A stretch of DNA of 64,000 nucleotides from Bacteroidia bacterium (GTDB taxonomy: Bacteria > Bacteroidota > Bacteroidia > B-17B0 > Aurantibacillaceae): contig JALHRL010000001.1 of NCBI GenBank assembly GCA_022841465.1, positions 1 to 64,000 on the forward strand, given 5' to 3'. A model generated the notes under the pieces. It was not told the DNA's origin. It was given only the letters and a program-made list of their open reading frames with translations, and searched no databases. Of this stretch, positions 1 to 64,000 are shown in pieces (position 1 is the stretch's first letter; every line of letters starts with the position of its first letter). The translations under genes and the position numbers were made by a program.

Positions 1-122
1 AGAGCACTTTTACGAATTGACCTACATTTAAAACAATTGATTTTGTAAAACAGCATGTAAGTTTCTAATTACCTGAAAATCATCAATAAAGTTCGATAAA
101 TCCAACCCGTAGGGTACAACTA

Positions 123-145
123 ATCCCACTTTATGTGGGATTTTT
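123..145 (+). terminator. Rho-independent terminator
   Basis: A 7-bp stem ATCCCAC/GTGGGAT closes a 5-base loop and is followed directly by a run of T. It would end a plus-strand transcript whose gene lies left of the window. Confidence 0.6.
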
Positions 146-152
146 GCATTTG

Positions 153-202
153 TGAAGGGACGAGAAGTTTATCTTTAGCGATAGTCGAAGTGAATCCCTT
201 CA
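153..202. repeat. Intergenic inverted repeat
   Basis: TGAAGGGA at 153-160 is the exact reverse complement of TCCCTTCA at 195-202, enclosing 34 bases. The sequence style resembles short dispersed intergenic palindromes of Bacteroidota, but no second copy was found in this window, so repeat status is inferred. Confidence 0.35.
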
Positions 203-381
203 TGGTACCCCAGCACGAAAACTTTTTCAATTGATTTCGGAAGATTTTTTACTTTATACTCTTTAACGAAGGAAAAAACTGTTTTTGAATTAAGGTAAAA
301 AGGCATTATAATTTTAAAATCAGACAAGGAGTACAATAAATCAAAATTACCGAGAAAAATGTTTTTCTAACTAATTTAATT

Positions 382-417
382 GTCGTTTAAAACGACTTGT
401 TTTCATTAATATTTTTG
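382..417 (+). promoter_or_regulatory. Palindrome plus promoter-like element
   Basis: GTCGTTT-A-AAACGAC at 382-396 is a perfect 7-bp-arm palindrome. TATTTTTG at 410-417 matches the TAnnTTTG element of the Bacteroidota primary sigma factor and lies 27 bases before the ATG at 445. The palindrome sits where an operator could overlap the upstream promoter half. No clear TTG -33 element was seen at the usual spacing. Confidence 0.35.
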
Positions 418-444
418 CTATATTTAATTTACAAAATCAACGTA

Positions 445-3400
445 ATGAGAAAGCCTATATTTTTATTTTGCTTGTGTTTTATTTTTGCACCTAAAATTTT
501 TTCGCAAATAGCGGGTTCTTTCACGGTGCCGGGTTCTTTTCCTAGTATTGCCGCTGCTATTAACACATTAAATCTAACTGGTGTAGCTGGGGCAGTAACA
601 ATAAATGTTTTAGCAAATCACACAGAAACCGTACCTGTAGGTGGGCTTAAACTAATTAATCCACCGGGCAGCAGCACTACCACTATTTTGTTTAAAAAAC
701 AAGGGCTTGGTAATAATCCGATTTTATATGCATATTCTGGCGGAACAGCAAGCTCTACATCAGATCAGAGAGACGGAATTTGGATGCTGGTTAGCTGTAA
801 AAACATTACCATTGATGCTATTGATCTTTTTGACCCTAACACAACTTCACCGGAAGGAATGGAATTTGGTTATGGTTTTTATAAAACCTTCTTTGTAGGC
901 TCTAACCATAACAACACTATTAGAAACTGCGTAATTACATTATCACCTGGCGCCTCAGACAAGTCACACGGAATAGATGTTACCATTAAAGATTATCAAT
1001 TAAATCAAACTAATATTATACCTTCTTCAACAATTGATGTAAATTCTAATAATTCAGTTTACTCAAACCTTATTCAAAAATGTGATATTGGAATTTGGAT
1101 GAGAGGCTACAACAGTGCTTTCCCAAATTATGGAAATGATATTGGTGGCCTATCTTCTGTTACTGGAAATACAATAATAAACTTTGGTGGTTATAACGGA
1201 GCAGCAACAGGCGTAGAAGCAACTAACGAGTTTCAATTAAATTGTTCGTTTAATATATTTAATAACAACAATGGATTTGGAAACAATGCAATTTCGGCAA
1301 TTTATGGAATTTATTCCAGCGGAGTAGACGCAAACATTAATAATAATACTATTTCATTATCAATAGGGAGCTCAGGCCCCTTGGTCGGCATTTTTCATGA
1401 TGGTTATTTAGCGGGCACCGGAACCTTAAATATAAACAATAATGTTTTTCCTGTTTTAAATAATGGCTCATCATCAAGCACCTCACATTCAGTTATAGCC
1501 TCAGTTGGGGGCTTTTTAAAAAACATCAATAACAATCAAATAACAAATTTTACTTCAAATACCGGCACAGTTAGTTTAATTTCGGCAGTTGATGGCTCTA
1601 CAGCAAACATTAATAACAATACCGTTTCAGGGGCAAGCATTACGGTGCAGGGACAAGTACAAGGCATTTTTTCTTCATCAAATTATCAGAATATTTTAAA
1701 CAACACAATTGGTAATTTTATGGCTCCGGGTAATTCAACATTAACCTCAAATAGAGCTTATGGAATTAACTCCCCTAAAACATGGGCAACCACCGTTGCA
1801 AATAATACAGTAACCAACATTTATTGTAGTAATATTTATGGAATTTATTTAACTAGTACTATTTCCTCAACGTCTTATTCGGTTTCTAATAATGTCGTTA
1901 CAAACTTCGCAGCACCACCATCGAGTACGGTTGGTTCTGCTTCGTATGGTATTCTAACTTCACTTTCTTCAACGAACAGTGGCGGGTCTACTATCAGAAA
2001 TAATGTTGTTTCAAATTTAACGGGCTCCAAACTCGGAAATTCAAATATGGGGGGCGAAGTTCGTGGAATAACTTGTGGTAATGGCGTTAATGGTTTTGTT
2101 TATCAAAATAAAATTTATAATTTATCCTCTAATGGAACCTATGGCGTTTATGGAATTTGGATGACCTCAGCACAGCGCTATATTTATAATAATTTGGTTG
2201 GAGGTTTAGATATTTCCTCAACCGGCAATGTTTCGGCTCTAAATTTAAACACAGACGGAACAAGCAGGGTGTATTTTAACACGCTCTATCTTAATGCTAT
2301 TTCTTCAACAAACTCAACAGGCACTAGTTTAATTTCTAGTGTCAACAACTCGGTAATTGAATTAAGAAATAATATTTTAGTAAATACAACATCGATTACT
2401 GGTATTCCCTCAATAATAACAACAAACAATATACTATCCACTTCGAATAATAACTCTTTTTATTTTGGCACCACCGGAAGAATTTTAGCAACTGCACCTA
2501 GTAGTTCTGTGCTTTCTGGTTTTCAAAGCATTTTTAATTCAGACTCACAGAGTTTTATTGAGCACCCAAATTTTGTAAGCACAGTAGGAAGCAATCCAAA
2601 TTTTTTAAATATTAATACAAGTATTCCTACACAAATAGAGTCTGGTGCCGCGGCCATTAGTACTATTACAACTGATTTTATTAACGCCGTACGAAGCAGC
2701 ACCCCAGATGTAGGCGCATGGGAAGGAAATTTTATTGCTGCTGATGCAAGTCCACCGGTAATATTAAGTTCGGGTTTTACAGACCCCCCCTGTAGCAACA
2801 GCACCAGAACTTTTACAGCAAACCTTATTGATGTATCGGGCGTAGCAACGGGCAGCTTGGCTCCTCGTGTTTATCATCGAGTAAATTTTGGGTTATACAC
2901 AAGCACACAAGGTGTTTTAACTTCCGGCACACCTACAAATGGAGTGTGGACATTTACGTTAAATTACAGCGCTAATATTAATGATGTTATTTGGTATTTT
3001 TTAGTTGCCCAAGACGTTTCATATTTAAATAATTTGATTTTAACACCTGCCAATAGCGCTACAATAACCGATGTAAACAATGTTATAGTGCCGCCAAATC
3101 CTGCCTTAAACTATACCATTCAAACATTCCCAACAATTTCTTTAACCGTAAATAGCGGAACAATTTGTCAAGGCCAATCGTTTATAATACAAGCTTCAGG
3201 CGCTAGTTTATATTCTTTTACTCCGGGAAATTCTGCAACTGTAACCCCACTGTTTAACACAAACTATACTGTATCGGGCGCTAGTTCTATGGGCTGCCCT
3301 TCTACTAATACGTTAAGCTTTAATCTTAGTGTTTTGCCAAGCCCAACCGTAAGTGTTATTAGTTCTTCTTCCTTAATTTGTGTTGGCCAAACCGCAACAC

Positions 3401-3825
3401 TCAATGCGTCGGGCGCTAATAGTTATACTTGGAACCCTGGGGGAACAAGTTCAAGTATAATTGTTAATCCTGTAATTACTACAACATATGTTGTTACGGG
3501 CATAGGAAATAATAATTGCTTAAGCTCTAGCACATTTATTCAGGCGGTTTCTCCTTGTACAAATGTTGATTTTAAATTCCAAGCAAATGGCCCTTTAGAA
3601 ATTTATCCGAATCCGTTTACCAATAATTTAATAATAAATATAAATGAAGTACATGACGAAAATTATGTTTTAGAAGTATATAATTCTTTGGGCGCTATAT
3701 TGTTTAGTACTAAAATAGTTGAAAGAAAAACAGAAATAATCTTAAGCGAACAGGGCGCTGGAGTTTTCTTTATCCGGGTGTCATCGAACAAGTGTTCTAT
3801 AATTAAAAAAATAATTAAAGAATAA
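445..3825 (+). CDS. Secreted beta-helix/Ig-like T9SS cargo protein
   Basis: A 1126-residue exported protein. I chose the ATG at 445 because it starts a clean signal peptide (MRKPIFLFCLCFIFAPKIFS, cut before Q) and follows a TAnnTTTG element; an in-frame ATG at 397 would only add a hydrophobic stretch. Residues about 25-760 are rich in short Asn-heavy turns (NNNT, NNTV, SNNVV) typical of right-handed parallel beta-helix proteins. Two Ig-like/SprB-type modules follow (ICQGQSF and ICVGQTATLNASGA blocks). The last about 75 residues begin LEIYPNPF and end in KKIIKE, a type A T9SS sorting domain. It is probably anchored at or released from the cell surface. Adhesive or glycan-related roles are possible, but no catalytic motif was seen. 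Confidence 0.85.
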   Translation: MRKPIFLFCLCFIFAPKIFSQIAGSFTVPGSFPSIAAAINTLNLTGVAGAVTINVLANHTETVPVGGLKLINPPGSSTTTILFKKQGLGNNPILYAYSGGTASSTSDQRDGIWMLVSCKNITIDAIDLFDPNTTSPEGMEFGYGFYKTFFVGSNHNNTIRNCVITLSPGASDKSHGIDVTIKDYQLNQTNIIPSSTIDVNSNNSVYSNLIQKCDIGIWMRGYNSAFPNYGNDIGGLSSVTGNTIINFGGYNGAATGVEATNEFQLNCSFNIFNNNNGFGNNAISAIYGIYSSGVDANINNNTISLSIGSSGPLVGIFHDGYLAGTGTLNINNNVFPVLNNGSSSSTSHSVIASVGGFLKNINNNQITNFTSNTGTVSLISAVDGSTANINNNTVSGASITVQGQVQGIFSSSNYQNILNNTIGNFMAPGNSTLTSNRAYGINSPKTWATTVANNTVTNIYCSNIYGIYLTSTISSTSYSVSNNVVTNFAAPPSSTVGSASYGILTSLSSTNSGGSTIRNNVVSNLTGSKLGNSNMGGEVRGITCGNGVNGFVYQNKIYNLSSNGTYGVYGIWMTSAQRYIYNNLVGGLDISSTGNVSALNLNTDGTSRVYFNTLYLNAISSTNSTGTSLISSVNNSVIELRNNILVNTTSITGIPSIITTNNILSTSNNNSFYFGTTGRILATAPSSSVLSGFQSIFNSDSQSFIEHPNFVSTVGSNPNFLNINTSIPTQIESGAAAISTITTDFINAVRSSTPDVGAWEGNFIAADASPPVILSSGFTDPPCSNSTRTFTANLIDVSGVATGSLAPRVYHRVNFGLYTSTQGVLTSGTPTNGVWTFTLNYSANINDVIWYFLVAQDVSYLNNLILTPANSATITDVNNVIVPPNPALNYTIQTFPTISLTVNSGTICQGQSFIIQASGASLYSFTPGNSATVTPLFNTNYTVSGASSMGCPSTNTLSFNLSVLPSPTVSVISSSSLICVGQTATLNASGANSYTWNPGGTSSSIIVNPVITTTYVVTGIGNNNCLSSSTFIQAVSPCTNVDFKFQANGPLEIYPNPFTNNLIININEVHDENYVLEVYNSLGAILFSTKIVERKTEIILSEQGAGVFFIRVSSNKCSIIKKIIKE

Positions 3826-3876
3826 TTAAAGACTGCTTTTAATATTGGAAGTGCAGTATTAGAAGAATAACACGTT

Positions 3877-4335
3877 ATGATTACTAGAGTCTTTGTTTTT
3901 TTAATTCTTAATTTTTCCGCGCTTGGCTTAGGCGCTTGGTTAATGGGTGAGGGGCCAACTTCTGTTTGGTATAATGGTTTGCAAAAAGCTCCGTGGACCC
4001 CTCCGGGGTGGGTGTTTGGCGCAGCGTGGACATTAATAATGATTTGCTTTTCTTTTTATATGATGTTTGCACACAACGCTTCTTCACAAACCAAAACGCT
4101 TTTAATGCTTTATGCAATTCAATGGATTTTAAATGTAGTTTGGAACCCTGTTTTTTTCAATTTTCACATGGTAAACCTAGGCTTAATAATAATTGTTTTG
4201 TTAACGTTGCTGGTTGCTTGTATTTTTTGGTTTAATTTCTCAACCATTAAAGATGCTTCTTGGTTAATTGTTCCGTATTTGCTTTGGTTGGTAATTGCAA
4301 CTTCGTTAAATGCTTATGTTTGTTTGAAAAACTAA
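3877..4335 (+). CDS. tspO: TspO/MBR family membrane protein
   Basis: A 152-residue, Trp-rich integral membrane protein with five predicted hydrophobic helices, the normal size for TspO. The family signature WTPPGWVFGAAWTLI lies at about residues 40-54, and the WNPVFF and ATSLNAYV regions match the later helices. TspO proteins bind porphyrins and tetrapyrroles and act as stress or oxygen-linked sensors or transporters; the ligand here is not deducible. It starts at the ATG 51 bases after the secreted protein and converges with truB, whose end is 8 bases away. No strong terminator was seen between them. Confidence 0.88.
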   Translation: MITRVFVFLILNFSALGLGAWLMGEGPTSVWYNGLQKAPWTPPGWVFGAAWTLIMICFSFYMMFAHNASSQTKTLLMLYAIQWILNVVWNPVFFNFHMVNLGLIIIVLLTLLVACIFWFNFSTIKDASWLIVPYLLWLVIATSLNAYVCLKN

Positions 4336-4343
4336 ACACTTTT

Positions 4344-5045
4344 TTATTTAAACTGTTTCACAAACTCTTCCGGGCTTACTGCATCTTTTACATCAAACTC
4401 ACCAATTTTTGTTCTTCTTAAGGAGGTTAAATGTGCTCCGCTGTTTAGCGCTAATCCAAAATCGCGCGCAATGCTTCTAATGTAGGTTCCTTTAGTACAC
4501 ACAATTCTAAAAGAAACAACCTGCATTTCAATTGCGGTAATTTCAAATTCTTTTATTTCAATGGGTTTTGCTATTAACTCAATATCGTCACCGGCTCTTG
4601 CGTGGGTGTATGCGCGTTTTCCATTTACCATAACAGCACTAAAAAGCGGAGGAATTTGTTCTTGTTGGCCAATAAAATTTTTCGCGGTTGCTAATATGTT
4701 TTCTTTAGTAATATGTTCGGTGGGGTAGGTTTTGTCTATTTCTTTTTCTAAATCGTAACATGGCGTTGTAGCTCCAATAAAAAAAGTCCCGGTGTATTCT
4801 TTATCCAACCCCATGTAATTATTCATTTCCTTTGTTTTTTTTCCGGTACAAACAATTAGCAATCCTGTAGCCAATGGATCTAATGTACCGGCGTGACCAA
4901 CTTTTGGTTTTACTTTTGTGCCTTCGTGAATAAAAGAGGGATGGTTTTTAATGCCGTGCTTAATTTTATTTACTGCCTGAAAACTACTCCAACCAAGTGG
5001 TTTGTCAATTAGCAAAACTTCTCCTCTATAAAAATGGTAACTCAT
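4344..5045 (-). CDS. truB: tRNA pseudouridine(55) synthase TruB
   Basis: A 233-residue enzyme that isomerises U55 in the T-loop of tRNAs to pseudouridine. The hallmark GHAGTLDPLATGLL is at about residues 50-63 with catalytic Asp56. KPLGWSSF at the N-terminus and GTYIRSIARDFG near residue 190 are further conserved blocks. The length fits the short Bacteroidota form, which lacks most of the C-terminal PUA extension. It is the last gene of the minus-strand run mrp, nfu-like, metF, truB, starting 24 bases after metF. Confidence 0.95.
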   Translation of the reverse strand: MSYHFYRGEVLLIDKPLGWSSFQAVNKIKHGIKNHPSFIHEGTKVKPKVGHAGTLDPLATGLLIVCTGKKTKEMNNYMGLDKEYTGTFFIGATTPCYDLEKEIDKTYPTEHITKENILATAKNFIGQQEQIPPLFSAVMVNGKRAYTHARAGDDIELIAKPIEIKEFEITAIEMQVVSFRIVCTKGTYIRSIARDFGLALNSGAHLTSLRRTKIGEFDVKDAVSPEEFVKQFK

Positions 5046-5069
5046 GCTTCGGCTTTGCTCAGCACAGGC

Positions 5070-6023
5070 TTAAAACACCTCTTTTGCAACAGCTTTGGTT
5101 GCTTCAGAAGCACCCATGGTGTAAAAATGCAAACAGGGCACGTTTGCCTTCACAAGCTCTTTAGATTGCTGAATACACCATTTAATTCCTGCTTCTTTCA
5201 CCTGTTTATCGTCTTTGCATTTTTCCAATTCTTCGTAAAACGCTTGAGGAATATCTATGTGAAAAATTTTAGGCAGCGTGGTAATTTGCTTTTTACTTGA
5301 TAATATTTTTAATCCCGGAATAATAGGAACGTTGATATCGTTCTTTCTGCACAAATCAACAAAATCGAAATATTTTTTATTGTCAAAAAACATTTGTGTA
5401 ACAATGTATTCGGCGCCCGCATCAACTTTTGCTTTTAAATGCTTTAAATCGCTAATCATGTTAGGCGCTTCAAAATGTTTTTCGGGGTATCCTGCAATTC
5501 CTACACAAAAATTTGTGGGCGCAGCATCTTTCATATCATCGTCTAAATACATTGCCTTGTTCATGCAGGCAATTTGTTTTACTAAATCTAAAGCATATGG
5601 GTGTCCGCCCGGTTCAGGAACAAAGGCGGGTTCGGTTTTAATGCTATCTCCTCGTAAGGCTAAAACATTATCAATTCCCAAAAACTGTAAATCTATTAAA
5701 GCGTTTTCTGTTTCTTCCTTTGTAAAACCTCCGCAAATAATATGCGGCACCGCTTCTACATCATACTTATTCATAATGGCGGCGCAAATACCAACAGTGC
5801 CGGGGCGCTTTCTAATGCTTACTTTTTCTAAATAACCGCCATCTCTTTTTTTGTAAATGTATTCTTCTCGGTGGTAGGTAACATCAACAAAAGCCGGCTT
5901 AAATTCCATTAAAGGGTCTATGCCATCGTAAATGCTTTGAATGCTTTTTCCCTTTAAAGGAGGTAAAATTTCAATTGAAAATAAAGTTGATTTGCTTTCT
6001 TTAAGCTTTTGTGTAAGTTTCAT
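5070..6023 (-). CDS. metF: Methylenetetrahydrofolate reductase
   Basis: A 317-residue flavoprotein (FAD) that reduces 5,10-methylene-THF to 5-methyl-THF for methionine synthesis. The TIM-barrel family features are clear: FSIEILPP near the start, FVDVTYHREE, DNVLALRGD at about 135-143, the FCVGIAGYPEKH block and the YIVTQMFFDN strand. Length is normal. The ATG is 16 bases past the stop of the nfu-like gene, suggesting cotranscription from the promoter at 6290-6297. No S-box or other methionine riboswitch was seen upstream. Confidence 0.95.
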   Translation of the reverse strand: MKLTQKLKESKSTLFSIEILPPLKGKSIQSIYDGIDPLMEFKPAFVDVTYHREEYIYKKRDGGYLEKVSIRKRPGTVGICAAIMNKYDVEAVPHIICGGFTKEETENALIDLQFLGIDNVLALRGDSIKTEPAFVPEPGGHPYALDLVKQIACMNKAMYLDDDMKDAAPTNFCVGIAGYPEKHFEAPNMISDLKHLKAKVDAGAEYIVTQMFFDNKKYFDFVDLCRKNDINVPIIPGLKILSSKKQITTLPKIFHIDIPQAFYEELEKCKDDKQVKEAGIKWCIQQSKELVKANVPCLHFYTMGASEATKAVAKEVF

Positions 6024-6039
6024 ACAAACAAAAATGTAA

Positions 6040-6276
6040 TTATGGGTTTACAGATTCAATTCCTTTAATTTCAGGTACCGATCTTTTAATTGTTTCTTCA
6101 ATTCCGGCCTTCATAGTCATTGCACTCATGTTACAAGTTTTGCAAGCTCCGGTAAGTTCAAGTTTCAAAATTAAATCAGAAGTAATTTCCACCACCTCAA
6201 CGTTTCCACCATCTGCCTCTAAATATGGGCGAATGGTGTTAAGCGCGTCTTCTACTTTTTTCTGTAATTCGTTCAT
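6040..6276 (-). CDS. NifU C-terminal-domain Fe-S carrier
   Basis: A 78-residue single-domain Nfu-type protein. The motif GACKTC puts the paired Cys45-x2-Cys48 in the usual place for a bridging Fe-S cluster, and YLEADGGNVEVVE is the family's conserved N-terminal block. Such proteins receive an Fe-S cluster from the assembly scaffold and deliver it to target enzymes. It follows mrp, another Fe-S carrier family member, by 31 bases, so the pair probably works together. A TAnnTTTG promoter lies in that gap, so it can also be transcribed independently of mrp. Confidence 0.9.
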   Translation of the reverse strand: MNELQKKVEDALNTIRPYLEADGGNVEVVEITSDLILKLELTGACKTCNMSAMTMKAGIEETIKRSVPEIKGIESVNP

Positions 6277-6289
6277 TTAAATATTTTTT

Positions 6290-6297
6290 CAAAGATA
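6290..6297 (-). promoter_or_regulatory. TATCTTTG promoter element for nfu-metF-truB
   Basis: On the minus strand TATCTTTG (TAnnTTTG consensus) lies 13 bases before the ATG of the nfu-like gene, inside the mrp-nfu gap. The expected transcript start gives a leader of under about 12 bases. Confidence 0.5.
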
Positions 6298-6307
6298 CAA
6301 TTAGTTT

Positions 6308-7396
6308 TTAGATAGATTCGGCTGTTGCTAAATGGGCGTTTTTAATGGCAACTTGTTGTGCTACGTTTTGTGCAAGAGCTATAAAACTTAATGCTTGTGT
6401 GGTATCTTTTTCCATTACCGAAGGCCTTCCAATATCTGCGCCTTCGCGAATGCTTTGTACCAAAGGTATTTGTGCAAGCAAAGGAATGTTTAATTCTTCT
6501 GCCAATTTTTTCACTCCGTCTTTGCCAAAAATGTAATATTTATTGTTGGGTAATTCTTCAGGCGTAAACCAACTCATGTTTTCAACCAAACCTAAAATAG
6601 GAACATTTAATTGAGGAATTTGAAACAATGCAATCCCTTTTCGCGCATCAGAAATAGCAACTGGTTGCGGTGTACACACAACAACAGCGCCGGTTAATTT
6701 TACCTGGCTGCACAAACTAATTTGAATGTCTCCGGTGCCCGGTGGTAAATCAACAATTAAATAATCTAATTCGCCCCAAACGGTATCGTAAAATAGTTGC
6801 GATAAGGCTTTGGTGGCCATTGGTCCGCGCAAGGCAACCGCCTGGTTTGGCCCCGCCATAAAACCAACGGAATTTATTTTTACACCGTAACTTTCTACGG
6901 GTTTCATTTTTTGTTGTCCTTCAAATTCAGCAGGTCCGGGCGCATCGTTTTCAACGCCAAAAATAATGTGTTGCGATGGACCGTAAATATCTGCATCTAC
7001 AATACCAACCTTGGCTCCTTGGCGAGCGAGGCCCAGAGCTAAGTTTGCGGCAATGGTGCTTTTACCAACGCCGCCTTTACCACTGGCAACCGCAATAATA
7101 TTTTTAACCTCACGCAAGGTTGTGTTTTCTTTTTCTGTTTTTCCGGTAACTTTTGCCGTCATGTTAATTTTCACTTTCGCTTCTTTATCAACGTAATGTA
7201 AAATAGCGTTCATACAAGCGTTATGAATCATGTCTTTCATGGGGCAAGCCGGGGTGGTTAAAACTACTGTAAACGAAATGTTTTTCCCTTCAACTTCAAC
7301 ATCTTTAATCATATTAAGGGTAACCAAATCTTTTTTTAAATCCGGATCATCAACGTAACGCAACGCGTCTAAAACATTTTCAACAGTAATGGCCAT
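6308..7396 (-). CDS. mrp: Mrp/ApbC family P-loop Fe-S carrier ATPase
   Basis: A 362-residue protein with an N-terminal MIP18/DUF59 domain (residues 1-85, with the LTTPACPMKD block) and a ParA-like ATPase domain. The deviant Walker A GKGGVGKS is at 106-113, and DADIYGPSQ and DLPPGTGD follow. Family members bind and transfer Fe-S clusters. The canonical C-terminal CxxC that binds the bridging cluster is absent: the site reads ENMSWFTPEELPNNKYYIFG. This replacement is, to my knowledge, usual in Bacteroidota members. It is the first gene of the run ending in truB. Confidence 0.93.
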   Translation of the reverse strand: MAITVENVLDALRYVDDPDLKKDLVTLNMIKDVEVEGKNISFTVVLTTPACPMKDMIHNACMNAILHYVDKEAKVKINMTAKVTGKTEKENTTLREVKNIIAVASGKGGVGKSTIAANLALGLARQGAKVGIVDADIYGPSQHIIFGVENDAPGPAEFEGQQKMKPVESYGVKINSVGFMAGPNQAVALRGPMATKALSQLFYDTVWGELDYLIVDLPPGTGDIQISLCSQVKLTGAVVVCTPQPVAISDARKGIALFQIPQLNVPILGLVENMSWFTPEELPNNKYYIFGKDGVKKLAEELNIPLLAQIPLVQSIREGADIGRPSVMEKDTTQALSFIALAQNVAQQVAIKNAHLATAESI

Positions 7397-7455
7397 AGTA
7401 TATAAAATAGGAACAAGCTGTGATTAAACTTGTTTTATGAATAAACAAATAAATT

Positions 7456-7680
7456 TTATTTTTTTGTGCTATCAATAGCAGCAGCGGTTGGCATAGGAAC
7501 CGCTTGCATTCCGGGCGCCGGCGCCGCAGCATCGTCCATTGATGTTTTAATTAATGTTGCAATGGAGTCTTGAAACACTTTTGCGCGAGCATACATGGCT
7601 TCTCTGTTTTCGGCAGCAGGGCCACAAGAACTAATAAATACAACTACAGTTAATGAAAACAAAACAGCTAATTTCTTCAT
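7456..7680 (-). CDS. Small lipoprotein, paralogue of the 7779 gene
   Basis: A 74-residue protein with a lipoprotein signal sequence: MKKLAVLFSL followed by a hydrophobic stretch and the lipobox ISSC, with Cys at residue 19. The mature part is short, begins CGPAAENREAM, has a helical charged segment (ARAKVFQDSIATL) and ends in an Ala/Pro-rich tail. It shares the CGPxAE start, the QDSI core and the tail with its upstream neighbour, so the two are a tandem duplication. Function unknown. A terminator lies between the two genes, so this copy may depend on read-through or on a promoter I could not identify. Confidence 0.7.
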   Translation of the reverse strand: MKKLAVLFSLTVVVFISSCGPAAENREAMYARAKVFQDSIATLIKTSMDDAAAPAPGMQAVPMPTAAAIDSTKK

Positions 7681-7725
7681 GAATACACGTTTTTAAGGAA
7701 AACAAAATTAAGAAAAAATAAACAA

Positions 7726-7755
7726 AAAAGCCCTTGCATAATGCAAAGGGCTTTT
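7726..7755 (-). terminator. Terminator between the two lipoprotein genes
   Basis: AAAAGCCCTTGCAT pairs with ATGCAAAGGGCTTTT with one bulged base. On the minus strand it ends in a T-run, placing it 24 bases after the stop of the 7779-8009 gene. Confidence 0.75.
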
Positions 7756-7778
7756 AAGCTAACTAACAGTACACAAAA

Positions 7779-8009
7779 TTAGTGAGCTGGAGCTTCAGCA
7801 GGAGCAGCTTCAGCAGCAGGAGCAGCAGCTGTATCAACAGGAGCAGCTTCAGTTGCAGCTTCTTCAACTATTGCATTAGCAGCAGCAGTAATAGAATCTT
7901 GCATTCTTTTTAAATTTTCTTCGATTTTTGCTTTCTCTTCAGCTGAAGGACCGCAAGATACCATAGTTGCCATTGCAGCTACAGCGATTAATGATAACAC
8001 TTTTTTCAT
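7779..8009 (-). CDS. Small Ala-rich lipoprotein
   Basis: A 76-residue lipoprotein: MKKVLSLIAV, hydrophobic core, lipobox MVSC with Cys19, then GPSAEEKAKIEENLKRMQDSI, an amphipathic helix, and an Ala/Pro/Glu-rich low-complexity tail. It is a paralogue of the 7456 gene. It reads divergently from the ECF sigma factor at 8253, and the 243-base gap carries the same 13-base element facing each gene, so it is a candidate target of that sigma factor (inference). It may sit at the inner face of the outer membrane. Function is not known. Confidence 0.75.
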   Translation of the reverse strand: MKKVLSLIAVAAMATMVSCGPSAEEKAKIEENLKRMQDSITAAANAIVEEAATEAAPVDTAAAPAAEAAPAEAPAH

Positions 8010-8062
8010 TTTTTTAAACGTTTAATTGATTAATGATACCATTTATTCTAAAAAAAGAAAAT

Positions 8063-8075
8063 GGTAACCCAAAAT
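8063..8075 (-). promoter_or_regulatory. 13-base shared element, lipoprotein side
   Basis: The minus strand reads ATTTTGGGTTACC, followed by ATTTTC, ending 53 bases before the ATG of the lipoprotein gene. It is identical over 13 bases to the plus-strand element at 8205-8217 before the sigma gene. It is probably a promoter core or operator. Confidence 0.5.
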
Positions 8076-8204
8076 ATTTTAAATATTTTTTAAAACACTG
8101 ATAGTCAACAAGAAAAACTTTAAAAAACTTGAGTTTTATTGTTTTTATAATGTAAGTTATTGAAAACTAACTCTTAATAATGCTTTAAGGGTATTTGGTT
8201 CTGA

Positions 8205-8221
8205 ATTTTGGGTTACCTTTG
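8205..8221 (+). promoter_or_regulatory. 13-base shared element and TACCTTTG, sigma side
   Basis: ATTTTGGGTTACC (8205-8217) runs into TACCTTTG (8214-8221), a TAnnTTTG match, with a TTG at 8195-8197 about 16 bases upstream. The ATG of the sigma gene is at 8253. The shared 13-mer with the divergent lipoprotein gene suggests joint control. Confidence 0.5.
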
Positions 8222-8252
8222 CAATTATTAAGTATCAAACTAAAGTAGGCGT

Positions 8253-8831
8253 ATGATAAAGCCCAAACCAAAATTAACCGACAGTGATTTTATTGAAGGT
8301 TTACGAAACGGTGACGAAATTGCTTTATCTGCACTTTACAAAAAGTACTATAACCTTGTTCTTAAATTTGTTGTAAGCAATAACGGATCTTCAGATGCCG
8401 CACAAGATGTTTATCAAGAAACGATAATTGTTTTGTATGAGAAATGCAAAGACCCCGGATTTGTTTTAAACTGTCAGTTGCAAACCTATATTTATTCGGT
8501 AGCGCGCAACTTGTGGTTAAAACAATTAAAAAAACACGGAAGTGTAACCGGTTTAAAAGATTTTCATGTTGATGTGTTAGAAGAGGCGAGTGGCGATGTA
8601 AAAAGCCATTTAAAAAAGGAAGAAGAAATTGAAAAGGTTATGCAAAGTTTATCTCAACTAGGCGAACCTTGCGCAACTTTGCTGAAAGACTTTTATGTGA
8701 ACAAAATGAGCATGGATGATATTTCGGAAAAGTTTGGCTATACCAATTCAGATAATGCAAAGAACCAAAAGTACAAATGCTTACAAAGATTAAAGAGGTT
8801 GTTTTTTAATAATTTTACATTGATAGATTAA
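8253..8831 (+). CDS. ECF-type RNA polymerase sigma-70 factor
   Basis: A 192-residue extracytoplasmic-function sigma factor. Region 2 spans about residues 20-90 (the LYKKYYNLVLKFV and DVYQETIIVLYEKC blocks, YIYSVARNLW), and region 4 is the C-terminal helix-turn-helix around MSMDDISEKFGYTNSDNAKNQK with a final LQRLKRLF. No region 3 or extra C-terminal domain is present. Its stop is 2 bases before the ATG of the predicted anti-sigma/protease gene, so the two are probably cotranscribed and translationally coupled. The regulon is unknown; autoregulation and control of the divergent lipoprotein are plausible from the shared upstream element. Confidence 0.92.
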   Translation: MIKPKPKLTDSDFIEGLRNGDEIALSALYKKYYNLVLKFVVSNNGSSDAAQDVYQETIIVLYEKCKDPGFVLNCQLQTYIYSVARNLWLKQLKKHGSVTGLKDFHVDVLEEASGDVKSHLKKEEEIEKVMQSLSQLGEPCATLLKDFYVNKMSMDDISEKFGYTNSDNAKNQKYKCLQRLKRLFFNNFTLID

Positions 8832-8833
8832 AA

Positions 8834-9922
8834 ATGAGAACGGTAGATTTGTTTGATAATTATTTGGCAGGAAACTTGGAGGGCTCAGACTTGTTAGCGT
8901 TTGAACAACGCTTAGAAAACGACAGCACTTTTAAAAAAGCATTTCAAGAACATAGACTGTTATTAGATTTATTAACCGAACACAACGATAAAAACAGCTT
9001 AAAAAACAAATTAAACCAAATTCATTCGGTACACTTTGGTAAAGAGGCTAAAATTATTTCAATAAACAATTCAGAAAAGTTAACCAAGCGATTAGGAAAA
9101 ACATTTGCGGTAGCTGCCAGCGCTGCTGTTGTTGCCGTTGTGGTTACCATTGCACTATTAAGCACCGGCGGATATTTACTTAAGAAACAAAAAAGCGAAA
9201 TCACCGATTTAAAACGAGAGGTAGACGGCTTAAAATATTACCAAGATGCAATTGTACAAAAACTAAAAACCAAAGGAACCAAAACCAATGTGGTAGATGC
9301 AAATTTAGAAGGAACCGGTTTTGCTATTAACAACGATGGTTATGTTTTAACCAGCTGGCACATGGTAAACGGAGCCGACAGTATTTTTATTGAAAACAGC
9401 AATACCGAAAGAACACAAACAAAAATTATTTTTAACGACCCCTCTTTAGATATTGCAGTTTTAAAAATTGAAAACGCAAATGTTTCGGAAAATTGGCAAA
9501 TACCTTACACCTTTTTTCCGAAAACAATTGATGTTGGCGACAATGTATTTACCTTAGGATATCCTAGAAGAGATGTTGTTTATGGCGAAGGTTCTTTAAG
9601 CTCGCAAAGCGGATATTATAACGATACGGCCATGTATCAAATTTCTATTCCGGTTAACCCCGGAAATAGTGGCGGACCATTATTAGATGTTTATGGAAAT
9701 GTAATTGGGGTTATTCGCGGAAAAATTAGCACAGCAGAAGGAACGGGTTTTGCTATAAAATCGCGCGAAATTATAAAATCGTTTACAACCATTGATGGAG
9801 ATAGCGCCACTATTGATTTTGCATCACCAAAAAGAAACGGCTTAAAAAACTTAAAACGCAGCGAGCAATTAAAACGCATTACACCTTATGTGTTTAATGT
9901 AATGGTGTATAAAAGCAATTAA
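8834..9922 (+). CDS. Membrane trypsin/HtrA-like protease with anti-sigma-like N-terminus
   Basis: A 362-residue single-pass membrane protein. Residues 1-50 (LFDNYLAGNLEGSDLLAFEQ, then LENDSTFKKAF) resemble the cytoplasmic helical segment of Bacteroidota anti-sigma factors. A transmembrane helix covers about 90-116, a short coiled coil 118-145, and a chymotrypsin-fold serine protease domain about 155-320. The catalytic triad is visible: His176 (TSWHMVNG), Asp206 (PSLDIAVL) and Ser279 (GNSGGP). No PDZ domain is present. The topology puts the N-terminus in the cytoplasm and the protease in the periplasm. It lies 2 bases after the ECF sigma gene, so I infer a sigma-binding partner whose outer domain senses or cleaves envelope proteins. 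An unrelated HtrA-like protease is the alternative. Confidence 0.8.
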   Translation: MRTVDLFDNYLAGNLEGSDLLAFEQRLENDSTFKKAFQEHRLLLDLLTEHNDKNSLKNKLNQIHSVHFGKEAKIISINNSEKLTKRLGKTFAVAASAAVVAVVVTIALLSTGGYLLKKQKSEITDLKREVDGLKYYQDAIVQKLKTKGTKTNVVDANLEGTGFAINNDGYVLTSWHMVNGADSIFIENSNTERTQTKIIFNDPSLDIAVLKIENANVSENWQIPYTFFPKTIDVGDNVFTLGYPRRDVVYGEGSLSSQSGYYNDTAMYQISIPVNPGNSGGPLLDVYGNVIGVIRGKISTAEGTGFAIKSREIIKSFTTIDGDSATIDFASPKRNGLKNLKRSEQLKRITPYVFNVMVYKSN

Positions 9923-10618
9923 TTATTTTTCTGCAAAAGCAATAGTTGCTAAAGAAAGTTTAATTCCATCTACTTCTTTTAAAGCTTGCCAGGCCGCCTC
10001 TATGGTAGCGCCCGTAGTAATTACATCATCAACCAAAACAATGTGTTTATTTTTAAGAGCGTTTTTGTTTTTTAGTTCAAAAACATTTTTAACGTTCTCC
10101 CAGCGCTCATATTTTCTTTTTCGGGTTTGTGTTGATGTTTCTGTTTGCCTGAATAAATTATTTGCATCTACCGCAATATTTAAAGCTTCTGAAAGCCCTT
10201 TAGAAAAAACTTCGCTTTGATTAAAACCTCTTTTGTTTAATTTGTTTACATGCAAAGGCACAGGAATAATTAAATCGGCATTACAAAAACCATCCACTTC
10301 TTTTAACTCATTTCCCAATAATTTCCCTAACATAATAGCTAAGCTTTGTTTTCCCTCGTACTTAATGGCATGTAATAAGCGTTGTACTTTTCCGCCTTTC
10401 TCAAACACATAAAGGCTCGCCGCGCTTGCTACTGGAACCCTTCCTCCTAGTATTTGCAGTACAATGTTGTTTTTGTGTTTATGAAAATTGCCTTTGGGCA
10501 AACCCATTAAGCAACTATTGCATATCATTTCTTCGTGTTTGTATAATAAGGCCTCGCAAGCTTCACAAGCGCGAGGGTAAATTAATGACATGAAGTCGTT
10601 AATAAGTGCTGTTTTCAC
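9923..10618 (-). CDS. comF: ComF family phosphoribosyltransferase-like protein
   Basis: A 231-residue ComF/GntX-type protein. The N-terminus has two zinc-binding Cys pairs (CEAC and CNSC) and the C-terminus has the PRPP-binding loop VLVDDVITTGAT at about 195-206. PVPLHVNKLNKRGFNQSE is the family core block. In competent bacteria ComF acts in DNA uptake; its role elsewhere is unclear. The start is a GTG at 10618, giving the usual xDFMSLIYPRAC beginning; an ATG at 10591 is an alternative. The gene abuts the convergent protease gene with no spacer. Confidence 0.88.
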   Translation of the reverse strand: MKTALINDFMSLIYPRACEACEALLYKHEEMICNSCLMGLPKGNFHKHKNNIVLQILGGRVPVASAASLYVFEKGGKVQRLLHAIKYEGKQSLAIMLGKLLGNELKEVDGFCNADLIIPVPLHVNKLNKRGFNQSEVFSKGLSEALNIAVDANNLFRQTETSTQTRKRKYERWENVKNVFELKNKNALKNKHIVLVDDVITTGATIEAAWQALKEVDGIKLSLATIAFAEK

Positions 10619-10644
10619 ACCCTAAAAGTAGATTTTTTTCTTAG

Positions 10645-10652
10645 TAATTTTG
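10645..10652 (+). promoter_or_regulatory. TAATTTTG promoter element
   Basis: TAATTTTG fits TAnnTTTG and lies 19 bases before the ATG at 10672, in the divergent gap with comF. Confidence 0.4.
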
Positions 10653-10671
10653 ATAAAAATTAAACAGCTAC

Positions 10672-11586
10672 ATGAGTCAGGACGAAAAAAAATCAAGAAA
10701 GCCAATACTGTTTTGGGTATTTATTTTATTACTGTTAGGCACTAACGGTGTTACCGCATGGCTATGGTGGCAAGAAAAAAACAAATTAGCAGAAAAAGAA
10801 ATTTTAATAGAAACAGTTTATGTAGAAAAAGAAACACTGCAATCTGACTTAGCGGCGCTTAAAAGTGATTACGAAAGTTTACACACCAATAACACCGCGC
10901 TTAATGCTGAAATTGAAGAGAAGAAAAAGCGAATAGAGGAATTAATGGAAGAGGCCAAGAAACACAAAGGGGACGCTTACATAATTGCCAAACTAAAAAA
11001 AGAAACAGACACTCTTCGCGAAATAATGAAAGGCTTTGTTCGCACTATCGATTCATTAAACACTTTAAACCAAAATTTAATTGTAGAAAAAAAGCAAGTA
11101 TTAAAACAACTAGACGAGGAAAAGATTAAGCAAGGCGAGTTGGAAAAAGAAAAACAAGAATTAAAAAACACTATTGTAAAAGGAAGCGTTTTAACCTGTT
11201 TTAATGTTACGGCAAAAGCAGTACAATTAAAAAAAGGCGGAAAAAAAGAAGCAGAAACCAGTAAAGCTCGCAAAACAGATAAAATAAAAGTAAGTTTTAG
11301 TTTGGGTGAAAACAAAATTGCAAAAGCAGAAGAAAAAACCATTTACATACGAATTATGACGCCTGACGGAAAAGAAATGGCAAAAAGTTACGACGATAGC
11401 TACAAATTTATTTTTAATAAAAGCAACGGTTATTACGCCGGAAAAACAGAAATAAATTACTCAAATAAAGAAATAAGCGGTGTTGCTTACGGCGAAGGAC
11501 AAGGGGAGTTAGTGCCGGGTAATTACCTGATAGAAATTACATGCGACGGAGTTGTTATTGGCAACACCAGCCTAAAGTTAGATTAA
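10672..11586 (+). CDS. Single-pass membrane coiled-coil protein
   Basis: A 304-residue protein that I do not recognise as a named family. A Lys/Arg-rich cytoplasmic start (SQDEKKSRKP) precedes one transmembrane helix (about 12-31). Residues about 36-165 form a long coiled coil rich in Glu/Lys/Leu. Residues about 170-304 form a predicted beta-rich domain (the TCFNVTAKAVQLKKGGKKE, IYIRIMTPDGKEM and GNYLIEITCDG blocks). The topology is probably N-in with the coiled coil and beta domain in the periplasm. Similar architecture is common in Bacteroidota hypothetical proteins. It stands alone, with a TAATTTTG promoter and its own leader; no partner is evident. Confidence 0.75.
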   Translation: MSQDEKKSRKPILFWVFILLLLGTNGVTAWLWWQEKNKLAEKEILIETVYVEKETLQSDLAALKSDYESLHTNNTALNAEIEEKKKRIEELMEEAKKHKGDAYIIAKLKKETDTLREIMKGFVRTIDSLNTLNQNLIVEKKQVLKQLDEEKIKQGELEKEKQELKNTIVKGSVLTCFNVTAKAVQLKKGGKKEAETSKARKTDKIKVSFSLGENKIAKAEEKTIYIRIMTPDGKEMAKSYDDSYKFIFNKSNGYYAGKTEINYSNKEISGVAYGEGQGELVPGNYLIEITCDGVVIGNTSLKLD

Positions 11587-11683
11587 GGTATATAATTTAA
11601 ATTTTCAAAATTCAATCTTTTTCTTACATTTATCACTCCTTATTTTATAGGATAATCTTATTGTTTCTATTTATTTCTTACGT

Positions 11684-12769
11684 ATGAAAAACACAGCACT
11701 TACAAACAAGCACATTGCTCTTGGAGCAAAAATGGTTCCATTTGCAGGATATAATATGCCCGTATCTTATTCGGGTTTAAACGACGAACATTTAACTGTG
11801 CGCAGCGGCGTAGGCGTGTTTGATGTTAGTCATATGGGAGAGTTTAGATTAAAAGGAGACAAAGCATTGGATTTAATTCAAGCCGTTACCTCTAACGACG
11901 CTTCTAAATTAACCGATGGTAAAGTTCAGTATTCGTGTTTACCAAATGATAAAGGCGGAATTGTTGATGATTTATTGGTTTATCGCCATAAGGCAGATGA
12001 ATATTACTTGGTAGTTAATGCTTCAAACATAGAAAAAGACTGGAACTGGATAAGTAAGTTCAACACTTTTGGTGTAGAAATGCAAAACCTTTCTGATGGA
12101 ATGAGCTTATTGGCGGTGCAAGGCCCTAAAGCAATTAATACTTTGCAAAAACTTACAAATGTAGATTTATCTAAAATGGAATATTACACTTTTACAATTG
12201 GTACAATGGCCGGTATAAAAGATGTAATTATTTCAAACACGGGTTACACAGGCGCAGGCGGTTTTGAAATTTACATAGCAAATGAAGATGCAGAAAAAAT
12301 GTGGAACGCTGTTTTTGATGCAGGAAAAGAATTTGGAATAAAACCCATTGGTTTAGGCGCAAGGGATACGCTTCGTTTAGAAATGGGTTTTTGTTTATAC
12401 GGAAATGATATTGATGATACTACATCACCAATTGAAGCGGGTTTAGGTTGGATTACAAAATTCACAAAAGAGTTTACCAATCGTGCGTATATTGAAAACC
12501 ACAAAACAAACGGTGTAACAAAAAAATTGGTTGGTTTTGAAATGATTGAAAGAGGAATTCCTCGTCACGATTACTTAATTGCCGACGCCTCAGGAAACAC
12601 TATTGGAAAAGTTACTTCCGGTACTCAATCTCCAAGTTTAAATAAGGCAATTGGAATGGGATATGTAAAAACAGAATTTGCAAAACCTGATACCGAAATT
12701 TTTGTTATTATTAGAGATAAACCGGTTAAAGCAAAAGTTGTAAAAATTCCTTTTTTAAGTAAAGCCTAA
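11684..12769 (+). CDS. gcvT: Aminomethyltransferase (glycine cleavage T protein)
   Basis: A 361-residue T protein of the glycine cleavage system. It releases ammonia from the aminomethyl-lipoyl H protein and passes the methylene group to tetrahydrofolate. Diagnostic blocks are [13 protein letters not shown] near the start, [11 protein letters not shown] at about 43-53, the LAVQGPKA strand, the [14 protein letters not shown] block around 185-200 and [12 protein letters not shown] at about 225. Length is normal. gcvH and gcvP are not in the window. It overlaps nothing but is followed after 1 base by comB, so the three genes 11684-14285 probably form an operon. Confidence 0.95.
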
Positions 12770-12770
12770 G

Positions 12771-13481
12771 ATGCCTGAAGTAGAAGTCTGTTTTTCGCCT
12801 AACGTTTATCCTTTGTTTCATAAGGACGATGCCATTGTTGTGGTTATTGATATTTTGCGCGCAACTTCTGCTATAACAACTGCTTTTTATAATGGCGTAG
12901 CAAAAATGATACCGGTTGCAACAGTTGAAGAAGCAAAGAAACATAAAGAAAACGGATTGATTGTGGCAGCAGAACGCAATGGCGAAATTGTAGAAGGTTT
13001 TGATTTAGGAAACAGTCCGTTTGGCTACATGAGCAACAAGGTAAAGGGAAAAACCATTGCCATTACCACCACAAGCGGAACACAAGCAATTGAAGCCGCA
13101 AAAAAATCAGAGCGCATTGTTATCGGAAGCTTTTTAAATATTGATGTTTTAATTGATTATTTAGTAAGTGAACAACGCCCGGTATTATTACTTTGTGCCG
13201 GATGGAAAAGCAAATTTAATTTAGAAGACACATTATTTGCAGGAGCCGTTGCACAAGAATTATTACGCAAACACAAATACACCACTACCTGCGACTCAGC
13301 ATTAGCGGCTAGCCATTTATATGATATTGCCAAGAGTGATATATATGAATTTCTTTCCGCTTCTTCGCACAGAAACAGATTACATAAATTAAACTTGGAG
13401 CGCGACATAAAATATTGTTTAACCCCCAATCAATGTCCGGTTATTCCAACACTTGAAAACGGCGTGCTTGTAAAGCTTTAG
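12771..13481 (+). CDS. comB: 2-phosphosulfolactate phosphatase family protein (ComB)
   Basis: A 236-residue protein of the ComB family, a Mg-dependent phosphatase that makes sulfolactate from 2-phosphosulfolactate in coenzyme M biosynthesis. Family blocks visible: VVVIDILRATSAITTAF (about 22-38), the ITTTSGTQAI loop, and LLCAGWKSKFNLEDTLFAGA near 141-160. Bacteroidota do not make coenzyme M, so the in vivo substrate is probably another phosphosulfonate or a related small acid; this is inference. It starts 1 base after gcvT and is followed 3 bases later by an outer-membrane gene. Confidence 0.85.
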   Translation: MPEVEVCFSPNVYPLFHKDDAIVVVIDILRATSAITTAFYNGVAKMIPVATVEEAKKHKENGLIVAAERNGEIVEGFDLGNSPFGYMSNKVKGKTIAITTTSGTQAIEAAKKSERIVIGSFLNIDVLIDYLVSEQRPVLLLCAGWKSKFNLEDTLFAGAVAQELLRKHKYTTTCDSALAASHLYDIAKSDIYEFLSASSHRNRLHKLNLERDIKYCLTPNQCPVIPTLENGVLVKL

Positions 13482-13484
13482 TTT

Positions 13485-14285
13485 ATGAAAAAAAGCACGC
13501 TGTTTGTTCTTTTTATCTTTTCCATTTTTTTTTCTTATTCACAAAAAGACAGTACTAAACGTAAATTTTCATATTATGCAATGTGGGGTTATAACCGAGA
13601 GGTTTATACAAACAGCACTATTCATTTTGTAAACAACGGAAGCGGAACAAATGAAACCTACGATTTCAAAATAATAGATGCAAAAGCCCATGATAGATCA
13701 GACTTTCATCAAATAAAAGATTGGAAAAACCCAACCATTCCCCAATACAACATTCGATTAGGAATGTGGTTTAACAATAAAAAAGATGAAGGAATAGAAT
13801 TAAATTACGACCATGCAAAATACGTGGTTACCAATTATCAGGTTGTTAGATTTAGGGGAACTGTTGGCGGACAGCACATAGATAAAGACACCTTGCTTGA
13901 CCCCGATTACATTCATTTTGAACATACTGATGGCGCTAATTTTTGGATGCTGAATTACATGAAGAGAATAAAAATTTACAATTCTAAAAGCGGCAACTTT
14001 AAATTAGGCTACGTAATAAAACCCGGTTTTGGAATTTTAATTCCAAGAACAGATGTTACACTTTTTGGTAAGCGCCTAAATAATAATTGGAAAGTGGCAG
14101 GATATTGTGCCGGATTAGAAACTGCTGTAAGGTTTGAATTGTATAAACACTATATACTTGAGTTTTCAGGCAAAGCCGGTTGGGCAAATTATATGAATAC
14201 TTTTGTTATGGGCAGAGGCCTTGGTAAAGCCAGCCATAAATTTGGTTTTATTGAAGGAATTTTTGTGTTTGGAATACAGATTTAA
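13485..14285 (+). CDS. Outer-membrane beta-barrel-type exported protein
   Basis: A 266-residue protein with a signal peptide (MKKSTLFVLFIFSIFFSYSQ, cleaved after SYS or SQ). The rest alternates polar and aromatic residues in strand-like runs (FSYYAMWGYNREVY, IRLGMWFNNKKDEGIELNYDHA, FKLGYVIKPGFGILIP) and ends in the hydrophobic FGIQI, as expected for a small beta-barrel. No named family was recognised. It is the third gene of the gcvT-comB unit, starting 3 bases after comB, and converges with murI 2 bases away. Function unknown. Confidence 0.75.
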   Translation: MKKSTLFVLFIFSIFFSYSQKDSTKRKFSYYAMWGYNREVYTNSTIHFVNNGSGTNETYDFKIIDAKAHDRSDFHQIKDWKNPTIPQYNIRLGMWFNNKKDEGIELNYDHAKYVVTNYQVVRFRGTVGGQHIDKDTLLDPDYIHFEHTDGANFWMLNYMKRIKIYNSKSGNFKLGYVIKPGFGILIPRTDVTLFGKRLNNNWKVAGYCAGLETAVRFELYKHYILEFSGKAGWANYMNTFVMGRGLGKASHKFGFIEGIFVFGIQI

Positions 14286-14287
14286 AA

Positions 14288-15133
14288 TTACAGAGGTAAG
14301 TTTTCTGCATTTACTTTAGTTCCAAAAAACTTTTCTGCATTTGTATTAAAATTTTCTGATGTTTCGGTAGTATAAAATTTTATTTTACCTGTTTTGGTGC
14401 ACTTACTATCCATTTCGGCATGGCGAATTAAATAATCTTTTAAACCTTTAGCAACCAACTCTCCTTGACCAATAATTTTTATGTGTTGAGGTGTGTATTG
14501 TTTTATTTTGCTTAACAGCAAAGGGTAGTGTGTGCATCCTAAAACAATTGCATCAATGTCTTTTGATTGGGCTAAAAGTTGTTGTATGTTTTTTTGAATA
14601 AAATAATTAGACCCCTCGTTATTAAATTCGTTGTTCTCAATTAACGGCACCCACATTGGGCAGGCTTCCTGAAACACTTCAATTTCCGGAAATTGTTTTT
14701 CTATTTCTATTGGGTACGAGTTAGAGCTTACCGTTCCGCTTGTTGCTAATATTCCAACTTTTTTAGTTGTTGTATAGTTTCCAATAATTTCTGCAGTTGG
14801 TCTTATAACTCCTAACACTCTTCTATTAGAATCAATATTTGGTAAGTCTTTTTGTTGAATGTTGCGCAAGGCTTTTGCCGACGCAGTGTTACACGCCAAA
14901 ATCACCAAATGGCACCCCATTTCAAAAAGTTTATTTACGCACTCTAAAGTGTACTTATAAACCGTATCAAAACTTCGTGTGCCATAAGGCGCGCGCGCGT
15001 TGTCTCCCAAATACAAATAATCGTATTCGGGTAATTCTTTTATTATTTCTTTTAAAACCGTTAAACCGCCATAACCGGAATCAAAAATTCCAATAGGGCC
15101 GGGCGAATTATTTAGTTTGTTTTTTAAAACCAT
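14288..15133 (-). CDS. murI: Glutamate racemase
   Basis: A 281-residue enzyme that interconverts L- and D-glutamate for peptidoglycan. The two catalytic cysteines are in LACNTASA (after VILACN) and VLGCTHYPLL, and the N-terminal PIGIFDSGYGGLTVL block is diagnostic. I start it at the ATG at 15133; a longer reading from a TTG at 15145 would add four residues. The start lies inside the last codons of the upstream porin gene, an overlap of 10 bases, so the two are probably translationally coupled. Confidence 0.95.
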   Translation of the reverse strand: MVLKNKLNNSPGPIGIFDSGYGGLTVLKEIIKELPEYDYLYLGDNARAPYGTRSFDTVYKYTLECVNKLFEMGCHLVILACNTASAKALRNIQQKDLPNIDSNRRVLGVIRPTAEIIGNYTTTKKVGILATSGTVSSNSYPIEIEKQFPEIEVFQEACPMWVPLIENNEFNNEGSNYFIQKNIQQLLAQSKDIDAIVLGCTHYPLLLSKIKQYTPQHIKIIGQGELVAKGLKDYLIRHAEMDSKCTKTGKIKFYTTETSENFNTNAEKFFGTKVNAENLPL

Positions 15134-16281
15134 ACATCTATGCAAGCAATAAATTCTATGCGTTGGTTGGTAATATTTTTACCTTGTTTAAATATTAAAT
15201 TATCGCTCTGTAAAATTCTGCTTTCAATACTTAAGGCAATGTTTTTATAAGGCCTGTATTCAAGCCCGCCGGTGGTTCCAAAAACACTGTTTCCTGTTTT
15301 TAAATTTCCGGTTAATATATTATCGGGGTCAGAGAAATATTCTTGACGCGCAAAGAAGGCGGCTTTTTTAATTAACTGATATTTCCCTACTATTAAACCG
15401 CTCATTATTGTAGCGCTGGAAGTGGTATCGTTTGTTTTAGAATTTTTTTGTAAACCATAATTTAATTCAAGGCCTAAATATAGTTTGTTGTACTTTAATG
15501 AACCATATAGATTATTATAATATCTTCTCTTTTTTAAGGTAGCATTGTCTGGCGTCTCGTCGCCGCTAATAAAATTATATGTAAAAGATAAATACTGATT
15601 AGGATCTACAACAACAGAAAGTCCTACCAATTTATCTTTATTAAAATCAACATAAGAGGCAAAGCTGTTAAATGAATTTAATTGCACCGCAATTTTTTCG
15701 CTTACTAAATAGGTAAGTTTGGCACCTGAAAAATAGTAAGGCTCGTAATTGTTTACCAAACTCATGCTGGAGGTTATGTTTTCGCGAGGCTGAGTACTTT
15801 CTATTCCAATGTGCGATCTAAAAAAACCCGCATCTAGCCATAAGTTTTTAAAGAGCCTAACGCCGGCGTTGGCTTCCTGAATCATATTAAATTCTGTTGG
15901 CCAAACGGCTTTGGCAATATCGCCATAATGAACACATAAATTGCTTCTAATATTTTTTCCTGAATATTGCATAGAAATTAAAGCTACATTAAGCCCAAAC
16001 TCTTTATTTCTTGGAGCCATGGTAGCAAACTGAACAAATCCGTTATCGTCAACTTTTTCATCATCGTAATAAGCAAAATAAGAACTTACATAACCGGATA
16101 TAACTAGTTTGTTGTTTTCTGATGTATCAACTTTCTCTATTAAACGCTTTCCTTTAAACACAACTGTACTATCTGTGTTTACTATAATGGAAAGTTTTTT
16201 TGTTTTAGAAAGACTATCTTTTTGTGCAAAAGAAGAGTGGAGCAAGAAACAGAGAAAGATAATATTTTTAATTTTATCCAC
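15124..16281 (-). CDS. Putative outer-membrane porin (BBP2/OmpL-like)
   Basis: A 385-residue exported protein. The start is a GTG at 16281 followed by the signal peptide DKIKNIIFLCFLLHSSFAQ. From about residue 60 it consists of amphipathic beta-strands with aromatic girdles (VSSYFAYYDDEKVDDNGF, LWLDAGFFRSHIGIES, YLSFTYNFISGDETPDN) and ends with the terminal Phe of outer-membrane barrels (DVWF). This matches the beta-barrel porin-2 family. It probably gives passive entry of small solutes. A TATATTTG promoter lies 12 bases before the start. It overlaps murI at the 3' end. Confidence 0.8.
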   Translation of the reverse strand: MDKIKNIIFLCFLLHSSFAQKDSLSKTKKLSIIVNTDSTVVFKGKRLIEKVDTSENNKLVISGYVSSYFAYYDDEKVDDNGFVQFATMAPRNKEFGLNVALISMQYSGKNIRSNLCVHYGDIAKAVWPTEFNMIQEANAGVRLFKNLWLDAGFFRSHIGIESTQPRENITSSMSLVNNYEPYYFSGAKLTYLVSEKIAVQLNSFNSFASYVDFNKDKLVGLSVVVDPNQYLSFTYNFISGDETPDNATLKKRRYYNNLYGSLKYNKLYLGLELNYGLQKNSKTNDTTSSATIMSGLIVGKYQLIKKAAFFARQEYFSDPDNILTGNLKTGNSVFGTTGGLEYRPYKNIALSIESRILQSDNLIFKQGKNITNQRIEFIACIDVWF

Positions 16282-16292
16282 GAAATTACAAG

Positions 16293-16300
16293 CAAATATA
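16293..16300 (-). promoter_or_regulatory. TATATTTG promoter element, porin
   Basis: The minus strand reads TATATTTG 12 bases before the GTG of the porin gene. The 57-base divergent gap also carries the hutU promoter on the other strand. Confidence 0.5.
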
Positions 16301-16324
16301 CATTAATTACTTCGTATAATAATT

Positions 16325-16332
16325 TATCTTTG
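16325..16332 (+). promoter_or_regulatory. TATCTTTG promoter element, hutU
   Basis: TATCTTTG lies only 6 bases before the ATG at 16339, so the transcript would be nearly leaderless. Confidence 0.5.
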
Positions 16333-16338
16333 TGATGC

Positions 16339-18579
16339 ATGTTTAAAAAGGAACTGGACCCCGAAGACTATTATTTAAGCCCCGAAGGCTATATAGTTTT
16401 TACAGAAAAGTACCATTTAAAACGTGGACATTGTTGTAAAAGCGGATGCAAACACTGCCCTTACGGTTATAATAAAAAAACCGGAGGCTTTGATAAAGAA
16501 AAACAAAAAACAGAAAACACCATTACAGAAACTAAAGGGAATATGGATAGCAACGAATTTAAAAAGCATATTTTACAAGGGATACCACAGGAACTTCCTG
16601 CACCAAAGCAATACGAAACAAACATTAACCACGCACCTAAACGAAAAGCCATTTTAAATTCGGAAGAAAAAAAATTAGCCATAAAAAATGCGTTGCGTTA
16701 TTTTGAACCAAAACACCATGCTGTTTTAGCAAAAGAATTTTTAAATGAGCTAAATACTTACGGTAGAATTTACATGTACCGTTTTCGTCCTGATTACAAA
16801 ATTTATGCCCGACCTATAAACGATTATCCACACCAATCTATACAAGCTGCTGCCATTATGCACATGTTGAGTAATAATTTAGATTATGCAGTTGCTCAAC
16901 ACCCGCACGAATTAATTACGTATGGAGGTAATGGCGCCGTGTTTCAAAACTGGGCGCAGTATTTGTTAACCATGCAGTATTTGGCTACTATGACAGATGA
17001 GCAAACGCTTGTTTTATACAGCGGCCACCCCATGGGCTTATTTCCTTCACACAAAGATGCGCCGCGCGTGGTGGTAACAAACGGAATGATGATTCCGAAT
17101 TACAGCAAACCCGATGATTGGGAAAAATTTAATGCATTGGGCGTAACGCAATACGGACAAATGACCGCCGGAAGCTTTATGTACATTGGTCCGCAAGGCA
17201 TTGTACATGGAACAACTATTACGGTAATGAATGCTGCACGAAAAGTAGATGAAGAGCGTAACAATCAGCGGCCATCAAAAGGAGAGGGAGCACAACCACT
17301 GCTCTTTGTAACCTGCGGTCTTGGTGGTATGAGTGGTGCGCAACCGAAAGCCGCAAAAATTGCAGGCCTAGTTTCTATTACTGCTGAAATAAACCCTAAA
17401 GCAGTTAAAACACGTTTTGAACAAGGTTGGGTAGATGAGGTACATGATAATTTAGATAAGCTAATTGATGCAGTAAAAATTTCGCAAGAAGAAAAAGAAG
17501 CAAAATCTTACGCTTATCAAGGTAACGTAGTTGATTTGTGGGAACGTTTACTGAAAGAAAACGTGAAAGTAGATATTGGTTCTGATCAAACTTCTTTACA
17601 CAACCCTTGGGCAGGAGGGTATTACCCGGCAGGTTTTTCATTAGAAGAAAGCAATAAAATGATGGCCGAAGAACCGGCACGCTTTAAACAAGAAGTTCAA
17701 AAAACCTTGGTTCGTCATATTAACGCGGTAAATGCACAGGCATCAAAAGGCATGTACTTTTTTGATTACGGAAATGCTTTTTTGTTAGAAGTTTCAAGAG
17801 CAGGAGGAGATGTTTTTAAAAACGGAAAAGACGGAGATTTTAAATACAACTCCTACGTGCAAGATATTTTAGGGCCCATGTGTTTTGATTATGGTTTTGG
17901 TCCGTTTAGATGGGTGTGCACTTCTGCAAACCCCGAAGATTTGGCTACAACCGATAAATTAGCAGAGCAGGTTTTAACAGAAATTTATAAAACAGCACCG
18001 GAAGAAATTAAACCGCAGTTAAACGATAATATTGTTTGGATAAAAGATGCTATGCAGAATAATTTGGTGGTTGGTTCGCAAGCACGCATTTTATATGCCG
18101 ATAGTGAAGGAAGAATTAAAGTTGCTTTGGCAATTAATAAAGCAATTAAAGAGGGAAAAATTTCGGCGCCGGTTGTGTTGGGCAGAGACCATCACGATGT
18201 AAGCGGAACAGATTCTCCGTACAGAGAAACATCTAACATTTATGATGGAAGTAAATTTACTGCTGATATGGCGGTACAAAATTTTGTAGGCGATGCATTT
18301 AGAGGAGCAACCTGGATAAGTTTACACAATGGCGGCGGCGTAGGTTGGGGCGAAGTAATAAATGGTGGTTTTGGTTTGGTGTTAGATGGTAGTGATGATG
18401 CCGAAAGAAGATTACAGCAAATGTTGTTTTGGGATGTAAACAACGGCATTGCACGAAGAAGCTGGGCACGAAACAAAGAAGCGAAGTTTGCCATTAAACG
18501 AGAAATGGAACGCACACCCAATTTAAAAGTTACCTGGGCAAACGAGGTAGATGATGATTTGTTAAGGGGCCTACTTTAG
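16339..18579 (+). CDS. hutU: DUF5522-urocanate hydratase fusion
   Basis: A 746-residue protein. Residues about 5-47 form a DUF5522-like head (DYYLSPEGYIVFTEKYHLKRG, then HCCKSGCKHCPYGY with a Cys cluster). After a Lys/Thr-rich linker, residues 69-746 form a full Bacteroidota-type urocanase: GRIYMYRFRPDY, QHPHELITYGGNGAVFQNWAQ, GHPMGLFPSHKDAPR, the NAD-site GLGGMSGAQPKAA, FRWVCTSANPEDL and LHNGGGVGWGE. The enzyme hydrates urocanate to imidazolonepropionate in histidine breakdown. An internal ATG at 16543, preceded by AAAGGGA, could give a head-less urocanase. No other hut gene is in the window. Confidence 0.92.
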   Translation: MFKKELDPEDYYLSPEGYIVFTEKYHLKRGHCCKSGCKHCPYGYNKKTGGFDKEKQKTENTITETKGNMDSNEFKKHILQGIPQELPAPKQYETNINHAPKRKAILNSEEKKLAIKNALRYFEPKHHAVLAKEFLNELNTYGRIYMYRFRPDYKIYARPINDYPHQSIQAAAIMHMLSNNLDYAVAQHPHELITYGGNGAVFQNWAQYLLTMQYLATMTDEQTLVLYSGHPMGLFPSHKDAPRVVVTNGMMIPNYSKPDDWEKFNALGVTQYGQMTAGSFMYIGPQGIVHGTTITVMNAARKVDEERNNQRPSKGEGAQPLLFVTCGLGGMSGAQPKAAKIAGLVSITAEINPKAVKTRFEQGWVDEVHDNLDKLIDAVKISQEEKEAKSYAYQGNVVDLWERLLKENVKVDIGSDQTSLHNPWAGGYYPAGFSLEESNKMMAEEPARFKQEVQKTLVRHINAVNAQASKGMYFFDYGNAFLLEVSRAGGDVFKNGKDGDFKYNSYVQDILGPMCFDYGFGPFRWVCTSANPEDLATTDKLAEQVLTEIYKTAPEEIKPQLNDNIVWIKDAMQNNLVVGSQARILYADSEGRIKVALAINKAIKEGKISAPVVLGRDHHDVSGTDSPYRETSNIYDGSKFTADMAVQNFVGDAFRGATWISLHNGGGVGWGEVINGGFGLVLDGSDDAERRLQQMLFWDVNNGIARRSWARNKEAKFAIKREMERTPNLKVTWANEVDDDLLRGLL

Positions 18580-18672
18580 AAATAGGAAATTTAGATAAGT
18601 ATTAATTTTATTTTCTGGTCAATTGAATTTGGTTTACAAGAAAAAATTTTCTAAGTTTAAGAAACTAATTTA

Positions 18673-19413
18673 ATGAATTTAAGGGTTAAGTTTCTTTTGC
18701 TTTTAATTGTGTTTACATCATTTAAGGTTAAGGCACAAGTGCTTTGCGGATTTAGTACGTTTTCCCCTGATGAGTTATTTCAAACTAGCTCAATCACAAA
18801 TTATACAAGTACAAATTTGTCATGGAGGTTTCAGGTATGTGAGAATGCGGTAGTTTATGATACAAGTCATAATGGCCTCGCTGTAAGAATGGTTTTATTA
18901 ATGCCAAATAGCTACTATGAGTTAAAAACAACCATAAACACTGCGCAATGTCAAATTTTTGCAAATTCCGGCTCCACTTTTGTTTTAAATCCGGGCTCAG
19001 TAAACGCACAATCTGTTCAGGTTTCATTAGAACCAAACTCATATTTCATTAACCCCGCTAATTTTTCAGTTATGTCTGGCACATGCTCTAATATCAGTTA
19101 CCCTGCTTTTTTAGACACGCTTTGCACCAATTCAACATTAAGTATTAAAGGAGTTAGTAGCGAATTTTTTGACGTTAATATTGTGCCTAATCCAAATGAT
19201 GGGAATTTTAAAATAAACATTGAAAATACACTTATTGGAAGTGGATTTAATTTGTATTTGTATGATTCATTTGGAAAAAGTATAAATTACGTCTCGAATG
19301 TTATTCTAAATGAATATCAATTTAATTTGCCGGATATCCCACCGGGTTTTTATATTCTCAGAATTACAAATGGTGAGAAAAATTTAGTAAAAAGAATAAG
19401 TATAGTTAAGTAA
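18673..19413 (+). CDS. Small T9SS-sorted secreted protein
   Basis: A 246-residue exported protein with a signal peptide ending FKVKAQ. The central part (about 25-160) has Cys residues (LCGFSTF, QVCENAV, TAQCQIF, SGTCSN, DTLCTN) that may form disulfides and resembles no family I can name. The last about 75 residues, from IVPNPNDGNFKINI to LVKRISIVK, are a type A T9SS sorting domain. The spacing from hutU is 93 bases. It converges with the next gene across a strong bidirectional terminator. Confidence 0.8.
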   Translation: MNLRVKFLLLLIVFTSFKVKAQVLCGFSTFSPDELFQTSSITNYTSTNLSWRFQVCENAVVYDTSHNGLAVRMVLLMPNSYYELKTTINTAQCQIFANSGSTFVLNPGSVNAQSVQVSLEPNSYFINPANFSVMSGTCSNISYPAFLDTLCTNSTLSIKGVSSEFFDVNIVPNPNDGNFKINIENTLIGSGFNLYLYDSFGKSINYVSNVILNEYQFNLPDIPPGFYILRITNGEKNLVKRISIVK

Positions 19414-19438
19414 AAAACCAGTTAATTGGTTTGCAAAT

Positions 19439-19470
19439 AAAAAAAGCTGTCAGTACCGACAGCTTTTTTT
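19439..19470. terminator. Bidirectional terminator
   Basis: AAAAAGCTGTC pairs with GACAGCTTTTT (11 bp) around a 6-base loop, with A- and T-runs at the two ends. It separates two convergent T9SS genes. Confidence 0.85.
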
Positions 19471-19488
19471 ATTCAATTGAAAAGTTGC

Positions 19489-20925
19489 TTAAAGCTTAAT
19501 TATTTTTTTGGTAACGCTTTGTGAGTTGTTTGTTATTACGCTCACAAAGTAAACACCTTCAGGGAAATCTTTAACATCTATTAGAGCAGGGCTTTCAGTA
19601 AACTTTTTGTTGTATAAGGTTTGACCTATTGCATTTACAATTACAATGCGGACTTCACCAAGAGGATTATTTAATACAATGTTTAGTTTTTCGTTCGCCG
19701 GATTTGGGAACACACGAATTTCATTTCCGTTACTTATACTTTCTTTTACATCAACAGTACTTAATGGCAGTGTAACAGAATTTGTTGTAGTGTATGCAGC
19801 GGTTGGGTCTAAAATAAACACACCGTTTTGCATGTCGTTGGCAACAATTAAACCGCTTGGTAACCAAACATGCGCACCCCAGTTGCCTTTGTACGGAGTG
19901 TTAGAGTATGTTCCAACAGGTGCGCCTCCTTGCGGATAAGTATCAAAGTAACCGGTTAAATAAGGGTTTGAAGGATCTTTAATATTGTAAACCTGTAAAC
20001 CGTCTTGATACGATGATACAATTAAAAGGCTATCGCCAATTATATAAGGATTGTGTGGCACGCTCGTTGTGTAAGGAATAAAGTTACTTACCGGAGTGAT
20101 GTTGGAAAAATTTTGCACATCAACAATTTGTATGGGCAAACCCGCCGGAACCTCATCACAAAAAACCAGGTACTTTCCGTTTTGCGTTAAATAACTGCTG
20201 TGGTTATAATTGCTACCGGGCGCATAATTGGTGTAAGAACCAACCTGAGAAAAAGTATTACTAGACGTAAGTGTAAATAAATACAGGCCTTGGTAACCGC
20301 AATTTGCATAAACTGTATCGTTTCTGCTGTATAAATCGTGAACGTGTTGTATAAACGGATAATCAGAAGCCAATCTTCTAATTAATGTTGGTGCAGTTGG
20401 TGTTGCTAAACTGTAAACCACCATGTTTGTAAAACCGTTTGTGTAGGTAGAGCTTGATGTATAAAGTTTATCGTTGTCAATCCAAATGGTGTGTGCCATC
20501 ATTAAAATGTTCCAGCTGTCTTCAATAACATGTACGCTATCGGGTAAGTACTGCATATCTATTATTTGGAATCGGTTAGGTGGCGAATCGTCGCTAACTA
20601 CGTAACAATAATTTTGGTAAGTTTTTATTTCTCTCCAAACACAACCGGCTCTTCCCGGAACGTATGCACTTACACTTGGTGTAGATGGGTTTGAAATATC
20701 AATAAAATAAGTACCACTGCTTCCGCCGGAAATAGCATACTCTTTATTTTTATTTGCTTGATACCAAGCCCAACAACCGGAGTAACGCTGGCCACCTTGC
20801 GCAATACCTACGGTGCCCGTGTTAGGGTGAATGTGCCCAACTAAATTTATATTTTGACTGGGATAAGTTTGCGCATTTATTTGTAAAACAAAAAGACAAA
20901 ATAAAAAGAGTATAAGTTTTTTCAT
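19489..20925 (-). CDS. Choice-of-anchor-B LVIVD-repeat T9SS protein
   Basis: A 478-residue exported protein with the signal peptide MKKLILFLFCLFVLQINAQ. Residues about 20-380 form a beta-propeller of LVIVD-like repeats: YFIDISNPSTPSVSAYVPG, IVDVQNFSNITPVSNF and VYNIKDPSNPYLTGYF are examples. The family is the 'choice-of-anchor B' group, in which the propeller is joined to different anchors. Here the last about 80 residues (RVFPNPANEKLNI to SQSVTKKIIKL) are a type A T9SS sorting domain. The role is unknown, possibly surface binding. Transcribed alone from a TACATTTG promoter. Confidence 0.85.
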   Translation of the reverse strand: MKKLILFLFCLFVLQINAQTYPSQNINLVGHIHPNTGTVGIAQGGQRYSGCWAWYQANKNKEYAISGGSSGTYFIDISNPSTPSVSAYVPGRAGCVWREIKTYQNYCYVVSDDSPPNRFQIIDMQYLPDSVHVIEDSWNILMMAHTIWIDNDKLYTSSSTYTNGFTNMVVYSLATPTAPTLIRRLASDYPFIQHVHDLYSRNDTVYANCGYQGLYLFTLTSSNTFSQVGSYTNYAPGSNYNHSSYLTQNGKYLVFCDEVPAGLPIQIVDVQNFSNITPVSNFIPYTTSVPHNPYIIGDSLLIVSSYQDGLQVYNIKDPSNPYLTGYFDTYPQGGAPVGTYSNTPYKGNWGAHVWLPSGLIVANDMQNGVFILDPTAAYTTTNSVTLPLSTVDVKESISNGNEIRVFPNPANEKLNIVLNNPLGEVRIVIVNAIGQTLYNKKFTESPALIDVKDFPEGVYFVSVITNNSQSVTKKIIKL

Positions 20926-20966
20926 GGCAACAAGTTTTAATTAGTAATAATAAAAAGAGTACACCA

Positions 20967-20974
20967 CAAATGTA
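20967..20974 (-). promoter_or_regulatory. TACATTTG promoter element
   Basis: The minus strand reads TACATTTG (TAnnTTTG) about 42 bases before the ATG at 20925. Confidence 0.4.
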
Positions 20975-21085
20975 TAGTGTGTTTTATAAATTTGTATCAC
21001 CAGATATGAATTGAATGTGCCCAGTTGTTATAAAATGAAGAGTTTTTTTAATATCTTAAAACAATGTTGTTTGAGGCGCGAAACC

Positions 21086-21184
21086 CGTCATCGCGAGTGC
21101 CTCCATTACGAAGCGATCTCACATAGAGTTTTATGGTTTATGTATTAGTATTTTAGATTGCTTCGGGCTCCCCTCGCAATGACG
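21086..21184. repeat. REP-like nested inverted repeat
   Basis: Two nested arm pairs: CGTCATCGCGAG (21086-21097) with CTCGCAATGACG (21173-21184), and CGAAGCGATCT (21109-21119) with AGATTGCTTCG (21155-21165), each with one mismatch. The 99-base element sits after the 3' end of feoB. The sequence matches the widely seen CGTCATTGCGAG/CGAAGCAATC type of intergenic palindrome. No second copy is present here. Confidence 0.6.
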
Positions 21185-21201
21185 AAATGTTAGATAAACC
21201 C

Positions 21202-23229
21202 TTAACTTAATAAAACATAAGTTAACCATGCGCCCAAATAAGCCAGGGTGGTTAAATAAACCAACTGTATTGCCGGCCACTTCCAGCTTTTGGTTTCGCG
21301 TTTAACTACCGCAATAGTGCTGATGCATTGCATAGCAAAAACATAAAAAATTAATAAACTGCAACAAACAGCAATTGTATATTTTATATTTCCGCTTTCA
21401 TCTCTTTCATTCAACAAACGTGTTTTAATACTTTCAACATCATCACCTCCTGTGGCGCCATAAATGGTACTCATTGTTCCTACAAAAACTTCGCGCGCGG
21501 CAAAGGAGGTAATGATGGCAATGCCAATTTTCCAGTCGTAACCAAGCGGACGAATAACCGGCTCAATAGCTTTTCCTAAAACACCAATGTACGATGCCTC
21601 TAGTTTTTTTGCGGCAATAAACTCTGTATAGTAATTAGAATCGGCAACACCAACGTGCGGATATTCGGCATGCGCATATTTTTTTTCAATTTCTTCCATA
21701 GCATTACCTGGGCCGTAATTACTCATAAACCAAAGCACAATAGAAATAGCTACAATTATTTTTCCGGCATCAACTACAAACACTTTTACTTTGTTGTAAA
21801 CGGTAAGTAATACGCTTTTCAGTTGAGGTATTCTGTAAACAGGCATTTCCATAATGTAATGCGAAGCCTCTTTTGTTTTTAATAATTTCTTTAAAGCAAA
21901 GGCGGTAATAAATGTAAAAATAAAACCCAGTAAATAAAGTGAAAACAAGGCGAGTCCTTTTAAATTAAAAACACCACCAACAATTTTATCGGGAAACATT
22001 AACGAGATTAATAAGGTGTACACAGGCAAACGTGCCGAACAACTTACCAAAGGCAAAACAAAAATGGTAATTATTCTGTCTTTAAAATTACTAATGGTGC
22101 GAGTTGACATGATAGAAGGCACCGCGCAGGCTGTTGCGCTTAACAACGGAATTACCGAGCGACCATTTAAACCAACCTTACGCATTAATTTATCGGTTAA
22201 AAAACCGGCGCGCGACATGTATCCGGAATCTTCCAATAAAGCAATAAACAAAAACAACAAGGCAATTTGAGGGATAAACATCATTACGCCACTAACACCG
22301 CTGATAATTCCATCGGAAACCAAATCGCGAAAAACACCTTCGCTAAATGTTTCTTTAATGGTGCTGCCTATTTGTAAAAAAAGCATTTCAATCCAAGCCA
22401 TTGGATATTCGGCCACATAAAAAATGAACTGAAAAATTACAAATAATACAGTGAGCAATGTTGCATAACCAAAAAAAGGATGCGTAAGCACACGATCTAT
22501 TTTTTGCGAGCTAACTTTTAATTTCATTTTTTGCGGCGATTTTACGCACACACTTGTAATGTATTTTATTTTTTTAAAACGCTCTATTTTTTCGTTTTCT
22601 TCCCACTCTAAAAAAGCTGTTTTATCGGCGTCTTTTAAAATAAATTGTTCTAATACTTTCGACTTTAAAGAAACACTATTATTTAAATCAATAAAATGTG
22701 CTTTGGGAATTTCAGCGTATACAATTGCTTTTTTTAAATTTTCAATTCCTGTTTTGTTTCTTGAATCAACTTCAATTATTTCAGTACCTAATAATTCTTT
22801 TAGTCGCGGAGTATCAATAAAAATGTTTTGTTCTTTTGCTTCATCAATTAAATTTAAAACCAAAACGGTTTTTAAACCCAAATCAATGGCTTGTGTTGCT
22901 AAAAGCAAATTGCGTTTTAAATTAGTTGAATCTAACACCACTACCACCACATCCGTTTTTTCTTTGTCAGATAAAAGTGTTTTAATGGCTACTTCTTCAT
23001 CTAAGGATTTAAAATGCAAGCTGTAGGTGCCCGGTAAATCAAGTACTTTTATTTTGTAAGGAATAGCATTGTTTTCAAAATTGAAAAAACCCTCCAGCTT
23101 ATCTACCGTTACTCCGGCATAATTTCCCGTTTTTTGATTTAAACCGGTCAGCGCATTAAATAGGGTAGATTTTCCCGAATTAGGATTACCAATTAAAGCA
23201 ACACGAAGAATTTGTTTTTCAGACACCAC
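21202..23229 (-). CDS. feoB: Ferrous iron transporter FeoB
   Basis: A 675-residue inner-membrane Fe(II) transporter. An N-terminal G domain carries G1 GNPNSGKS (14-21), G3 DLPG (LDLPGTYSL) and G4 NLID, followed by a helical spacer and a membrane region with two Gate repeats and the FeoB core. The start is one of two adjacent GTG codons (23229 or 23226). It lies 2 bases after feoA, forming a two-gene operon. No feoC is present, as usual outside Gammaproteobacteria. A REP-like element follows the gene. Confidence 0.96.
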   Translation of the reverse strand: MVSEKQILRVALIGNPNSGKSTLFNALTGLNQKTGNYAGVTVDKLEGFFNFENNAIPYKIKVLDLPGTYSLHFKSLDEEVAIKTLLSDKEKTDVVVVVLDSTNLKRNLLLATQAIDLGLKTVLVLNLIDEAKEQNIFIDTPRLKELLGTEIIEVDSRNKTGIENLKKAIVYAEIPKAHFIDLNNSVSLKSKVLEQFILKDADKTAFLEWEENEKIERFKKIKYITSVCVKSPQKMKLKVSSQKIDRVLTHPFFGYATLLTVLFVIFQFIFYVAEYPMAWIEMLFLQIGSTIKETFSEGVFRDLVSDGIISGVSGVMMFIPQIALLFLFIALLEDSGYMSRAGFLTDKLMRKVGLNGRSVIPLLSATACAVPSIMSTRTISNFKDRIITIFVLPLVSCSARLPVYTLLISLMFPDKIVGGVFNLKGLALFSLYLLGFIFTFITAFALKKLLKTKEASHYIMEMPVYRIPQLKSVLLTVYNKVKVFVVDAGKIIVAISIVLWFMSNYGPGNAMEEIEKKYAHAEYPHVGVADSNYYTEFIAAKKLEASYIGVLGKAIEPVIRPLGYDWKIGIAIITSFAAREVFVGTMSTIYGATGGDDVESIKTRLLNERDESGNIKYTIAVCCSLLIFYVFAMQCISTIAVVKRETKSWKWPAIQLVYLTTLAYLGAWLTYVLLS

Positions 23230-23231
23230 GT

Positions 23232-23462
23232 TTAGTTTAAAACCTCAACAAGCACGTTTTCGGCTTCGTTTTTACGCAGGCTAAGTTCGTAACCTGCTAC
23301 GTAAATTGCAAACGGGCAGCCTAAGGGCGCTGTTTTTGATAATTCTACCTCTTCCCCCGGAATGCAGCCCATGTCTAACAAGCGCGCTTTATACGGACTT
23401 TCCTTTAACTCCGCAATTACGGCCTGTTCGCCCGCTTTTAAATCTGATAATGGTTTTAACAT
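23232..23462 (-). CDS. feoA: FeoA cytoplasmic iron-transport protein
   Basis: A 76-residue SH3-like protein that supports FeoB function. The ATG at 23462 gives MLKPLSDLKAGEQAVI; a longer TTG reading at 23477 is unlikely. Typical FeoA features are ARLLDMGCIPGEEVEL and the final GYELSLRKNEAENVLV strand. It is the first gene of the feoAB operon. No Fur box could be identified with confidence. Confidence 0.92.
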   Translation of the reverse strand: MLKPLSDLKAGEQAVIAELKESPYKARLLDMGCIPGEEVELSKTAPLGCPFAIYVAGYELSLRKNEAENVLVEVLN

Positions 23463-23527
23463 GGTTTTAGGCCTCAAAGCTCAATAAAATCAAGCATTTA
23501 TAAAATACCCCGTTTAGGGTATTTGGG

Positions 23528-24085
23528 TTAGTTGCTTTTACTAACGGAACCTTTCTTTTTGAAATGATACTCCATTCGTATATTTTCATTATTAAAATCT
23601 AAATCTTTTAACACTAATAGATTTTCGTTAAATTTCAAAATCTTAAAGGTTCTTTTAAATCGTTTTTCATTGTTAGGAGGAAAATCTAGTTTATATTTTA
23701 TGTTATGAAAAACAAGAAGAGAATCCTTTAAATTAATTTTATATTTTGAAACGCAGGTATATGAAAACATGCCATTTTGAATATCCCAATCATATTCTAC
23801 AAGGGTATCGCCTTTTTTAAATCCATCATTGTCTTTACTAGAAATAAAAAAGCGCATTAAAAATTTACCGGTGGGCCTATTATCTCTTTCGGCTATTTTG
23901 AGGTTATCCTCTAATTTTTTTTGGTTTTTACCACAAACAATTTTTGTTGTAATATAATTTTTTCCGACTAATAGATTTACCTTGTCAGCATTTTGAGAAT
24001 TTAAGAAGTGGCAAGCGAAAATTAAAATTGCACACAAAGCGTATTTTAACTCTAAGAATTTATTAGTATAGGAAAGCTTACTCAC
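23528..24085 (-). CDS. Exported protein of unknown function
   Basis: A 185-residue protein starting at a GTG (24085), with a hydrophobic signal-like segment (YALCAILIFACHFLNSQ) after a short charged start. The mature part is Lys/Asn-rich with predicted beta-strands: NLLVGKNYITTKIV, KFLMRFFISSKDN, TLVEYDWDIQNGMFSY and IRMEYHFKKKG. No named family was recognised. It is 65 bases upstream of feoA on the same strand; a link to iron uptake is not supported by any motif. Confidence 0.6.
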   Translation of the reverse strand: MSKLSYTNKFLELKYALCAILIFACHFLNSQNADKVNLLVGKNYITTKIVCGKNQKKLEDNLKIAERDNRPTGKFLMRFFISSKDNDGFKKGDTLVEYDWDIQNGMFSYTCVSKYKINLKDSLLVFHNIKYKLDFPPNNEKRFKRTFKILKFNENLLVLKDLDFNNENIRMEYHFKKKGSVSKSN

Positions 24086-24245
24086 CCTTGTGCTGTTTTT
24101 ACTTTTTATTATTAATTAAAGGTAAAAATTTAAATCACTCAGTTTAGGGTATTTAAGTTTAAACAATATGCCTTTTGGTATGTTTAATGTTTATTAACGA
24201 ACTAAAAAACAATAAAATAGGCTTTAATCGTTAAGGTAAAAATTA

Positions 24246-24253
24246 TATCTTTG
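24246..24253 (+). promoter_or_regulatory. TATCTTTG promoter element, dxs
   Basis: TATCTTTG ends 2 bases before the ATG at 24256. The transcript would start at or just inside the start codon pair ATGATG, so the mRNA is predicted to be leaderless and translation may begin at 24259. Confidence 0.5.
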
Positions 24254-24255
24254 TA

Positions 24256-26214
24256 ATGATGAACATTGTAGAAGGTCCGGGCTTTATTCCCGGAGAATTG
24301 CTGGCGAAAATAAACTCGCCGGCGGAGCTTAAAAAATTAGATAAAGCGCAATTGCAACAGGTTTGCGATGAGCTAAGGCAATACATTATTGATTTAGTTT
24401 CGGTTAAAGGCGGGCACTTTGGCGCATCGTTAGGTGTGGTTGAATTAACCGTTGCGCTCCATTATATTTTTAATACTCCATACGATCAGTTGGTGTGGGA
24501 TGTGGGCCACCAGGCGTACGGACACAAAATACTTACAGGCCGCAGAGATGTTTTTCATACCAATAGAAAATACAAAGGTATTAGCGGTTTCCCTAAACGT
24601 TCAGAAAGCGAGTACGATACTTTTGGTGTAGGGCACTCTTCTACCAGCATTGGCGCCGCTTTAGGAATGGCGGTTGCCAGCAGATATCAGGGAATTAAAG
24701 ATAAACAACACATTGCCGTAATTGGCGATGGATCTATGACAGCGGGTATGGCTTTTGAAGCACTAAACCACGCAGGTGTTGAAAACGCTAATTTATTAGT
24801 GGTGCTGAATGATAATTGCATGGCTATTGACCCGAATGTAGGTGCATTGAAAGAATACCTAACCGACATTACTACTTCGCACACTTACAACAAAGCAAAA
24901 GACATGGTGTGGGATTTACTTGGTAAAATAAGCAAGTTTGGTCCCAACGCTCAAGAGATTGCCTCTAAAATTGAAAACGCAGTAAAAACATCTCTACTAA
25001 AACAAAGTAATTTATTTGAATCACTTAAGTTCAGATATTTTGGTCCGGTTGATGGGCACGATGTTGCGCGTTTAGCAAGCATTTTAAACGACATTAAAGA
25101 TATTCCCGGCCCAAAAATTTTACACGTACTTACCAAAAAAGGAAAAGGATATAAGTTTGCAGAAGAAGGAAACGAAACGGTTTGGCACGCACCCGGAGTG
25201 TTTAATAAAGACACCGGTGAAATAATTAAAGTTGTTCCTAAAAACCCGCAACCACCAAAATACCAAGATGTATTTGGGCATACTATTGTGGAGCTTGCAG
25301 AAAAAAACCCAAAAATAATGGGCATTACTCCGGCAATGCCAAGCGGTTCATCATTAAACATTATGATGAAAGCCATGCCCGATAGAGCAATTGATGTGGG
25401 TATTGCAGAACAACACGCTGTAACTTTTAGTGCAGGTTTAGCAACACAGGGCTTGGTTCCTTTTTGTAATATTTACTCATCGTTTATGCAACGCGCATAC
25501 GACCAAGTGGTACACGATGTGGCCTTGCAAAAATTAAAAGTTATTTTTTGTTTGGATAGAGGAGGATTGGCAGGAGCAGACGGACCAACACATCACGGTG
25601 CGTACGATATTGCTTATTTCCGATGCATACCCAACATGATTGTGAGTGCGCCCATGAACGAAGAAGAGTTGCGTAATTTAATGTATACAGCTCAATTAGA
25701 AGAAACACCCGGAAGTTTCAGTATACGTTACCCAAGAGGAAATGGTGTAATGGTAGATTGGAAAACGCCTTTTAAGAAAATTGAAATTGGTAAAGGAAGA
25801 AAAGTAAAAGAAGGGAAGGATATTGCTATACTTTCTATCGGCCATCCGGGAAATTTAGTTACAGAAGCAATTAAATTATTAGACGAAGAAAATATTTCTG
25901 TAGCGCATTACGATATGCGTTTTGCAAAACCTATAGATGAACAATTGTTGCACGAAGTTTTTGCCAAACATAAAAAAGTAATTACGGTGGAAGATGGTTG
26001 TATTGTTGGCGGTATGGGCAGTGCTGTGTTAGAGTTTATGGCCGATAATAATTATGCTGCACAAGTAAAACGTTTAGGAATTCCCGATAAATTTATTGAG
26101 CACGGTGAACAACCGGAGCTGTATGAAGAATGTGGTTTTTCGCCAAAGCAAATTGCAAAAACAGCTGTTGAAATTTTGAAGCCCTTTATTAAGGAGAAGC
26201 AAACAGCGGTCTGA
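24256..26214 (+). CDS. dxs: 1-deoxy-D-xylulose-5-phosphate synthase
   Basis: A 652-residue thiamine-diphosphate enzyme that condenses pyruvate and glyceraldehyde-3-phosphate in the first step of the MEP isoprenoid pathway. The blocks VWDVGHQAYGHKILTGRR and GVGHSSTSIGAALGMA are clear, and the ThDP motif GDGSMTAGMAFEALNHAG is at about 157-174. The transketolase central domain has IDVGIAEQHAVTFSAGLA and the C-terminal domain ends in HGEQPELYEECGF. Length is slightly above the usual 620-640. Two adjacent ATG codons make the exact start uncertain by one residue. Confidence 0.96.
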   Translation: MMNIVEGPGFIPGELLAKINSPAELKKLDKAQLQQVCDELRQYIIDLVSVKGGHFGASLGVVELTVALHYIFNTPYDQLVWDVGHQAYGHKILTGRRDVFHTNRKYKGISGFPKRSESEYDTFGVGHSSTSIGAALGMAVASRYQGIKDKQHIAVIGDGSMTAGMAFEALNHAGVENANLLVVLNDNCMAIDPNVGALKEYLTDITTSHTYNKAKDMVWDLLGKISKFGPNAQEIASKIENAVKTSLLKQSNLFESLKFRYFGPVDGHDVARLASILNDIKDIPGPKILHVLTKKGKGYKFAEEGNETVWHAPGVFNKDTGEIIKVVPKNPQPPKYQDVFGHTIVELAEKNPKIMGITPAMPSGSSLNIMMKAMPDRAIDVGIAEQHAVTFSAGLATQGLVPFCNIYSSFMQRAYDQVVHDVALQKLKVIFCLDRGGLAGADGPTHHGAYDIAYFRCIPNMIVSAPMNEEELRNLMYTAQLEETPGSFSIRYPRGNGVMVDWKTPFKKIEIGKGRKVKEGKDIAILSIGHPGNLVTEAIKLLDEENISVAHYDMRFAKPIDEQLLHEVFAKHKKVITVEDGCIVGGMGSAVLEFMADNNYAAQVKRLGIPDKFIEHGEQPELYEECGFSPKQIAKTAVEILKPFIKEKQTAV

Positions 26215-26315
26215 TAAACCATTAAATCCCGTTTAATTTATTTTTTGCTTAAGCGAAATTATTTCCCTCCGCTCCTGCGCGAATCCTTTCGCGTGGTTTA
26301 AATGATATTGATATT

Positions 26316-26345
26316 TTGATTAAAAACCATTTAACCTTATATTTG
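26316..26345 (+). promoter_or_regulatory. Strong TTG-N19-TATATTTG promoter, paaA
   Basis: TTG at 26316-26318 and TATATTTG at 26338-26345 are separated by 19 bases, a close fit to the Bacteroidota -33/-7 consensus. The ATG of paaA is 25 bases downstream. Confidence 0.65.
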
Positions 26346-26369
26346 TTGTACAAGAAAAAAGAGCTAAAA

Positions 26370-27305
26370 ATGGAAACAAATTTTGAAGCACGTTTTGAAG
26401 AGAAGTTGGCAAAAAACGATGTAATTGAGCCGAAAGATTGGATGCCGGAAAATTACCGCAAACACTTAATTCGTCAAATTTCACAACACGCCCATAGCGA
26501 GGTGGTAGGCATGCTTCCAGAAGGAAACTGGATTACCCGCGCCCCAAGCTTACGCGCAAAATTGGTTTTATTAGCCAAGGTGCAAGACGAAGGCGGTCAT
26601 GGATTATATCTATATACGGCAGCAGAATCATTAGGTATTAGCAGAGATGAATTATTAGACGCTCTGCACACAGGCAAAGCAAAATATTCTTCAATTTTTA
26701 ATTACCCTACTTTAACCTGGGCCGATATTGGCGCTATTGGCTGGTTAGTGGATGGTGCTGCTATTATGAATCAAGTAATGTTGCAACGGACCTCTTACGG
26801 CCCTTATGCGCGCGCCATGGTAAGAATTTGTAAGGAAGAAAGCTTTCATCAACGCCAAGGTTATGAAGTAATGACTAAACTGGCATTCGGCACCCCTGAA
26901 CAAAAAGAAATGGCACAAGATGCATTAAACCGTTGGTGGTTTCCAACATTAATGATGTTTGGTCCACCTGATGCTGAAAGTCCGAATAGCGATAACGCAA
27001 TTAAATGGCGTATTAAACGCGAATCAAACGATCAACTTCGTCAGCGTTTTGTAAACCAAACTGTTTCTCAAGCAGAATACTTAGGATTAACAGTACCCGA
27101 TAAAAATTTAAAATGGAACGAAGCAAAACAAGGCTACGATTTTAGTGAACCAAATTGGGCAGAATTTAAAGCGGTTATACATGGGAACGGGCCTTGTAAT
27201 AAAGATAGATTAGAGGCAAGAAACAAAGCACATAACGAAGGAGAGTGGGTGAGAGCAGCAGCAGCAGCCTACGCACAAAAAATAAACGAATCAATAGCAG
27301 CATAA
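26370..27305 (+). CDS. paaA: Phenylacetyl-CoA epoxidase subunit PaaA
   Basis: The 311-residue catalytic subunit of the di-iron ring-1,2-epoxidase that turns phenylacetyl-CoA into its epoxide. The ATG at 26370 starts METNFEARF; an upstream in-frame start would precede the promoter. Di-iron ligand blocks are visible: [13 protein letters not shown] and [31 protein letters not shown] and the [14 protein letters not shown] block are typical. paaB follows 15 bases after. paaC is not next to it but 10 kb away; paaD and paaE are not in the window. Confidence 0.95.
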
Positions 27306-27319
27306 ATAGAAATAAAAGT

Positions 27320-27607
27320 ATGGCAGACAGTCAAGGACCATTATGGGAAGTATTTGTACAAAAAAAAGCAGGACAACCTTTTGTGCATTGTGGAAATTTA
27401 CACGCATTTGATAAAGAAATGGCATTGCAAAACGCACGCGATTTATACACGCGCCGTGGTGAAGGTATGGCTTTGTGGGTAGTGCTTTCAAGCAACATAG
27501 TATCAAGCAGCCCCGAAGACATGGGAAGTTTTTTTGAACCAAGTAACGATAAAATTTATCGTCACCCCACCTTCTACCAAATTCCTGACGGAATAAAACA
27601 CATGTAA
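27320..27607 (+). CDS. paaB: Phenylacetyl-CoA epoxidase subunit PaaB
   Basis: A 95-residue small structural subunit of the epoxidase. MADSQGPLWEVFVQKKAG and the VHCGNLHAFDKEMALQNARDLYTRRGEG block are the family core. The ATG at 27320 is 15 bases after paaA; a longer in-frame reading overlapping paaA is a shadow. A hairpin starts 3 bases after the stop, so transcription may end here rather than continue to further paa genes. Confidence 0.93.
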   Translation: MADSQGPLWEVFVQKKAGQPFVHCGNLHAFDKEMALQNARDLYTRRGEGMALWVVLSSNIVSSSPEDMGSFFEPSNDKIYRHPTFYQIPDGIKHM

Positions 27608-27953
27608 TTTTTCAAAAAGTTTTTTAGGACGCTTTATAGCACGTTTAAAAAACTACTTTTTGAAACACAACTAACTTGGCAGCGCTCAAGAATTTCCTCA
27701 AAGCTTTTCTTTTTAAGGAGAATGTGCGATAACAAAAAAATTTATCGAAAATCGATGATAAGTAGTAAAAACATTACAAGTATTTTCATTGAGAATTTAA
27801 CGCAATGTTGCGCCCGTGATTGAACCCTTCGACAAGCTAAGGATAAGCTGTAAGCCACCACAGATTTAGCGCATAAGCAAAAGACTACGGAGCTTGCAGT
27901 GAAAGCGCGAGAGGCGCCTACATAATAAAATAATCTTTTTGAATGGAGACTAA
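27608..27953. other. Intergenic junction after paaB
   Basis: A 346-base gap with no supported gene. It holds a long A/T-rich hairpin at 27610-27665, an unlikely 33-codon open frame at 27722-27823, and a G+C-richer tail at about 27820-27925 (CTTCGACAAGCT, CGCGAGAGGCGCC) that looks like a dispersed intergenic repeat. It forms the left edge of the surface-gene island that separates paaAB from paaC. Confidence 0.5.
27610..27665 (+). terminator. Possible terminator hairpin after paaB
   Basis: TTTCAAAAAG (27610-27619) pairs with CTTTTTGAAA (27656-27665), and inner TTTTTTA pairs with TAAAAAA. It lacks a T-run after the 3' arm, so it may be a weak terminator or an mRNA 3' stabiliser. Confidence 0.4.
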
Positions 27954-29396
27954 TTAATTTCTTACACTAACCCCGTAAGGATCTACCGATAATTCTACTC
28001 TTCTGGTAAGAACAGTAAACGAAATTAAATCAATAAAATTTAAAAACCCGTTTCGCCCGCCACAAGCAGAAGAATGATGTGGAGCGGGCCCATCGCTGTA
28101 AATGTTTCGGTTGGCAACGTATAGTATATTTTTACTTTCATCAACACCTATGCCGTGTGGCATATAACCCACTGCCACTTTTTTGTATTGGTAGTTAGTT
28201 AAATCAATTTCAGTAACACTTCCTTTTGTTCCAACCACACTAATTGAATCGTAAGGAGAAGAAACATACAATTTATTTAAGCCGATAGAAACCGCCATTT
28301 CTTGCGGGTAATATCCTGTAGAAATAATTTGTGTTATTTGTTTGGTGGCAATGTTGTAAACACGCACATCATTTGTTTTTTGGCATGTAATGTAAAACGA
28401 TTGCTTATCAGGAGACAGCATAATTTCATGAGCATCTAGTTTACTGATAGATGATGGCGGAAATCCGGGGTCGATACTAATTTGATCCATGCCTGAAAAA
28501 GCCGTATCAATTTTAAAAATAAAATTTCCGGTTTGAGCTGTTACATAAATGGTATCGTTAGTAGCATTAAGTGCAATCCCATGCGGAAAGTTAAAACCGG
28601 GAACACTGTATTTTAATTGCATTTTTTCTAAATCAACAGAAGAAACATAACCGTTGCTGGTCCATGCTACGCAATACGCACGTTTTCCATCATCAGAAAC
28701 AATTACTGTATTCCAATCTAAGCTGGGCCCCAATGTGCATTCGCCAACGAACGAATCATCACTACACCTAAACTTTTGAATTAAACTGTTTGCTAAAAAA
28801 ACAACATACCAATATTTTCCGTCAGGCGAAACTTTTACCATGTGAGGCACTTCAATAATATTGGCTTTGTTTCCAACGGTAATGTATCTAATGGGCAGTT
28901 GCGTTTCGCTATCCATAACGGTAACCACATCGCAGCCTTGGTTAACTACATATATTTTTTTTCTATTAGGGTTATTGGCCCATTTAATTTCACCATTAAT
29001 ATTTGGCGCACCACTGTTAATCCAGTTATTAATAGTAATAACTTCTTCTCGTGTAAGTTTATCTCTGTTTATTGGCATTATAGGCTCACCAACAATTCCC
29101 AAATCGCTATATGAATTAATAAAATAACATAAAGGAGAAAAATCACTTCTATAAGGAATAACAGAAGCACCCGAATTACCGCCTTTAAACATGCTTTCCC
29201 ATGTGGTAAGATTTAAACCCGATGCGGCTTGATAGCTAAGATCGTTATGGCAGCCTTCTGTTGCACATTTTAATGAAATAATTTTCCCCACTTCATTGGG
29301 GTAATCGCCAAAATTAGCAAGGCCTTTGTCTTTTTTGCAAGAGAAAAAAAACGCAATAAACAAAACACAAGCTGATATAGAAATTAAAACCCTCAC
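27954..29396 (-). CDS. YVTN beta-propeller lipoprotein with cytochrome-like head
   Basis: A 480-residue lipoprotein. The signal sequence ends in the lipobox FFSC with Cys20, followed by KKDKG. Residues about 28-135 resemble a c-type-cytochrome-like domain: CATEGCHN has a CxxxxCH arrangement, not the classic CxxCH, and LTREEVITINNWINSGAPN is the typical C-terminal helix. Residues about 150-480 form a YVTN/YncE-type propeller: KIYVVNQGCDVVTVMD, YVTAQTGNFIFKID, KLYVSSPYDSISVV and ILYVANRNIY. The start is a GTG inside the stop of the upstream gene (GTGA overlap). The role may be extracellular redox or ligand binding. Confidence 0.82.
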   Translation of the reverse strand: MRVLISISACVLFIAFFFSCKKDKGLANFGDYPNEVGKIISLKCATEGCHNDLSYQAASGLNLTTWESMFKGGNSGASVIPYRSDFSPLCYFINSYSDLGIVGEPIMPINRDKLTREEVITINNWINSGAPNINGEIKWANNPNRKKIYVVNQGCDVVTVMDSETQLPIRYITVGNKANIIEVPHMVKVSPDGKYWYVVFLANSLIQKFRCSDDSFVGECTLGPSLDWNTVIVSDDGKRAYCVAWTSNGYVSSVDLEKMQLKYSVPGFNFPHGIALNATNDTIYVTAQTGNFIFKIDTAFSGMDQISIDPGFPPSSISKLDAHEIMLSPDKQSFYITCQKTNDVRVYNIATKQITQIISTGYYPQEMAVSIGLNKLYVSSPYDSISVVGTKGSVTEIDLTNYQYKKVAVGYMPHGIGVDESKNILYVANRNIYSDGPAPHHSSACGGRNGFLNFIDLISFTVLTRRVELSVDPYGVSVRN

Positions 29397-31612
29397 TTTA
29401 TAATTATAACCTTTTTGTTTTCTATTTGTTTAACGCTACTCTCCAAAACAGTTTCAATCAGTAATTGGTAAACACCTTCGTTTAAGTTTTCTACATTTAC
29501 AGAAAACAAATTTGATACATCATTACTTGTTTTAACTAATTGCCCCAAACTATTGTAAAGATAAGCATTAACCCTTTTTGTTTTTAAAGAATTAAGCTTA
29601 ACAATAAAATGATTTTTGGCAGGATTAGGATAAATAATAAAGGATTCAGAAACAAGCGCTTGGCTTTCATTTATTCCAACGGGCACTTTTGAATTGTAAA
29701 AATGCAAACCGCCGGCGTGGTTGCCCACAAACAAATCGCGTTTACCATCGCCGTTCACATCAATATATTGCAATGCACTTCTTGGCCCATCGTTTATGTT
29801 GTTTACAACAGAGTCTAATAAATTAAAGTTTCCGCTTAAATTCCCATCAATATTATCGTAGTAATAAATTTTTCCGCTAATTGAACCGCAAAGCAGTTTA
29901 TAACTACCTCCATCATCAAATAAAAAAGGCGCACAACTGCCATCGGTACTATATAATGATGGAGGCCCTTTAACATTAACACCTCCAAAAGAGGTTGTAA
30001 TTAAAGAAAAGCTTGGGGTTGTAGCTGTTCCCGTGTTTTTATAAAAAGCTAAGCGGCCATTGCGTAAACCAATTAGTAAATCCATTAAATTATCTTTATC
30101 CACATCAATCAACTGTACATAAGGCGCACCTTGTGTTGTTGTAATTCCAAAAGGGTGGTGTTTGAATACAGTAAAATTAAATGCGTTTCCTGCACCTGCA
30201 GTGTTTTCTATCCAGTGAATTTTCCCATAGAAGTCGCTTAATATTAAATCGATATCGCTATCACCATCAATATCGCCAAAGCTTGGCACAAGCCCCACCA
30301 AATTATTTGTAGCTGCAAAAGTTGAAATGTTTGCGTAATCGCGCGTAATTAGCGAATAGCTGGGCTGTGTTAGCGAACCAATGTTTTTATAGAATGCAAG
30401 TTGCGATTTTAAAACACCATTTTGGTAATAACCCATGTTTCCTACAATTAAATCTAACAAGCCATCTGCATCTACATCTACTAAAACAGGGTAAGCGCCT
30501 TCGCCGTGCTCTAACATTTCATCTTGTAAAAAATTATTTTTAGAGAATTGAAAATTTACAGTGTTTGTACTGCTTGTGTTTTCATAAAGCCAAACACTGG
30601 TATAGTTTTCGCTGTTTATAGAATTGGGAGCAACAATTAAATCTTTTTTTGAATCGTTGTTTATATCAATATAGTGGCCGCATGGAAAATTGTTTAAGCT
30701 TACTATTGTTGTTGAGGCTTTATTGGGATAGTTAGGGTAAAGAATGGTAGTATCGCCCATGTGCGCTAAAGTATTAGTGCCTGTGTTTTCCAGATACAAT
30801 AATTTATTGCAGGCAACATCTCCTAAAAGCAAATCTTTATCGCCGTCGTTATTTCTATCAAAACACGTTAAGCAAGAGCCGGAGTGCAAGCTGTTATCAT
30901 TTAATTTAAATTGATTTAACATAACCGCACAATTGCTTTCGCTAAAATTACCCCAGGTGTTTTCGTTTAATTCAAACACTAAACTATCTGCATGATTGTA
31001 TAATTCTTTGCTGAGGTTTTTGTGATATTCTAATTGAAAGCCACCCGCACTAAAGGTTAAAACATCCATATCGCCATCGTTATCAATATCTGAAAAACCG
31101 GGCAATGAAATAGCGGCCGAATAAATGGCTGCGTAATTTGGTGTTGCGCTTGGAGTGGTGTTAGAAATTAAAATAGATTTTTCTAAGGTAAAGGATAGGG
31201 TAGAAACACTGCTGTTTTTAAAAACTTTTATTCCGCCAATGGTGTAGGTAAACAAATCTTTTTTACCATCGTTGTTGTAATCATAAAAATAAGCCCATTG
31301 TGTAACTGTAGGAAAAAGGGAGTTGTACTTATTGCTGTAACTGTATTTTGTTTCTCCATTACCGCCCTCGTTTATAAAACACCTAAAAATGCCATAAGAA
31401 AAATTGTTTACTTTATCAAAAGCAATTAAATCATTTTTGCCATCGTTGTTTATATCCAGCTCAGAAAAAAGGCAGGAGTTTAAACCTCCTGCCCAAGCTA
31501 GTTTTAAAGACTTATTATTTTCAATTACTTGAATGGTATCAAAACCAATCGGAAGTTGTGCAACTAACGAATTAAAAATTAACACAAAAAGAATTGCAGT
31601 ACATTTTCTCAT
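29393..31612 (-). CDS. FG-GAP/VCBS-repeat T9SS protein
   Basis: A 739-residue exported protein with the signal peptide MRKCTAILFVLIFNSLVAQ. Residues about 35-640 carry many VCBS/FG-GAP calcium-loop repeats of the type D-x-N-x-D-x-x-x-D: DINNDGKNDLIAFD, DIDNDGDMDVLTFS, DVDADGLLDLIVGN, DIDGDSDIDLILSD and DVNGDGKRDLFVGN. These usually fold as a seven-bladed propeller. The C-terminus from YPNPAKNHFIVKL to KKVIIIK is a type A T9SS sorting domain. It is the middle gene of a three-gene minus-strand unit, 22 bases after the type B protein and overlapping the next gene by 4 bases. Confidence 0.88.
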   Translation of the reverse strand: MRKCTAILFVLIFNSLVAQLPIGFDTIQVIENNKSLKLAWAGGLNSCLFSELDINNDGKNDLIAFDKVNNFSYGIFRCFINEGGNGETKYSYSNKYNSLFPTVTQWAYFYDYNNDGKKDLFTYTIGGIKVFKNSSVSTLSFTLEKSILISNTTPSATPNYAAIYSAAISLPGFSDIDNDGDMDVLTFSAGGFQLEYHKNLSKELYNHADSLVFELNENTWGNFSESNCAVMLNQFKLNDNSLHSGSCLTCFDRNNDGDKDLLLGDVACNKLLYLENTGTNTLAHMGDTTILYPNYPNKASTTIVSLNNFPCGHYIDINNDSKKDLIVAPNSINSENYTSVWLYENTSSTNTVNFQFSKNNFLQDEMLEHGEGAYPVLVDVDADGLLDLIVGNMGYYQNGVLKSQLAFYKNIGSLTQPSYSLITRDYANISTFAATNNLVGLVPSFGDIDGDSDIDLILSDFYGKIHWIENTAGAGNAFNFTVFKHHPFGITTTQGAPYVQLIDVDKDNLMDLLIGLRNGRLAFYKNTGTATTPSFSLITTSFGGVNVKGPPSLYSTDGSCAPFLFDDGGSYKLLCGSISGKIYYYDNIDGNLSGNFNLLDSVVNNINDGPRSALQYIDVNGDGKRDLFVGNHAGGLHFYNSKVPVGINESQALVSESFIIYPNPAKNHFIVKLNSLKTKRVNAYLYNSLGQLVKTSNDVSNLFSVNVENLNEGVYQLLIETVLESSVKQIENKKVIIIK

Positions 31613-31634
31613 TTAGCACACAGAACACAAGCAT

Positions 31635-34600
31635 TTATTTTAATAAAGTTACATGCCCTTTGTGGGTGTGTTTTTTTCCACTAAGAGAAGTAAAGGTAAT
31701 TAAATATGCATATACATCGTTTTTACAAAGCGCTCCTTTAAATGTTCCGTTCCAGCCCCTTTCATTATCGCCAGTTGTATGTAGCAATTCACCCCACCTA
31801 TCAAAAATATTAATGGTTATATCAGATATGCCTGTTCCATAAACTTTAAACACATCATTTAATCCATCTTCATTTGGCGTAAACACATTAGGAATATAAA
31901 CATTGTAATCGTGTGTTACTTCTATACAAACATCATCATAGGCTTTGCATCCAAATTCATTAATGGCTTGCGCTAAATAACAACTGTTTGCTTTTGGCAT
32001 TATTTGTGTAAGCGGACAAGAAGTACACAAAATACCTTCGCCACCAACCCACGTAATGGTACCTGTTCCTTTGGCCTCAATGTGCATTGCTTCATCTGAA
32101 TTATAGGTTGCATTAACTCCCGCCTGTATTGTAGGGGTAGGATTTACTTTAATGTAAACCGTAGCCTTTGCGCCGCAAAAACCAAAGTTAGAAACATCAA
32201 CAGTATACGTTGTAGAAACACTTGGGCTTGCAACGGGGTTAGGCAAAGTATTATCGTTTAACCCTTCTTTTGGTAACCATAAATAAGTATTACTTCCATC
32301 GGCAGTTAAGTTAACCGATTGTCCTAAGCAAATGGTAGCACTATTACTAATACTTGCAGTAACCTGAGGGACCACTTCCAACAAAATTTCTTTAGTCATA
32401 CTACACGTTAATGTTCCCGAAGAGTTAAATCCTACTATAGTATAGTTTGTAGAAACGCTTGGTGAGGCTATTGCAAATGGACTAGTTGTTGTATTTAAAC
32501 TATTTCCTGGTGACATCAAATAATTAGTTGCTCCCGATGCAAATATACTTGAACTTGTTCCTTGGCAAATTTTATTAGGATTAATACTAATTTCTAAAAT
32601 AGGCTTTGGAACGACATTAATTGTTACAATTAAAGACGAAGTACAAATTCCATTGTTGCCAATTAAAGTATAATTGGTTGAAATTGGAGGCGAGGCAGAA
32701 ACAAAGTTAGAATTTGCGCTGCTTAAAGTATTTGATGGGCTCCAAGTATAGTTACTTGCGCCATTGGCATTTATATTAGAGCTTTCCCCTGAACAAATAG
32801 TTGTTTTATCGGCAATTGCAATAAGTGTAGGCAAAGGAATAACCGTTACAATTTGCACCGCAGTAGACGTACAGGTGTTAGCTTCCCCAATTAAAAAATA
32901 AGAAGTGGTAAGCATTGGGGTAATGTTAAGCGCTACGCTTGTTGCAGATCCTTGACCAACACTTGGAACCCAAGTATAATTAGTTGCACCATTTGCGTTT
33001 AAAATAGCGGAAGTGCCCGCACAGATTGGCGGGATAAAAGGAGTAATGCTTACCGTTGGATTTGGAACTACCGAAATATTAGCAAAATCTGTTGCACTAT
33101 TACACCCTAAACTTGTACCAATTACACTATACATGGTTGTTACTGTTGGGTTTCCAATTATTGGCGAACCAAAGGAAGAGCTAAGGCCATGTGACGGACT
33201 CCAAGTAAAACTTGTAGCGCCTGAAGCAGTAATGGTTGCGCCAGCTCCTGCACACATACTTGCAGAAGTTGTACTAATTGTTGGATTAGGTATTACATTT
33301 AAATTAAAGGTTGCTGAATTAGAACAAGTGCCCGATGTTCCAACAACACTTATTGTACCCACAGACATAATATCTGTTAAAGGTGGGGTAACAACTATAT
33401 TATTGGAGTTTAAGTTAGGAGCCGAATAACCCGCAGGTAAAGTCCATACAAAATTAGCAGCACCACCCGCGCCTAAAGCAACAGTATTGGTAGAACCATT
33501 TAATCCTTGAGAACAAACAGTGTTATTGCCAACAACAGTAATGGTGGGTAGAGGAGTTATTTGCACGTTGGCAAATGCTGTTTGAATACAGCCCGCAGTA
33601 CTGGTTGCTACTACTGTATACTGCCCACTCATATTTGCTTGCGCATTTAATATTACTGGGTCTTGCAAAGTAGAATTAAAACCTAAGGGACCACTCCAAG
33701 CGAATGTGGCGCCCGGAACTGAAGTGGCGGTTAACGAAAGATTTTCTGCAACGCAAATACTTACATTACTTGTGTTTAAATTAGGTGTTGGATGTACAGT
33801 AACATCTGCAACAGCCGAACTGGTGCAACCCAAGGCACTTCCGGTAACCGTATAAGAAGTATTTACTGCTGGTAAAACGGATGCAGAAGTTGGACTAATT
33901 ATATTTGCGCCGGCAGACCAAGTGTAATTACCGGCACCGTTTGCAGTTAAAGTGGCGCTAAAACCCTGACAAATTTCAGGAGAATTAACGGTTATGGTAG
34001 GTATAGGATTAACAGAAATACAAACCGTGTTAGACGAAAGGGTGTTAGGACAACCAACTACAGAAGCGTGGTAACATGCCGTAGTAGCCAATGTAGGCGT
34101 TATGGTAGTTAAAGTGTTAGCGCCAACCACAGGTGCCCATGGGCCGTTAGCCGTAGTTGAGGAATACCATTGAAGGTTTCCTGAGAATGTATTAATAGCA
34201 ACCGTTGCGGTTTCGCCATAACAAACACTTAGAGGAGCTGTAACCGTGCCAACTACTGGTGCCACAGTAATTACATTTACAGCCACCGTTGTGCTTGCAG
34301 TCCAGCAGCTGGTAGTACCACCCGATGTACGAACAGTATAAGTTGTAGATACGTTTGGAGAGGCAATTGGGTTTGGGCAATTAACACAACTTAATCCTGT
34401 TGCAGGGCTCCAAGTATAAGTTACCGGGCCACCACCACACGTATTACTTACTGTTGCAGTTAATTGTTGCGTTTGTGGTGGACAAATATTTACGGGATTT
34501 GGCGCTACGGTAACAATTGGCTGAACAAAATTACCAGCTGTTGTAAAGGTAACCGCGGCAGTCCACCCGCTAAATTGGTTAAACGGGCCATAACCTTCTC

Positions 34601-34949
34601 TTATTCTGAATTTATACACAGTACCCGCACACAAAGGCCCCAATGGAATGGTTTGTTGAGGCATTACAAAAGGGGTACTTGTTTTGTTTACTTGTGCTGA
34701 CTGAAAAAAGAAAGGGGCAGCACCTGTAAAGGGTTTGTCGTTACAGGTTAATTCTACTTGTATAAAATAACCGGTACAAATCCACACATTGTTTAAAGTA
34801 GAGTTTAATATTAAATTGTTTCCTACTACGGTATAATTATTAATTGTAGGAACCGCTAAAGGAGTACATGCAAGTGATTTCTGAATAGAAATCATGCTCA
34901 ACAAAATCATAACAATTAAACCACGATTGTACTTCATTAAATTTTTCAT
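31635..34949 (-). CDS. Ig-like repeat protein with type B T9SS domain
   Basis: A 1104-residue secreted protein. I use the ATG at 34949 (MKNLMKYNRGLIVMILL); a longer frame adds 11 Lys-rich residues. After the signal peptide comes an N-terminal domain of about 130 residues, then about ten Ig-like/SprB-type repeats of about 80 residues each with the pattern ICxGxSxxLxAxGAxxYTWSP and a final TxYTVxG. The C-terminal about 85 residues (IPNVFTPNEDGLNDVFKVYG, then FDRWGELLHTT, then KNDVYAYLITF) are the gliding-associated CHU_C/type B sorting domain. Type B cargo is usually processed with PorP/SprF partners, not present here. A role in surface adhesion is likely. Confidence 0.88.
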   Translation of the reverse strand: MKNLMKYNRGLIVMILLSMISIQKSLACTPLAVPTINNYTVVGNNLILNSTLNNVWICTGYFIQVELTCNDKPFTGAAPFFFQSAQVNKTSTPFVMPQQTIPLGPLCAGTVYKFRIREGYGPFNQFSGWTAAVTFTTAGNFVQPIVTVAPNPVNICPPQTQQLTATVSNTCGGGPVTYTWSPATGLSCVNCPNPIASPNVSTTYTVRTSGGTTSCWTASTTVAVNVITVAPVVGTVTAPLSVCYGETATVAINTFSGNLQWYSSTTANGPWAPVVGANTLTTITPTLATTACYHASVVGCPNTLSSNTVCISVNPIPTITVNSPEICQGFSATLTANGAGNYTWSAGANIISPTSASVLPAVNTSYTVTGSALGCTSSAVADVTVHPTPNLNTSNVSICVAENLSLTATSVPGATFAWSGPLGFNSTLQDPVILNAQANMSGQYTVVATSTAGCIQTAFANVQITPLPTITVVGNNTVCSQGLNGSTNTVALGAGGAANFVWTLPAGYSAPNLNSNNIVVTPPLTDIMSVGTISVVGTSGTCSNSATFNLNVIPNPTISTTSASMCAGAGATITASGATSFTWSPSHGLSSSFGSPIIGNPTVTTMYSVIGTSLGCNSATDFANISVVPNPTVSITPFIPPICAGTSAILNANGATNYTWVPSVGQGSATSVALNITPMLTTSYFLIGEANTCTSTAVQIVTVIPLPTLIAIADKTTICSGESSNINANGASNYTWSPSNTLSSANSNFVSASPPISTNYTLIGNNGICTSSLIVTINVVPKPILEISINPNKICQGTSSSIFASGATNYLMSPGNSLNTTTSPFAIASPSVSTNYTIVGFNSSGTLTCSMTKEILLEVVPQVTASISNSATICLGQSVNLTADGSNTYLWLPKEGLNDNTLPNPVASPSVSTTYTVDVSNFGFCGAKATVYIKVNPTPTIQAGVNATYNSDEAMHIEAKGTGTITWVGGEGILCTSCPLTQIMPKANSCYLAQAINEFGCKAYDDVCIEVTHDYNVYIPNVFTPNEDGLNDVFKVYGTGISDITINIFDRWGELLHTTGDNERGWNGTFKGALCKNDVYAYLITFTSLSGKKHTHKGHVTLLK

Positions 34950-34979
34950 TTTTTTAAGCTTTATTTTTAAGCAAGTTAT

Positions 34980-34987
34980 CAAATGTA
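34980..34987 (-). promoter_or_regulatory. TACATTTG promoter element, surface operon
   Basis: On the minus strand TACATTTG lies about 31 bases before the ATG at 34949 and could drive the three-gene unit 34949-27954. Confidence 0.4.
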
Positions 34988-35110
34988 ATTTAAAGAAAAG
35001 GTAACCGCCAGTCTTTGTTAAGCCAAACCCACTAATTTATACAGCAATTTCACTCATTTAACACCTTAAACCCTTTTAGAATAAACAATGAATTGCTTCA
35101 TAGAATTCAT

Positions 35111-35118
35111 TATATTTG
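35111..35118 (+). promoter_or_regulatory. TATATTTG promoter element
   Basis: TATATTTG (TAnnTTTG), with TTG at 35093-35095, lies 18 bases before the ATG at 35136 and faces away from the surface operon. Confidence 0.45.
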
Positions 35119-35135
35119 AATTAAACATTTTATTT

Positions 35136-37724
35136 ATGAGAGTCATTTTTGCTGTTTTTATTTTGTTTACTTCGTTTTTTACTAAAGGACAAGCTTTTTT
35201 TAGTGGGTTTATAAAAAACAAGGGACAAATAATGAATCAATTTAACGCCCATAACGATGAAGTTCTGTACCAATTTAGTGGAAACGCTATTAAAATTCAA
35301 TTAAGAAAAAACGGATACTCTTATGAAGTTTTTAAAGCCGTAAACGCTAATTTAAATTCCGGTTCAGAAAAAACTATTTGCAAGCACAGTGCTAAAACCT
35401 CAGAAATTATAACACACAGAGTAGATGTAAAATTTAAGAACAGTTTAAGTTTAAAAGAAATTATAGAAGATCAAGAACCAAGCGGCACATTAAATTATGT
35501 AATTAACGGAAAAGAAACGTACAATCTGTCGACATACAAAAAAGTAGTGTATAAGAACGTGTATGAAAACATAGATGTTGAGTTTATAATTGGTAAAAAC
35601 AATTCGTTTAAATATAATTTTGTTTTAAACCCAGGAGCAAACATTAACGACATTAAAATGCTAGTGGAAGGGGCTAAAAACGTTTCCTTAACACAAAAAA
35701 ACGAACTGGAAATTGAAACCTCATTAGGGAAAATAAAAGACAACATACCTTTTAGTTATTATGTTAACACTCCGGAGCAAAACAACCCTGTTTATTTTAA
35801 ATTAAATAAAAACGAAATATCGTTTATCGCTCATCACAATTCAAAAGAAACGTTTATTATCGACCCAAGTTCAAATTTAATTTGGGGAAACTATTTAGGA
35901 GGAACGGCATTGGATTATCAAACAACTATGCATGTGGATGCGAATGATAATATTTACGTGGGGGGCTATACCTTTAGCACTTCAAATATTGCAACTACCG
36001 GTGTTTACCAAACTACGTTGAGCGGAAGTTTTGATTCATATATAATAAAAAGTAACACGTTTGGCATTGTACAGTGGGGAACTTATTTTGGAGGAACCAA
36101 TGTAGATGTAGTTTATGCAATTACCTCTGATGCTGCAGGAAATATTTACGCAGGCGGAGATACTTTTAGCACCTCTAACATTGCAACAGCCGGGGCGCAT
36201 CAAACTGTTTACGGTGGCGGTGTTGATGATTGTATGATATTTAAGTTTACTCCGGCCGGGCAAAGAATATGGTCTACCTACTACGGAGGTCTGGAACACG
36301 ACATCATTGGAAGTTTAACCATTGATAATAACAACGATTTAATTATTACCGGCCACACTGATAGTAATAATGATATAGCAACCAATGGAGCATATAGCAC
36401 CATTTACGCAACTAGTTATGATTGTATAGTAGCAAAATTTGATTCATCCGGAGTATTACAATGGGGAACGTATTATGGAGATACCGGTATTGATGAAGGT
36501 TGGGGAATTGCATGCGATGAGTTAAACAATATTTATGTTACCGGATTTACTTCCAGTTTATTTAATATAACCGCCGGTTCCCCACACCAAGCCTTTTATG
36601 GTGGCGGCTCTAACGATGCTTTTATTGCTAAGTTTAATACTGCAGGAAATACTTTAATTTGGGGCACTTATTATGGAGGCAATGGTGAAGATGCAGCAAC
36701 TGCGCTTCGTTATAATGGCTCAGGGTTTATTTATATTGTTGGTAACACAAATAGCACCGCTAATATTTCAACAGCCGCGTCTCATCAACCAACAATCGCT
36801 AGCGCCGAAGATGCATATTTTGCAAAATTTGATTTAAACGGAGTTCAACATTGGGGCTCTTACTTTGGTGGAGATGAATCGGATTATGTTTACGACTTAT
36901 ACATCAATTCAAATAAAGAAATTTTATTTTGTGGAAATACGCTTAGTACATTTGGAATTAGCACCACAGGAGCCTACCAACAAAGCATTGCTAACACCAG
37001 CAATTACGACGCATTTTTTGCAAAGTTTTCTGCGGCAGGTAATCAATTAATAGGAACCTATTACGGAGGAGTAGAATCAGAAAACGCAAGAGCAATAGCA
37101 ATGGATAGCCAGGGAAAAGTTTATTTGGCGGGCGAATCAACAAGCTCTGTTGGAATTTCTAATGCAAATTCAACGTATACATTATATAATGGCGGACAAG
37201 ATGCTTTTTTAGCAAAATTTTGTGTTGAAGGTAAAAGACCAATTACTCCGGCGGGCACCAGCTCTCTTTGCTTGGGCGATTCTATAGTAATTTCAGCGCC
37301 GCTTGGTTATCAATCGTACACCTGGAACACTTCACAAACAACCTCTTCAATTGTTGTAAATTATACAACTGCAACAGGAAGTTTTACTTATTTTGTTACT
37401 GTGGTAGATGAAGATGGTTGCGATGGTTATTCAGACACCATTCAAGTAAACGTTTTAGATTGTGCAACCGGAATTTCAGAAAACAGTGACGAAAGTTTTA
37501 TTAGTGTGTTTCCTAACCCAAATAACGGTTTATTAAAAGTAAATTCATCCGACTTAAACACCTATTTTGTTATAAAACTTTACAACGCTCAGGGGAAAAT
37601 AATTTTACAAAAAAGTGCTTACGCCCAAGAAACCTTAAATTTGCAAGAAGTTTCGCCGGGCATTTATTTTTTAGAAATAAAACAAAACGGCACAACAGAA
37701 ACTAAAAAAATCATCAAACAATAA
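35136..37724 (+). CDS. SBBP-repeat T9SS protein
   Basis: An 862-residue exported protein. The ATG at 35136 starts the signal peptide MRVIFAVFILFTSFFTKGQ. Residues about 25-250 form a DUF7948-like N-terminal domain (FIKNKGQIMNQFNAHNDEVLYQF, VEFIIGKNNSFKYNFVLNPGAN). Residues about 255-710 hold about seven SBBP propeller repeats with the pattern WGTYYGG-x-D and NIYVxGxTxS then IAKF. A short Ig-like segment (LCLGDSIVISAPLGYQSYTW) follows. The last about 75 residues from VFPNPNNGLLKVN to TKKIIKQ are a type A sorting domain. It ends 50 bases before paaC. Confidence 0.87.
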   Translation: MRVIFAVFILFTSFFTKGQAFFSGFIKNKGQIMNQFNAHNDEVLYQFSGNAIKIQLRKNGYSYEVFKAVNANLNSGSEKTICKHSAKTSEIITHRVDVKFKNSLSLKEIIEDQEPSGTLNYVINGKETYNLSTYKKVVYKNVYENIDVEFIIGKNNSFKYNFVLNPGANINDIKMLVEGAKNVSLTQKNELEIETSLGKIKDNIPFSYYVNTPEQNNPVYFKLNKNEISFIAHHNSKETFIIDPSSNLIWGNYLGGTALDYQTTMHVDANDNIYVGGYTFSTSNIATTGVYQTTLSGSFDSYIIKSNTFGIVQWGTYFGGTNVDVVYAITSDAAGNIYAGGDTFSTSNIATAGAHQTVYGGGVDDCMIFKFTPAGQRIWSTYYGGLEHDIIGSLTIDNNNDLIITGHTDSNNDIATNGAYSTIYATSYDCIVAKFDSSGVLQWGTYYGDTGIDEGWGIACDELNNIYVTGFTSSLFNITAGSPHQAFYGGGSNDAFIAKFNTAGNTLIWGTYYGGNGEDAATALRYNGSGFIYIVGNTNSTANISTAASHQPTIASAEDAYFAKFDLNGVQHWGSYFGGDESDYVYDLYINSNKEILFCGNTLSTFGISTTGAYQQSIANTSNYDAFFAKFSAAGNQLIGTYYGGVESENARAIAMDSQGKVYLAGESTSSVGISNANSTYTLYNGGQDAFLAKFCVEGKRPITPAGTSSLCLGDSIVISAPLGYQSYTWNTSQTTSSIVVNYTTATGSFTYFVTVVDEDGCDGYSDTIQVNVLDCATGISENSDESFISVFPNPNNGLLKVNSSDLNTYFVIKLYNAQGKIILQKSAYAQETLNLQEVSPGIYFLEIKQNGTTETKKIIKQ

Positions 37725-37774
37725 ATAGATACTAATAAAATAGGTAAATTAGCGCCTTTCAATTTCAAAACATA

Positions 37775-38533
37775 ATGGCACAAAACAATCCCTTATACAA
37801 TTTTGTACTTAAAATTAGCGACGATAGTTTAATTACCGCACAACGCCTTAGCGAATGGACCGGACACGGCCCTTTTTTAGAAGAAGATTTAGCACTTACC
37901 AATATAGCTTTAGATATTTTTGGAAGAGCCAAAGCGCTTTTAGAATATGCGGCAAAATTAGAAGGGAAAGGCAGATCGGAAGATGATTTAGCTTTTTTTA
38001 GAAATGAAAGACAATACACCAACGCGTTAATTTGTGAATTACCTAAAGGGGATTATGCGAAAACAATTTTAAGATTGGCATTTATAAACGCTTACGATTT
38101 TTTATTGTATTCCCAATTAGCAAAAAGCAAAGACGAGACATTGGCAGGAATTGCAGCAAAATCTATAAAAGAAATTACTTATCATAAACGTCACACCTTT
38201 AGTTGGGTACTTAGGTTTGGTAATGGTACCGATGAAAGCAAACAACGTTTAAGCGATGCCATGAATGATTTGTGGCGTTACACCGGCGAACTTTTTGAAA
38301 GCACCCAAGAAGATAGCGATTTAGCTAAGGAAAACACTGGTGTTGATTTTTCAACTTTAAAAAGCGCCTGGGAAAAGGAAATAAACACCTTGTTGCAGCA
38401 AGCCAATTTATCTATTCCTGAAAACACCTTTATGCAAACGGGTGGCAGAAAAGGAATTCACACAGAACATTTAGGATACTTATTATCAGAAATGCAGGCA
38501 TTACCAAGAATGTTGCCTGATGCAAAATGGTAA
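37775..38533 (+). CDS. paaC: Phenylacetyl-CoA epoxidase subunit PaaC
   Basis: The 252-residue structural subunit that pairs with PaaA in the epoxidase. The blocks LSEWTGHGPFLEEDLALTNIALDIFGRA, DDLAFFRNERQYTNAL, EITYHKRHTFSWVLRFGNGTDES and LLSEMQALPRMLPDAKW identify it. It lacks the full di-iron ligand set of PaaA, as expected. It is separated from paaAB by four large surface-protein genes, whereas paaA, B and C are usually adjacent. It starts 50 bases after the SBBP protein. It is followed by a tiny membrane-peptide frame, not by paaD. Confidence 0.93.
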   Translation: MAQNNPLYNFVLKISDDSLITAQRLSEWTGHGPFLEEDLALTNIALDIFGRAKALLEYAAKLEGKGRSEDDLAFFRNERQYTNALICELPKGDYAKTILRLAFINAYDFLLYSQLAKSKDETLAGIAAKSIKEITYHKRHTFSWVLRFGNGTDESKQRLSDAMNDLWRYTGELFESTQEDSDLAKENTGVDFSTLKSAWEKEINTLLQQANLSIPENTFMQTGGRKGIHTEHLGYLLSEMQALPRMLPDAKW

Positions 38534-38548
38534 TTAATTTATTTTGAA

Positions 38549-38659
38549 GTGTCAAACTTTAAAGAAACCTGGAAAAAACTATCGCCTTATTTTGTTGATG
38601 TTTGGCAGTATCTGGTAATAATTGTTATTATGATAATTGCCGCCATTTTTATTTTGTAA
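38549..38659 (+). CDS. Possible 36-residue membrane peptide
   Basis: A short open frame with a GTG start 15 bases after paaC: VSNFKETWKKLSPYFVDVW, then one strongly hydrophobic helix (LVIIVIMIIAAIFIL) to the stop. A charged amphipathic head followed by a single transmembrane helix is the pattern of small membrane-complex subunits. No homologue is recalled, no good ribosome binding site is seen and the start is not ATG, so existence is uncertain. It could be cotranscribed with paaC. Confidence 0.35.
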   Translation: MSNFKETWKKLSPYFVDVWQYLVIIVIMIIAAIFIL

Positions 38660-38694
38660 ACGCTCTTCCTTTTCGGCATTCAAATTATAAACGT

Positions 38695-38702
38695 ATCTTT
38701 GT
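38695..38702 (+). promoter_or_regulatory. TATCTTTG promoter element, gmk
   Basis: TATCTTTG ends 2 bases before the ATG at 38705, so the gmk transcript is predicted to be leaderless, like that of dxs. Confidence 0.5.
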
Positions 38703-38704
38703 GC

Positions 38705-39292
38705 ATGGCAAATGGTAAGTTAATTATTTTTGCAGCCCCATCAGGCTCCGGTAAAACTACCATTGTGCGCCATTTATTAAGCAAATTCCCCAACAATTTA
38801 GAGTTTTCTATTTCTGCAACCACGCGCGAAAAACGTGTTGGGGAAGTAAATGCGAAAGATTATTACTACTTAAGTTTAGAAGATTTTAAAAAGAAAATTG
38901 CCAATAACGAATTTTTAGAGTGGGAGGAAGTTTACGCAGGAACCCGATACGGCACACTTCGTGCTGAGGTTGAAAGAATTTGGGCAAAAGGCAAAGCGGT
39001 TATTTTTGATATAGATGTAGAAGGTGGTTTAAATTTAAAAAATCAGTTTAAGCAAGATGCGCTAAGTGTTTTTGTAATGCCTCCCAGTATAAAAATTTTA
39101 GAAGAACGATTAAACTCCCGCAGTACCGACAGCCCCGAAAGCATAGCCCGCCGCGTTGCCAAGGCAGAAAAAGAATTAAAAACAGCCGAGCTTTTTGATT
39201 GCTTTATTTTAAATGAAGTGTTAGAAGAAGCTTTAGAAAAGGCAGAAGAAGTGGCTGCTAATTTTTTAAAAATCACTTCTAAATCAAAATAA
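38705..39292 (+). CDS. gmk: Guanylate kinase
   Basis: A 195-residue kinase that phosphorylates GMP to GDP with ATP. The P-loop APSGSGKTT is at about residues 9-17. The GMP-binding region has STTREKRVGE-like SATTREKRVGEVNAKDYYYLS, and FLEWEEVYAGTRYGT is the conserved core. I start at the ATG at 38705; a TTG two codons earlier is unlikely. It is transcribed alone, ends at a bidirectional terminator and converges with the DUF5606 gene. Confidence 0.95.
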   Translation: MANGKLIIFAAPSGSGKTTIVRHLLSKFPNNLEFSISATTREKRVGEVNAKDYYYLSLEDFKKKIANNEFLEWEEVYAGTRYGTLRAEVERIWAKGKAVIFDIDVEGGLNLKNQFKQDALSVFVMPPSIKILEERLNSRSTDSPESIARRVAKAEKELKTAELFDCFILNEVLEEALEKAEEVAANFLKITSKSK

Positions 39293-39293
39293 A

Positions 39294-39317
39294 AAAAGCG
39301 CAATTTCTCGCGCTTTT
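39294..39317. terminator. Bidirectional terminator gmk/DUF5606
   Basis: AAAAGCGC pairs with GCGCTTTT around an 8-base loop, with an A-run before and T-rich sequence after, between two convergent genes. Confidence 0.75.
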
Positions 39318-39340
39318 ATATTTCTATAATTACTAAAAAA

Positions 39341-39883
39341 TTAAGCAGTACCGGTTTTTCTAACACCTGAAGTTTTCTTTACTCCCACTGCTGTTTTTGC
39401 TTTAACTGTATCTTTTCCAATAGTAGTTTTAGCTTTAGTTTTATCATCAGAAGCCTTTAAGGCTTTTGTTTTGTCTTCGTTGTTTTTATTTTCTTCTTCT
39501 GTTTTTAAATTGCCTGTAACTTGTAAAATATTGTACCAGCTAAATAATTTACGCATGTTGCTTACATAAACGCGTTCTTTATCGTAATCAGGTAAAATTT
39601 GGGCAAAATATGCTTCTACGGCTTTATCATCTGCTTTGTGATCAACAGCAGGCCCGCCTTTTTCTTTGTCAAAAATAGCAGTAACAATTTCGTTTAAGGG
39701 CTTATCATCACCTTTTGTAAACATGCTAATATCACTTAAAGTAGAAACTTTTGTAGTGGCATAAACATTTAAACGTTTTTTATCTTGTAAGCCTTCTACA
39801 ATAATTCCATTTTTGCTTTGTGCAATAATTTTAAATAAGCCGGGTTGTCCGGTTATAGAAATAAATCCTGTTAGGTCAATCAT
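39341..39883 (-). CDS. DUF5606 domain protein
   Basis: A 180-residue cytoplasmic protein conserved in Bacteroidota. The ATG at 39883 gives MIDLTGFISITGQPGLFKI; an upstream TTG would add eight residues. The N-terminal 125 residues are the DUF5606 domain (NGIIVEGLQDKKRLNVYATTKVS, then SNMRKLFSWYNIL). The C-terminal about 50 residues are Lys/Thr/Ala-rich and repetitive (KTKAKTTIGKDTVKAKTAVG), likely disordered and basic, possibly binding nucleic acid. Function unknown. Transcribed from a TTTG-N18-TATATTTG promoter. Confidence 0.85.
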   Translation of the reverse strand: MIDLTGFISITGQPGLFKIIAQSKNGIIVEGLQDKKRLNVYATTKVSTLSDISMFTKGDDKPLNEIVTAIFDKEKGGPAVDHKADDKAVEAYFAQILPDYDKERVYVSNMRKLFSWYNILQVTGNLKTEEENKNNEDKTKALKASDDKTKAKTTIGKDTVKAKTAVGVKKTSGVRKTGTA

Positions 39884-39904
39884 TATCTTTGTTTTTAGGG
39901 ATAA

Positions 39905-39934
39905 CAAATATAAGTTTTTCTTAGCTTTTACAAA
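39905..39934 (-). promoter_or_regulatory. TTTG-N18-TATATTTG promoter
   Basis: On the minus strand TTTG (39934-39931) and TATATTTG (39912-39905) are 18 bases apart, a close consensus match, with the DUF5606 ATG 21 bases on. Confidence 0.6.
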
Positions 39935-39955
39935 TAATTATTTAAATTTATTTTT

Positions 39956-41143
39956 TTGTCACAAAAGCCCGATATTCAGTTAAATAAAGAGGATTTACAT
40001 CTTTTTTTAAACGAATATTTTGCCTATTACCTAACGCTTAACAGCTATTGGAAAAACATTTTTGTGGCGCGCGTTCTGCAATTTATAGATTCAAAAGGAA
40101 TACACGGCGCCGATGGATTTACCGTTAACAATAAGGTGAGGGCAATAATAGCGGCCTCTGCCGTTCAACTAACGCTTGGTTTAGAAACCTGGGATTACGA
40201 TTATTTTCAAGATATTATTATTCACCCTAAAGTATATGTAAACACCTCCACTAACCAATTACACAAAGGTGAAACCAATCTGGCGGGTTATGTGCGCTTA
40301 AGCTGGAAAAGTTTTATAGAAGGGTATAAAAACCAACACGATAATTTAAATTTAGGGATACATGAGTTTTCGCATGCCTTAAGGTTTAACGGAATTAGGG
40401 GAAACGACGAGGATTATTATTTAAAATATTTTTTTATTATTTGGTTGGGCACAGCCTATGAAGCACATTACCATTTAAAACAAGGCAAACAAACTATTTT
40501 TAGAGCATACGGCGGCACCAATATAAACGAGTTTATTAGTGTTTGCATGGAACATTATTTTGAGTCGCCCGAACAAATAAAAGAGCATTACCCTTTGTTG
40601 TATTACAATACGGCCATCCTTCTCAATCAGGTTACTGTAAATAATATTACCGAAATAAATATCCGCGAAAAATATTTACATCTAAAAAATCAATTAGCTA
40701 ATCCAATAAAAAACCGTGAGTTAAAAACATCTTTTATTCATTCTCCTTCCATTTCTTTACTGGGCATTACCGGAACATTGTTTTTAATTACAGGCATTTC
40801 TTCCGGTTTTTTCTCAGGCCCATCTCTTACTTTACTCCTTCTTACTGTTTTGTTTTATTTACGCATAGATTTTTACAACGTTAGCGTAAGTATAAAAAAC
40901 AACGAGCTTGAGTTTAAAAAGGGAATTTTAGTTTTTAAATACAGAAAACCAAATAAAGCCATGATTTCGCAACTCATTAGTTTAAGCGTTAATAAATACA
41001 ACAAAACAGCCGCTTTAACATTTATGTATTTTAATTTAGCCGATAATCATTTCTACGAAGAGGAAACAGGGTGTGGTTTAAACGATGCAGAAGAACTTTT
41101 AAGCGAATTTAAAGCGAATAAAGTGCCTGTTAAAAGGATTTAA
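39956..41143 (+). CDS. MtfA-like zinc peptidase with membrane C-terminus
   Basis: A 395-residue protein. Residues about 10-245 match the MtfA (M90) metallopeptidase family: the zinc motif HEFSH is at 136-140 and the downstream Glu-bearing segment NINEFISVCMEHYFESPEQ at about 189-207. Residues 266-284 and 289-302 form two adjacent transmembrane helices, followed by a C-terminal domain of about 90 residues that looks like a short PH-like beta region (LEFKKGILVFKYRKPNKAMI). Classical MtfA is soluble and about 265 residues. The start is a TTG (39956); no better in-frame ATG exists upstream. Substrate unknown. Confidence 0.78.
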   Translation: MSQKPDIQLNKEDLHLFLNEYFAYYLTLNSYWKNIFVARVLQFIDSKGIHGADGFTVNNKVRAIIAASAVQLTLGLETWDYDYFQDIIIHPKVYVNTSTNQLHKGETNLAGYVRLSWKSFIEGYKNQHDNLNLGIHEFSHALRFNGIRGNDEDYYLKYFFIIWLGTAYEAHYHLKQGKQTIFRAYGGTNINEFISVCMEHYFESPEQIKEHYPLLYYNTAILLNQVTVNNITEINIREKYLHLKNQLANPIKNRELKTSFIHSPSISLLGITGTLFLITGISSGFFSGPSLTLLLLTVLFYLRIDFYNVSVSIKNNELEFKKGILVFKYRKPNKAMISQLISLSVNKYNKTAALTFMYFNLADNHFYEEETGCGLNDAEELLSEFKANKVPVKRI

Positions 41144-41185
41144 ACTTGGATTTTTGTTTATATTTACCTCTCTAAAACTTAATGA

Positions 41186-42475
41186 ATGAAGTACGCTGAA
41201 ATTCCTAACGGATTATTTATTGATAACCGAAATAAATTTAAAAACCATTTAAAACCAAATTCCTTAGCCGTTTTTTTTAGCAATGATATTATGCCAACAA
41301 ACGCAGATGGCACTATGGGCTTTAAACAAAACAGCGATTTGTTTTATTTAACAGGAATAGATCAAGAAGAAACTATATTAGTAATTTTCCCCGATGTAAA
41401 AGACGGAAAACATACAGAGGTTTTGTTTATTAAAGAAACCAGCGAATTAATTGCTGTTTGGGAAGGAGCTAAACTCACGAAAGAAGAAGCTACCCAAGTA
41501 AGCGGAATTAAAAATATTTATTGGCATCACGAATTTGAAAAGGTTTTTAAAACATTTGCTTATCAAGCAGAAAACATTTATTTAAACAGCAACGAACATA
41601 CTCGCAACAGTAACGAAACCGAAACAGCTGAAGACAGGTTAAACGCCAAGCTACGCGCTAAGTTTCCATTGCACTCCATTTATAGATGCGCACCAATTAT
41701 GCATAAAATACGCGCCATTAAAAGTGCATACGAAATTGAATTAATGCAAAAAGCCTGTGATATTACAGAGCTTGGTTTTAGAAGATTGCTGAAGTTTGTA
41801 AAACCCGGCGTACACGAACACGAAATTGAAGCAGAGTTAATTCATGAATTTATAAGAAACAGAAGCAAGGGCTTTGCATACGGACCAATAATTGCTGCAG
41901 GAAAAAACTCTTGTGTTTTACATTATATTGAAAACAATAAAGAATGTAAAGATGGCGATATTTTATTATTAGATGTTGCTGCCGAATACGCCAATTATGC
42001 AAGTGATTTAACTCGCGTATTGCCAGTAAACGGAAAATTTACCAAGCGTCAGAAAGAAGTTTATAACGCGGTACTTCATGTAAAAAACGAAGCAACAAAA
42101 CTATTAGTTCAAGGAAACACTTTTGAAAAATACAACAAAGCAGTAGGTGAATTAATGACAGAACAATTAATAAAATTGGGATTAATTAAAACCGATGATG
42201 TAAAAAAACAAAATCCTAATTGGCCCGCTTACAAAAAATATTTTATGCACGGAACATCGCATTTTTTAGGTTTAGATGTACACGATGTTGGTTTCTTTCA
42301 CGAACCAATGCAAGCAGGAATGGTGTTTACCGTTGAGCCCGGCATTTATATCCCTGAAGAAAATTTAGGAATTCGCTTAGAAGATAATATTTTAGTGACT
42401 ACTTCGGCGCCGGTAAATCTTATGAAAAATATTCCTATTGAAGCCGACGAAATAGAATTTTTAATGAACGCATAA
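41186..42475 (+). CDS. pepP: Xaa-Pro aminopeptidase (aminopeptidase P)
   Basis: A 429-residue metalloenzyme that removes an N-terminal residue before proline. The N-terminal creatinase-like domain (about 1-170) precedes the pita-bread catalytic domain. The five metal ligands are visible: Asp263 and Asp274 (LLLDVAAEYANYASDLTR), His359 (HGTSHFLGLDVHD), Glu384 (VEPGIY) and Glu399 (IRLEDN). Length and motifs match the bacterial enzyme. No signal peptide, so it acts in the cytoplasm. It is 42 bases after the MtfA-like gene. Confidence 0.95.
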   Translation: MKYAEIPNGLFIDNRNKFKNHLKPNSLAVFFSNDIMPTNADGTMGFKQNSDLFYLTGIDQEETILVIFPDVKDGKHTEVLFIKETSELIAVWEGAKLTKEEATQVSGIKNIYWHHEFEKVFKTFAYQAENIYLNSNEHTRNSNETETAEDRLNAKLRAKFPLHSIYRCAPIMHKIRAIKSAYEIELMQKACDITELGFRRLLKFVKPGVHEHEIEAELIHEFIRNRSKGFAYGPIIAAGKNSCVLHYIENNKECKDGDILLLDVAAEYANYASDLTRVLPVNGKFTKRQKEVYNAVLHVKNEATKLLVQGNTFEKYNKAVGELMTEQLIKLGLIKTDDVKKQNPNWPAYKKYFMHGTSHFLGLDVHDVGFFHEPMQAGMVFTVEPGIYIPEENLGIRLEDNILVTTSAPVNLMKNIPIEADEIEFLMNA

Positions 42476-42558
42476 ACTATTTAGGAATACAATTGTTTCT
42501 TATTTAGGCAATTGACAAACCAACATTAATTCACTAAATTTATACTTCAATCAGTTAA

Positions 42559-45500
42559 ATGAAAAAACTTACAATTATAGCTTTGATATTTTGCACAAGC
42601 ATTTTATCGGCACAAGAATGGGTAGACAAAATGATGGATACCAACGCAAATTTTTACGATATTAAAGCTTCGTTTGATAATTACTGGAAAGATAAATCGT
42701 ACGAAAGAGGAAAAGGATACAAAGCATTTATGCGCTGGGCTTGGTTTACAGAACCTCGTGTTTATCCTACTGGAGATATGCGTTATGCCTCACGCGCCTA
42801 TGCTTACGAACAATTTAAAAAAGAAACAGAAGGAAATAAATTTGGCCCACAAGCAGCGGTATCTGCAACTACCGCTAACTGGACAGCCCTAGGCCCTTTT
42901 GGCTCTCCTACTGATGGAGATGCAGGAAGAGTTCAGGTTATTAGAATTAAACCCGGAGACCCCAATACACTTTATGTGGGCACTGCTGCTGGTGGATTGT
43001 GGATTTCAACAGATGGTGGAGTAAATTACAGCACCAGTACGGATTTACTTCCCTCATTGGGCATTTCTGATATTGCAATTAACCCGGTTAACACAAACAT
43101 CGTTTACATTGCAACCGGAGATAAAGATGCAGGTGATACCCGTTCAACCGGTGTAATGAAATCTACCGATGGTGGAATTACTTTTAACAATACCGGCTTG
43201 TTGTGGCAAACTTCTCAGGGCCGCAGAATTTATCGCTTACTAATAAACCCTCTTAATCCAAACATTTTAATTGCAGCAACCTCTGTTGGGGTTTATAAAA
43301 CTACTGATGGCGGTGTAACTTGGTCACAAAAAAACAGCAACTACCTTTATGATGCTGAATACAAGCCGGGCGATACTTCAACTGTTTACGCGGTAACGGG
43401 TACTTCCTTATTAAAATCTACCAATGGTGGAAATACTTGGGGCGCGGTTACAATTGCGGCTACAATGAACACTAATCGTTTATCATTAGCGGTAACGCCT
43501 GCAAACCCTGCTTATGTTTATGTTTTGGCAAGCTCCACTAATAATGGATTTGGAGGTTTATATCGTTCAACAAATTCTGCAACAACTTTTTCTTTAAGAA
43601 GCTCTACACCTAATATTTTCGACTGGAGCACAAACGGCTCAGGCGCGGGAGGTCAAGGCTGGTATGATATTGCAATAGATGCATCGCCAACAAATGCAAA
43701 TGAAATTATTGCAGGTGGCGTTAATACCTGGAAATCTACCAATGGCGGCTCAAGCTGGACACTTCATACACATTGGTACGGCGGTGGCGGAAAACCTTAT
43801 GTACATGCAGATTTACATTGTGTTTATTATATTTCCGGAACTACCTGTTATTTAGGAACTGATGGTGGAGTTGCAAGAACAACAAACAGTGGTACAAACT
43901 GGACAACCATTAACGGGCAAATGAATATTGCTCAAATTTACAAGCTGGGAAACTCTGCTAATAATCCAGGAAGAATTGTTACCGGTCACCAAGACAATGG
44001 CACCAATCTTTCTAATGGAAGCGCTTGGGAACAAATTTACGGAGGAGATGGGATGGATTGTTTTATAGATTGGAACAACAACAACGTTATTATTGCATCC
44101 TATGTTTACGGCGATTTTCAACGCTCCACTAATGGCGGAAACAACTGGACAAATATTGTTAGCGGATTAAGCGGAACTGCGGCTTGGGTTGCACCCATCG
44201 TACAAGATCCTGTAAGTGCAAATACCTATTATTGCGGTTACAGTAAAATGTTTAAATCAACAAATCAGGGAACAACATGGACACCAATGGGAACAACTAC
44301 CATGGGGACCTTAGATGAAATTTATGTTTGTCCTAGTAATCCACTAATTATTTATGTTTCTACAACATCATCTGTTTGGAAAACAACCAACGGCGGTAAT
44401 ACTTGGAACAATATTACCAGCGGAATTCCTACCGGCTCGGCGCAGCTAACAGATATTACTTGCGATAATCAAAACCCAAACAATGTATACGTTACGCTTT
44501 CCGGATATTCTTCAGGAAACAAAGTTTACGCATCTAATAACGGAGGTATCACTTGGTATAACTATTCTGCCGGATTACCCAATATTCCTGCAAATTGCAT
44601 CATTTTCAACAACAACTCCCCTCAAGGATTATATGTAGGTACAGATGTAGGTGTTTATTACAGAGAAGCAAGCATGAACAGTTGGATGTTTTACAACAAT
44701 GGTTTACCTAATGTAGTTATTGATCAATTAGAAATTTATTATCCAACGCAAAAATTGCGTGCAGCCACATACGGACGAGGTGTTTGGGAAACATCATTGT
44801 ACAGCAACCCTACTGCGGCACCTAATGCTTATTACACAAACAATTTTAGTGCAGCATGTATTAGTACCCCGTTTTCTTTTTACGATCAATCTGCAAACCT
44901 TCCAACCTCTTGGAGTTGGAGTTTTCCCGGAGGAGCACCGGCAACTTCAACGGTTCAAAACCCAAGCGTAACATTTACAGCATCTGGAGTATACACTGTA
45001 ACGCTTTTGGCGGCAAATGCTAATGGCACCAGCACCCCATACGTATCTACTATTTCAGTGGTTAGTCAGCCTACTGTTAGCGCGCCAAGCAAAACAGTTT
45101 GTATTGGACAAAACACCATTTTAACCTTAACAACTAACGCAACTTCAGCTGTTTGGTCTACCGGAGGTTTTGGCTTATCGGTTAGTGTTACAAATCCTAC
45201 CGTTTCTTCTGTTTATAGTTTTACCGCATCTACCGGAGCTTGCGCAGTAACCGGAACGGCAAACTTAGCGGTTACTTTGCCGCCACCAACGCCTTCTGTT
45301 ATTGCCAGCAATTCAGTTTTATCAACAGCTTCAGCGCCTTCTTATCAATGGTATTTAAACGGCACGCCTATTTCAGGTGCTACTTCCCAAACGTATGCTC
45401 CAACACAAGACGGCTGGTACTCTGTTTGGGTTTATAATGGTTCTTGCCCTGCTTCATCAACGCCATTCTTTGTTAGTTTAACAGCATTAAACGAAAACCA

Positions 45501-45753
45501 GAAAAGCATTTCTACTTTAAAAATACATCCAAATCCTACTGCTAATAATCTTAATTTCACCTTCGAAAATTTAGATTTAAACACAGAATTTGAAATATAT
45601 AATTTATTAGGGCAAAAGTTAAAGTCAGGAGAATTAAAGGGGGGTAAAAACGGGAAACACGTAATTGATATTTCTGATTTAACCCCTGGAAATTACATGT
45701 TAAAGTGTATCACAGAACAGGGGACACTTTCCAACAAATTTATAAAAGAATAA
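42559..45753 (+). CDS. BNR/sortilin-like propeller T9SS protein
   Basis: A 1064-residue exported protein with the signal peptide MKKLTIIALIFCTSILSAQ. Residues about 25-110 form a helical region. Residues about 110-740 hold many BNR/Asp-box-like repeats of the type KSTDGG or KTTNGG followed by W, as in VPS10/sortilin or WD40/YVTN/BNR propellers. A PKD domain (about 770-840, with SWSWSFPGG), Ig-like modules and a type A sorting domain (LKIHPNPTANNLNF to LSNKFIKE) follow. A large protein of this design may bind or cleave glycans or proteins, but no catalytic residues are assigned. Its stop codon lies inside a 16-base palindrome. Confidence 0.86.
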   Translation: MKKLTIIALIFCTSILSAQEWVDKMMDTNANFYDIKASFDNYWKDKSYERGKGYKAFMRWAWFTEPRVYPTGDMRYASRAYAYEQFKKETEGNKFGPQAAVSATTANWTALGPFGSPTDGDAGRVQVIRIKPGDPNTLYVGTAAGGLWISTDGGVNYSTSTDLLPSLGISDIAINPVNTNIVYIATGDKDAGDTRSTGVMKSTDGGITFNNTGLLWQTSQGRRIYRLLINPLNPNILIAATSVGVYKTTDGGVTWSQKNSNYLYDAEYKPGDTSTVYAVTGTSLLKSTNGGNTWGAVTIAATMNTNRLSLAVTPANPAYVYVLASSTNNGFGGLYRSTNSATTFSLRSSTPNIFDWSTNGSGAGGQGWYDIAIDASPTNANEIIAGGVNTWKSTNGGSSWTLHTHWYGGGGKPYVHADLHCVYYISGTTCYLGTDGGVARTTNSGTNWTTINGQMNIAQIYKLGNSANNPGRIVTGHQDNGTNLSNGSAWEQIYGGDGMDCFIDWNNNNVIIASYVYGDFQRSTNGGNNWTNIVSGLSGTAAWVAPIVQDPVSANTYYCGYSKMFKSTNQGTTWTPMGTTTMGTLDEIYVCPSNPLIIYVSTTSSVWKTTNGGNTWNNITSGIPTGSAQLTDITCDNQNPNNVYVTLSGYSSGNKVYASNNGGITWYNYSAGLPNIPANCIIFNNNSPQGLYVGTDVGVYYREASMNSWMFYNNGLPNVVIDQLEIYYPTQKLRAATYGRGVWETSLYSNPTAAPNAYYTNNFSAACISTPFSFYDQSANLPTSWSWSFPGGAPATSTVQNPSVTFTASGVYTVTLLAANANGTSTPYVSTISVVSQPTVSAPSKTVCIGQNTILTLTTNATSAVWSTGGFGLSVSVTNPTVSSVYSFTASTGACAVTGTANLAVTLPPPTPSVIASNSVLSTASAPSYQWYLNGTPISGATSQTYAPTQDGWYSVWVYNGSCPASSTPFFVSLTALNENQKSISTLKIHPNPTANNLNFTFENLDLNTEFEIYNLLGQKLKSGELKGGKNGKHVIDISDLTPGNYMLKCITEQGTLSNKFIKE

Positions 45754-45764
45754 GGCGCCTTATT
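45749..45764. promoter_or_regulatory. 16-base palindrome over a stop codon
   Basis: AATAAGGCGCCTTATT is a perfect palindrome that overlaps the TAA of the preceding gene. It has no loop, so it is more likely a protein binding site than a hairpin. Confidence 0.3.
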
Positions 45765-45777
45765 TCCTGAAAAAAAA

Positions 45778-45824
45778 GACTGTAAGATTTGACCATTTTA
45801 ATAAAAATGGTTATCCTTACAGTC
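45778..45824. promoter_or_regulatory. Two-step hairpin before nuoA
   Basis: GACTGTAAG (45778-45786) pairs with CTTACAGTC (45816-45824), and inside it ACCATTTT pairs with AAAATGGT. No T-run follows the 3' arm. It ends 22 bases before the nuoA ATG, so it could be a leader structure of the nuo mRNA, a processing site or a terminator of the preceding gene. Confidence 0.45.
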
Positions 45825-45845
45825 TGATAATAAAACGCAGGAAAC

Positions 45846-46220
45846 ATGAATCAAGCTTCTTCTCCTATTGATTATTTACCAATTGTTTTAATGTTTTTAG
45901 TAGCCCTTGGATTTGTTGTTACAACCATGGTTGCTTCTCATTTGTTGGGGCCAAAACGCAAATCGACTATTAAGCTTGATTCTTTTGAGTGTGGAATTGA
46001 GTCGCAAGGAAATGCGCGGTTACCCTTTTCAATTAAGTATTTTATTGTTGCTATTTTATTTGTGTTATTTGATATCGAAGTAATTTTTATGTATCCATGG
46101 GCAGTTAATTATAAAGAATTAGGCGTACTGGGTGTTATAGAAGTGTTTTCATTTATATTGTTGTTGTTAGTTGGCTTTTATTACATGATTTCTAAAAAAG
46201 CGATTAAGTGGGAAGAGTAA
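45846..46220 (+). CDS. nuoA: NADH-quinone oxidoreductase subunit A
   Basis: A 124-residue membrane subunit with three transmembrane helices. The loop KLDSFECGIESQGNARLPFSIKYF at about 40-63, with its conserved Cys, is diagnostic, as is ILFVLFDIEVIFMYPWA. It is the first gene of the 14-gene complex I operon. AGGAAAC before the ATG may help ribosome binding. Confidence 0.95.
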   Translation: MNQASSPIDYLPIVLMFLVALGFVVTTMVASHLLGPKRKSTIKLDSFECGIESQGNARLPFSIKYFIVAILFVLFDIEVIFMYPWAVNYKELGVLGVIEVFSFILLLLVGFYYMISKKAIKWEE

Positions 46221-46259
46221 ACAAGTTGCCTTGCATCCTTGTTTTATAAAAAAAAAGAT

Positions 46260-46823
46260 ATGAGTAAAAAATTAGTAAAAAGAACGAAGCTGGAAATGGC
46301 GAAAAGCCCTGAAGGGATTGAAGGCCCCGGTTTTTTTGCAACTAAATTAGAAAACGTAATAGGGCTTGCTCGAGCAAACTCCTTGTGGCCATTGCCATTT
46401 GCAACCTCTTGTTGTGGTATAGAATTTATGGCTACCATGGCGAGCAATTATGATTTAGCTCGCTTTGGATCAGAGCGTTTAAGCTTTTCTCCTCGTCAGG
46501 CAGATATGCTAATGGTGATGGGAACTATTTCTAAAAAAATGGGCCCCATTTTACGACAGGTTTACGAACAAATGGCAGAGCCCAAATGGGTACTTTCTGT
46601 TGGTGCTTGCGCAAGTAGTGGCGGTATATTTGATACCTACAGTGTTTTACAAGGTATAGATAGAATTATTCCAGTTGACGTGTATGTTCCGGGCTGTCCT
46701 CCTCGTCCCGAACAAATAATAGAAGGGGTTTTAAAAATAAGAGAACTAGCTAAAAACGAATCGTTAAGAAGAAGAGACTCTCCTGAATACAAACGTTTAT
46801 TAAACAGTTACGGTATAGAATAA
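46260..46823 (+). CDS. nuoB: NADH-quinone oxidoreductase subunit B
   Basis: A 187-residue subunit that holds the terminal N2 [4Fe-4S] cluster of complex I. SCCGIEF supplies the tandem cysteines, with further ligands at VGACASSGG and PGCPPRPEQ. The ATG at 46260 (MSKKLVKRT) is 40 bases after nuoA; a longer frame from 46239 is unlikely. Confidence 0.95.
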
Positions 46824-46826
46824 TTT

Positions 46827-47327
46827 ATGAGCCAAGAGGTATTTAATAAAGTTCAACAGGCGGTTAATGAAAAATTTCCGGGCGCAATTGAGTCGGCCGA
46901 ACTTACTTTCAATTTTCCGGCTTTTGTAATTAAAAAAGAGTTTATTCATCAGGTATTGGAATTTTTAAAAACCGATGAGGAACAGAATTTTCATTTTCTT
47001 ACCGATTTAACCGGTTTTCAAACAGCAGATGAAAAACAACTGGGAGTTATTTATCACCTGCACAACATGATAAAAAACCATCGTGTGCGTATCAAAACTT
47101 TTTTTGATATTAATAAACCTGAAATACCAACAGCTACAGACTTATGGGATGGGGCTAATTGGATGGAGCGCGAAACGTTTGATTTTTACGGAGTGAAATT
47201 TAAAGGCCATCCTAACTTAAAACGAATTTTAAATATGGATGAAATGGACATTCATCCTTTACGTAAAGAATTTCCTTTAGAGGATCAAACGCGCGAAGAT
47301 AAGGACGATAAAATGTTTGGAAGATAA
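46827..47327 (+). CDS. nuoC: NADH-quinone oxidoreductase subunit C
   Basis: A 166-residue 30-kDa-type subunit of the peripheral arm. FHFLTDLTGFQT and the block WMERETFDFYGVKFKGHPNLKRIL, with HPLRKEFPLE, are family signatures. It is separate from nuoD, not fused as in enterobacteria. It starts 4 bases after nuoB. Confidence 0.94.
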   Translation: MSQEVFNKVQQAVNEKFPGAIESAELTFNFPAFVIKKEFIHQVLEFLKTDEEQNFHFLTDLTGFQTADEKQLGVIYHLHNMIKNHRVRIKTFFDINKPEIPTATDLWDGANWMERETFDFYGVKFKGHPNLKRILNMDEMDIHPLRKEFPLEDQTREDKDDKMFGR

Positions 47328-47372
47328 AACAGTTTTTATAGTTGATTCTTTAAGAACTAAAACTTTTACAAA

Positions 47373-48587
47373 ATGAGTAAAAAAGAAAATAAAAATATTA
47401 CTGCAGAAGCCATTGAGGAAAAAGAATATTCCATTTTAAATCTTGGCCCCACGCATCCTGCTACTCATGGCATTTTCCAGAATGTTTTAAAAATGGACGG
47501 GGAAATTATTCATGAAGCAACACCAACCGTTGGATACATTCATCGTGCATTTGAAAAGCTGGCAGAGCGCAGACCTTACAATCAAATTACACCAATTACC
47601 GATCGTTTAAACTATTGCTCATCTCCCATTAACAACATGGGCTGGCACATGACGGTTGAAAAATTAATTAACGCAGAAATTCCAAAACGCGTTCAATACA
47701 TGCGTGTAATTGTAATGGAATTGGCGCGAATTGCCGATCATTTAATTTGCAACTCCGTTATTGGTGTTGATACAGGAGCCATGACAGGCTTCTTGTATAT
47801 TTTCCAATGGCGCGAAAAAATTTACGATATCTACGAAAGTATATGCGGTGCACGTTTAACTACCAACATTGGTAGAATTGGTGGTTTTGAAAGAGAATGG
47901 AGCCCTAAAACATGGGAACTAATTAACGATTTTGTAAAAAATTATCCAAAGGCATTAACGGAGTTTACAAATTTACTGGAGCGTAATAAAATTTTTATGG
48001 ATCGTACCATTAACTGCGGACCAATTTCTGCAGAAATGGCATTAAACTATAGTTTCACCGGGCCAAACTTACGCGCAGCAGGAGTTGATTACGATGTGCG
48101 CGTTGCAACGCCATACTCATCTTACGAAGATTTTGATTTTATTATTCCGGTTGGAACAAGTGGCGATACTTACGATCGTTTTATGGTTCGGCAAGAAGAA
48201 ATGTGGCAATCACTAAAAATTATTGAACAAGCAATTAAAAACATGCCTAAAGAAGGCGGTTTTCATGCAGATGTCCCTGATTTTTATTTACCTCCTAAGG
48301 AAGAAGTGTATAACAACATGGAAGCATTAATTTACCATTTTAAAATTGTAATGGGAGAAACAGATGTTCCTAAAGGTGAAATTTACCATAGCGTAGAGGG
48401 CGGAAACGGCGAGCTAGGATATTATTTAGTGAGCGATGGAGGAAGAACACCTTATCGTTTACATTTTAGAAGACCTTGCTTTATTTATTATCAGGCATAT
48501 CCTGAAATGATTAAAGGAGGAATGTTAAGTGATGCAATTATTACTATGAGTAGTATGAATGTAATTGCAGGGGAACTGGATGCTTAA
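47373..48587 (+). CDS. nuoD: NADH-quinone oxidoreductase subunit D
   Basis: A 404-residue 49-kDa-type subunit that forms the quinone pocket with NuoB. NLGPTHPATHG near the start, YIHRAFEKLAERRPYNQ, and the C-terminal YYLVSDGGRTPYRLHFRRP block are conserved. The 45-base gap from nuoC holds no structure of note. Confidence 0.96.
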   Translation: MSKKENKNITAEAIEEKEYSILNLGPTHPATHGIFQNVLKMDGEIIHEATPTVGYIHRAFEKLAERRPYNQITPITDRLNYCSSPINNMGWHMTVEKLINAEIPKRVQYMRVIVMELARIADHLICNSVIGVDTGAMTGFLYIFQWREKIYDIYESICGARLTTNIGRIGGFEREWSPKTWELINDFVKNYPKALTEFTNLLERNKIFMDRTINCGPISAEMALNYSFTGPNLRAAGVDYDVRVATPYSSYEDFDFIIPVGTSGDTYDRFMVRQEEMWQSLKIIEQAIKNMPKEGGFHADVPDFYLPPKEEVYNNMEALIYHFKIVMGETDVPKGEIYHSVEGGNGELGYYLVSDGGRTPYRLHFRRPCFIYYQAYPEMIKGGMLSDAIITMSSMNVIAGELDA

Positions 48588-48687
48588 ACAGTGTTTAATT
48601 ATTAATGAATAGTTTTTAATAAACGTAATTGTAAAAACTAAAGAGAGCCACTTAAAATTAAAAACTCAGAACTAAAAACTGATTAAA

Positions 48688-49269
48688 ATGGGAGCACAAG
48701 TACACGGAACGCAAGACTTTAATAAAGCAAAACGCGCTGAAATAAAATTTAGCGATGCAGCCATGCAAACTGTAAATACAATCATCAGTCGTTATCCGCA
48801 GGGCAAACAAAAATCGGCATTACTTCCTGTTTTACATGTTGCTCAAGCAGAGTTTGGCGGATGGTTAAGTCCTGAAGTAATGGATTACGTAGCTGAAATT
48901 TTAAAAATAAAACCAATAGAAGTTTTTGAGGTTGCCTCTTTTTATACCATGTATAATTTAAAACCCGTTGGAAAATGTGTTCTAGAAATTTGTCAAACCA
49001 GTTCATGCTGGCTGTGTGGTGCAGAAGATATTGTTAAGTACATCGAGAAAAAACTGAACATTAAAGTTGGCGAAACTACAAAAGACGGAATGTTTACTTT
49101 AAAAACAGCAGAGTGTTTAGGTTCTTGTGGAACTGCACCAATGATGCAGTGCGGCGCCTCTTATCACGAAAATTTAACCTACGAAAAAGTGGATGCAATT
49201 TTAGATAACTACAAAAGCGAAGGAAAATTAAGAAGCTATACAGATTTGGATTATAAAAATACATTATAA
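48688..49269 (+). CDS. nuoE: NADH-quinone oxidoreductase subunit E
   Basis: A 193-residue 24-kDa-type subunit with a thioredoxin-like [2Fe-2S] domain (N1a). Cys ligands lie in CQTSSC and CLGSCG. YPQGKQKSALLPVLHVAQ and the FEVASFYTMYNLKPVGK block confirm the family. The 100-base A/T-rich gap before it is the largest in the operon and could hold a secondary promoter, but none was identified. Confidence 0.94.
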   Translation: MGAQVHGTQDFNKAKRAEIKFSDAAMQTVNTIISRYPQGKQKSALLPVLHVAQAEFGGWLSPEVMDYVAEILKIKPIEVFEVASFYTMYNLKPVGKCVLEICQTSSCWLCGAEDIVKYIEKKLNIKVGETTKDGMFTLKTAECLGSCGTAPMMQCGASYHENLTYEKVDAILDNYKSEGKLRSYTDLDYKNTL

Positions 49270-49274
49270 CAATA

Positions 49275-50612
49275 ATGGGAAAGAAACTTTTAATACACAA
49301 TGATAAAGTGCCGGGAATTGAAACCCTGCAAGTGTATCGCGCAAACGGTGGTTATGCTTCAGTAGAAAAAGCATTAAAATCAATGAGTCCTGATCAGGTT
49401 ACCGATGAAGTAAAAAAATCGGGCTTACGTGGTAGAGGTGGAGCAGGTTTCCCAACAGGATTAAAGTGGAGCTTTTTGGCAAAACCGGAAGGCGTTCCGC
49501 GTTATTTGGTTTGCAATGCCGATGAATCTGAACCAGGAACTTTTAAAGACAGATATTTAATGGAGAAGATTCCTCATGCATTAATTGAAGGAATGATAAC
49601 TTCTTCTTATGCATTAGGCGCAAATCTTTCATATATATACATACGCGGAGAATATTTTTATGTTGCACGCATTTTAGAAAACGCAATAAAAGAAGCATAC
49701 GAAGCAGGGTGGTTAGGCAAAAACATTTTAGGCACTAATTTCTCTCACGATTGTTATGTACAAGTGGGTGGTGGGGCCTACATTTGCGGAGAAGAAACAG
49801 CATTACTGGAATCGTTAGAAGGAAAAAGAGGCAACCCACGCATTAAGCCACCTTTTCCGGCTGTTGCAGGTTTGTGGGGTTGCCCAACCGTTGTAAACAA
49901 TGTAGAAACAATTGCTGCGGTTGCACCAATTGTAAATATGGGCGGAGAAGAATATGCAAAAATTGGAATTGGAAAATCTACCGGAACAAAGTTAATTTCT
50001 GCGTCTGGCCACATCAATAAACCAGGTGTTTACGAAATTGAATTAGGCATACCGGTTGAAGAGTTTATATACAGCGAAGAATATTGCGGCGGAATTAGAA
50101 ACGGAAAAAAATTAAAGGCGGTAGTTGCAGGAGGCTCATCTGTTCCAATTCTTCCAACAGAGTTAATTTTAAAGACCGCTAAAGGAGAACCGCGCTTAAT
50201 GACCTATGAGAGTTTAGCCGACGGTGGTTTTCAAACCGGAACCATGTTAGGTTCAGGAGGTTTTATTGTAATGGACGAAGATACTAGCATTGTAAAAAAC
50301 CTGTTTACATTCGCGCGTTTTTATCATCACGAATCTTGTGGACAATGTTCTCCTTGCAGAGAAGGCACCGGCTGGATGGAAAAAATATTAAAGAAGTTTT
50401 TAAACGGAACAGCAACAGAAGCAGATGTTGATTTGCTTTGGGATATACAAAGTAAAATTGAAGGAAAAACAATTTGTCCGTTAGGTGAAGCAGCAGCATG
50501 GCCTGTGGCAGCAGCAATCAGACATTTTAAACATGAGTTTATTGAAATTGCAAAAAGCAAAAAGTTTGTTGACATAAGCCATTATAACAGATTAAATAAA
50601 GTGAGGGTTTAA
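49275..50612 (+). CDS. nuoF: NADH-quinone oxidoreductase subunit F
   Basis: A 445-residue 51-kDa-type subunit that oxidises NADH with FMN and passes electrons to the N3 [4Fe-4S] cluster. [15 protein letters not shown] marks the nucleotide/FMN site and [16 protein letters not shown], with a later Cys in [10 protein letters not shown], supplies the cluster. It starts 5 bases after nuoE. Confidence 0.96.
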
Positions 50613-50645
50613 AAACAAATTGAATTAAAAACTTTTGAATTAAAC

Positions 50646-51629
50646 ATGAAAGTAACAATAGACGGAATAGAAATTGATGTACCAAAGGGTACTACCATTT
50701 TACAGGCTGCTCGTATGATTGGTCCTGAGGTGGCTCCGCCAACCATGTGCTATTACTCTAAACTAAAAACAAGTGGTGGATATTGCCGCACTTGCATTGT
50801 AAAAGTTACGCAGGGCAGTACAGCTAACCCTAACCCAATGCCAAAGCCGGTAGCAAGTTGCCGCACCGAAGTAATGGATGGAATGGTGGTACAAAACATT
50901 ACTTCACCGGAAATTTTAGAAGCAAGAAAGGGAGTGGTTGAATTTTTATTAATTAATCACCCTTTAGATTGCCCTGTGTGTGATCAGGCCGGCGAATGTA
51001 AGTTGCAAGATTTAGGTTACGAACATGGTTCTGCAAAAACGCGCTACGAATTTAAACGACGCGAATATGACATGATTGATATTGGAGATAAAATTAAGCT
51101 TCATATGACTCGTTGTATTCTTTGTTACCGTTGCGTTAAAACATGCGAGCAAATTACCGATGGACGCGTTCATGGAGTGGTACATCGTGGAGATGCTGCA
51201 GAAATTTCAACATACATTCAGCAAGCAGTTTCAAATGATTTTTCAGGGAATGTAATTGATGTTTGTCCCGTTGGCGCCTTAACCGATAAAACTTTCCGTT
51301 TTAAACAAAGGGTTTGGTTTACAAAACCCGTTGATGCGCATCGTAAATGTGATAAGTGTTCTGGTAAAGTTAGATTGTGGTTTAAAGGAGAAGAAGTGTT
51401 GCGTGTTACGGCTCGCAAAGATCAATGGGATGAAGTAGAAGAATTTATTTGCAACTCATGTCGTTTCGATCATAAGAAAAAAACAGATTGGATAATTGAA
51501 GGCCCATCTAAAATAAGCAGGCAAAGTGTAATTTCTCAAAACCATTACGAAAATTTAAATGAATTAAAATTACAGGTATTAAAACAGCAAAAAGCATTAG
51601 GATTTATTGAGTTTGATAAAAGACCATAA
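50646..51629 (+). CDS. nuoG: Short NADH-quinone oxidoreductase subunit G
   Basis: A 327-residue NuoG, less than half the usual 700-900 residues. It keeps the N-terminal [2Fe-2S] domain (CYYSKLKTSGGYCRTC), the His-Cys cluster motif HPLDCPVCDQAGEC, the N4-type motif CILCYRCVKTCEQ with DVCPVGALT, and a last Cys-rich segment (CDKCSGK and CNSC). The large molybdopterin-oxidoreductase-like domain is absent. The frame is intact with normal spacing, and short NuoG is known to me from other Bacteroidota, so this is not a broken gene. Confidence 0.92.
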   Translation: MKVTIDGIEIDVPKGTTILQAARMIGPEVAPPTMCYYSKLKTSGGYCRTCIVKVTQGSTANPNPMPKPVASCRTEVMDGMVVQNITSPEILEARKGVVEFLLINHPLDCPVCDQAGECKLQDLGYEHGSAKTRYEFKRREYDMIDIGDKIKLHMTRCILCYRCVKTCEQITDGRVHGVVHRGDAAEISTYIQQAVSNDFSGNVIDVCPVGALTDKTFRFKQRVWFTKPVDAHRKCDKCSGKVRLWFKGEEVLRVTARKDQWDEVEEFICNSCRFDHKKKTDWIIEGPSKISRQSVISQNHYENLNELKLQVLKQQKALGFIEFDKRP

Positions 51630-51639
51630 TTAAAAAAGT

Positions 51640-52695
51640 ATGATAGCATTTGTAATTTATAAATTTATTTTGTGCGCAATTGTGTTTGGGGTTTCACTTG
51701 GAGTGGCAGCCTATTCTACATTATGGGAAAGAAAATTCTCTGCCATTTTACAAGATCGTGTTGGTCCTGATAAAGCCGGGCCCTGGGGTTTATTGCAACC
51801 ATTAGCCGATGGGGGAAAAATGTTTTTTAAGGAAGAGATTATTCCAACTGTTTCTAATAAATTTTTATTTATTCTGGGTCCAAGTTTGTTTATGCTTACG
51901 GCATTAATGACGGGAGCTGTTATTCCTTGGGGAGCAGATTTAGTAATAGGAGGAAAAACTTACAGCGCTCAAATAACCGACATTAATATTGGAGTGCTTT
52001 ATTTATTAGGTGTTGTTTCAGTAGGTGTTTATGGCGTTATGATTGGCGGTTGGGCCTCTAATAATAAATATGCATTGTTAGGGGCAATTCGCGCTTCATC
52101 ACAAATGATTAGTTATGAAATTGCAATGGGAATCTCTGTAATTGCTTTAGTAGTTACAGCAGGCGGTACGTTAAGCTTAAGAGAAATTGTTCAACAACAA
52201 GATGCGGGATTTGCAAATATTGTTTATCAACCCTTGGGCTTTTTAATATTTTTTATTTGCGCACTAGCTGAAACCAATCGCGCGCCTTTTGACTTACCTG
52301 AATGTGAGAGTGAATTGGTTGGCGGTTATCACACAGAATATTCTTCCATGAAACTAGGATTGTTTTTGTTTGCCGAATACATCAACATGTTTATATCATC
52401 AGCAATAATGGCCGCATTTTATTTTGGGGGATATAACTTTCCATTTGCTGCTGAATTCTATAACGCAATTGGGCTCGAAGCAGGCTCCATATGGATTACA
52501 TTAATTGGATTTGGCGCATTCTTCACTAAAATTGTAATATTTATTTGCGTGTTTATGTGGATACGTTGGACGTTGCCGCGTTTCCGTTATGATCAATTGA
52601 TGGATTTAGGTTGGAGAATTTTGATTCCTCTTTCATTATTAAATTTGGCAATTACAGTTGGAGTTGAATATTTAAGAGGGAATATTAATTTTTAA
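51640..52695 (+). CDS. nuoH: NADH-quinone oxidoreductase subunit H
   Basis: A 351-residue membrane subunit with eight or more transmembrane helices at the junction of the two arms. ERKFSAILQDRVGPDKAGPWG near the start and the acidic loop AETNRAPFDLPECESELVGGYHTEYS at about 210-235 are diagnostic. It starts 10 bases after nuoG. Confidence 0.96.
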   Translation: MIAFVIYKFILCAIVFGVSLGVAAYSTLWERKFSAILQDRVGPDKAGPWGLLQPLADGGKMFFKEEIIPTVSNKFLFILGPSLFMLTALMTGAVIPWGADLVIGGKTYSAQITDINIGVLYLLGVVSVGVYGVMIGGWASNNKYALLGAIRASSQMISYEIAMGISVIALVVTAGGTLSLREIVQQQDAGFANIVYQPLGFLIFFICALAETNRAPFDLPECESELVGGYHTEYSSMKLGLFLFAEYINMFISSAIMAAFYFGGYNFPFAAEFYNAIGLEAGSIWITLIGFGAFFTKIVIFICVFMWIRWTLPRFRYDQLMDLGWRILIPLSLLNLAITVGVEYLRGNINF

Positions 52696-52711
52696 TTAAT
52701 AGAAAAATAAA

Positions 52712-53320
52712 ATGGCATTACAACTAACAAACAGAAGAAAAGTAGTTTCAAATAAAGAGCAAAGTTTTTCGGAAAGACTTTATTTGCCGGGTATTTTAAA
52801 AGGCATGTTAATTACAGGAAGCCACATTTTTAAAAAGAGTGTAACCATAAGATACCCTGAACAAACACGGCCTGTTGCTCCGGTGTACCGCGGGCAACAC
52901 GTGTTAAAGCGCGATGAAAACGGAGCAGAGCGTTGCACGGCTTGTGGAATGTGTGCGGTTGCCTGCCCAGCAGAAGCAATTACAATGGAGAACGCGGAAC
53001 GCAAAAAAGGAGAAGAGCATTTATACAGAGAAGAAAAGTACGCTTCAAAATATGAGATAAACATGTTGCGTTGTATTTTTTGCGGCTTATGCGAAGAAGC
53101 TTGTCCGAAAGAAGCAATATTTTTAACCGATAGAATTGTGGATGCAGAATATGAACGCGATGACTTTGTTTACGGAAAAGATAAATTGGTAGAAAAAATT
53201 GAAAAGAGAATAGATGTTAGTAAACGTCAAACGATTGAAGTTAGTGAATTTAAAAAAGTGCCTGGAACAAAACATAATACACTTTACGATGGTAAAGCAA
53301 TTGGAAAAGGAAAACATTAA
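52712..53320 (+). CDS. nuoI: NADH-quinone oxidoreductase subunit I
   Basis: A 202-residue ferredoxin-like subunit with two [4Fe-4S] clusters (N6a/N6b): CTACGMCAVACP at about 72-83 and CIFCGLCEEACP at about 115-126. The N-terminus has the amphipathic helix that lies on the membrane. It starts 16 bases after nuoH. Confidence 0.95.
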   Translation: MALQLTNRRKVVSNKEQSFSERLYLPGILKGMLITGSHIFKKSVTIRYPEQTRPVAPVYRGQHVLKRDENGAERCTACGMCAVACPAEAITMENAERKKGEEHLYREEKYASKYEINMLRCIFCGLCEEACPKEAIFLTDRIVDAEYERDDFVYGKDKLVEKIEKRIDVSKRQTIEVSEFKKVPGTKHNTLYDGKAIGKGKH

Positions 53321-53341
53321 TAATCTTGTAAATAAAAAAGT

Positions 53342-53854
53342 ATGTTAGGATATACAATAACACAATGGCTTTTTGGAATTTTATCTTTCCTTGCTATTAT
53401 GTTTGGCTTATTGGTAGTGTTTAGTAAAAACCCGGTTAACAGTGTTCTTTATTTGGTGCTAACTTTTTTTTGTATAGCGGGGCATTATTTATTAATGAAT
53501 GCTCAGTTTCTGGCAATTGTTCACATAGTTGTATACGCTGGAGCTATTTTGGTATTGTTCCTCTTTATTATAATGCTAATGAACTTAAATGAAGATAGTG
53601 AGCCACAACGAACATGGTTAACAAAAATAATTGCAGCAGCAAGTGGTGGTTTAATGTTGTTTGTTTTAATTGGCTCATTAAAAGGAGCAGAAAAACTTAC
53701 ACTTACAAGCTACGGAGCTGCACAAACGGGCATGGTAAAAAACTTGGGTAAAGTTTTATTTAAAGATTTTTTATTCCCATTCGAAATCATCTCGGTGTTA
53801 TTGTTAGCGGCAATGGTAGGTGTTATATTAATTGGTAAAAAAGAAACGAAATAA
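53342..53854 (+). CDS. nuoJ: NADH-quinone oxidoreductase subunit J
   Basis: A 170-residue membrane subunit with five helices. The block [22 protein letters not shown] and the following [23 protein letters not shown] (third helix, pi-bulge region) identify it. It is followed by nuoK after 2 bases. Confidence 0.94.
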
Positions 53855-53856
53855 AT

Positions 53857-54168
53857 ATGATCAACGGAATTTCAATAAATTATTACATCTTGTTAAGCGC
53901 AATATTATTTATTATTGGCGCAGTAGGTGTTATGGCACGCCGTAACTCAATTATTATTTTTATGTGCATTGAGTTAATGTTAAACGCGGTTAATTTATTA
54001 TTAGTATCGTTTAGTACCTTACATAACGACGCAAAAGGCCAGGTGTTTGTGTTTTTTATTATGGCCGTTGCCGCAGCTGAGGTTGCTGTTGGCTTGGCAA
54101 TTTTAAGTATGATTTACAGAAATGTAAAAAGCATTGATACAGATTTATTAAGCAATTTAAAACATTAA
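53857..54168 (+). CDS. nuoK: NADH-quinone oxidoreductase subunit K
   Basis: A 103-residue membrane subunit with three helices. The conserved acidic residues lie in [18 protein letters not shown] and [12 protein letters not shown], needed for proton coupling. Size is normal. Confidence 0.95.
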
Positions 54169-54175
54169 ATAGTTT

Positions 54176-56062
54176 ATGATTAAGTTAGTTGGTTTAGTTC
54201 CTCTTTTTCCTTTAATCGGTTTTTTAATAAACGGATTTTTTGGAAAAAAATTAAGCAAGGGTGCTTCAGGTGTAATTGCTTGCGGAGCTGTTTTGGCGTC
54301 CTTTATAATTTCTTTATTATTGTTTTTTGAGGTAGAAAAACTTCCAACACATTCAGCAACTATTAATTTGTTCGATTGGATTAGCGCCGGAACCTTATCT
54401 GTACCTTTTGAGTTTGTTATTGACCCATTATCGAGTTGGTTTTTATTAATAATTACCGGAATCGGGTTTTTAATACATGTTTATTCAACTTCCTATATGC
54501 ATGACGATGCGGGGTTTTCAAGGTTCTTTACCTATTTAAATCTTTTCGTGTTCTTCATGTTACTGTTGGTGTTAGGAAATAATTTCTTAATCATGTTTGT
54601 AGGCTGGGAAGGTGTAGGTTTATGTTCTTACTTGCTAATTGGGTTTTGGTTTAAGAATAATGATTATAACAATGCCGCCAGAAAAGCTTTTGTAATGAAT
54701 AGAATTGGCGACCTTGGATTTTTATTAGGCATACTTTTAATTTTTGTAACCTTTGGAAGCATTAGTTACAACGAAGTGTTTTCAAAAGCGGGAACTGCAT
54801 CAGAAGCAACCATTACCGCCATAGCACTCTTGTTGTTTGTTGGTGCCATGGGTAAATCGGCACAAATTCCTTTATACACCTGGTTACCCGATGCAATGGC
54901 CGGACCAACCCCTGTATCAGCGTTAATACATGCTGCTACCATGGTAACTGCAGGTATTTACATGATTGTTCGTTCAAATGTGTTTTATTCTATTAGTGAA
55001 GTAGCTTCTGAAACAGTTGCTATTGTTGGTGTTGCAACTGCACTTTTTGCAGCTTCTATTGGTTTGTTTCAAAACGACATAAAAAAAATTCTTGCCTACT
55101 CAACTGTTTCGCAATTAGGTTTAATGTTTCTAGGTTTGGGTGTTGGCGCATTCAGCAGTTCTGTATTTCATGTTAGTACTCATGCCTTTTTTAAAGCCTT
55201 GTTGTTTTTAGGTGCCGGCTCTGTTATTCACGCAATGGGCGGCGAACAAGATATCCGTAAAATGGGTGGGCTAAAGGGCCACATGAAAATTACTTTTGCA
55301 ACCATGGCCTTGGCAACACTGGCCATTAGCGGTATTCCACCGTTTTCAGGTTTCTTTTCTAAAGATGAAATTTTAGCACACACCTACGAACACAGTTCAG
55401 TACTTTGGTTTTTTGGTCAGGTAGCCTCTATGCTAACGGCGTTTTATATGTTTAGAATGTTGTACTTAACGTTTTACGGAAATTTCCGTGGCACAAAAGA
55501 ACAACATCATCATTTACACGAATCGCCAAAGGCTATGACCATTCCATTAATAGTATTGGCAATCTTGTCTGTTTTTGGCGGATTATTAGGCTTACCGGAA
55601 TTCTGGCATTTTCCTAATTGGATGAGCGAACATTTATCTTCTCTTATTCTTAGAAAAACACCTGTTACCATGGCGCATGAAACAGAATGGATGTTAATGG
55701 GCATTGCGGTTTTAGCAGCAATTGCAACAATTTATGTAGCGTACGTTATTTACCGTCAGAAAAACATTATTCCTTTAAAAGAAGGAGATAAAATGCCTGC
55801 GCTTCAAAAAGTAATTTATAATAAATATTATGTAGATGAATTTTATGATGCAATAGTTAGAAAGCCCTTAGATTTAATTTCAACTTTGTTTTACAAGTTT
55901 TTTGATAAGCAATTAATTGATGGAACAGTGGAGGGTGTAGGCTCGGGAGTAAAATCAATTGGAGGATTGGTTAAATTAATACAAAGCGGAAATATTGGGT
56001 TTTATATCATAAGCATGGTACTGGGTATTGTATTGATTTTATTATTCACTTTTATTATTTAA
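54176..56062 (+). CDS. nuoL: NADH-quinone oxidoreductase subunit L
   Basis: A 628-residue antiporter-like proton pump subunit with the C-terminal lateral helix. FVGWEGVGLCSYLLIGFW, KSAQIPLYTWLPDAMAGPTPVSALIHAATMV and LAYSTVSQLGLM are hallmark blocks. It starts 7 bases after nuoK. Confidence 0.96.
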   Translation: MIKLVGLVPLFPLIGFLINGFFGKKLSKGASGVIACGAVLASFIISLLLFFEVEKLPTHSATINLFDWISAGTLSVPFEFVIDPLSSWFLLIITGIGFLIHVYSTSYMHDDAGFSRFFTYLNLFVFFMLLLVLGNNFLIMFVGWEGVGLCSYLLIGFWFKNNDYNNAARKAFVMNRIGDLGFLLGILLIFVTFGSISYNEVFSKAGTASEATITAIALLLFVGAMGKSAQIPLYTWLPDAMAGPTPVSALIHAATMVTAGIYMIVRSNVFYSISEVASETVAIVGVATALFAASIGLFQNDIKKILAYSTVSQLGLMFLGLGVGAFSSSVFHVSTHAFFKALLFLGAGSVIHAMGGEQDIRKMGGLKGHMKITFATMALATLAISGIPPFSGFFSKDEILAHTYEHSSVLWFFGQVASMLTAFYMFRMLYLTFYGNFRGTKEQHHHLHESPKAMTIPLIVLAILSVFGGLLGLPEFWHFPNWMSEHLSSLILRKTPVTMAHETEWMLMGIAVLAAIATIYVAYVIYRQKNIIPLKEGDKMPALQKVIYNKYYVDEFYDAIVRKPLDLISTLFYKFFDKQLIDGTVEGVGSGVKSIGGLVKLIQSGNIGFYIISMVLGIVLILLFTFII

Positions 56063-56076
56063 TATAACAAGGATTT

Positions 56077-57540
56077 ATGTTAGCAGGATTATTAATTATT
56101 TTTCCATTACTCAGCGCCTTTTTGGTGTTTCTATTAAAAGGTAAAGGAGCGCGTAATGCAGCCTTGGCTTTATCTGTTGGACAATTATTGCTGTCGATGT
56201 TTGTGTTGTTTCAGTTTAAACACAACCCCGCTTCTGCGCAATTGTTTTTAAATTGTACTTGGGTAAAAACATTAGGCATACATTTTTCAGTTGCACTCGA
56301 TGGACTTTCTGTTTTATTAGTTTTGCTTACATCTTTTCTTGTTCCATTGGTTATCGTTTCTTCTTTTAAAAATAATTACGAAAGAGAAAATATATTTTAT
56401 GGTTTAATTTTATTAATGCAAATGGCGTTGGTTGGTGTATTTATGGCTAATGATGGCTTTTTGTTTTATGTGTTCTGGGAGTTGGCGCTTATCCCAATTT
56501 ATTTTATTAGTTTAATGTGGGGAGGTGAAAACAGAGCCAAAATAACTTTTAAGTTTTTTGTTTATACTTTGTTTGGATCATTGTTTATGTTAGTGGGGCT
56601 AATTTATTTATACAACCACACCTTAAACATAAACGGAGAAAAATCGTGGGCATTACAAGATTTAATTAATGCCGGACACGGCTTATCTGAAGCACAACAA
56701 AGCATTGTTTTTTGGATGTTGTTTATTGCTTTTGCAATTAAAATGCCCATTTTACCATTCCACACTTGGCAGCCCGACACCTACGTAACGGCTCCAACAC
56801 AAGGCACCATGATGCTTTCGGGGATAATGGCAAAAATGGGAACATTTGGATTAATGAAATGGTTGTTACCAATGGTGCCATTAGGACTTGATAAGTGGGG
56901 AGGTATAGCAATTGCATTATCTATTGTTGGTGTGGTTTATGGTTCGTGCATAGCAATTGTACAAAAAGATTATAAACGATTAATTGCTTATTCTTCATTT
57001 GCGCATTTGGGTTTAATATCAGCAGGTATTTTATCGGCAACAGAACAAGGTTTACAAGGTGCAGTTGTGCAAATGTTATCGCATGGTGTTAATGCAGTAG
57101 GATTATTTTTAATTGCAGATATTTTATTACGCCATACCGGAACGCGTGAAATAGATAAATTAGGGGGAATACGAAGTATGAATGGAAACTTTGCGGTATT
57201 GTTTTTAATTATAATGTTAGGTTCTGTAGCCTTACCACTTACAAATGGTTTTCCAGGAGAGTTTTTATTAATTAACGGGATATTTCAATACAGCCCTTGG
57301 TGGGCAGCATTTGCCGGCTTATCTGTTATTTTAGGGGCAGTGTACATGTTAAGAAGTTACCAGGGGATAATGTTAGGCGAGAAAAAAGACTCACAAATTG
57401 CTTTTGGTTCGTTGGATGGCTCAGACAAGGCTGTATTAATAATTATTTGCGCAGCTGTTGTTGTATTTGGTATTTGCCCTAAAGCCATAACAGACATTGC
57501 AGAACCTGCAGTTAAAAGTATTTTAGAAAACATTAAATAA
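56077..57540 (+). CDS. nuoM: NADH-quinone oxidoreductase subunit M
   Basis: A 487-residue antiporter-like proton pump subunit. The pump motifs are present: WELALIPIYFISLMWGG with its key Glu, KMPILPFHTWQPDTYVTAPTQG, and LIAYSSFAHLGLISAG. It starts 14 bases after nuoL and has normal length. Confidence 0.95.
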   Translation: MLAGLLIIFPLLSAFLVFLLKGKGARNAALALSVGQLLLSMFVLFQFKHNPASAQLFLNCTWVKTLGIHFSVALDGLSVLLVLLTSFLVPLVIVSSFKNNYERENIFYGLILLMQMALVGVFMANDGFLFYVFWELALIPIYFISLMWGGENRAKITFKFFVYTLFGSLFMLVGLIYLYNHTLNINGEKSWALQDLINAGHGLSEAQQSIVFWMLFIAFAIKMPILPFHTWQPDTYVTAPTQGTMMLSGIMAKMGTFGLMKWLLPMVPLGLDKWGGIAIALSIVGVVYGSCIAIVQKDYKRLIAYSSFAHLGLISAGILSATEQGLQGAVVQMLSHGVNAVGLFLIADILLRHTGTREIDKLGGIRSMNGNFAVLFLIIMLGSVALPLTNGFPGEFLLINGIFQYSPWWAAFAGLSVILGAVYMLRSYQGIMLGEKKDSQIAFGSLDGSDKAVLIIICAAVVVFGICPKAITDIAEPAVKSILENIK

Positions 57541-57554
57541 AGAGAGTAGAGTTT

Positions 57555-58946
57555 ATGAAAGGATTTTTAATAATAACAGCACTTGGAATTATTGCCATGC
57601 TTTTACAGGTGTTTAAGCTAAAAAAGCTTTTACTGCCAATTACTGTGCTTGGAATTTTAACGGCATATGTTTTTAATTTTTTAGAATGGAATCAACCATT
57701 TAGTATTTCCTACTTCGAAAACATGATTGCTTTTGATAAAGTTTCCCTTGCGTTTACAGGTGTAATTTTGGCTACCGCATTTTTCTGGTTTATTTTAGCA
57801 AGCAAAAGCTACGAAGGCGAAGAAAGCATGATTGATCATTTTGCGTTGGTTTTGTTTGCTTTAACCGGCGCCATAATGCTTACTTCTTTTAAAAACATGA
57901 CCACTTTGTTTATTGGAGTAGAAATTATGAGTATACCATTATACGTTTTAGCTGCAAGTAGAAAGAAAGACGTGTTAAGCAATGAGGCGGGTTTTAAGTA
58001 TTTAATCATGGGTTCGTTTGCAAGCGCCTTTTTATTGTTCGGCATTGCTTTAATTTATGGTGCTTCAGGTTCATTTGATATTAACGAAATTCGCGCATAC
58101 ATTACTGCAAACCAAGGCGAATTACCTTCGTTTTTTTATGCAGGAGTTGTAATGATGTTAATTGCCATGTGCTTTAAAGTATCTGCTGCACCTTTTCATT
58201 TTTGGGCGCCGGATGTTTATCATGGTTCGCCAACATTAATAACGGCACTAATGAGTACCATTGTTAAAACCGCTGCTTTCGCTGCTTTTATGCGCTTGTT
58301 CTTAATAGGATTTGCAGGTGTAAGCGAAATATGGACAGGAATTTTAGTGGTGGTAATTGCCGCATCTTTAATAGTGGCTAATTTAACTGCTGCTGTTCAA
58401 ACCAATGTAAAACGTATGCTTGCGTTTTCAAGTATCAGTCACGCTGCTTTTATGCTGATGGTTATACTTGCAAATGTAAGAAGTAGTTTATCGGTTAACG
58501 CCATTTTATATTATTCTTTAGCGTATTCTATTGGAAGTATTACTGCGTTTGGCGTAATGCATCGTGTATCACGTAATGGAAATGAAACGGTAGATTCTTT
58601 TAATGGCCTATCAAAAAGAAGTCCGTTTTTAGCAGTTTGTATGACGATTGCTATGCTTTCTTTAGCAGGTATACCAATAACTTCCGGATTCTTCGCAAAA
58701 TATTTTGTATTTACCGCCATGATTGGAACAGCCCATAAATGGCTTTTAATTTTAGCAATCTTAACCTCTGCAGTGGGAGTATATTATTATTTTAAAGTAA
58801 TAATTGCCATGTATTTTAAAGCACCTGATACAACAGTAGAACTTAATACTGATTCAAGCGGCAATTTGGTTGTTTTAATTACAACCATAATTACACTTGT
58901 TATAGGCATTGTGCCCGGTTATATAGCAGAAATGTTTACCAGCTAG
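57555..58946 (+). CDS. nuoN: NADH-quinone oxidoreductase subunit N
   Basis: A 463-residue antiporter-like subunit, the last of the 14 complex I genes. KVSAAPFHFWAPDVYHGSPTLITA and MLAFSSISHAAFM are diagnostic, and GVEIMSIPLYVLAA carries the conserved Glu. No terminator follows; the truncated haemoglobin gene starts 40 bases on. Confidence 0.95.
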   Translation: MKGFLIITALGIIAMLLQVFKLKKLLLPITVLGILTAYVFNFLEWNQPFSISYFENMIAFDKVSLAFTGVILATAFFWFILASKSYEGEESMIDHFALVLFALTGAIMLTSFKNMTTLFIGVEIMSIPLYVLAASRKKDVLSNEAGFKYLIMGSFASAFLLFGIALIYGASGSFDINEIRAYITANQGELPSFFYAGVVMMLIAMCFKVSAAPFHFWAPDVYHGSPTLITALMSTIVKTAAFAAFMRLFLIGFAGVSEIWTGILVVVIAASLIVANLTAAVQTNVKRMLAFSSISHAAFMLMVILANVRSSLSVNAILYYSLAYSIGSITAFGVMHRVSRNGNETVDSFNGLSKRSPFLAVCMTIAMLSLAGIPITSGFFAKYFVFTAMIGTAHKWLLILAILTSAVGVYYYFKVIIAMYFKAPDTTVELNTDSSGNLVVLITTIITLVIGIVPGYIAEMFTS

Positions 58947-58986
58947 TTTTGTGGAGGAACAGGGCTTTATTTAAAAGGATTAAAAA

Positions 58987-59367
58987 ATGAATAAACAGCC
59001 CGATAAGCCGGATCTTGACAATAAACAGCGAATAGAGCAAATGATACGCTCTTTTTACAACTCTCTTTTTACCAATGAAAGCATTAAGCCGGTTTTTGCA
59101 AACACCGATTTTGAAAAACACATGCCCCACATGATTGCGTTTTGGAGTTTTGTTTTATTAGATGAGGCTGGGTATACCACCAATGTTTTTGATAAGCATC
59201 TGAATTTGGGAATAAAACAAGAACACTTTGGAATTTGGTTAGAGCATTTTGAAAAAAACCTTCAGAAACAATTTATAGGGCCTAAAACAGAACTCGCCTT
59301 ACAAAGAGCCAAAGTAATAGCCTACACCTTTGAAAAGAAGCTGGAATCTCTTGGGAAGTTAAAATAA
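58987..59367 (+). CDS. Group III truncated haemoglobin
   Basis: A 126-residue haem protein. The block HMPHMIAFWSFVLLDEAGY (about 45-63) and the sequence LNLGIKQEHFGIWLEHF match group III truncated globins, with His80 as the likely proximal haem ligand. These proteins bind O2 or NO; the exact role is not proven for the group. It reads in the same direction 40 bases after nuoN, with no terminator between, so it may be the 15th gene of the nuo transcript. Confidence 0.85.
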   Translation: MNKQPDKPDLDNKQRIEQMIRSFYNSLFTNESIKPVFANTDFEKHMPHMIAFWSFVLLDEAGYTTNVFDKHLNLGIKQEHFGIWLEHFEKNLQKQFIGPKTELALQRAKVIAYTFEKKLESLGKLK

Positions 59368-59433
59368 CTTAACTAACAACGTGTTTGTTGAAAATATAAG
59401 CGTATTGTTACACTCTTGCTGAAGCCTTTTAAA

Positions 59434-59441
59434 TAAATTTG
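59434..59441 (+). promoter_or_regulatory. TAAATTTG promoter element
   Basis: TAAATTTG ends 3 bases before the ATG at 59445, another near-leaderless arrangement; TTG at 59416-59418 is a possible, slightly close -33 element. Confidence 0.4.
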
Positions 59442-59444
59442 AGT

Positions 59445-60452
59445 ATGATTAAGAAAAATGCTTTTTATACGGGAGTTTTTGCCCTATTGCTTTTAAGCGC
59501 TTGTGTGCCTCACAGAATATTAGATGAAACTAAAGGGAAGTTAACAGATTGTGAAACGGAACTTGCAACTGCCAAAAAAAACAGTCAGGATGCTGAAAGT
59601 AAATTGGCGGAATTAAAAGAGCAAACGGCAAAAGATTTAAAAGCTTTAGAGGGATTAAAAAGAGACACGGCAATTATTAGTAGTAATTACCGACACTTGA
59701 CTCAAAAGTACGATAAGCTGGATGTGTTGAATAATCAGTTAATGGATCGTTTAAATAAATTATTGGCAGGAAGCGAAAAAGATAACGCTAAGTTAAGCGG
59801 TGATTTACAAATGACACAAGAGCAATTGTTAAAGAAGCAAGACGAATTAAAACTGTTAGAAGCTAAATTATTATTGCAGAAAAAAGAATTGGATGATTTA
59901 GCGGCACAACTTAAATTAAGAGAAGCTCGGGTTAACGAATTAGAAGCAATACTAAAACAAAAAGATCAAGCGGCAGCAGATTTAAAAAAGAAATTACAAG
60001 ATGCCTTGTTAGGTTTTGAAGGAAAGGGCTTAACCATTACACAAAAGAATGGTAAAATTTATGTAAGTATGGATGAGAGCCTTTTATTTGCAAGCGGTAA
60101 AACAAATGTTGAGCCCAAAGGAGTAGAAGCACTTAAGACTGTTGCAAAAGTTTTAGAGCAAAACAAAGACATTAACGTGTTGGTAGAGGGGCACACAGAT
60201 GATGTGCCTATGAAAGGCGCAGGAGAAATAAAGGACAATTGGGATTTAAGTGTTATGCGCGCAACATCTGTAACAAAAATATTATTAAGCAGCGCAAACA
60301 TTACCCAAAGCAGAATTACGGCCGCAGGAAGAGGAGAGTTTTTCCCTTTAGATAACGCAAAAACACCTGAGGCAAGAAAAAAGAACAGAAGAACAGAAAT
60401 TATTTTAACGCCAAAGCTGGATGAATTATTAAAGGTACTTGGGGATAACTAG
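59445..60452 (+). CDS. OmpA-family coiled-coil lipoprotein
   Basis: A 335-residue outer-membrane lipoprotein. The ATG at 59445 gives MIKKNAFYTG, a hydrophobic core and the lipobox LSAC with Cys20. Residues about 30-190 are a long coiled coil (KLAELKEQTAKDLKALEGL and similar). Residues about 205-330 form an OmpA/MotB peptidoglycan-binding domain: VLVEGHTDDVPMKG, LSVMRATSVTKIL and ARKKNRRTEIIL. It probably links the outer membrane to the cell wall. mscL follows 14 bases after the stop, on the same strand. Confidence 0.9.
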   Translation: MIKKNAFYTGVFALLLLSACVPHRILDETKGKLTDCETELATAKKNSQDAESKLAELKEQTAKDLKALEGLKRDTAIISSNYRHLTQKYDKLDVLNNQLMDRLNKLLAGSEKDNAKLSGDLQMTQEQLLKKQDELKLLEAKLLLQKKELDDLAAQLKLREARVNELEAILKQKDQAAADLKKKLQDALLGFEGKGLTITQKNGKIYVSMDESLLFASGKTNVEPKGVEALKTVAKVLEQNKDINVLVEGHTDDVPMKGAGEIKDNWDLSVMRATSVTKILLSSANITQSRITAAGRGEFFPLDNAKTPEARKKNRRTEIILTPKLDELLKVLGDN

Positions 60453-60466
60453 TAAAATCAAGGTAT

Positions 60467-60850
60467 ATGGGAATAGCAAAAGAATTTAAATCATTTGCGT
60501 TAAGAGGAAACGTAATTGACTTAGCCATAGGTGTGGTAATTGGCGCGGCTTTCAACGGTATTGTAAAATCGTTGGTAGACGATATAATAACACCAGCAAT
60601 ATTAACGCCTGCTCTGAAAGCCGCTAACCTGGCGGATTTGGCAGACCTTGTAATTCCGGGAACAGCAATAAAATACGGATCTTTTATTTCGCAAATTATT
60701 TCATTTATAATTATAGCTTTTGCATTGTTTATGGTGGTAAAAGGAGTTAATGCAGCAAAAAAGAAAGAAGAAGAAGCGCCTGGACCACCGCCTGAACCAA
60801 GCAATCAGGAAAAATTGTTAATGGAAATAAGAGACGCATTAAAAAAGTAA
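60467..60850 (+). CDS. mscL: Large-conductance mechanosensitive channel
   Basis: A 127-residue channel that opens under membrane tension to release solutes during osmotic downshock. The N-terminal FKSFALRGNVIDLAIGVVIGAAFNGIVKSLVDDIITP block is diagnostic, in two transmembrane segments, with a charged cytoplasmic tail (KKEEEAPGPPPEP). It is 14 bases after the OmpA-like gene and probably cotranscribed with it, a sensible pairing for envelope stability. Confidence 0.95.
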   Translation: MGIAKEFKSFALRGNVIDLAIGVVIGAAFNGIVKSLVDDIITPAILTPALKAANLADLADLVIPGTAIKYGSFISQIISFIIIAFALFMVVKGVNAAKKKEEEAPGPPPEPSNQEKLLMEIRDALKK

Positions 60851-60903
60851 ACTTCCGCCCCATAAACTACTTTATGGCCTTGAAAACCAATAACTTTTAA
60901 AAG

Positions 60904-60988
60904 TTAAACAAGGTTTAAACAACATTTATACACTCTTTAAACGACATTCTGTTTTTATTAAACAAGGTTGTTTTTTCATTTAAACAAG
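60904..60988. repeat. Phased TTAAAC repeat array
   Basis: Five copies of TTAAAC followed by AA or GA begin at 60904, 60915, 60937, 60958 and 60980. The steps are 11, 22, 21 and 22 bases, close to one or two helical turns, so all copies face the same side of the DNA. The array lies in the 236-base gap between mscL and the unknown gene at 61087, upstream of that gene's promoter. Confidence 0.6.
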
Positions 60989-61027
60989 CTGTTTTTCGCT
61001 TAAGTTTAAGTAATTTCAATTAAATAG

Positions 61028-61057
61028 TTGTTTGTCAGTATTATTTTTATAATTTTG
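61028..61057 (+). promoter_or_regulatory. TTG-N19-TAATTTTG promoter
   Basis: TTG at 61028-61030 and TAATTTTG at 61050-61057 are 19 bases apart. The ATG at 61087 is 29 bases after the -7 element. The phased repeats end 40 bases upstream of the TTG. Confidence 0.55.
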
Positions 61058-61086
61058 CTAAAGTTATTAACAAGTAATTAACTTTT

Positions 61087-61617
61087 ATGAGAAAATTAAG
61101 CGCTGATGAGTTTGCACAACTTCCTATAAAAGGCAAGGGTCGCAGCTCGGTTATTTTTACCTCATTAATTAATTTAAAAGAAGGTGAGGGCCTGCTAATA
61201 GAGCAGAAAGACTGGACTCGCAAGGCGGCGCCCAGTTCGTTAATACGTTATATTGAAAAGAAATATAAAATGAAGTTTACCTTTGGCGCACTATCAACCG
61301 GAAATGGCTGGGCAGTGCAAAGGGTAAAAGAAGGGAAACCGGAAAAGTCAATAGAAAAAGAAAAAAAGGAAATGCCAAAGGAAGATAATTCGGCCATAAA
61401 TTTAAAATCTGAGATTACTTTGTTTTATTTGGGTAGAATATCCATAAATAAAATTGAACGCATTGAAGACACCTTAAAAGCGGCTATAACGCATTTTTGG
61501 AAAGAGGATAGAAAGGCTGTTGAACAAATATTAAGGGAAGTAATAAATGCCTTAAATGAACAAGGGCATATTATTATTGAAAATGAAAAAACTTATCTCC
61601 CATTAAAAAGGGCATAA
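61087..61617 (+). CDS. Uncharacterised two-part protein
   Basis: A 176-residue soluble protein. Residues 1-80 form a compact basic domain (RKLSADEFAQLPIKGKGRS, DWTRKAAPSSLIRYIEKKY and FTFGALSTGNGWAVQRV); the last two blocks recur in other Bacteroidota hypothetical proteins as I recall, with no assigned function. A charged linker (about 80-105) precedes a helical C-terminal part (HFWKEDRKAVEQILREVINAL). No catalytic motif or signal peptide. It may be a DNA- or RNA-binding regulator (inference). It stands alone behind a good promoter and the phased repeat array. Confidence 0.7.
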   Translation: MRKLSADEFAQLPIKGKGRSSVIFTSLINLKEGEGLLIEQKDWTRKAAPSSLIRYIEKKYKMKFTFGALSTGNGWAVQRVKEGKPEKSIEKEKKEMPKEDNSAINLKSEITLFYLGRISINKIERIEDTLKAAITHFWKEDRKAVEQILREVINALNEQGHIIIENEKTYLPLKRA

Positions 61618-61645
61618 AAAAAGAGGCGATTAAGCCTCTTTTTAT
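61616..61645. terminator. Bidirectional terminator
   Basis: AAAAAGAGGC (61618-61627) pairs with GCCTCTTTTT (61634-61643) around a 6-base loop, between two convergent genes. Confidence 0.85.
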
Positions 61646-61647
61646 TT

Positions 61648-62349
61648 TTAATTGTTTACCAAAAGTTTAAATCCTTTTCCGTGAATGTTGATGATTTCAA
61701 CTTTACTGTCTTCTTTTAAGTATTTTCTTAGTTTAGCAATGTAAACATCCATACTTCTTCCATTAAAGTAATTATCATCTTGCCAAATAGATTTTAAAGC
61801 AAAACCCCTGTCTAATACATCGTTTTTGTGAACACAAAGCAAACGTAAAAGCTGACTTTCCTTAGTAGTTAATTTTTGTTCGGCAGAACCATGTTGCAAC
61901 ACCTGTTTCTCTGAATTGAAATTGTAATTTCCAATTTTAAAATTTACCTCTTCGCTGTCGCTTGAACGAACTTTGTTTGTTCTTCTTAATACAGCAGTAA
62001 CGCGTGCCAATAATTCTTCCATGCTAAAAGGCTTGGTAATGTAATCATCGGCTCCGGCATTAAAACCCTCAATCGTATCTTCTTTCATGCTTTTAGCAGT
62101 TAAGAAAATAATGGGCGTGTTTTTATCGGTTAGGCGAATTTCTTTAGCAAGTGTTATACCATCTTTTACAGGCATCATTACATCTAGTAATAACAAGTCA
62201 TATGATCCTTTAAAAAACAATTCAGAACCTTTTTGGCCATCTTCCGCCAGCTTGGTTTCAAAACCCTTTGCTTCTAAATATTCTTGCAATAATGGCCCTA
62301 AACTTGGGTCGTCCTCCACTAGCAAAATTTTCGTTTTAACATTTTCCAT
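61648..62349 (-). CDS. OmpR-family response regulator
   Basis: A 233-residue two-component regulator. The receiver domain (about 1-120) has the acidic pair in LLVEDDPS, the phosphoacceptor Asp56 (LLLLDVMMP) and the switch Lys in ITKPF. The C-terminal winged-helix DNA-binding domain (about 135-230) ends in VYIAKLRKYLKEDSKVEIINIHGKGFKL. I use the ATG at 62349; a TTG three codons earlier is less likely. The cognate kinase is just upstream on the same strand, and the pair resembles the RprXY type of Bacteroidota. Target genes are unknown. Confidence 0.94.
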   Translation of the reverse strand: MENVKTKILLVEDDPSLGPLLQEYLEAKGFETKLAEDGQKGSELFFKGSYDLLLLDVMMPVKDGITLAKEIRLTDKNTPIIFLTAKSMKEDTIEGFNAGADDYITKPFSMEELLARVTAVLRRTNKVRSSDSEEVNFKIGNYNFNSEKQVLQHGSAEQKLTTKESQLLRLLCVHKNDVLDRGFALKSIWQDDNYFNGRSMDVYIAKLRKYLKEDSKVEIINIHGKGFKLLVNN

Positions 62350-62408
62350 GATTTCCAAGTGTTAAATTTTAACTAAAGATAATCAGAAAATGTGCCAGAT
62401 TTTAACAT

Positions 62409-63968
62409 TTAACATTTATTTTCAAACGGAAGGTGAATTATAAAGGTGCTTCCTTTTCCTAATTCGCTTTGCACCTCTACATTACCGCCATGTTTTTCAA
62501 TAACTGCCAAAACATAAGAAAGCCCTAACCCGAAGCCTTTTACATTATGCACATTTCCGGTAGGAACTCTATAAAATTTATCAAATATTTTACGTTGATT
62601 TTCTTTACTGATGCCAATACCGTTATCGCTAACCGAAATTTTAATACCTGTTTGGGTGTTTTCGGTTTTTACGGTTATTTCCGGAATACCTACTGTATAC
62701 TTAATGGCGTTATCAATTAAGTTAAACACAATATTGGTAAGGTGTACTTTATCGGCAAGTAATTTGTGTTTTTGCGCCAATAAAGAGGTGTTTATTTTTC
62801 CGCCTCGTTGCCCAATTAACAGTTGGGTATTGTTTATGGCAGTGTTAATGATGTCGTGAATATCAAGTTCAACAGGCTTTAGCTTAAATTCTCCTTTATC
62901 TAAAATAGAGGTTTGTAAAATACTTTCTACCAATACACTTAAACGTTTATTTTCATCGCGTATCATTTTTAAATAGCGATTTTGTTTATCAGGAGTTTGG
63001 CTTATGCTGCTATCACTTAACATTTCGCTTGCAAGTGAAATGGTGCTAATGGGTGTTTTAAACTCATGCGTCATGTTACTTATAAAATCATTTTTTATGG
63101 CAGACAGTTTTTTCTGTTTTAAGTTAGAGGCTAAAATATAATAATAAGAAAAAACGAAAATTAAAATAACTACAACTGACATAATAAGCAACGGGTACAT
63201 ACCTTTAAACAAATCGCGTTGTTGATTAGGAAAATGCAAAACCAAATATTTAGGGTCAATAAAATTATTTATTGGGGTTAAAGATACTTTGTAGGCCATG
63301 CCTAAAGAATCTATATCTACTTCAGCAAATTTTAAGTTAGAGTGATGGCTGCTGCCCGGAAACAAGGAGGTAATGTAATACGAGAATTTGAAATTTATAC
63401 CAAAGATTCGTAATTCGTTTTTTAATAACGAATCTAACATTAAGGTGTCTATTTTTTGTTTGTAATTATTGTAAGAGTCAAACGAGTATTCTTCTTTAAA
63501 AAAATCGTTACCTGTTTTTCCAATTCCTGCTAAATCCGTAAAATCATTAGAAACATTGTTTTTTGTTGATTTTAAACCATCTAAAAAAGCTGAGAAAAAG
63601 GGAGATAATTTTAACGAGTCTCCTTCAATATCTTTAGAGGTATATTTAATTGTTTTTCGTCCGTTACTGTCAATTGTTTGTTCTTCCGAAAACCTGAACC
63701 CGGGGGAGTTGCTTATTTTCCCATTTAAAAGAGGAGTATTAATAAATACCCCTTGCCTTTTTATTAAAACCGAGCGGCGCGATTTATTTAGTGTGTCTAA
63801 CTTTTCTAATTTTTGCGCTGTAAGATTTAGCGCTTCATTTACTTTTTGTTCAAAAACCTCTTCTCTTACGTTAAAGTCGTTTTTAATCCAATAAATTTGA
63901 ATGATAACCAGTGTTGCGAGTGCAACAGAAAATAATACAGTAATTAATACGAGTTGTTTTTTGGTCAT
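62409..63968 (-). CDS. Membrane sensor histidine kinase
   Basis: A 519-residue kinase. The first transmembrane helix is about residues 5-27 and the second about 259-281, enclosing a periplasmic sensor of about 230 residues with no named domain. The phosphoacceptor His301 lies in FISNMTHEFKTPISTISL. The ATPase domain has the N box NLIDNAIKYT, G1 DNGIGIS and G2 GFGLGLSYV. It is upstream of its response regulator with a 59-base gap. The organisation matches RprX-like kinases. The signal is unknown. Confidence 0.94.
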   Translation of the reverse strand: MTKKQLVLITVLFSVALATLVIIQIYWIKNDFNVREEVFEQKVNEALNLTAQKLEKLDTLNKSRRSVLIKRQGVFINTPLLNGKISNSPGFRFSEEQTIDSNGRKTIKYTSKDIEGDSLKLSPFFSAFLDGLKSTKNNVSNDFTDLAGIGKTGNDFFKEEYSFDSYNNYKQKIDTLMLDSLLKNELRIFGINFKFSYYITSLFPGSSHHSNLKFAEVDIDSLGMAYKVSLTPINNFIDPKYLVLHFPNQQRDLFKGMYPLLIMSVVVILIFVFSYYYILASNLKQKKLSAIKNDFISNMTHEFKTPISTISLASEMLSDSSISQTPDKQNRYLKMIRDENKRLSVLVESILQTSILDKGEFKLKPVELDIHDIINTAINNTQLLIGQRGGKINTSLLAQKHKLLADKVHLTNIVFNLIDNAIKYTVGIPEITVKTENTQTGIKISVSDNGIGISKENQRKIFDKFYRVPTGNVHNVKGFGLGLSYVLAVIEKHGGNVEVQSELGKGSTFIIHLPFENKC

Positions 63969-63976
63969 TCCAAATA

Positions 63977-63984
63977 CAAATGTA
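63977..63984 (-). promoter_or_regulatory. TACATTTG promoter element, kinase
   Basis: On the minus strand TACATTTG ends 8 bases before the ATG at 63968, giving a very short leader for the kinase-regulator transcript. Confidence 0.4.
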
Positions 63985-64000
63985 GGCTATAAATACAAGT

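Follow-up and report, generated by a model that had tools for sequence, protein, structure and literature searches.

What controls an ECF sigma factor whose gene is followed, after 2 bases, by a single gene that joins an anti-sigma-like domain to a trypsin-fold protease? The question arises at one locus in the window, our term for the whole stretch of 64,000 nucleotides that was analyzed, and it touches a wider one. A class I survey recognized an anti-sigma domain (ASDI) beside only 6% of the Bacteroidetes ECF sigma factors (PMC7406223), so how these sigma factors are controlled is largely open. The pair found here offers a conserved answer for one group of them, together with a promoter and predicted targets. 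The features of the locus are as follows.

7779 to 8009, minus strand: small lipoprotein of 76 amino acids with the lipobox VSCG, a predicted regulon member (from the translation and the conservation of a divergent ORF)
8042 to 8069, minus strand: candidate divergent promoter copy, GGTTAC-N15-GAATAAA, with 2 mismatches (motif scan; a divergent box is common in the family)
8211 to 8238, plus strand: predicted autoregulated promoter, −35 box GGTTAC, 15-base spacer, −10 box GTATCAA, with one mismatch to the consensus
8253 to 8831, plus strand: ECF sigma factor, 192 amino acids (Sigma70_r2 and TIGR02937 matches; in relatives, the gene just before that of the protease)
8834 to 9922, plus strand: anti-sigma/protease fusion, 362 amino acids, a single gene (architecture kept in 99 distinct relatives)
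8834 to 9037, plus strand: anti-sigma-like helical domain, residues 1-68 (predicted structure, neighbors of sister sigma factors, weak NF052375 matches)
9098 to 9169, plus strand: single transmembrane (TM) helix, about residues 89-112 (hydropathy)
9188 to 9274, plus strand: coiled coil, about residues 119-147, with invariant L126 (heptad conservation)
9296 to 9814, plus strand: HtrA-like trypsin-fold protease domain, residues 155-327 (Trypsin_2 match and DegS superposition)
9359 to 9361, plus strand: catalytic His176 (99/99 relatives)
9449 to 9451, plus strand: catalytic Asp206 (99/99 relatives)
9668 to 9670, plus strand: catalytic Ser279, in GNSGG (99/99 relatives)
9815 to 9919, plus strand: conserved C-terminal tail, helix 342-352 and strand 353-359 (pLDDT about 95; conserved R342, V353, F354, and V358)

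A preliminary description of this DNA had placed the sigma ORF, the 2-base gap, and the 362-residue ORF exactly where we found them: the sigma gene ends with the TAA at 8829-8831, and the fusion gene starts with the ATG at 8834. The product of the first gene has region 2, the region-4 helix-turn-helix, and no other large domain, which makes it an ECF sigma factor. Its matches to Sigma70_r2 (Pfam; E, 1.2e-8) and sigma70-ECF (NCBIfam TIGR02937; 66 bits) both exceeded the cut-off, and regions 2 and 4 of a modeled relative (L010) each superposed on ECF sigma chains at about 2-3 Å.

The adjacency of the two genes held up in the survey of other genomes that had been set as a check. A strong match to the fusion protein was present in 81 of the 87 genomes of the window's GTDB family, and each of the 79 distinct family relatives that span at least about residues 1-318 has the sigma gene directly before it, in the same orientation; the start of the fusion gene overlaps the sigma stop codon (ATGA) in 22 of these 79. 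Among the genomes with no match, the promoter and the sigma gene run into a contig end in two (G050 and G055). A phylum sample yielded 20 class-level relatives, all with an adjacent sigma gene, and a class sample of 295 genomes contained a full-length or near-full-length relative in 43, with an adjacent sigma gene in 42 and the sole exception lying at a contig edge. Chance adjacency of the sigma and protease genes was ruled out by these family, phylum-sample, and class-sample surveys, and the pairing is well supported by computation. One class-level relative (L115, in G335) has the sigma gene and is missing the first anti-sigma domain (ASD) helices, by either natural truncation or an assembly error.

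The likeness of the N-terminus to anti-sigma factors, proposed in the preliminary description, was borne out by the sister sigma factors, the closest relatives of the sigma factor that are not coupled to the protease. For all 12 that have a membrane protein encoded downstream, that protein matched the ASD profile (E, 5e-6 to 2e-13) and continued with a TM helix and then an unrelated C-terminus; none of the 12 matched the protease profile. Two sister sigma factors gave no downstream ORF. At three others (L219, L220, and L221), the downstream genes encode secreted or thioredoxin/peroxiredoxin-like proteins, not anti-sigma factors. The recurrence of the same N-terminus and TM helix with swapped C-termini beside sister sigma factors points to a modular anti-sigma domain, and the N-terminus of the fusion protein is very probably such a domain. 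In the sigma tree, all 47 protease-coupled sigma factors fell on one side of one branch (support 98/92), a placement that makes a single origin of the fusion probable.

No Pfam anti-sigma family matched the N-terminus, and the matches to the NCBIfam anti-sigma model NF052375, obtained for 17 of 25 full-length members, were weak (best E, 1.3e-5) and far under its cut-off; the sister pairs are therefore the main ground for the anti-sigma assignment. The HxxxCxxC motif of the zinc subtype of ASDI was found in 0 of 99 relatives; because ASDIs without zinc also exist (PMC7406223), its absence excludes the zinc subtype only. A structure prediction for the N-terminus with the sigma factor, suggested earlier, gave support of a limited kind. 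It was made with the natural in-frame relative L010, whose sigma stop codon was read through as an artificial linker, joining the sigma factor to residues 1-88. The joined model (artificial linker, no contact map) was confident (pLDDT 87.8, pTM 0.80), with mostly 93-97 for the ASD helices, but its sigma domains gave no close superposition on known sigma/anti-sigma complexes (rmsd, about 9-14 Å), and fold searches returned no well-superposing known sigma/anti-sigma arrangement, the ASD helices being barely covered. Of the two outcomes that the preliminary description had named as refuting its reading, neither was found, and that reading is supported in part.

Behind this domain, hydropathy and a 3-4 heptad agreed with the one TM helix and the coiled coil described earlier. 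The top-scoring 19-residue hydrophobic window of the fusion protein begins at residue 91 (stretch about 91-109), and each of the 99 relatives has one TM-like segment per chain, with no second TM-like stretch. The heptad is clean (I123, L126, V130, L133, Q137, I140, and L144), with L126 kept in 99/99 relatives. The predicted structure of the fusion protein (overall pLDDT, 81.8) showed ASD helices over residues 3-68 (pLDDT, about 82-96), the TM helix and coiled coil as one long helix at low confidence, the protease domain at 155-327, and, at 342-359, a C-terminal helix and strand modeled with confidence. The mean net charge flanking the TM helix was +2.5 on the N side versus +0.7 on the C side (99 relatives), a bias that, with the single TM helix, is consistent with the N-terminus inside and the protease outside and thus favors the earlier placement of the protease outside the cytoplasm. 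The protein accordingly has the layout of a single-TM anti-sigma factor, lying beside its sigma factor with one TM helix and a predicted cytoplasmic N-terminal domain, and its protease domain is predicted to be periplasmic. A translationally coupled layout and a single-TM architecture typify classical anti-sigma factors.

The protease domain itself proved to be a complete one with a His176/Asp206/Ser279 triad and no PDZ domain, as had been read from the sequence. It matched Trypsin_2 over residues 160-293 (Pfam; E, 6.8e-24) and is closest to HtrA; a phmmer search against solved structures aligned HtrA-type proteases over about residues 155-320, and the domain superposed on PDZ-deleted DegS (Z, 19.9; rmsd, 2.1-2.2 Å). 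H176, D206, S279, G277, G280, and L126 were invariant among 99 full-length relatives from several Bacteroidia families. With its trypsin fold and His-Asp-Ser triad, the domain belongs to the HtrA family (S1C), but the protein lacks the one or more C-terminal PDZ domains of DegS/DegP-type HtrA members: no PDZ match was obtained in the fusion protein at E up to 1 (Pfam), the chain runs on for only about 35 residues past the protease domain, and the C-terminal tail, which the HtrA superpositions do not cover, occupies the place of the DegS PDZ. The MarP model was matched by all 25 members scanned, the window protein scoring 91 bits, under the model cut-off of 250. The conserved coiled coil hints at a trimeric or otherwise oligomeric protease unit, a reading that is suggestive only. 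Relatives of the protease domain were also seen in longer secreted or lipoprotein-like proteins (L128-L132 and L088-L091), with no sigma gene found beside them; L128-L132 also resemble the fusion protein in their C-terminal strand motif (for example, YIIEV).

We propose that the locus encodes an envelope-response sigma/anti-sigma pair whose anti-sigma partner has an HtrA-type protease of its own, an explanation of five steps that, taken whole, we consider probable, if only just. Residues 1-68 quite probably bind the sigma factor, holding it at the inner face of the membrane. The TM helix and the conserved coiled coil are predicted from the architecture to display the PDZ-less trypsin-fold protease in the periplasm, where it is probably oligomeric. 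An envelope signal would switch on the protease, and the segment between the TM helix and the protease would be cut on the same or a neighboring chain, replacing a separate DegS (site-1); this self-cut by the fusion protein's protease is proposed by analogy. An RseP-like site-2 protease (S2P), of which a homolog is encoded in the window's genome, and then ClpXP-type proteolysis may release the sigma factor, as in RIP pathways. Using GGTTAC-N15-GTATTAA promoters, the freed sigma factor would transcribe the operon that encodes it (feedback), the small lipoprotein gene divergent from that operon, and the gene of a Cbp1-family coiled-coil lipoprotein. If the protease does cut its own chain, sensing, site-1 cleavage, and sigma inhibition would reside on one molecule, whereas RseA-type circuits use separate proteins. 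The fullest form of the proposal makes the anti-sigma factor, through its PDZ-less HtrA domain, its own site-1 protease, a one-chain transducer that is triggered at the envelope, cuts itself or its oligomer neighbors, switches on a tiny lipoprotein regulon, and constitutes an undescribed core envelope-stress pathway of several Bacteroidia families; we advance it tentatively, as a serious possibility that falls a little short of probable.

The protease domain might instead act only as a sensor or substrate-binding module, the cut in the anti-sigma factor being left to a separate site-1 protease; RseA/DegS would be the model for this and, by a different route, RsgI9. The S1C-like domain of RsgI9 from Clostridium thermocellum has been described as polysaccharide-binding, not cutting (PMC12203970), and at least one other HtrA-like protein is encoded in the window's genome. 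The sister anti-sigma factors lack a protease domain and still work; hence, such a domain is dispensable for freeing the sigma factor in this group. However, the 99 relatives show no or almost no variation at H176, D206, S279, and the GNSG loop, a constraint that binding alone would not call for, and we regard a pure binding role as unlikely.

More doubtful is the idea that the protease is an output of the system, degrading envelope proteins or the regulated lipoproteins, while the ASD merely sets a feedback between the amount of protease and the sigma factor. Such a role would suit the predicted cotranscription of the fusion gene from the sigma promoter and the existence of protease-domain relatives with a similar C-tail and no sigma gene in secreted or lipoprotein-like proteins, but the retention of the fusion since a single origin suggests that the state of the protease is coupled to sigma release. 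That the N-terminus is a pro-sigma activator and not an inhibitor, as in FecR, is highly improbable, since translational coupling and a single TM helix are the classical anti-sigma layout and no FecR-type domain was found (Pfam), even though N-terminal fragments of some membrane sigma regulators have pro-sigma activity (PMC9249621).

The promoter and the predicted lipoprotein regulon, on which the last step of our sigma/anti-sigma/protease proposal depends, are additions to the preliminary description. Upstream of the sigma gene, the consensus is GGTTAC-N15-GTATTAA, mostly 38-47 bases ahead of the start codon in the family loci; GGTTA(C) occurred at the corresponding place in 72/72 of these loci, and a GTATTAA-like −10 box occurred at offset 21 in 66/72. 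The same two boxes were present in most class-level loci. Among the sister sigma factors without the protease, only L211 came within one mismatch of the motif at the right place.

Reading the upstream GGTTACCTTTG as a housekeeping promoter of the Bacteroidota TAnnTTTG type, with the predicted regulon as a false lead, is very improbable. TAnnTTTG did occur in 35 of the 72 upstream regions versus 7 expected, but GGTTAC, TTT, and GTATTAA make up the conserved columns, at a fixed offset, with variation at the last G and a TTG at the right distance in only 6/72. Class-level relatives frequently read GGTTACTATTT upstream, and the GGTTAC and GTATTAA boxes also stand ahead of the Cbp1-family genes.

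The small lipoprotein encoded at 7779-8009 is Ala/Pro/Glu-rich and divergent from the sigma gene. The two-mismatch promoter copy ahead of it is not significant by itself within the 64-kb window and carries weight because it is conserved across relatives: a divergent GGTTAC/T box was present in 44/72 family loci, and a divergent lipoprotein-like ORF was present in 43/72, as well as in many class-level loci together with the divergent motif. A second small lipoprotein-like ORF adjoins this gene (about 7430-7690 of the window, minus strand).

Exact promoter sites numbered about one per family genome and were mostly the sigma factor's own promoter. Extra exact sites preceded the gene of an unlinked coiled-coil lipoprotein of 286-288 amino acids, a member of the Cbp1 family (NCBIfam NF052320; E, about 1e-65, above the cut-off). 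The promoter was found with at most 2 mismatches ahead of 26 of the 27 Cbp1-family genes with usable upstream DNA, versus about 0.15 expected, and in the window's genome it stands, with one mismatch, 16 bases ahead of the start. Examples from the promoter scan are as follows.

G000:C7:54834-55688: Cbp1-family lipoprotein, promoter at 55708-55735 (L234)
L285-L313: further Cbp1-family lipoproteins

The sigma factor is thus predicted to control a small regulon, consisting of its own operon and envelope lipoproteins, and this prediction is well supported by computation; the lipoproteins are its putative targets. A large regulon was rejected, as the window's genome had 14 sites with at most one mismatch versus 12 in the reversed control, and exact sites numbered about one per genome. 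Possible further targets are a lipoprotein-like ORF, possibly DUF4349-like by eye, that follows an exact promoter match (L280, in G024) and a one-mismatch match with no obvious ORF in the window's genome (L237, C15:45448).

Several known systems share parts of this design. The RseA/DegS circuit uses separate proteins (PMC8103513). Like RseA/DegS/RseP (sigmaE, Escherichia coli) and MucA/AlgW (Pseudomonas), the present locus has an ECF sigma factor beside a single-TM anti-sigma factor, an S2P in the genome, and, by prediction, an HtrA-type protease domain outside and an envelope regulon. Unlike in those systems, the protease is on the anti-sigma chain itself and has no PDZ domain, the ASD is not recognized by the Pfam families used, and the predicted targets are lipoproteins. 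MarP-type proteases likewise have a membrane-anchored HtrA-like domain without PDZ; MarP, however, is not known to pair with a sigma factor or to carry an anti-sigma domain. We know of no S1C-like fusion that, across several Bacteroidia families, retains its triad, has its cognate sigma factor encoded next door, and comes with a defined regulon, and a literature search, with most subscription journals outside its coverage, found no published description of the sigma/protease pair.

FoxR resembles the window protein in the periplasmic self-cleavage of an anti-sigma factor, which in our case is only proposed. It differs in that it has no protease domain and its cleavage is chemical, a nonenzymatic N-O acyl shift at Gly-Thr that is not essential for FoxI activation (PMC9249621). 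In C. thermocellum, RsgI anti-sigma factors self-cleave via a separate domain before RseP and ClpXP cut, and one of them, RsgI9, includes a domain resembling S1C peptidases that reportedly binds polysaccharide (PMC12203970). RsgI9 and other RsgI proteins thus resemble the window protein in carrying an anti-sigma N-terminus, a TM helix, and extracytoplasmic domains on one chain. Unlike the window protein, RsgI9 comes from a Gram-positive organism, where it is an orphan within the sigmaI system, and is cut by a separate autocleavage domain. The window protein shows no such extra domain in a general Pfam scan, with only a long helix between the TM helix and the protease in the model, and its triad is invariant. 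RsgI9 is a partial precedent for a fused S1C-like domain, and the sigma/protease pair is therefore a variant on a known theme.
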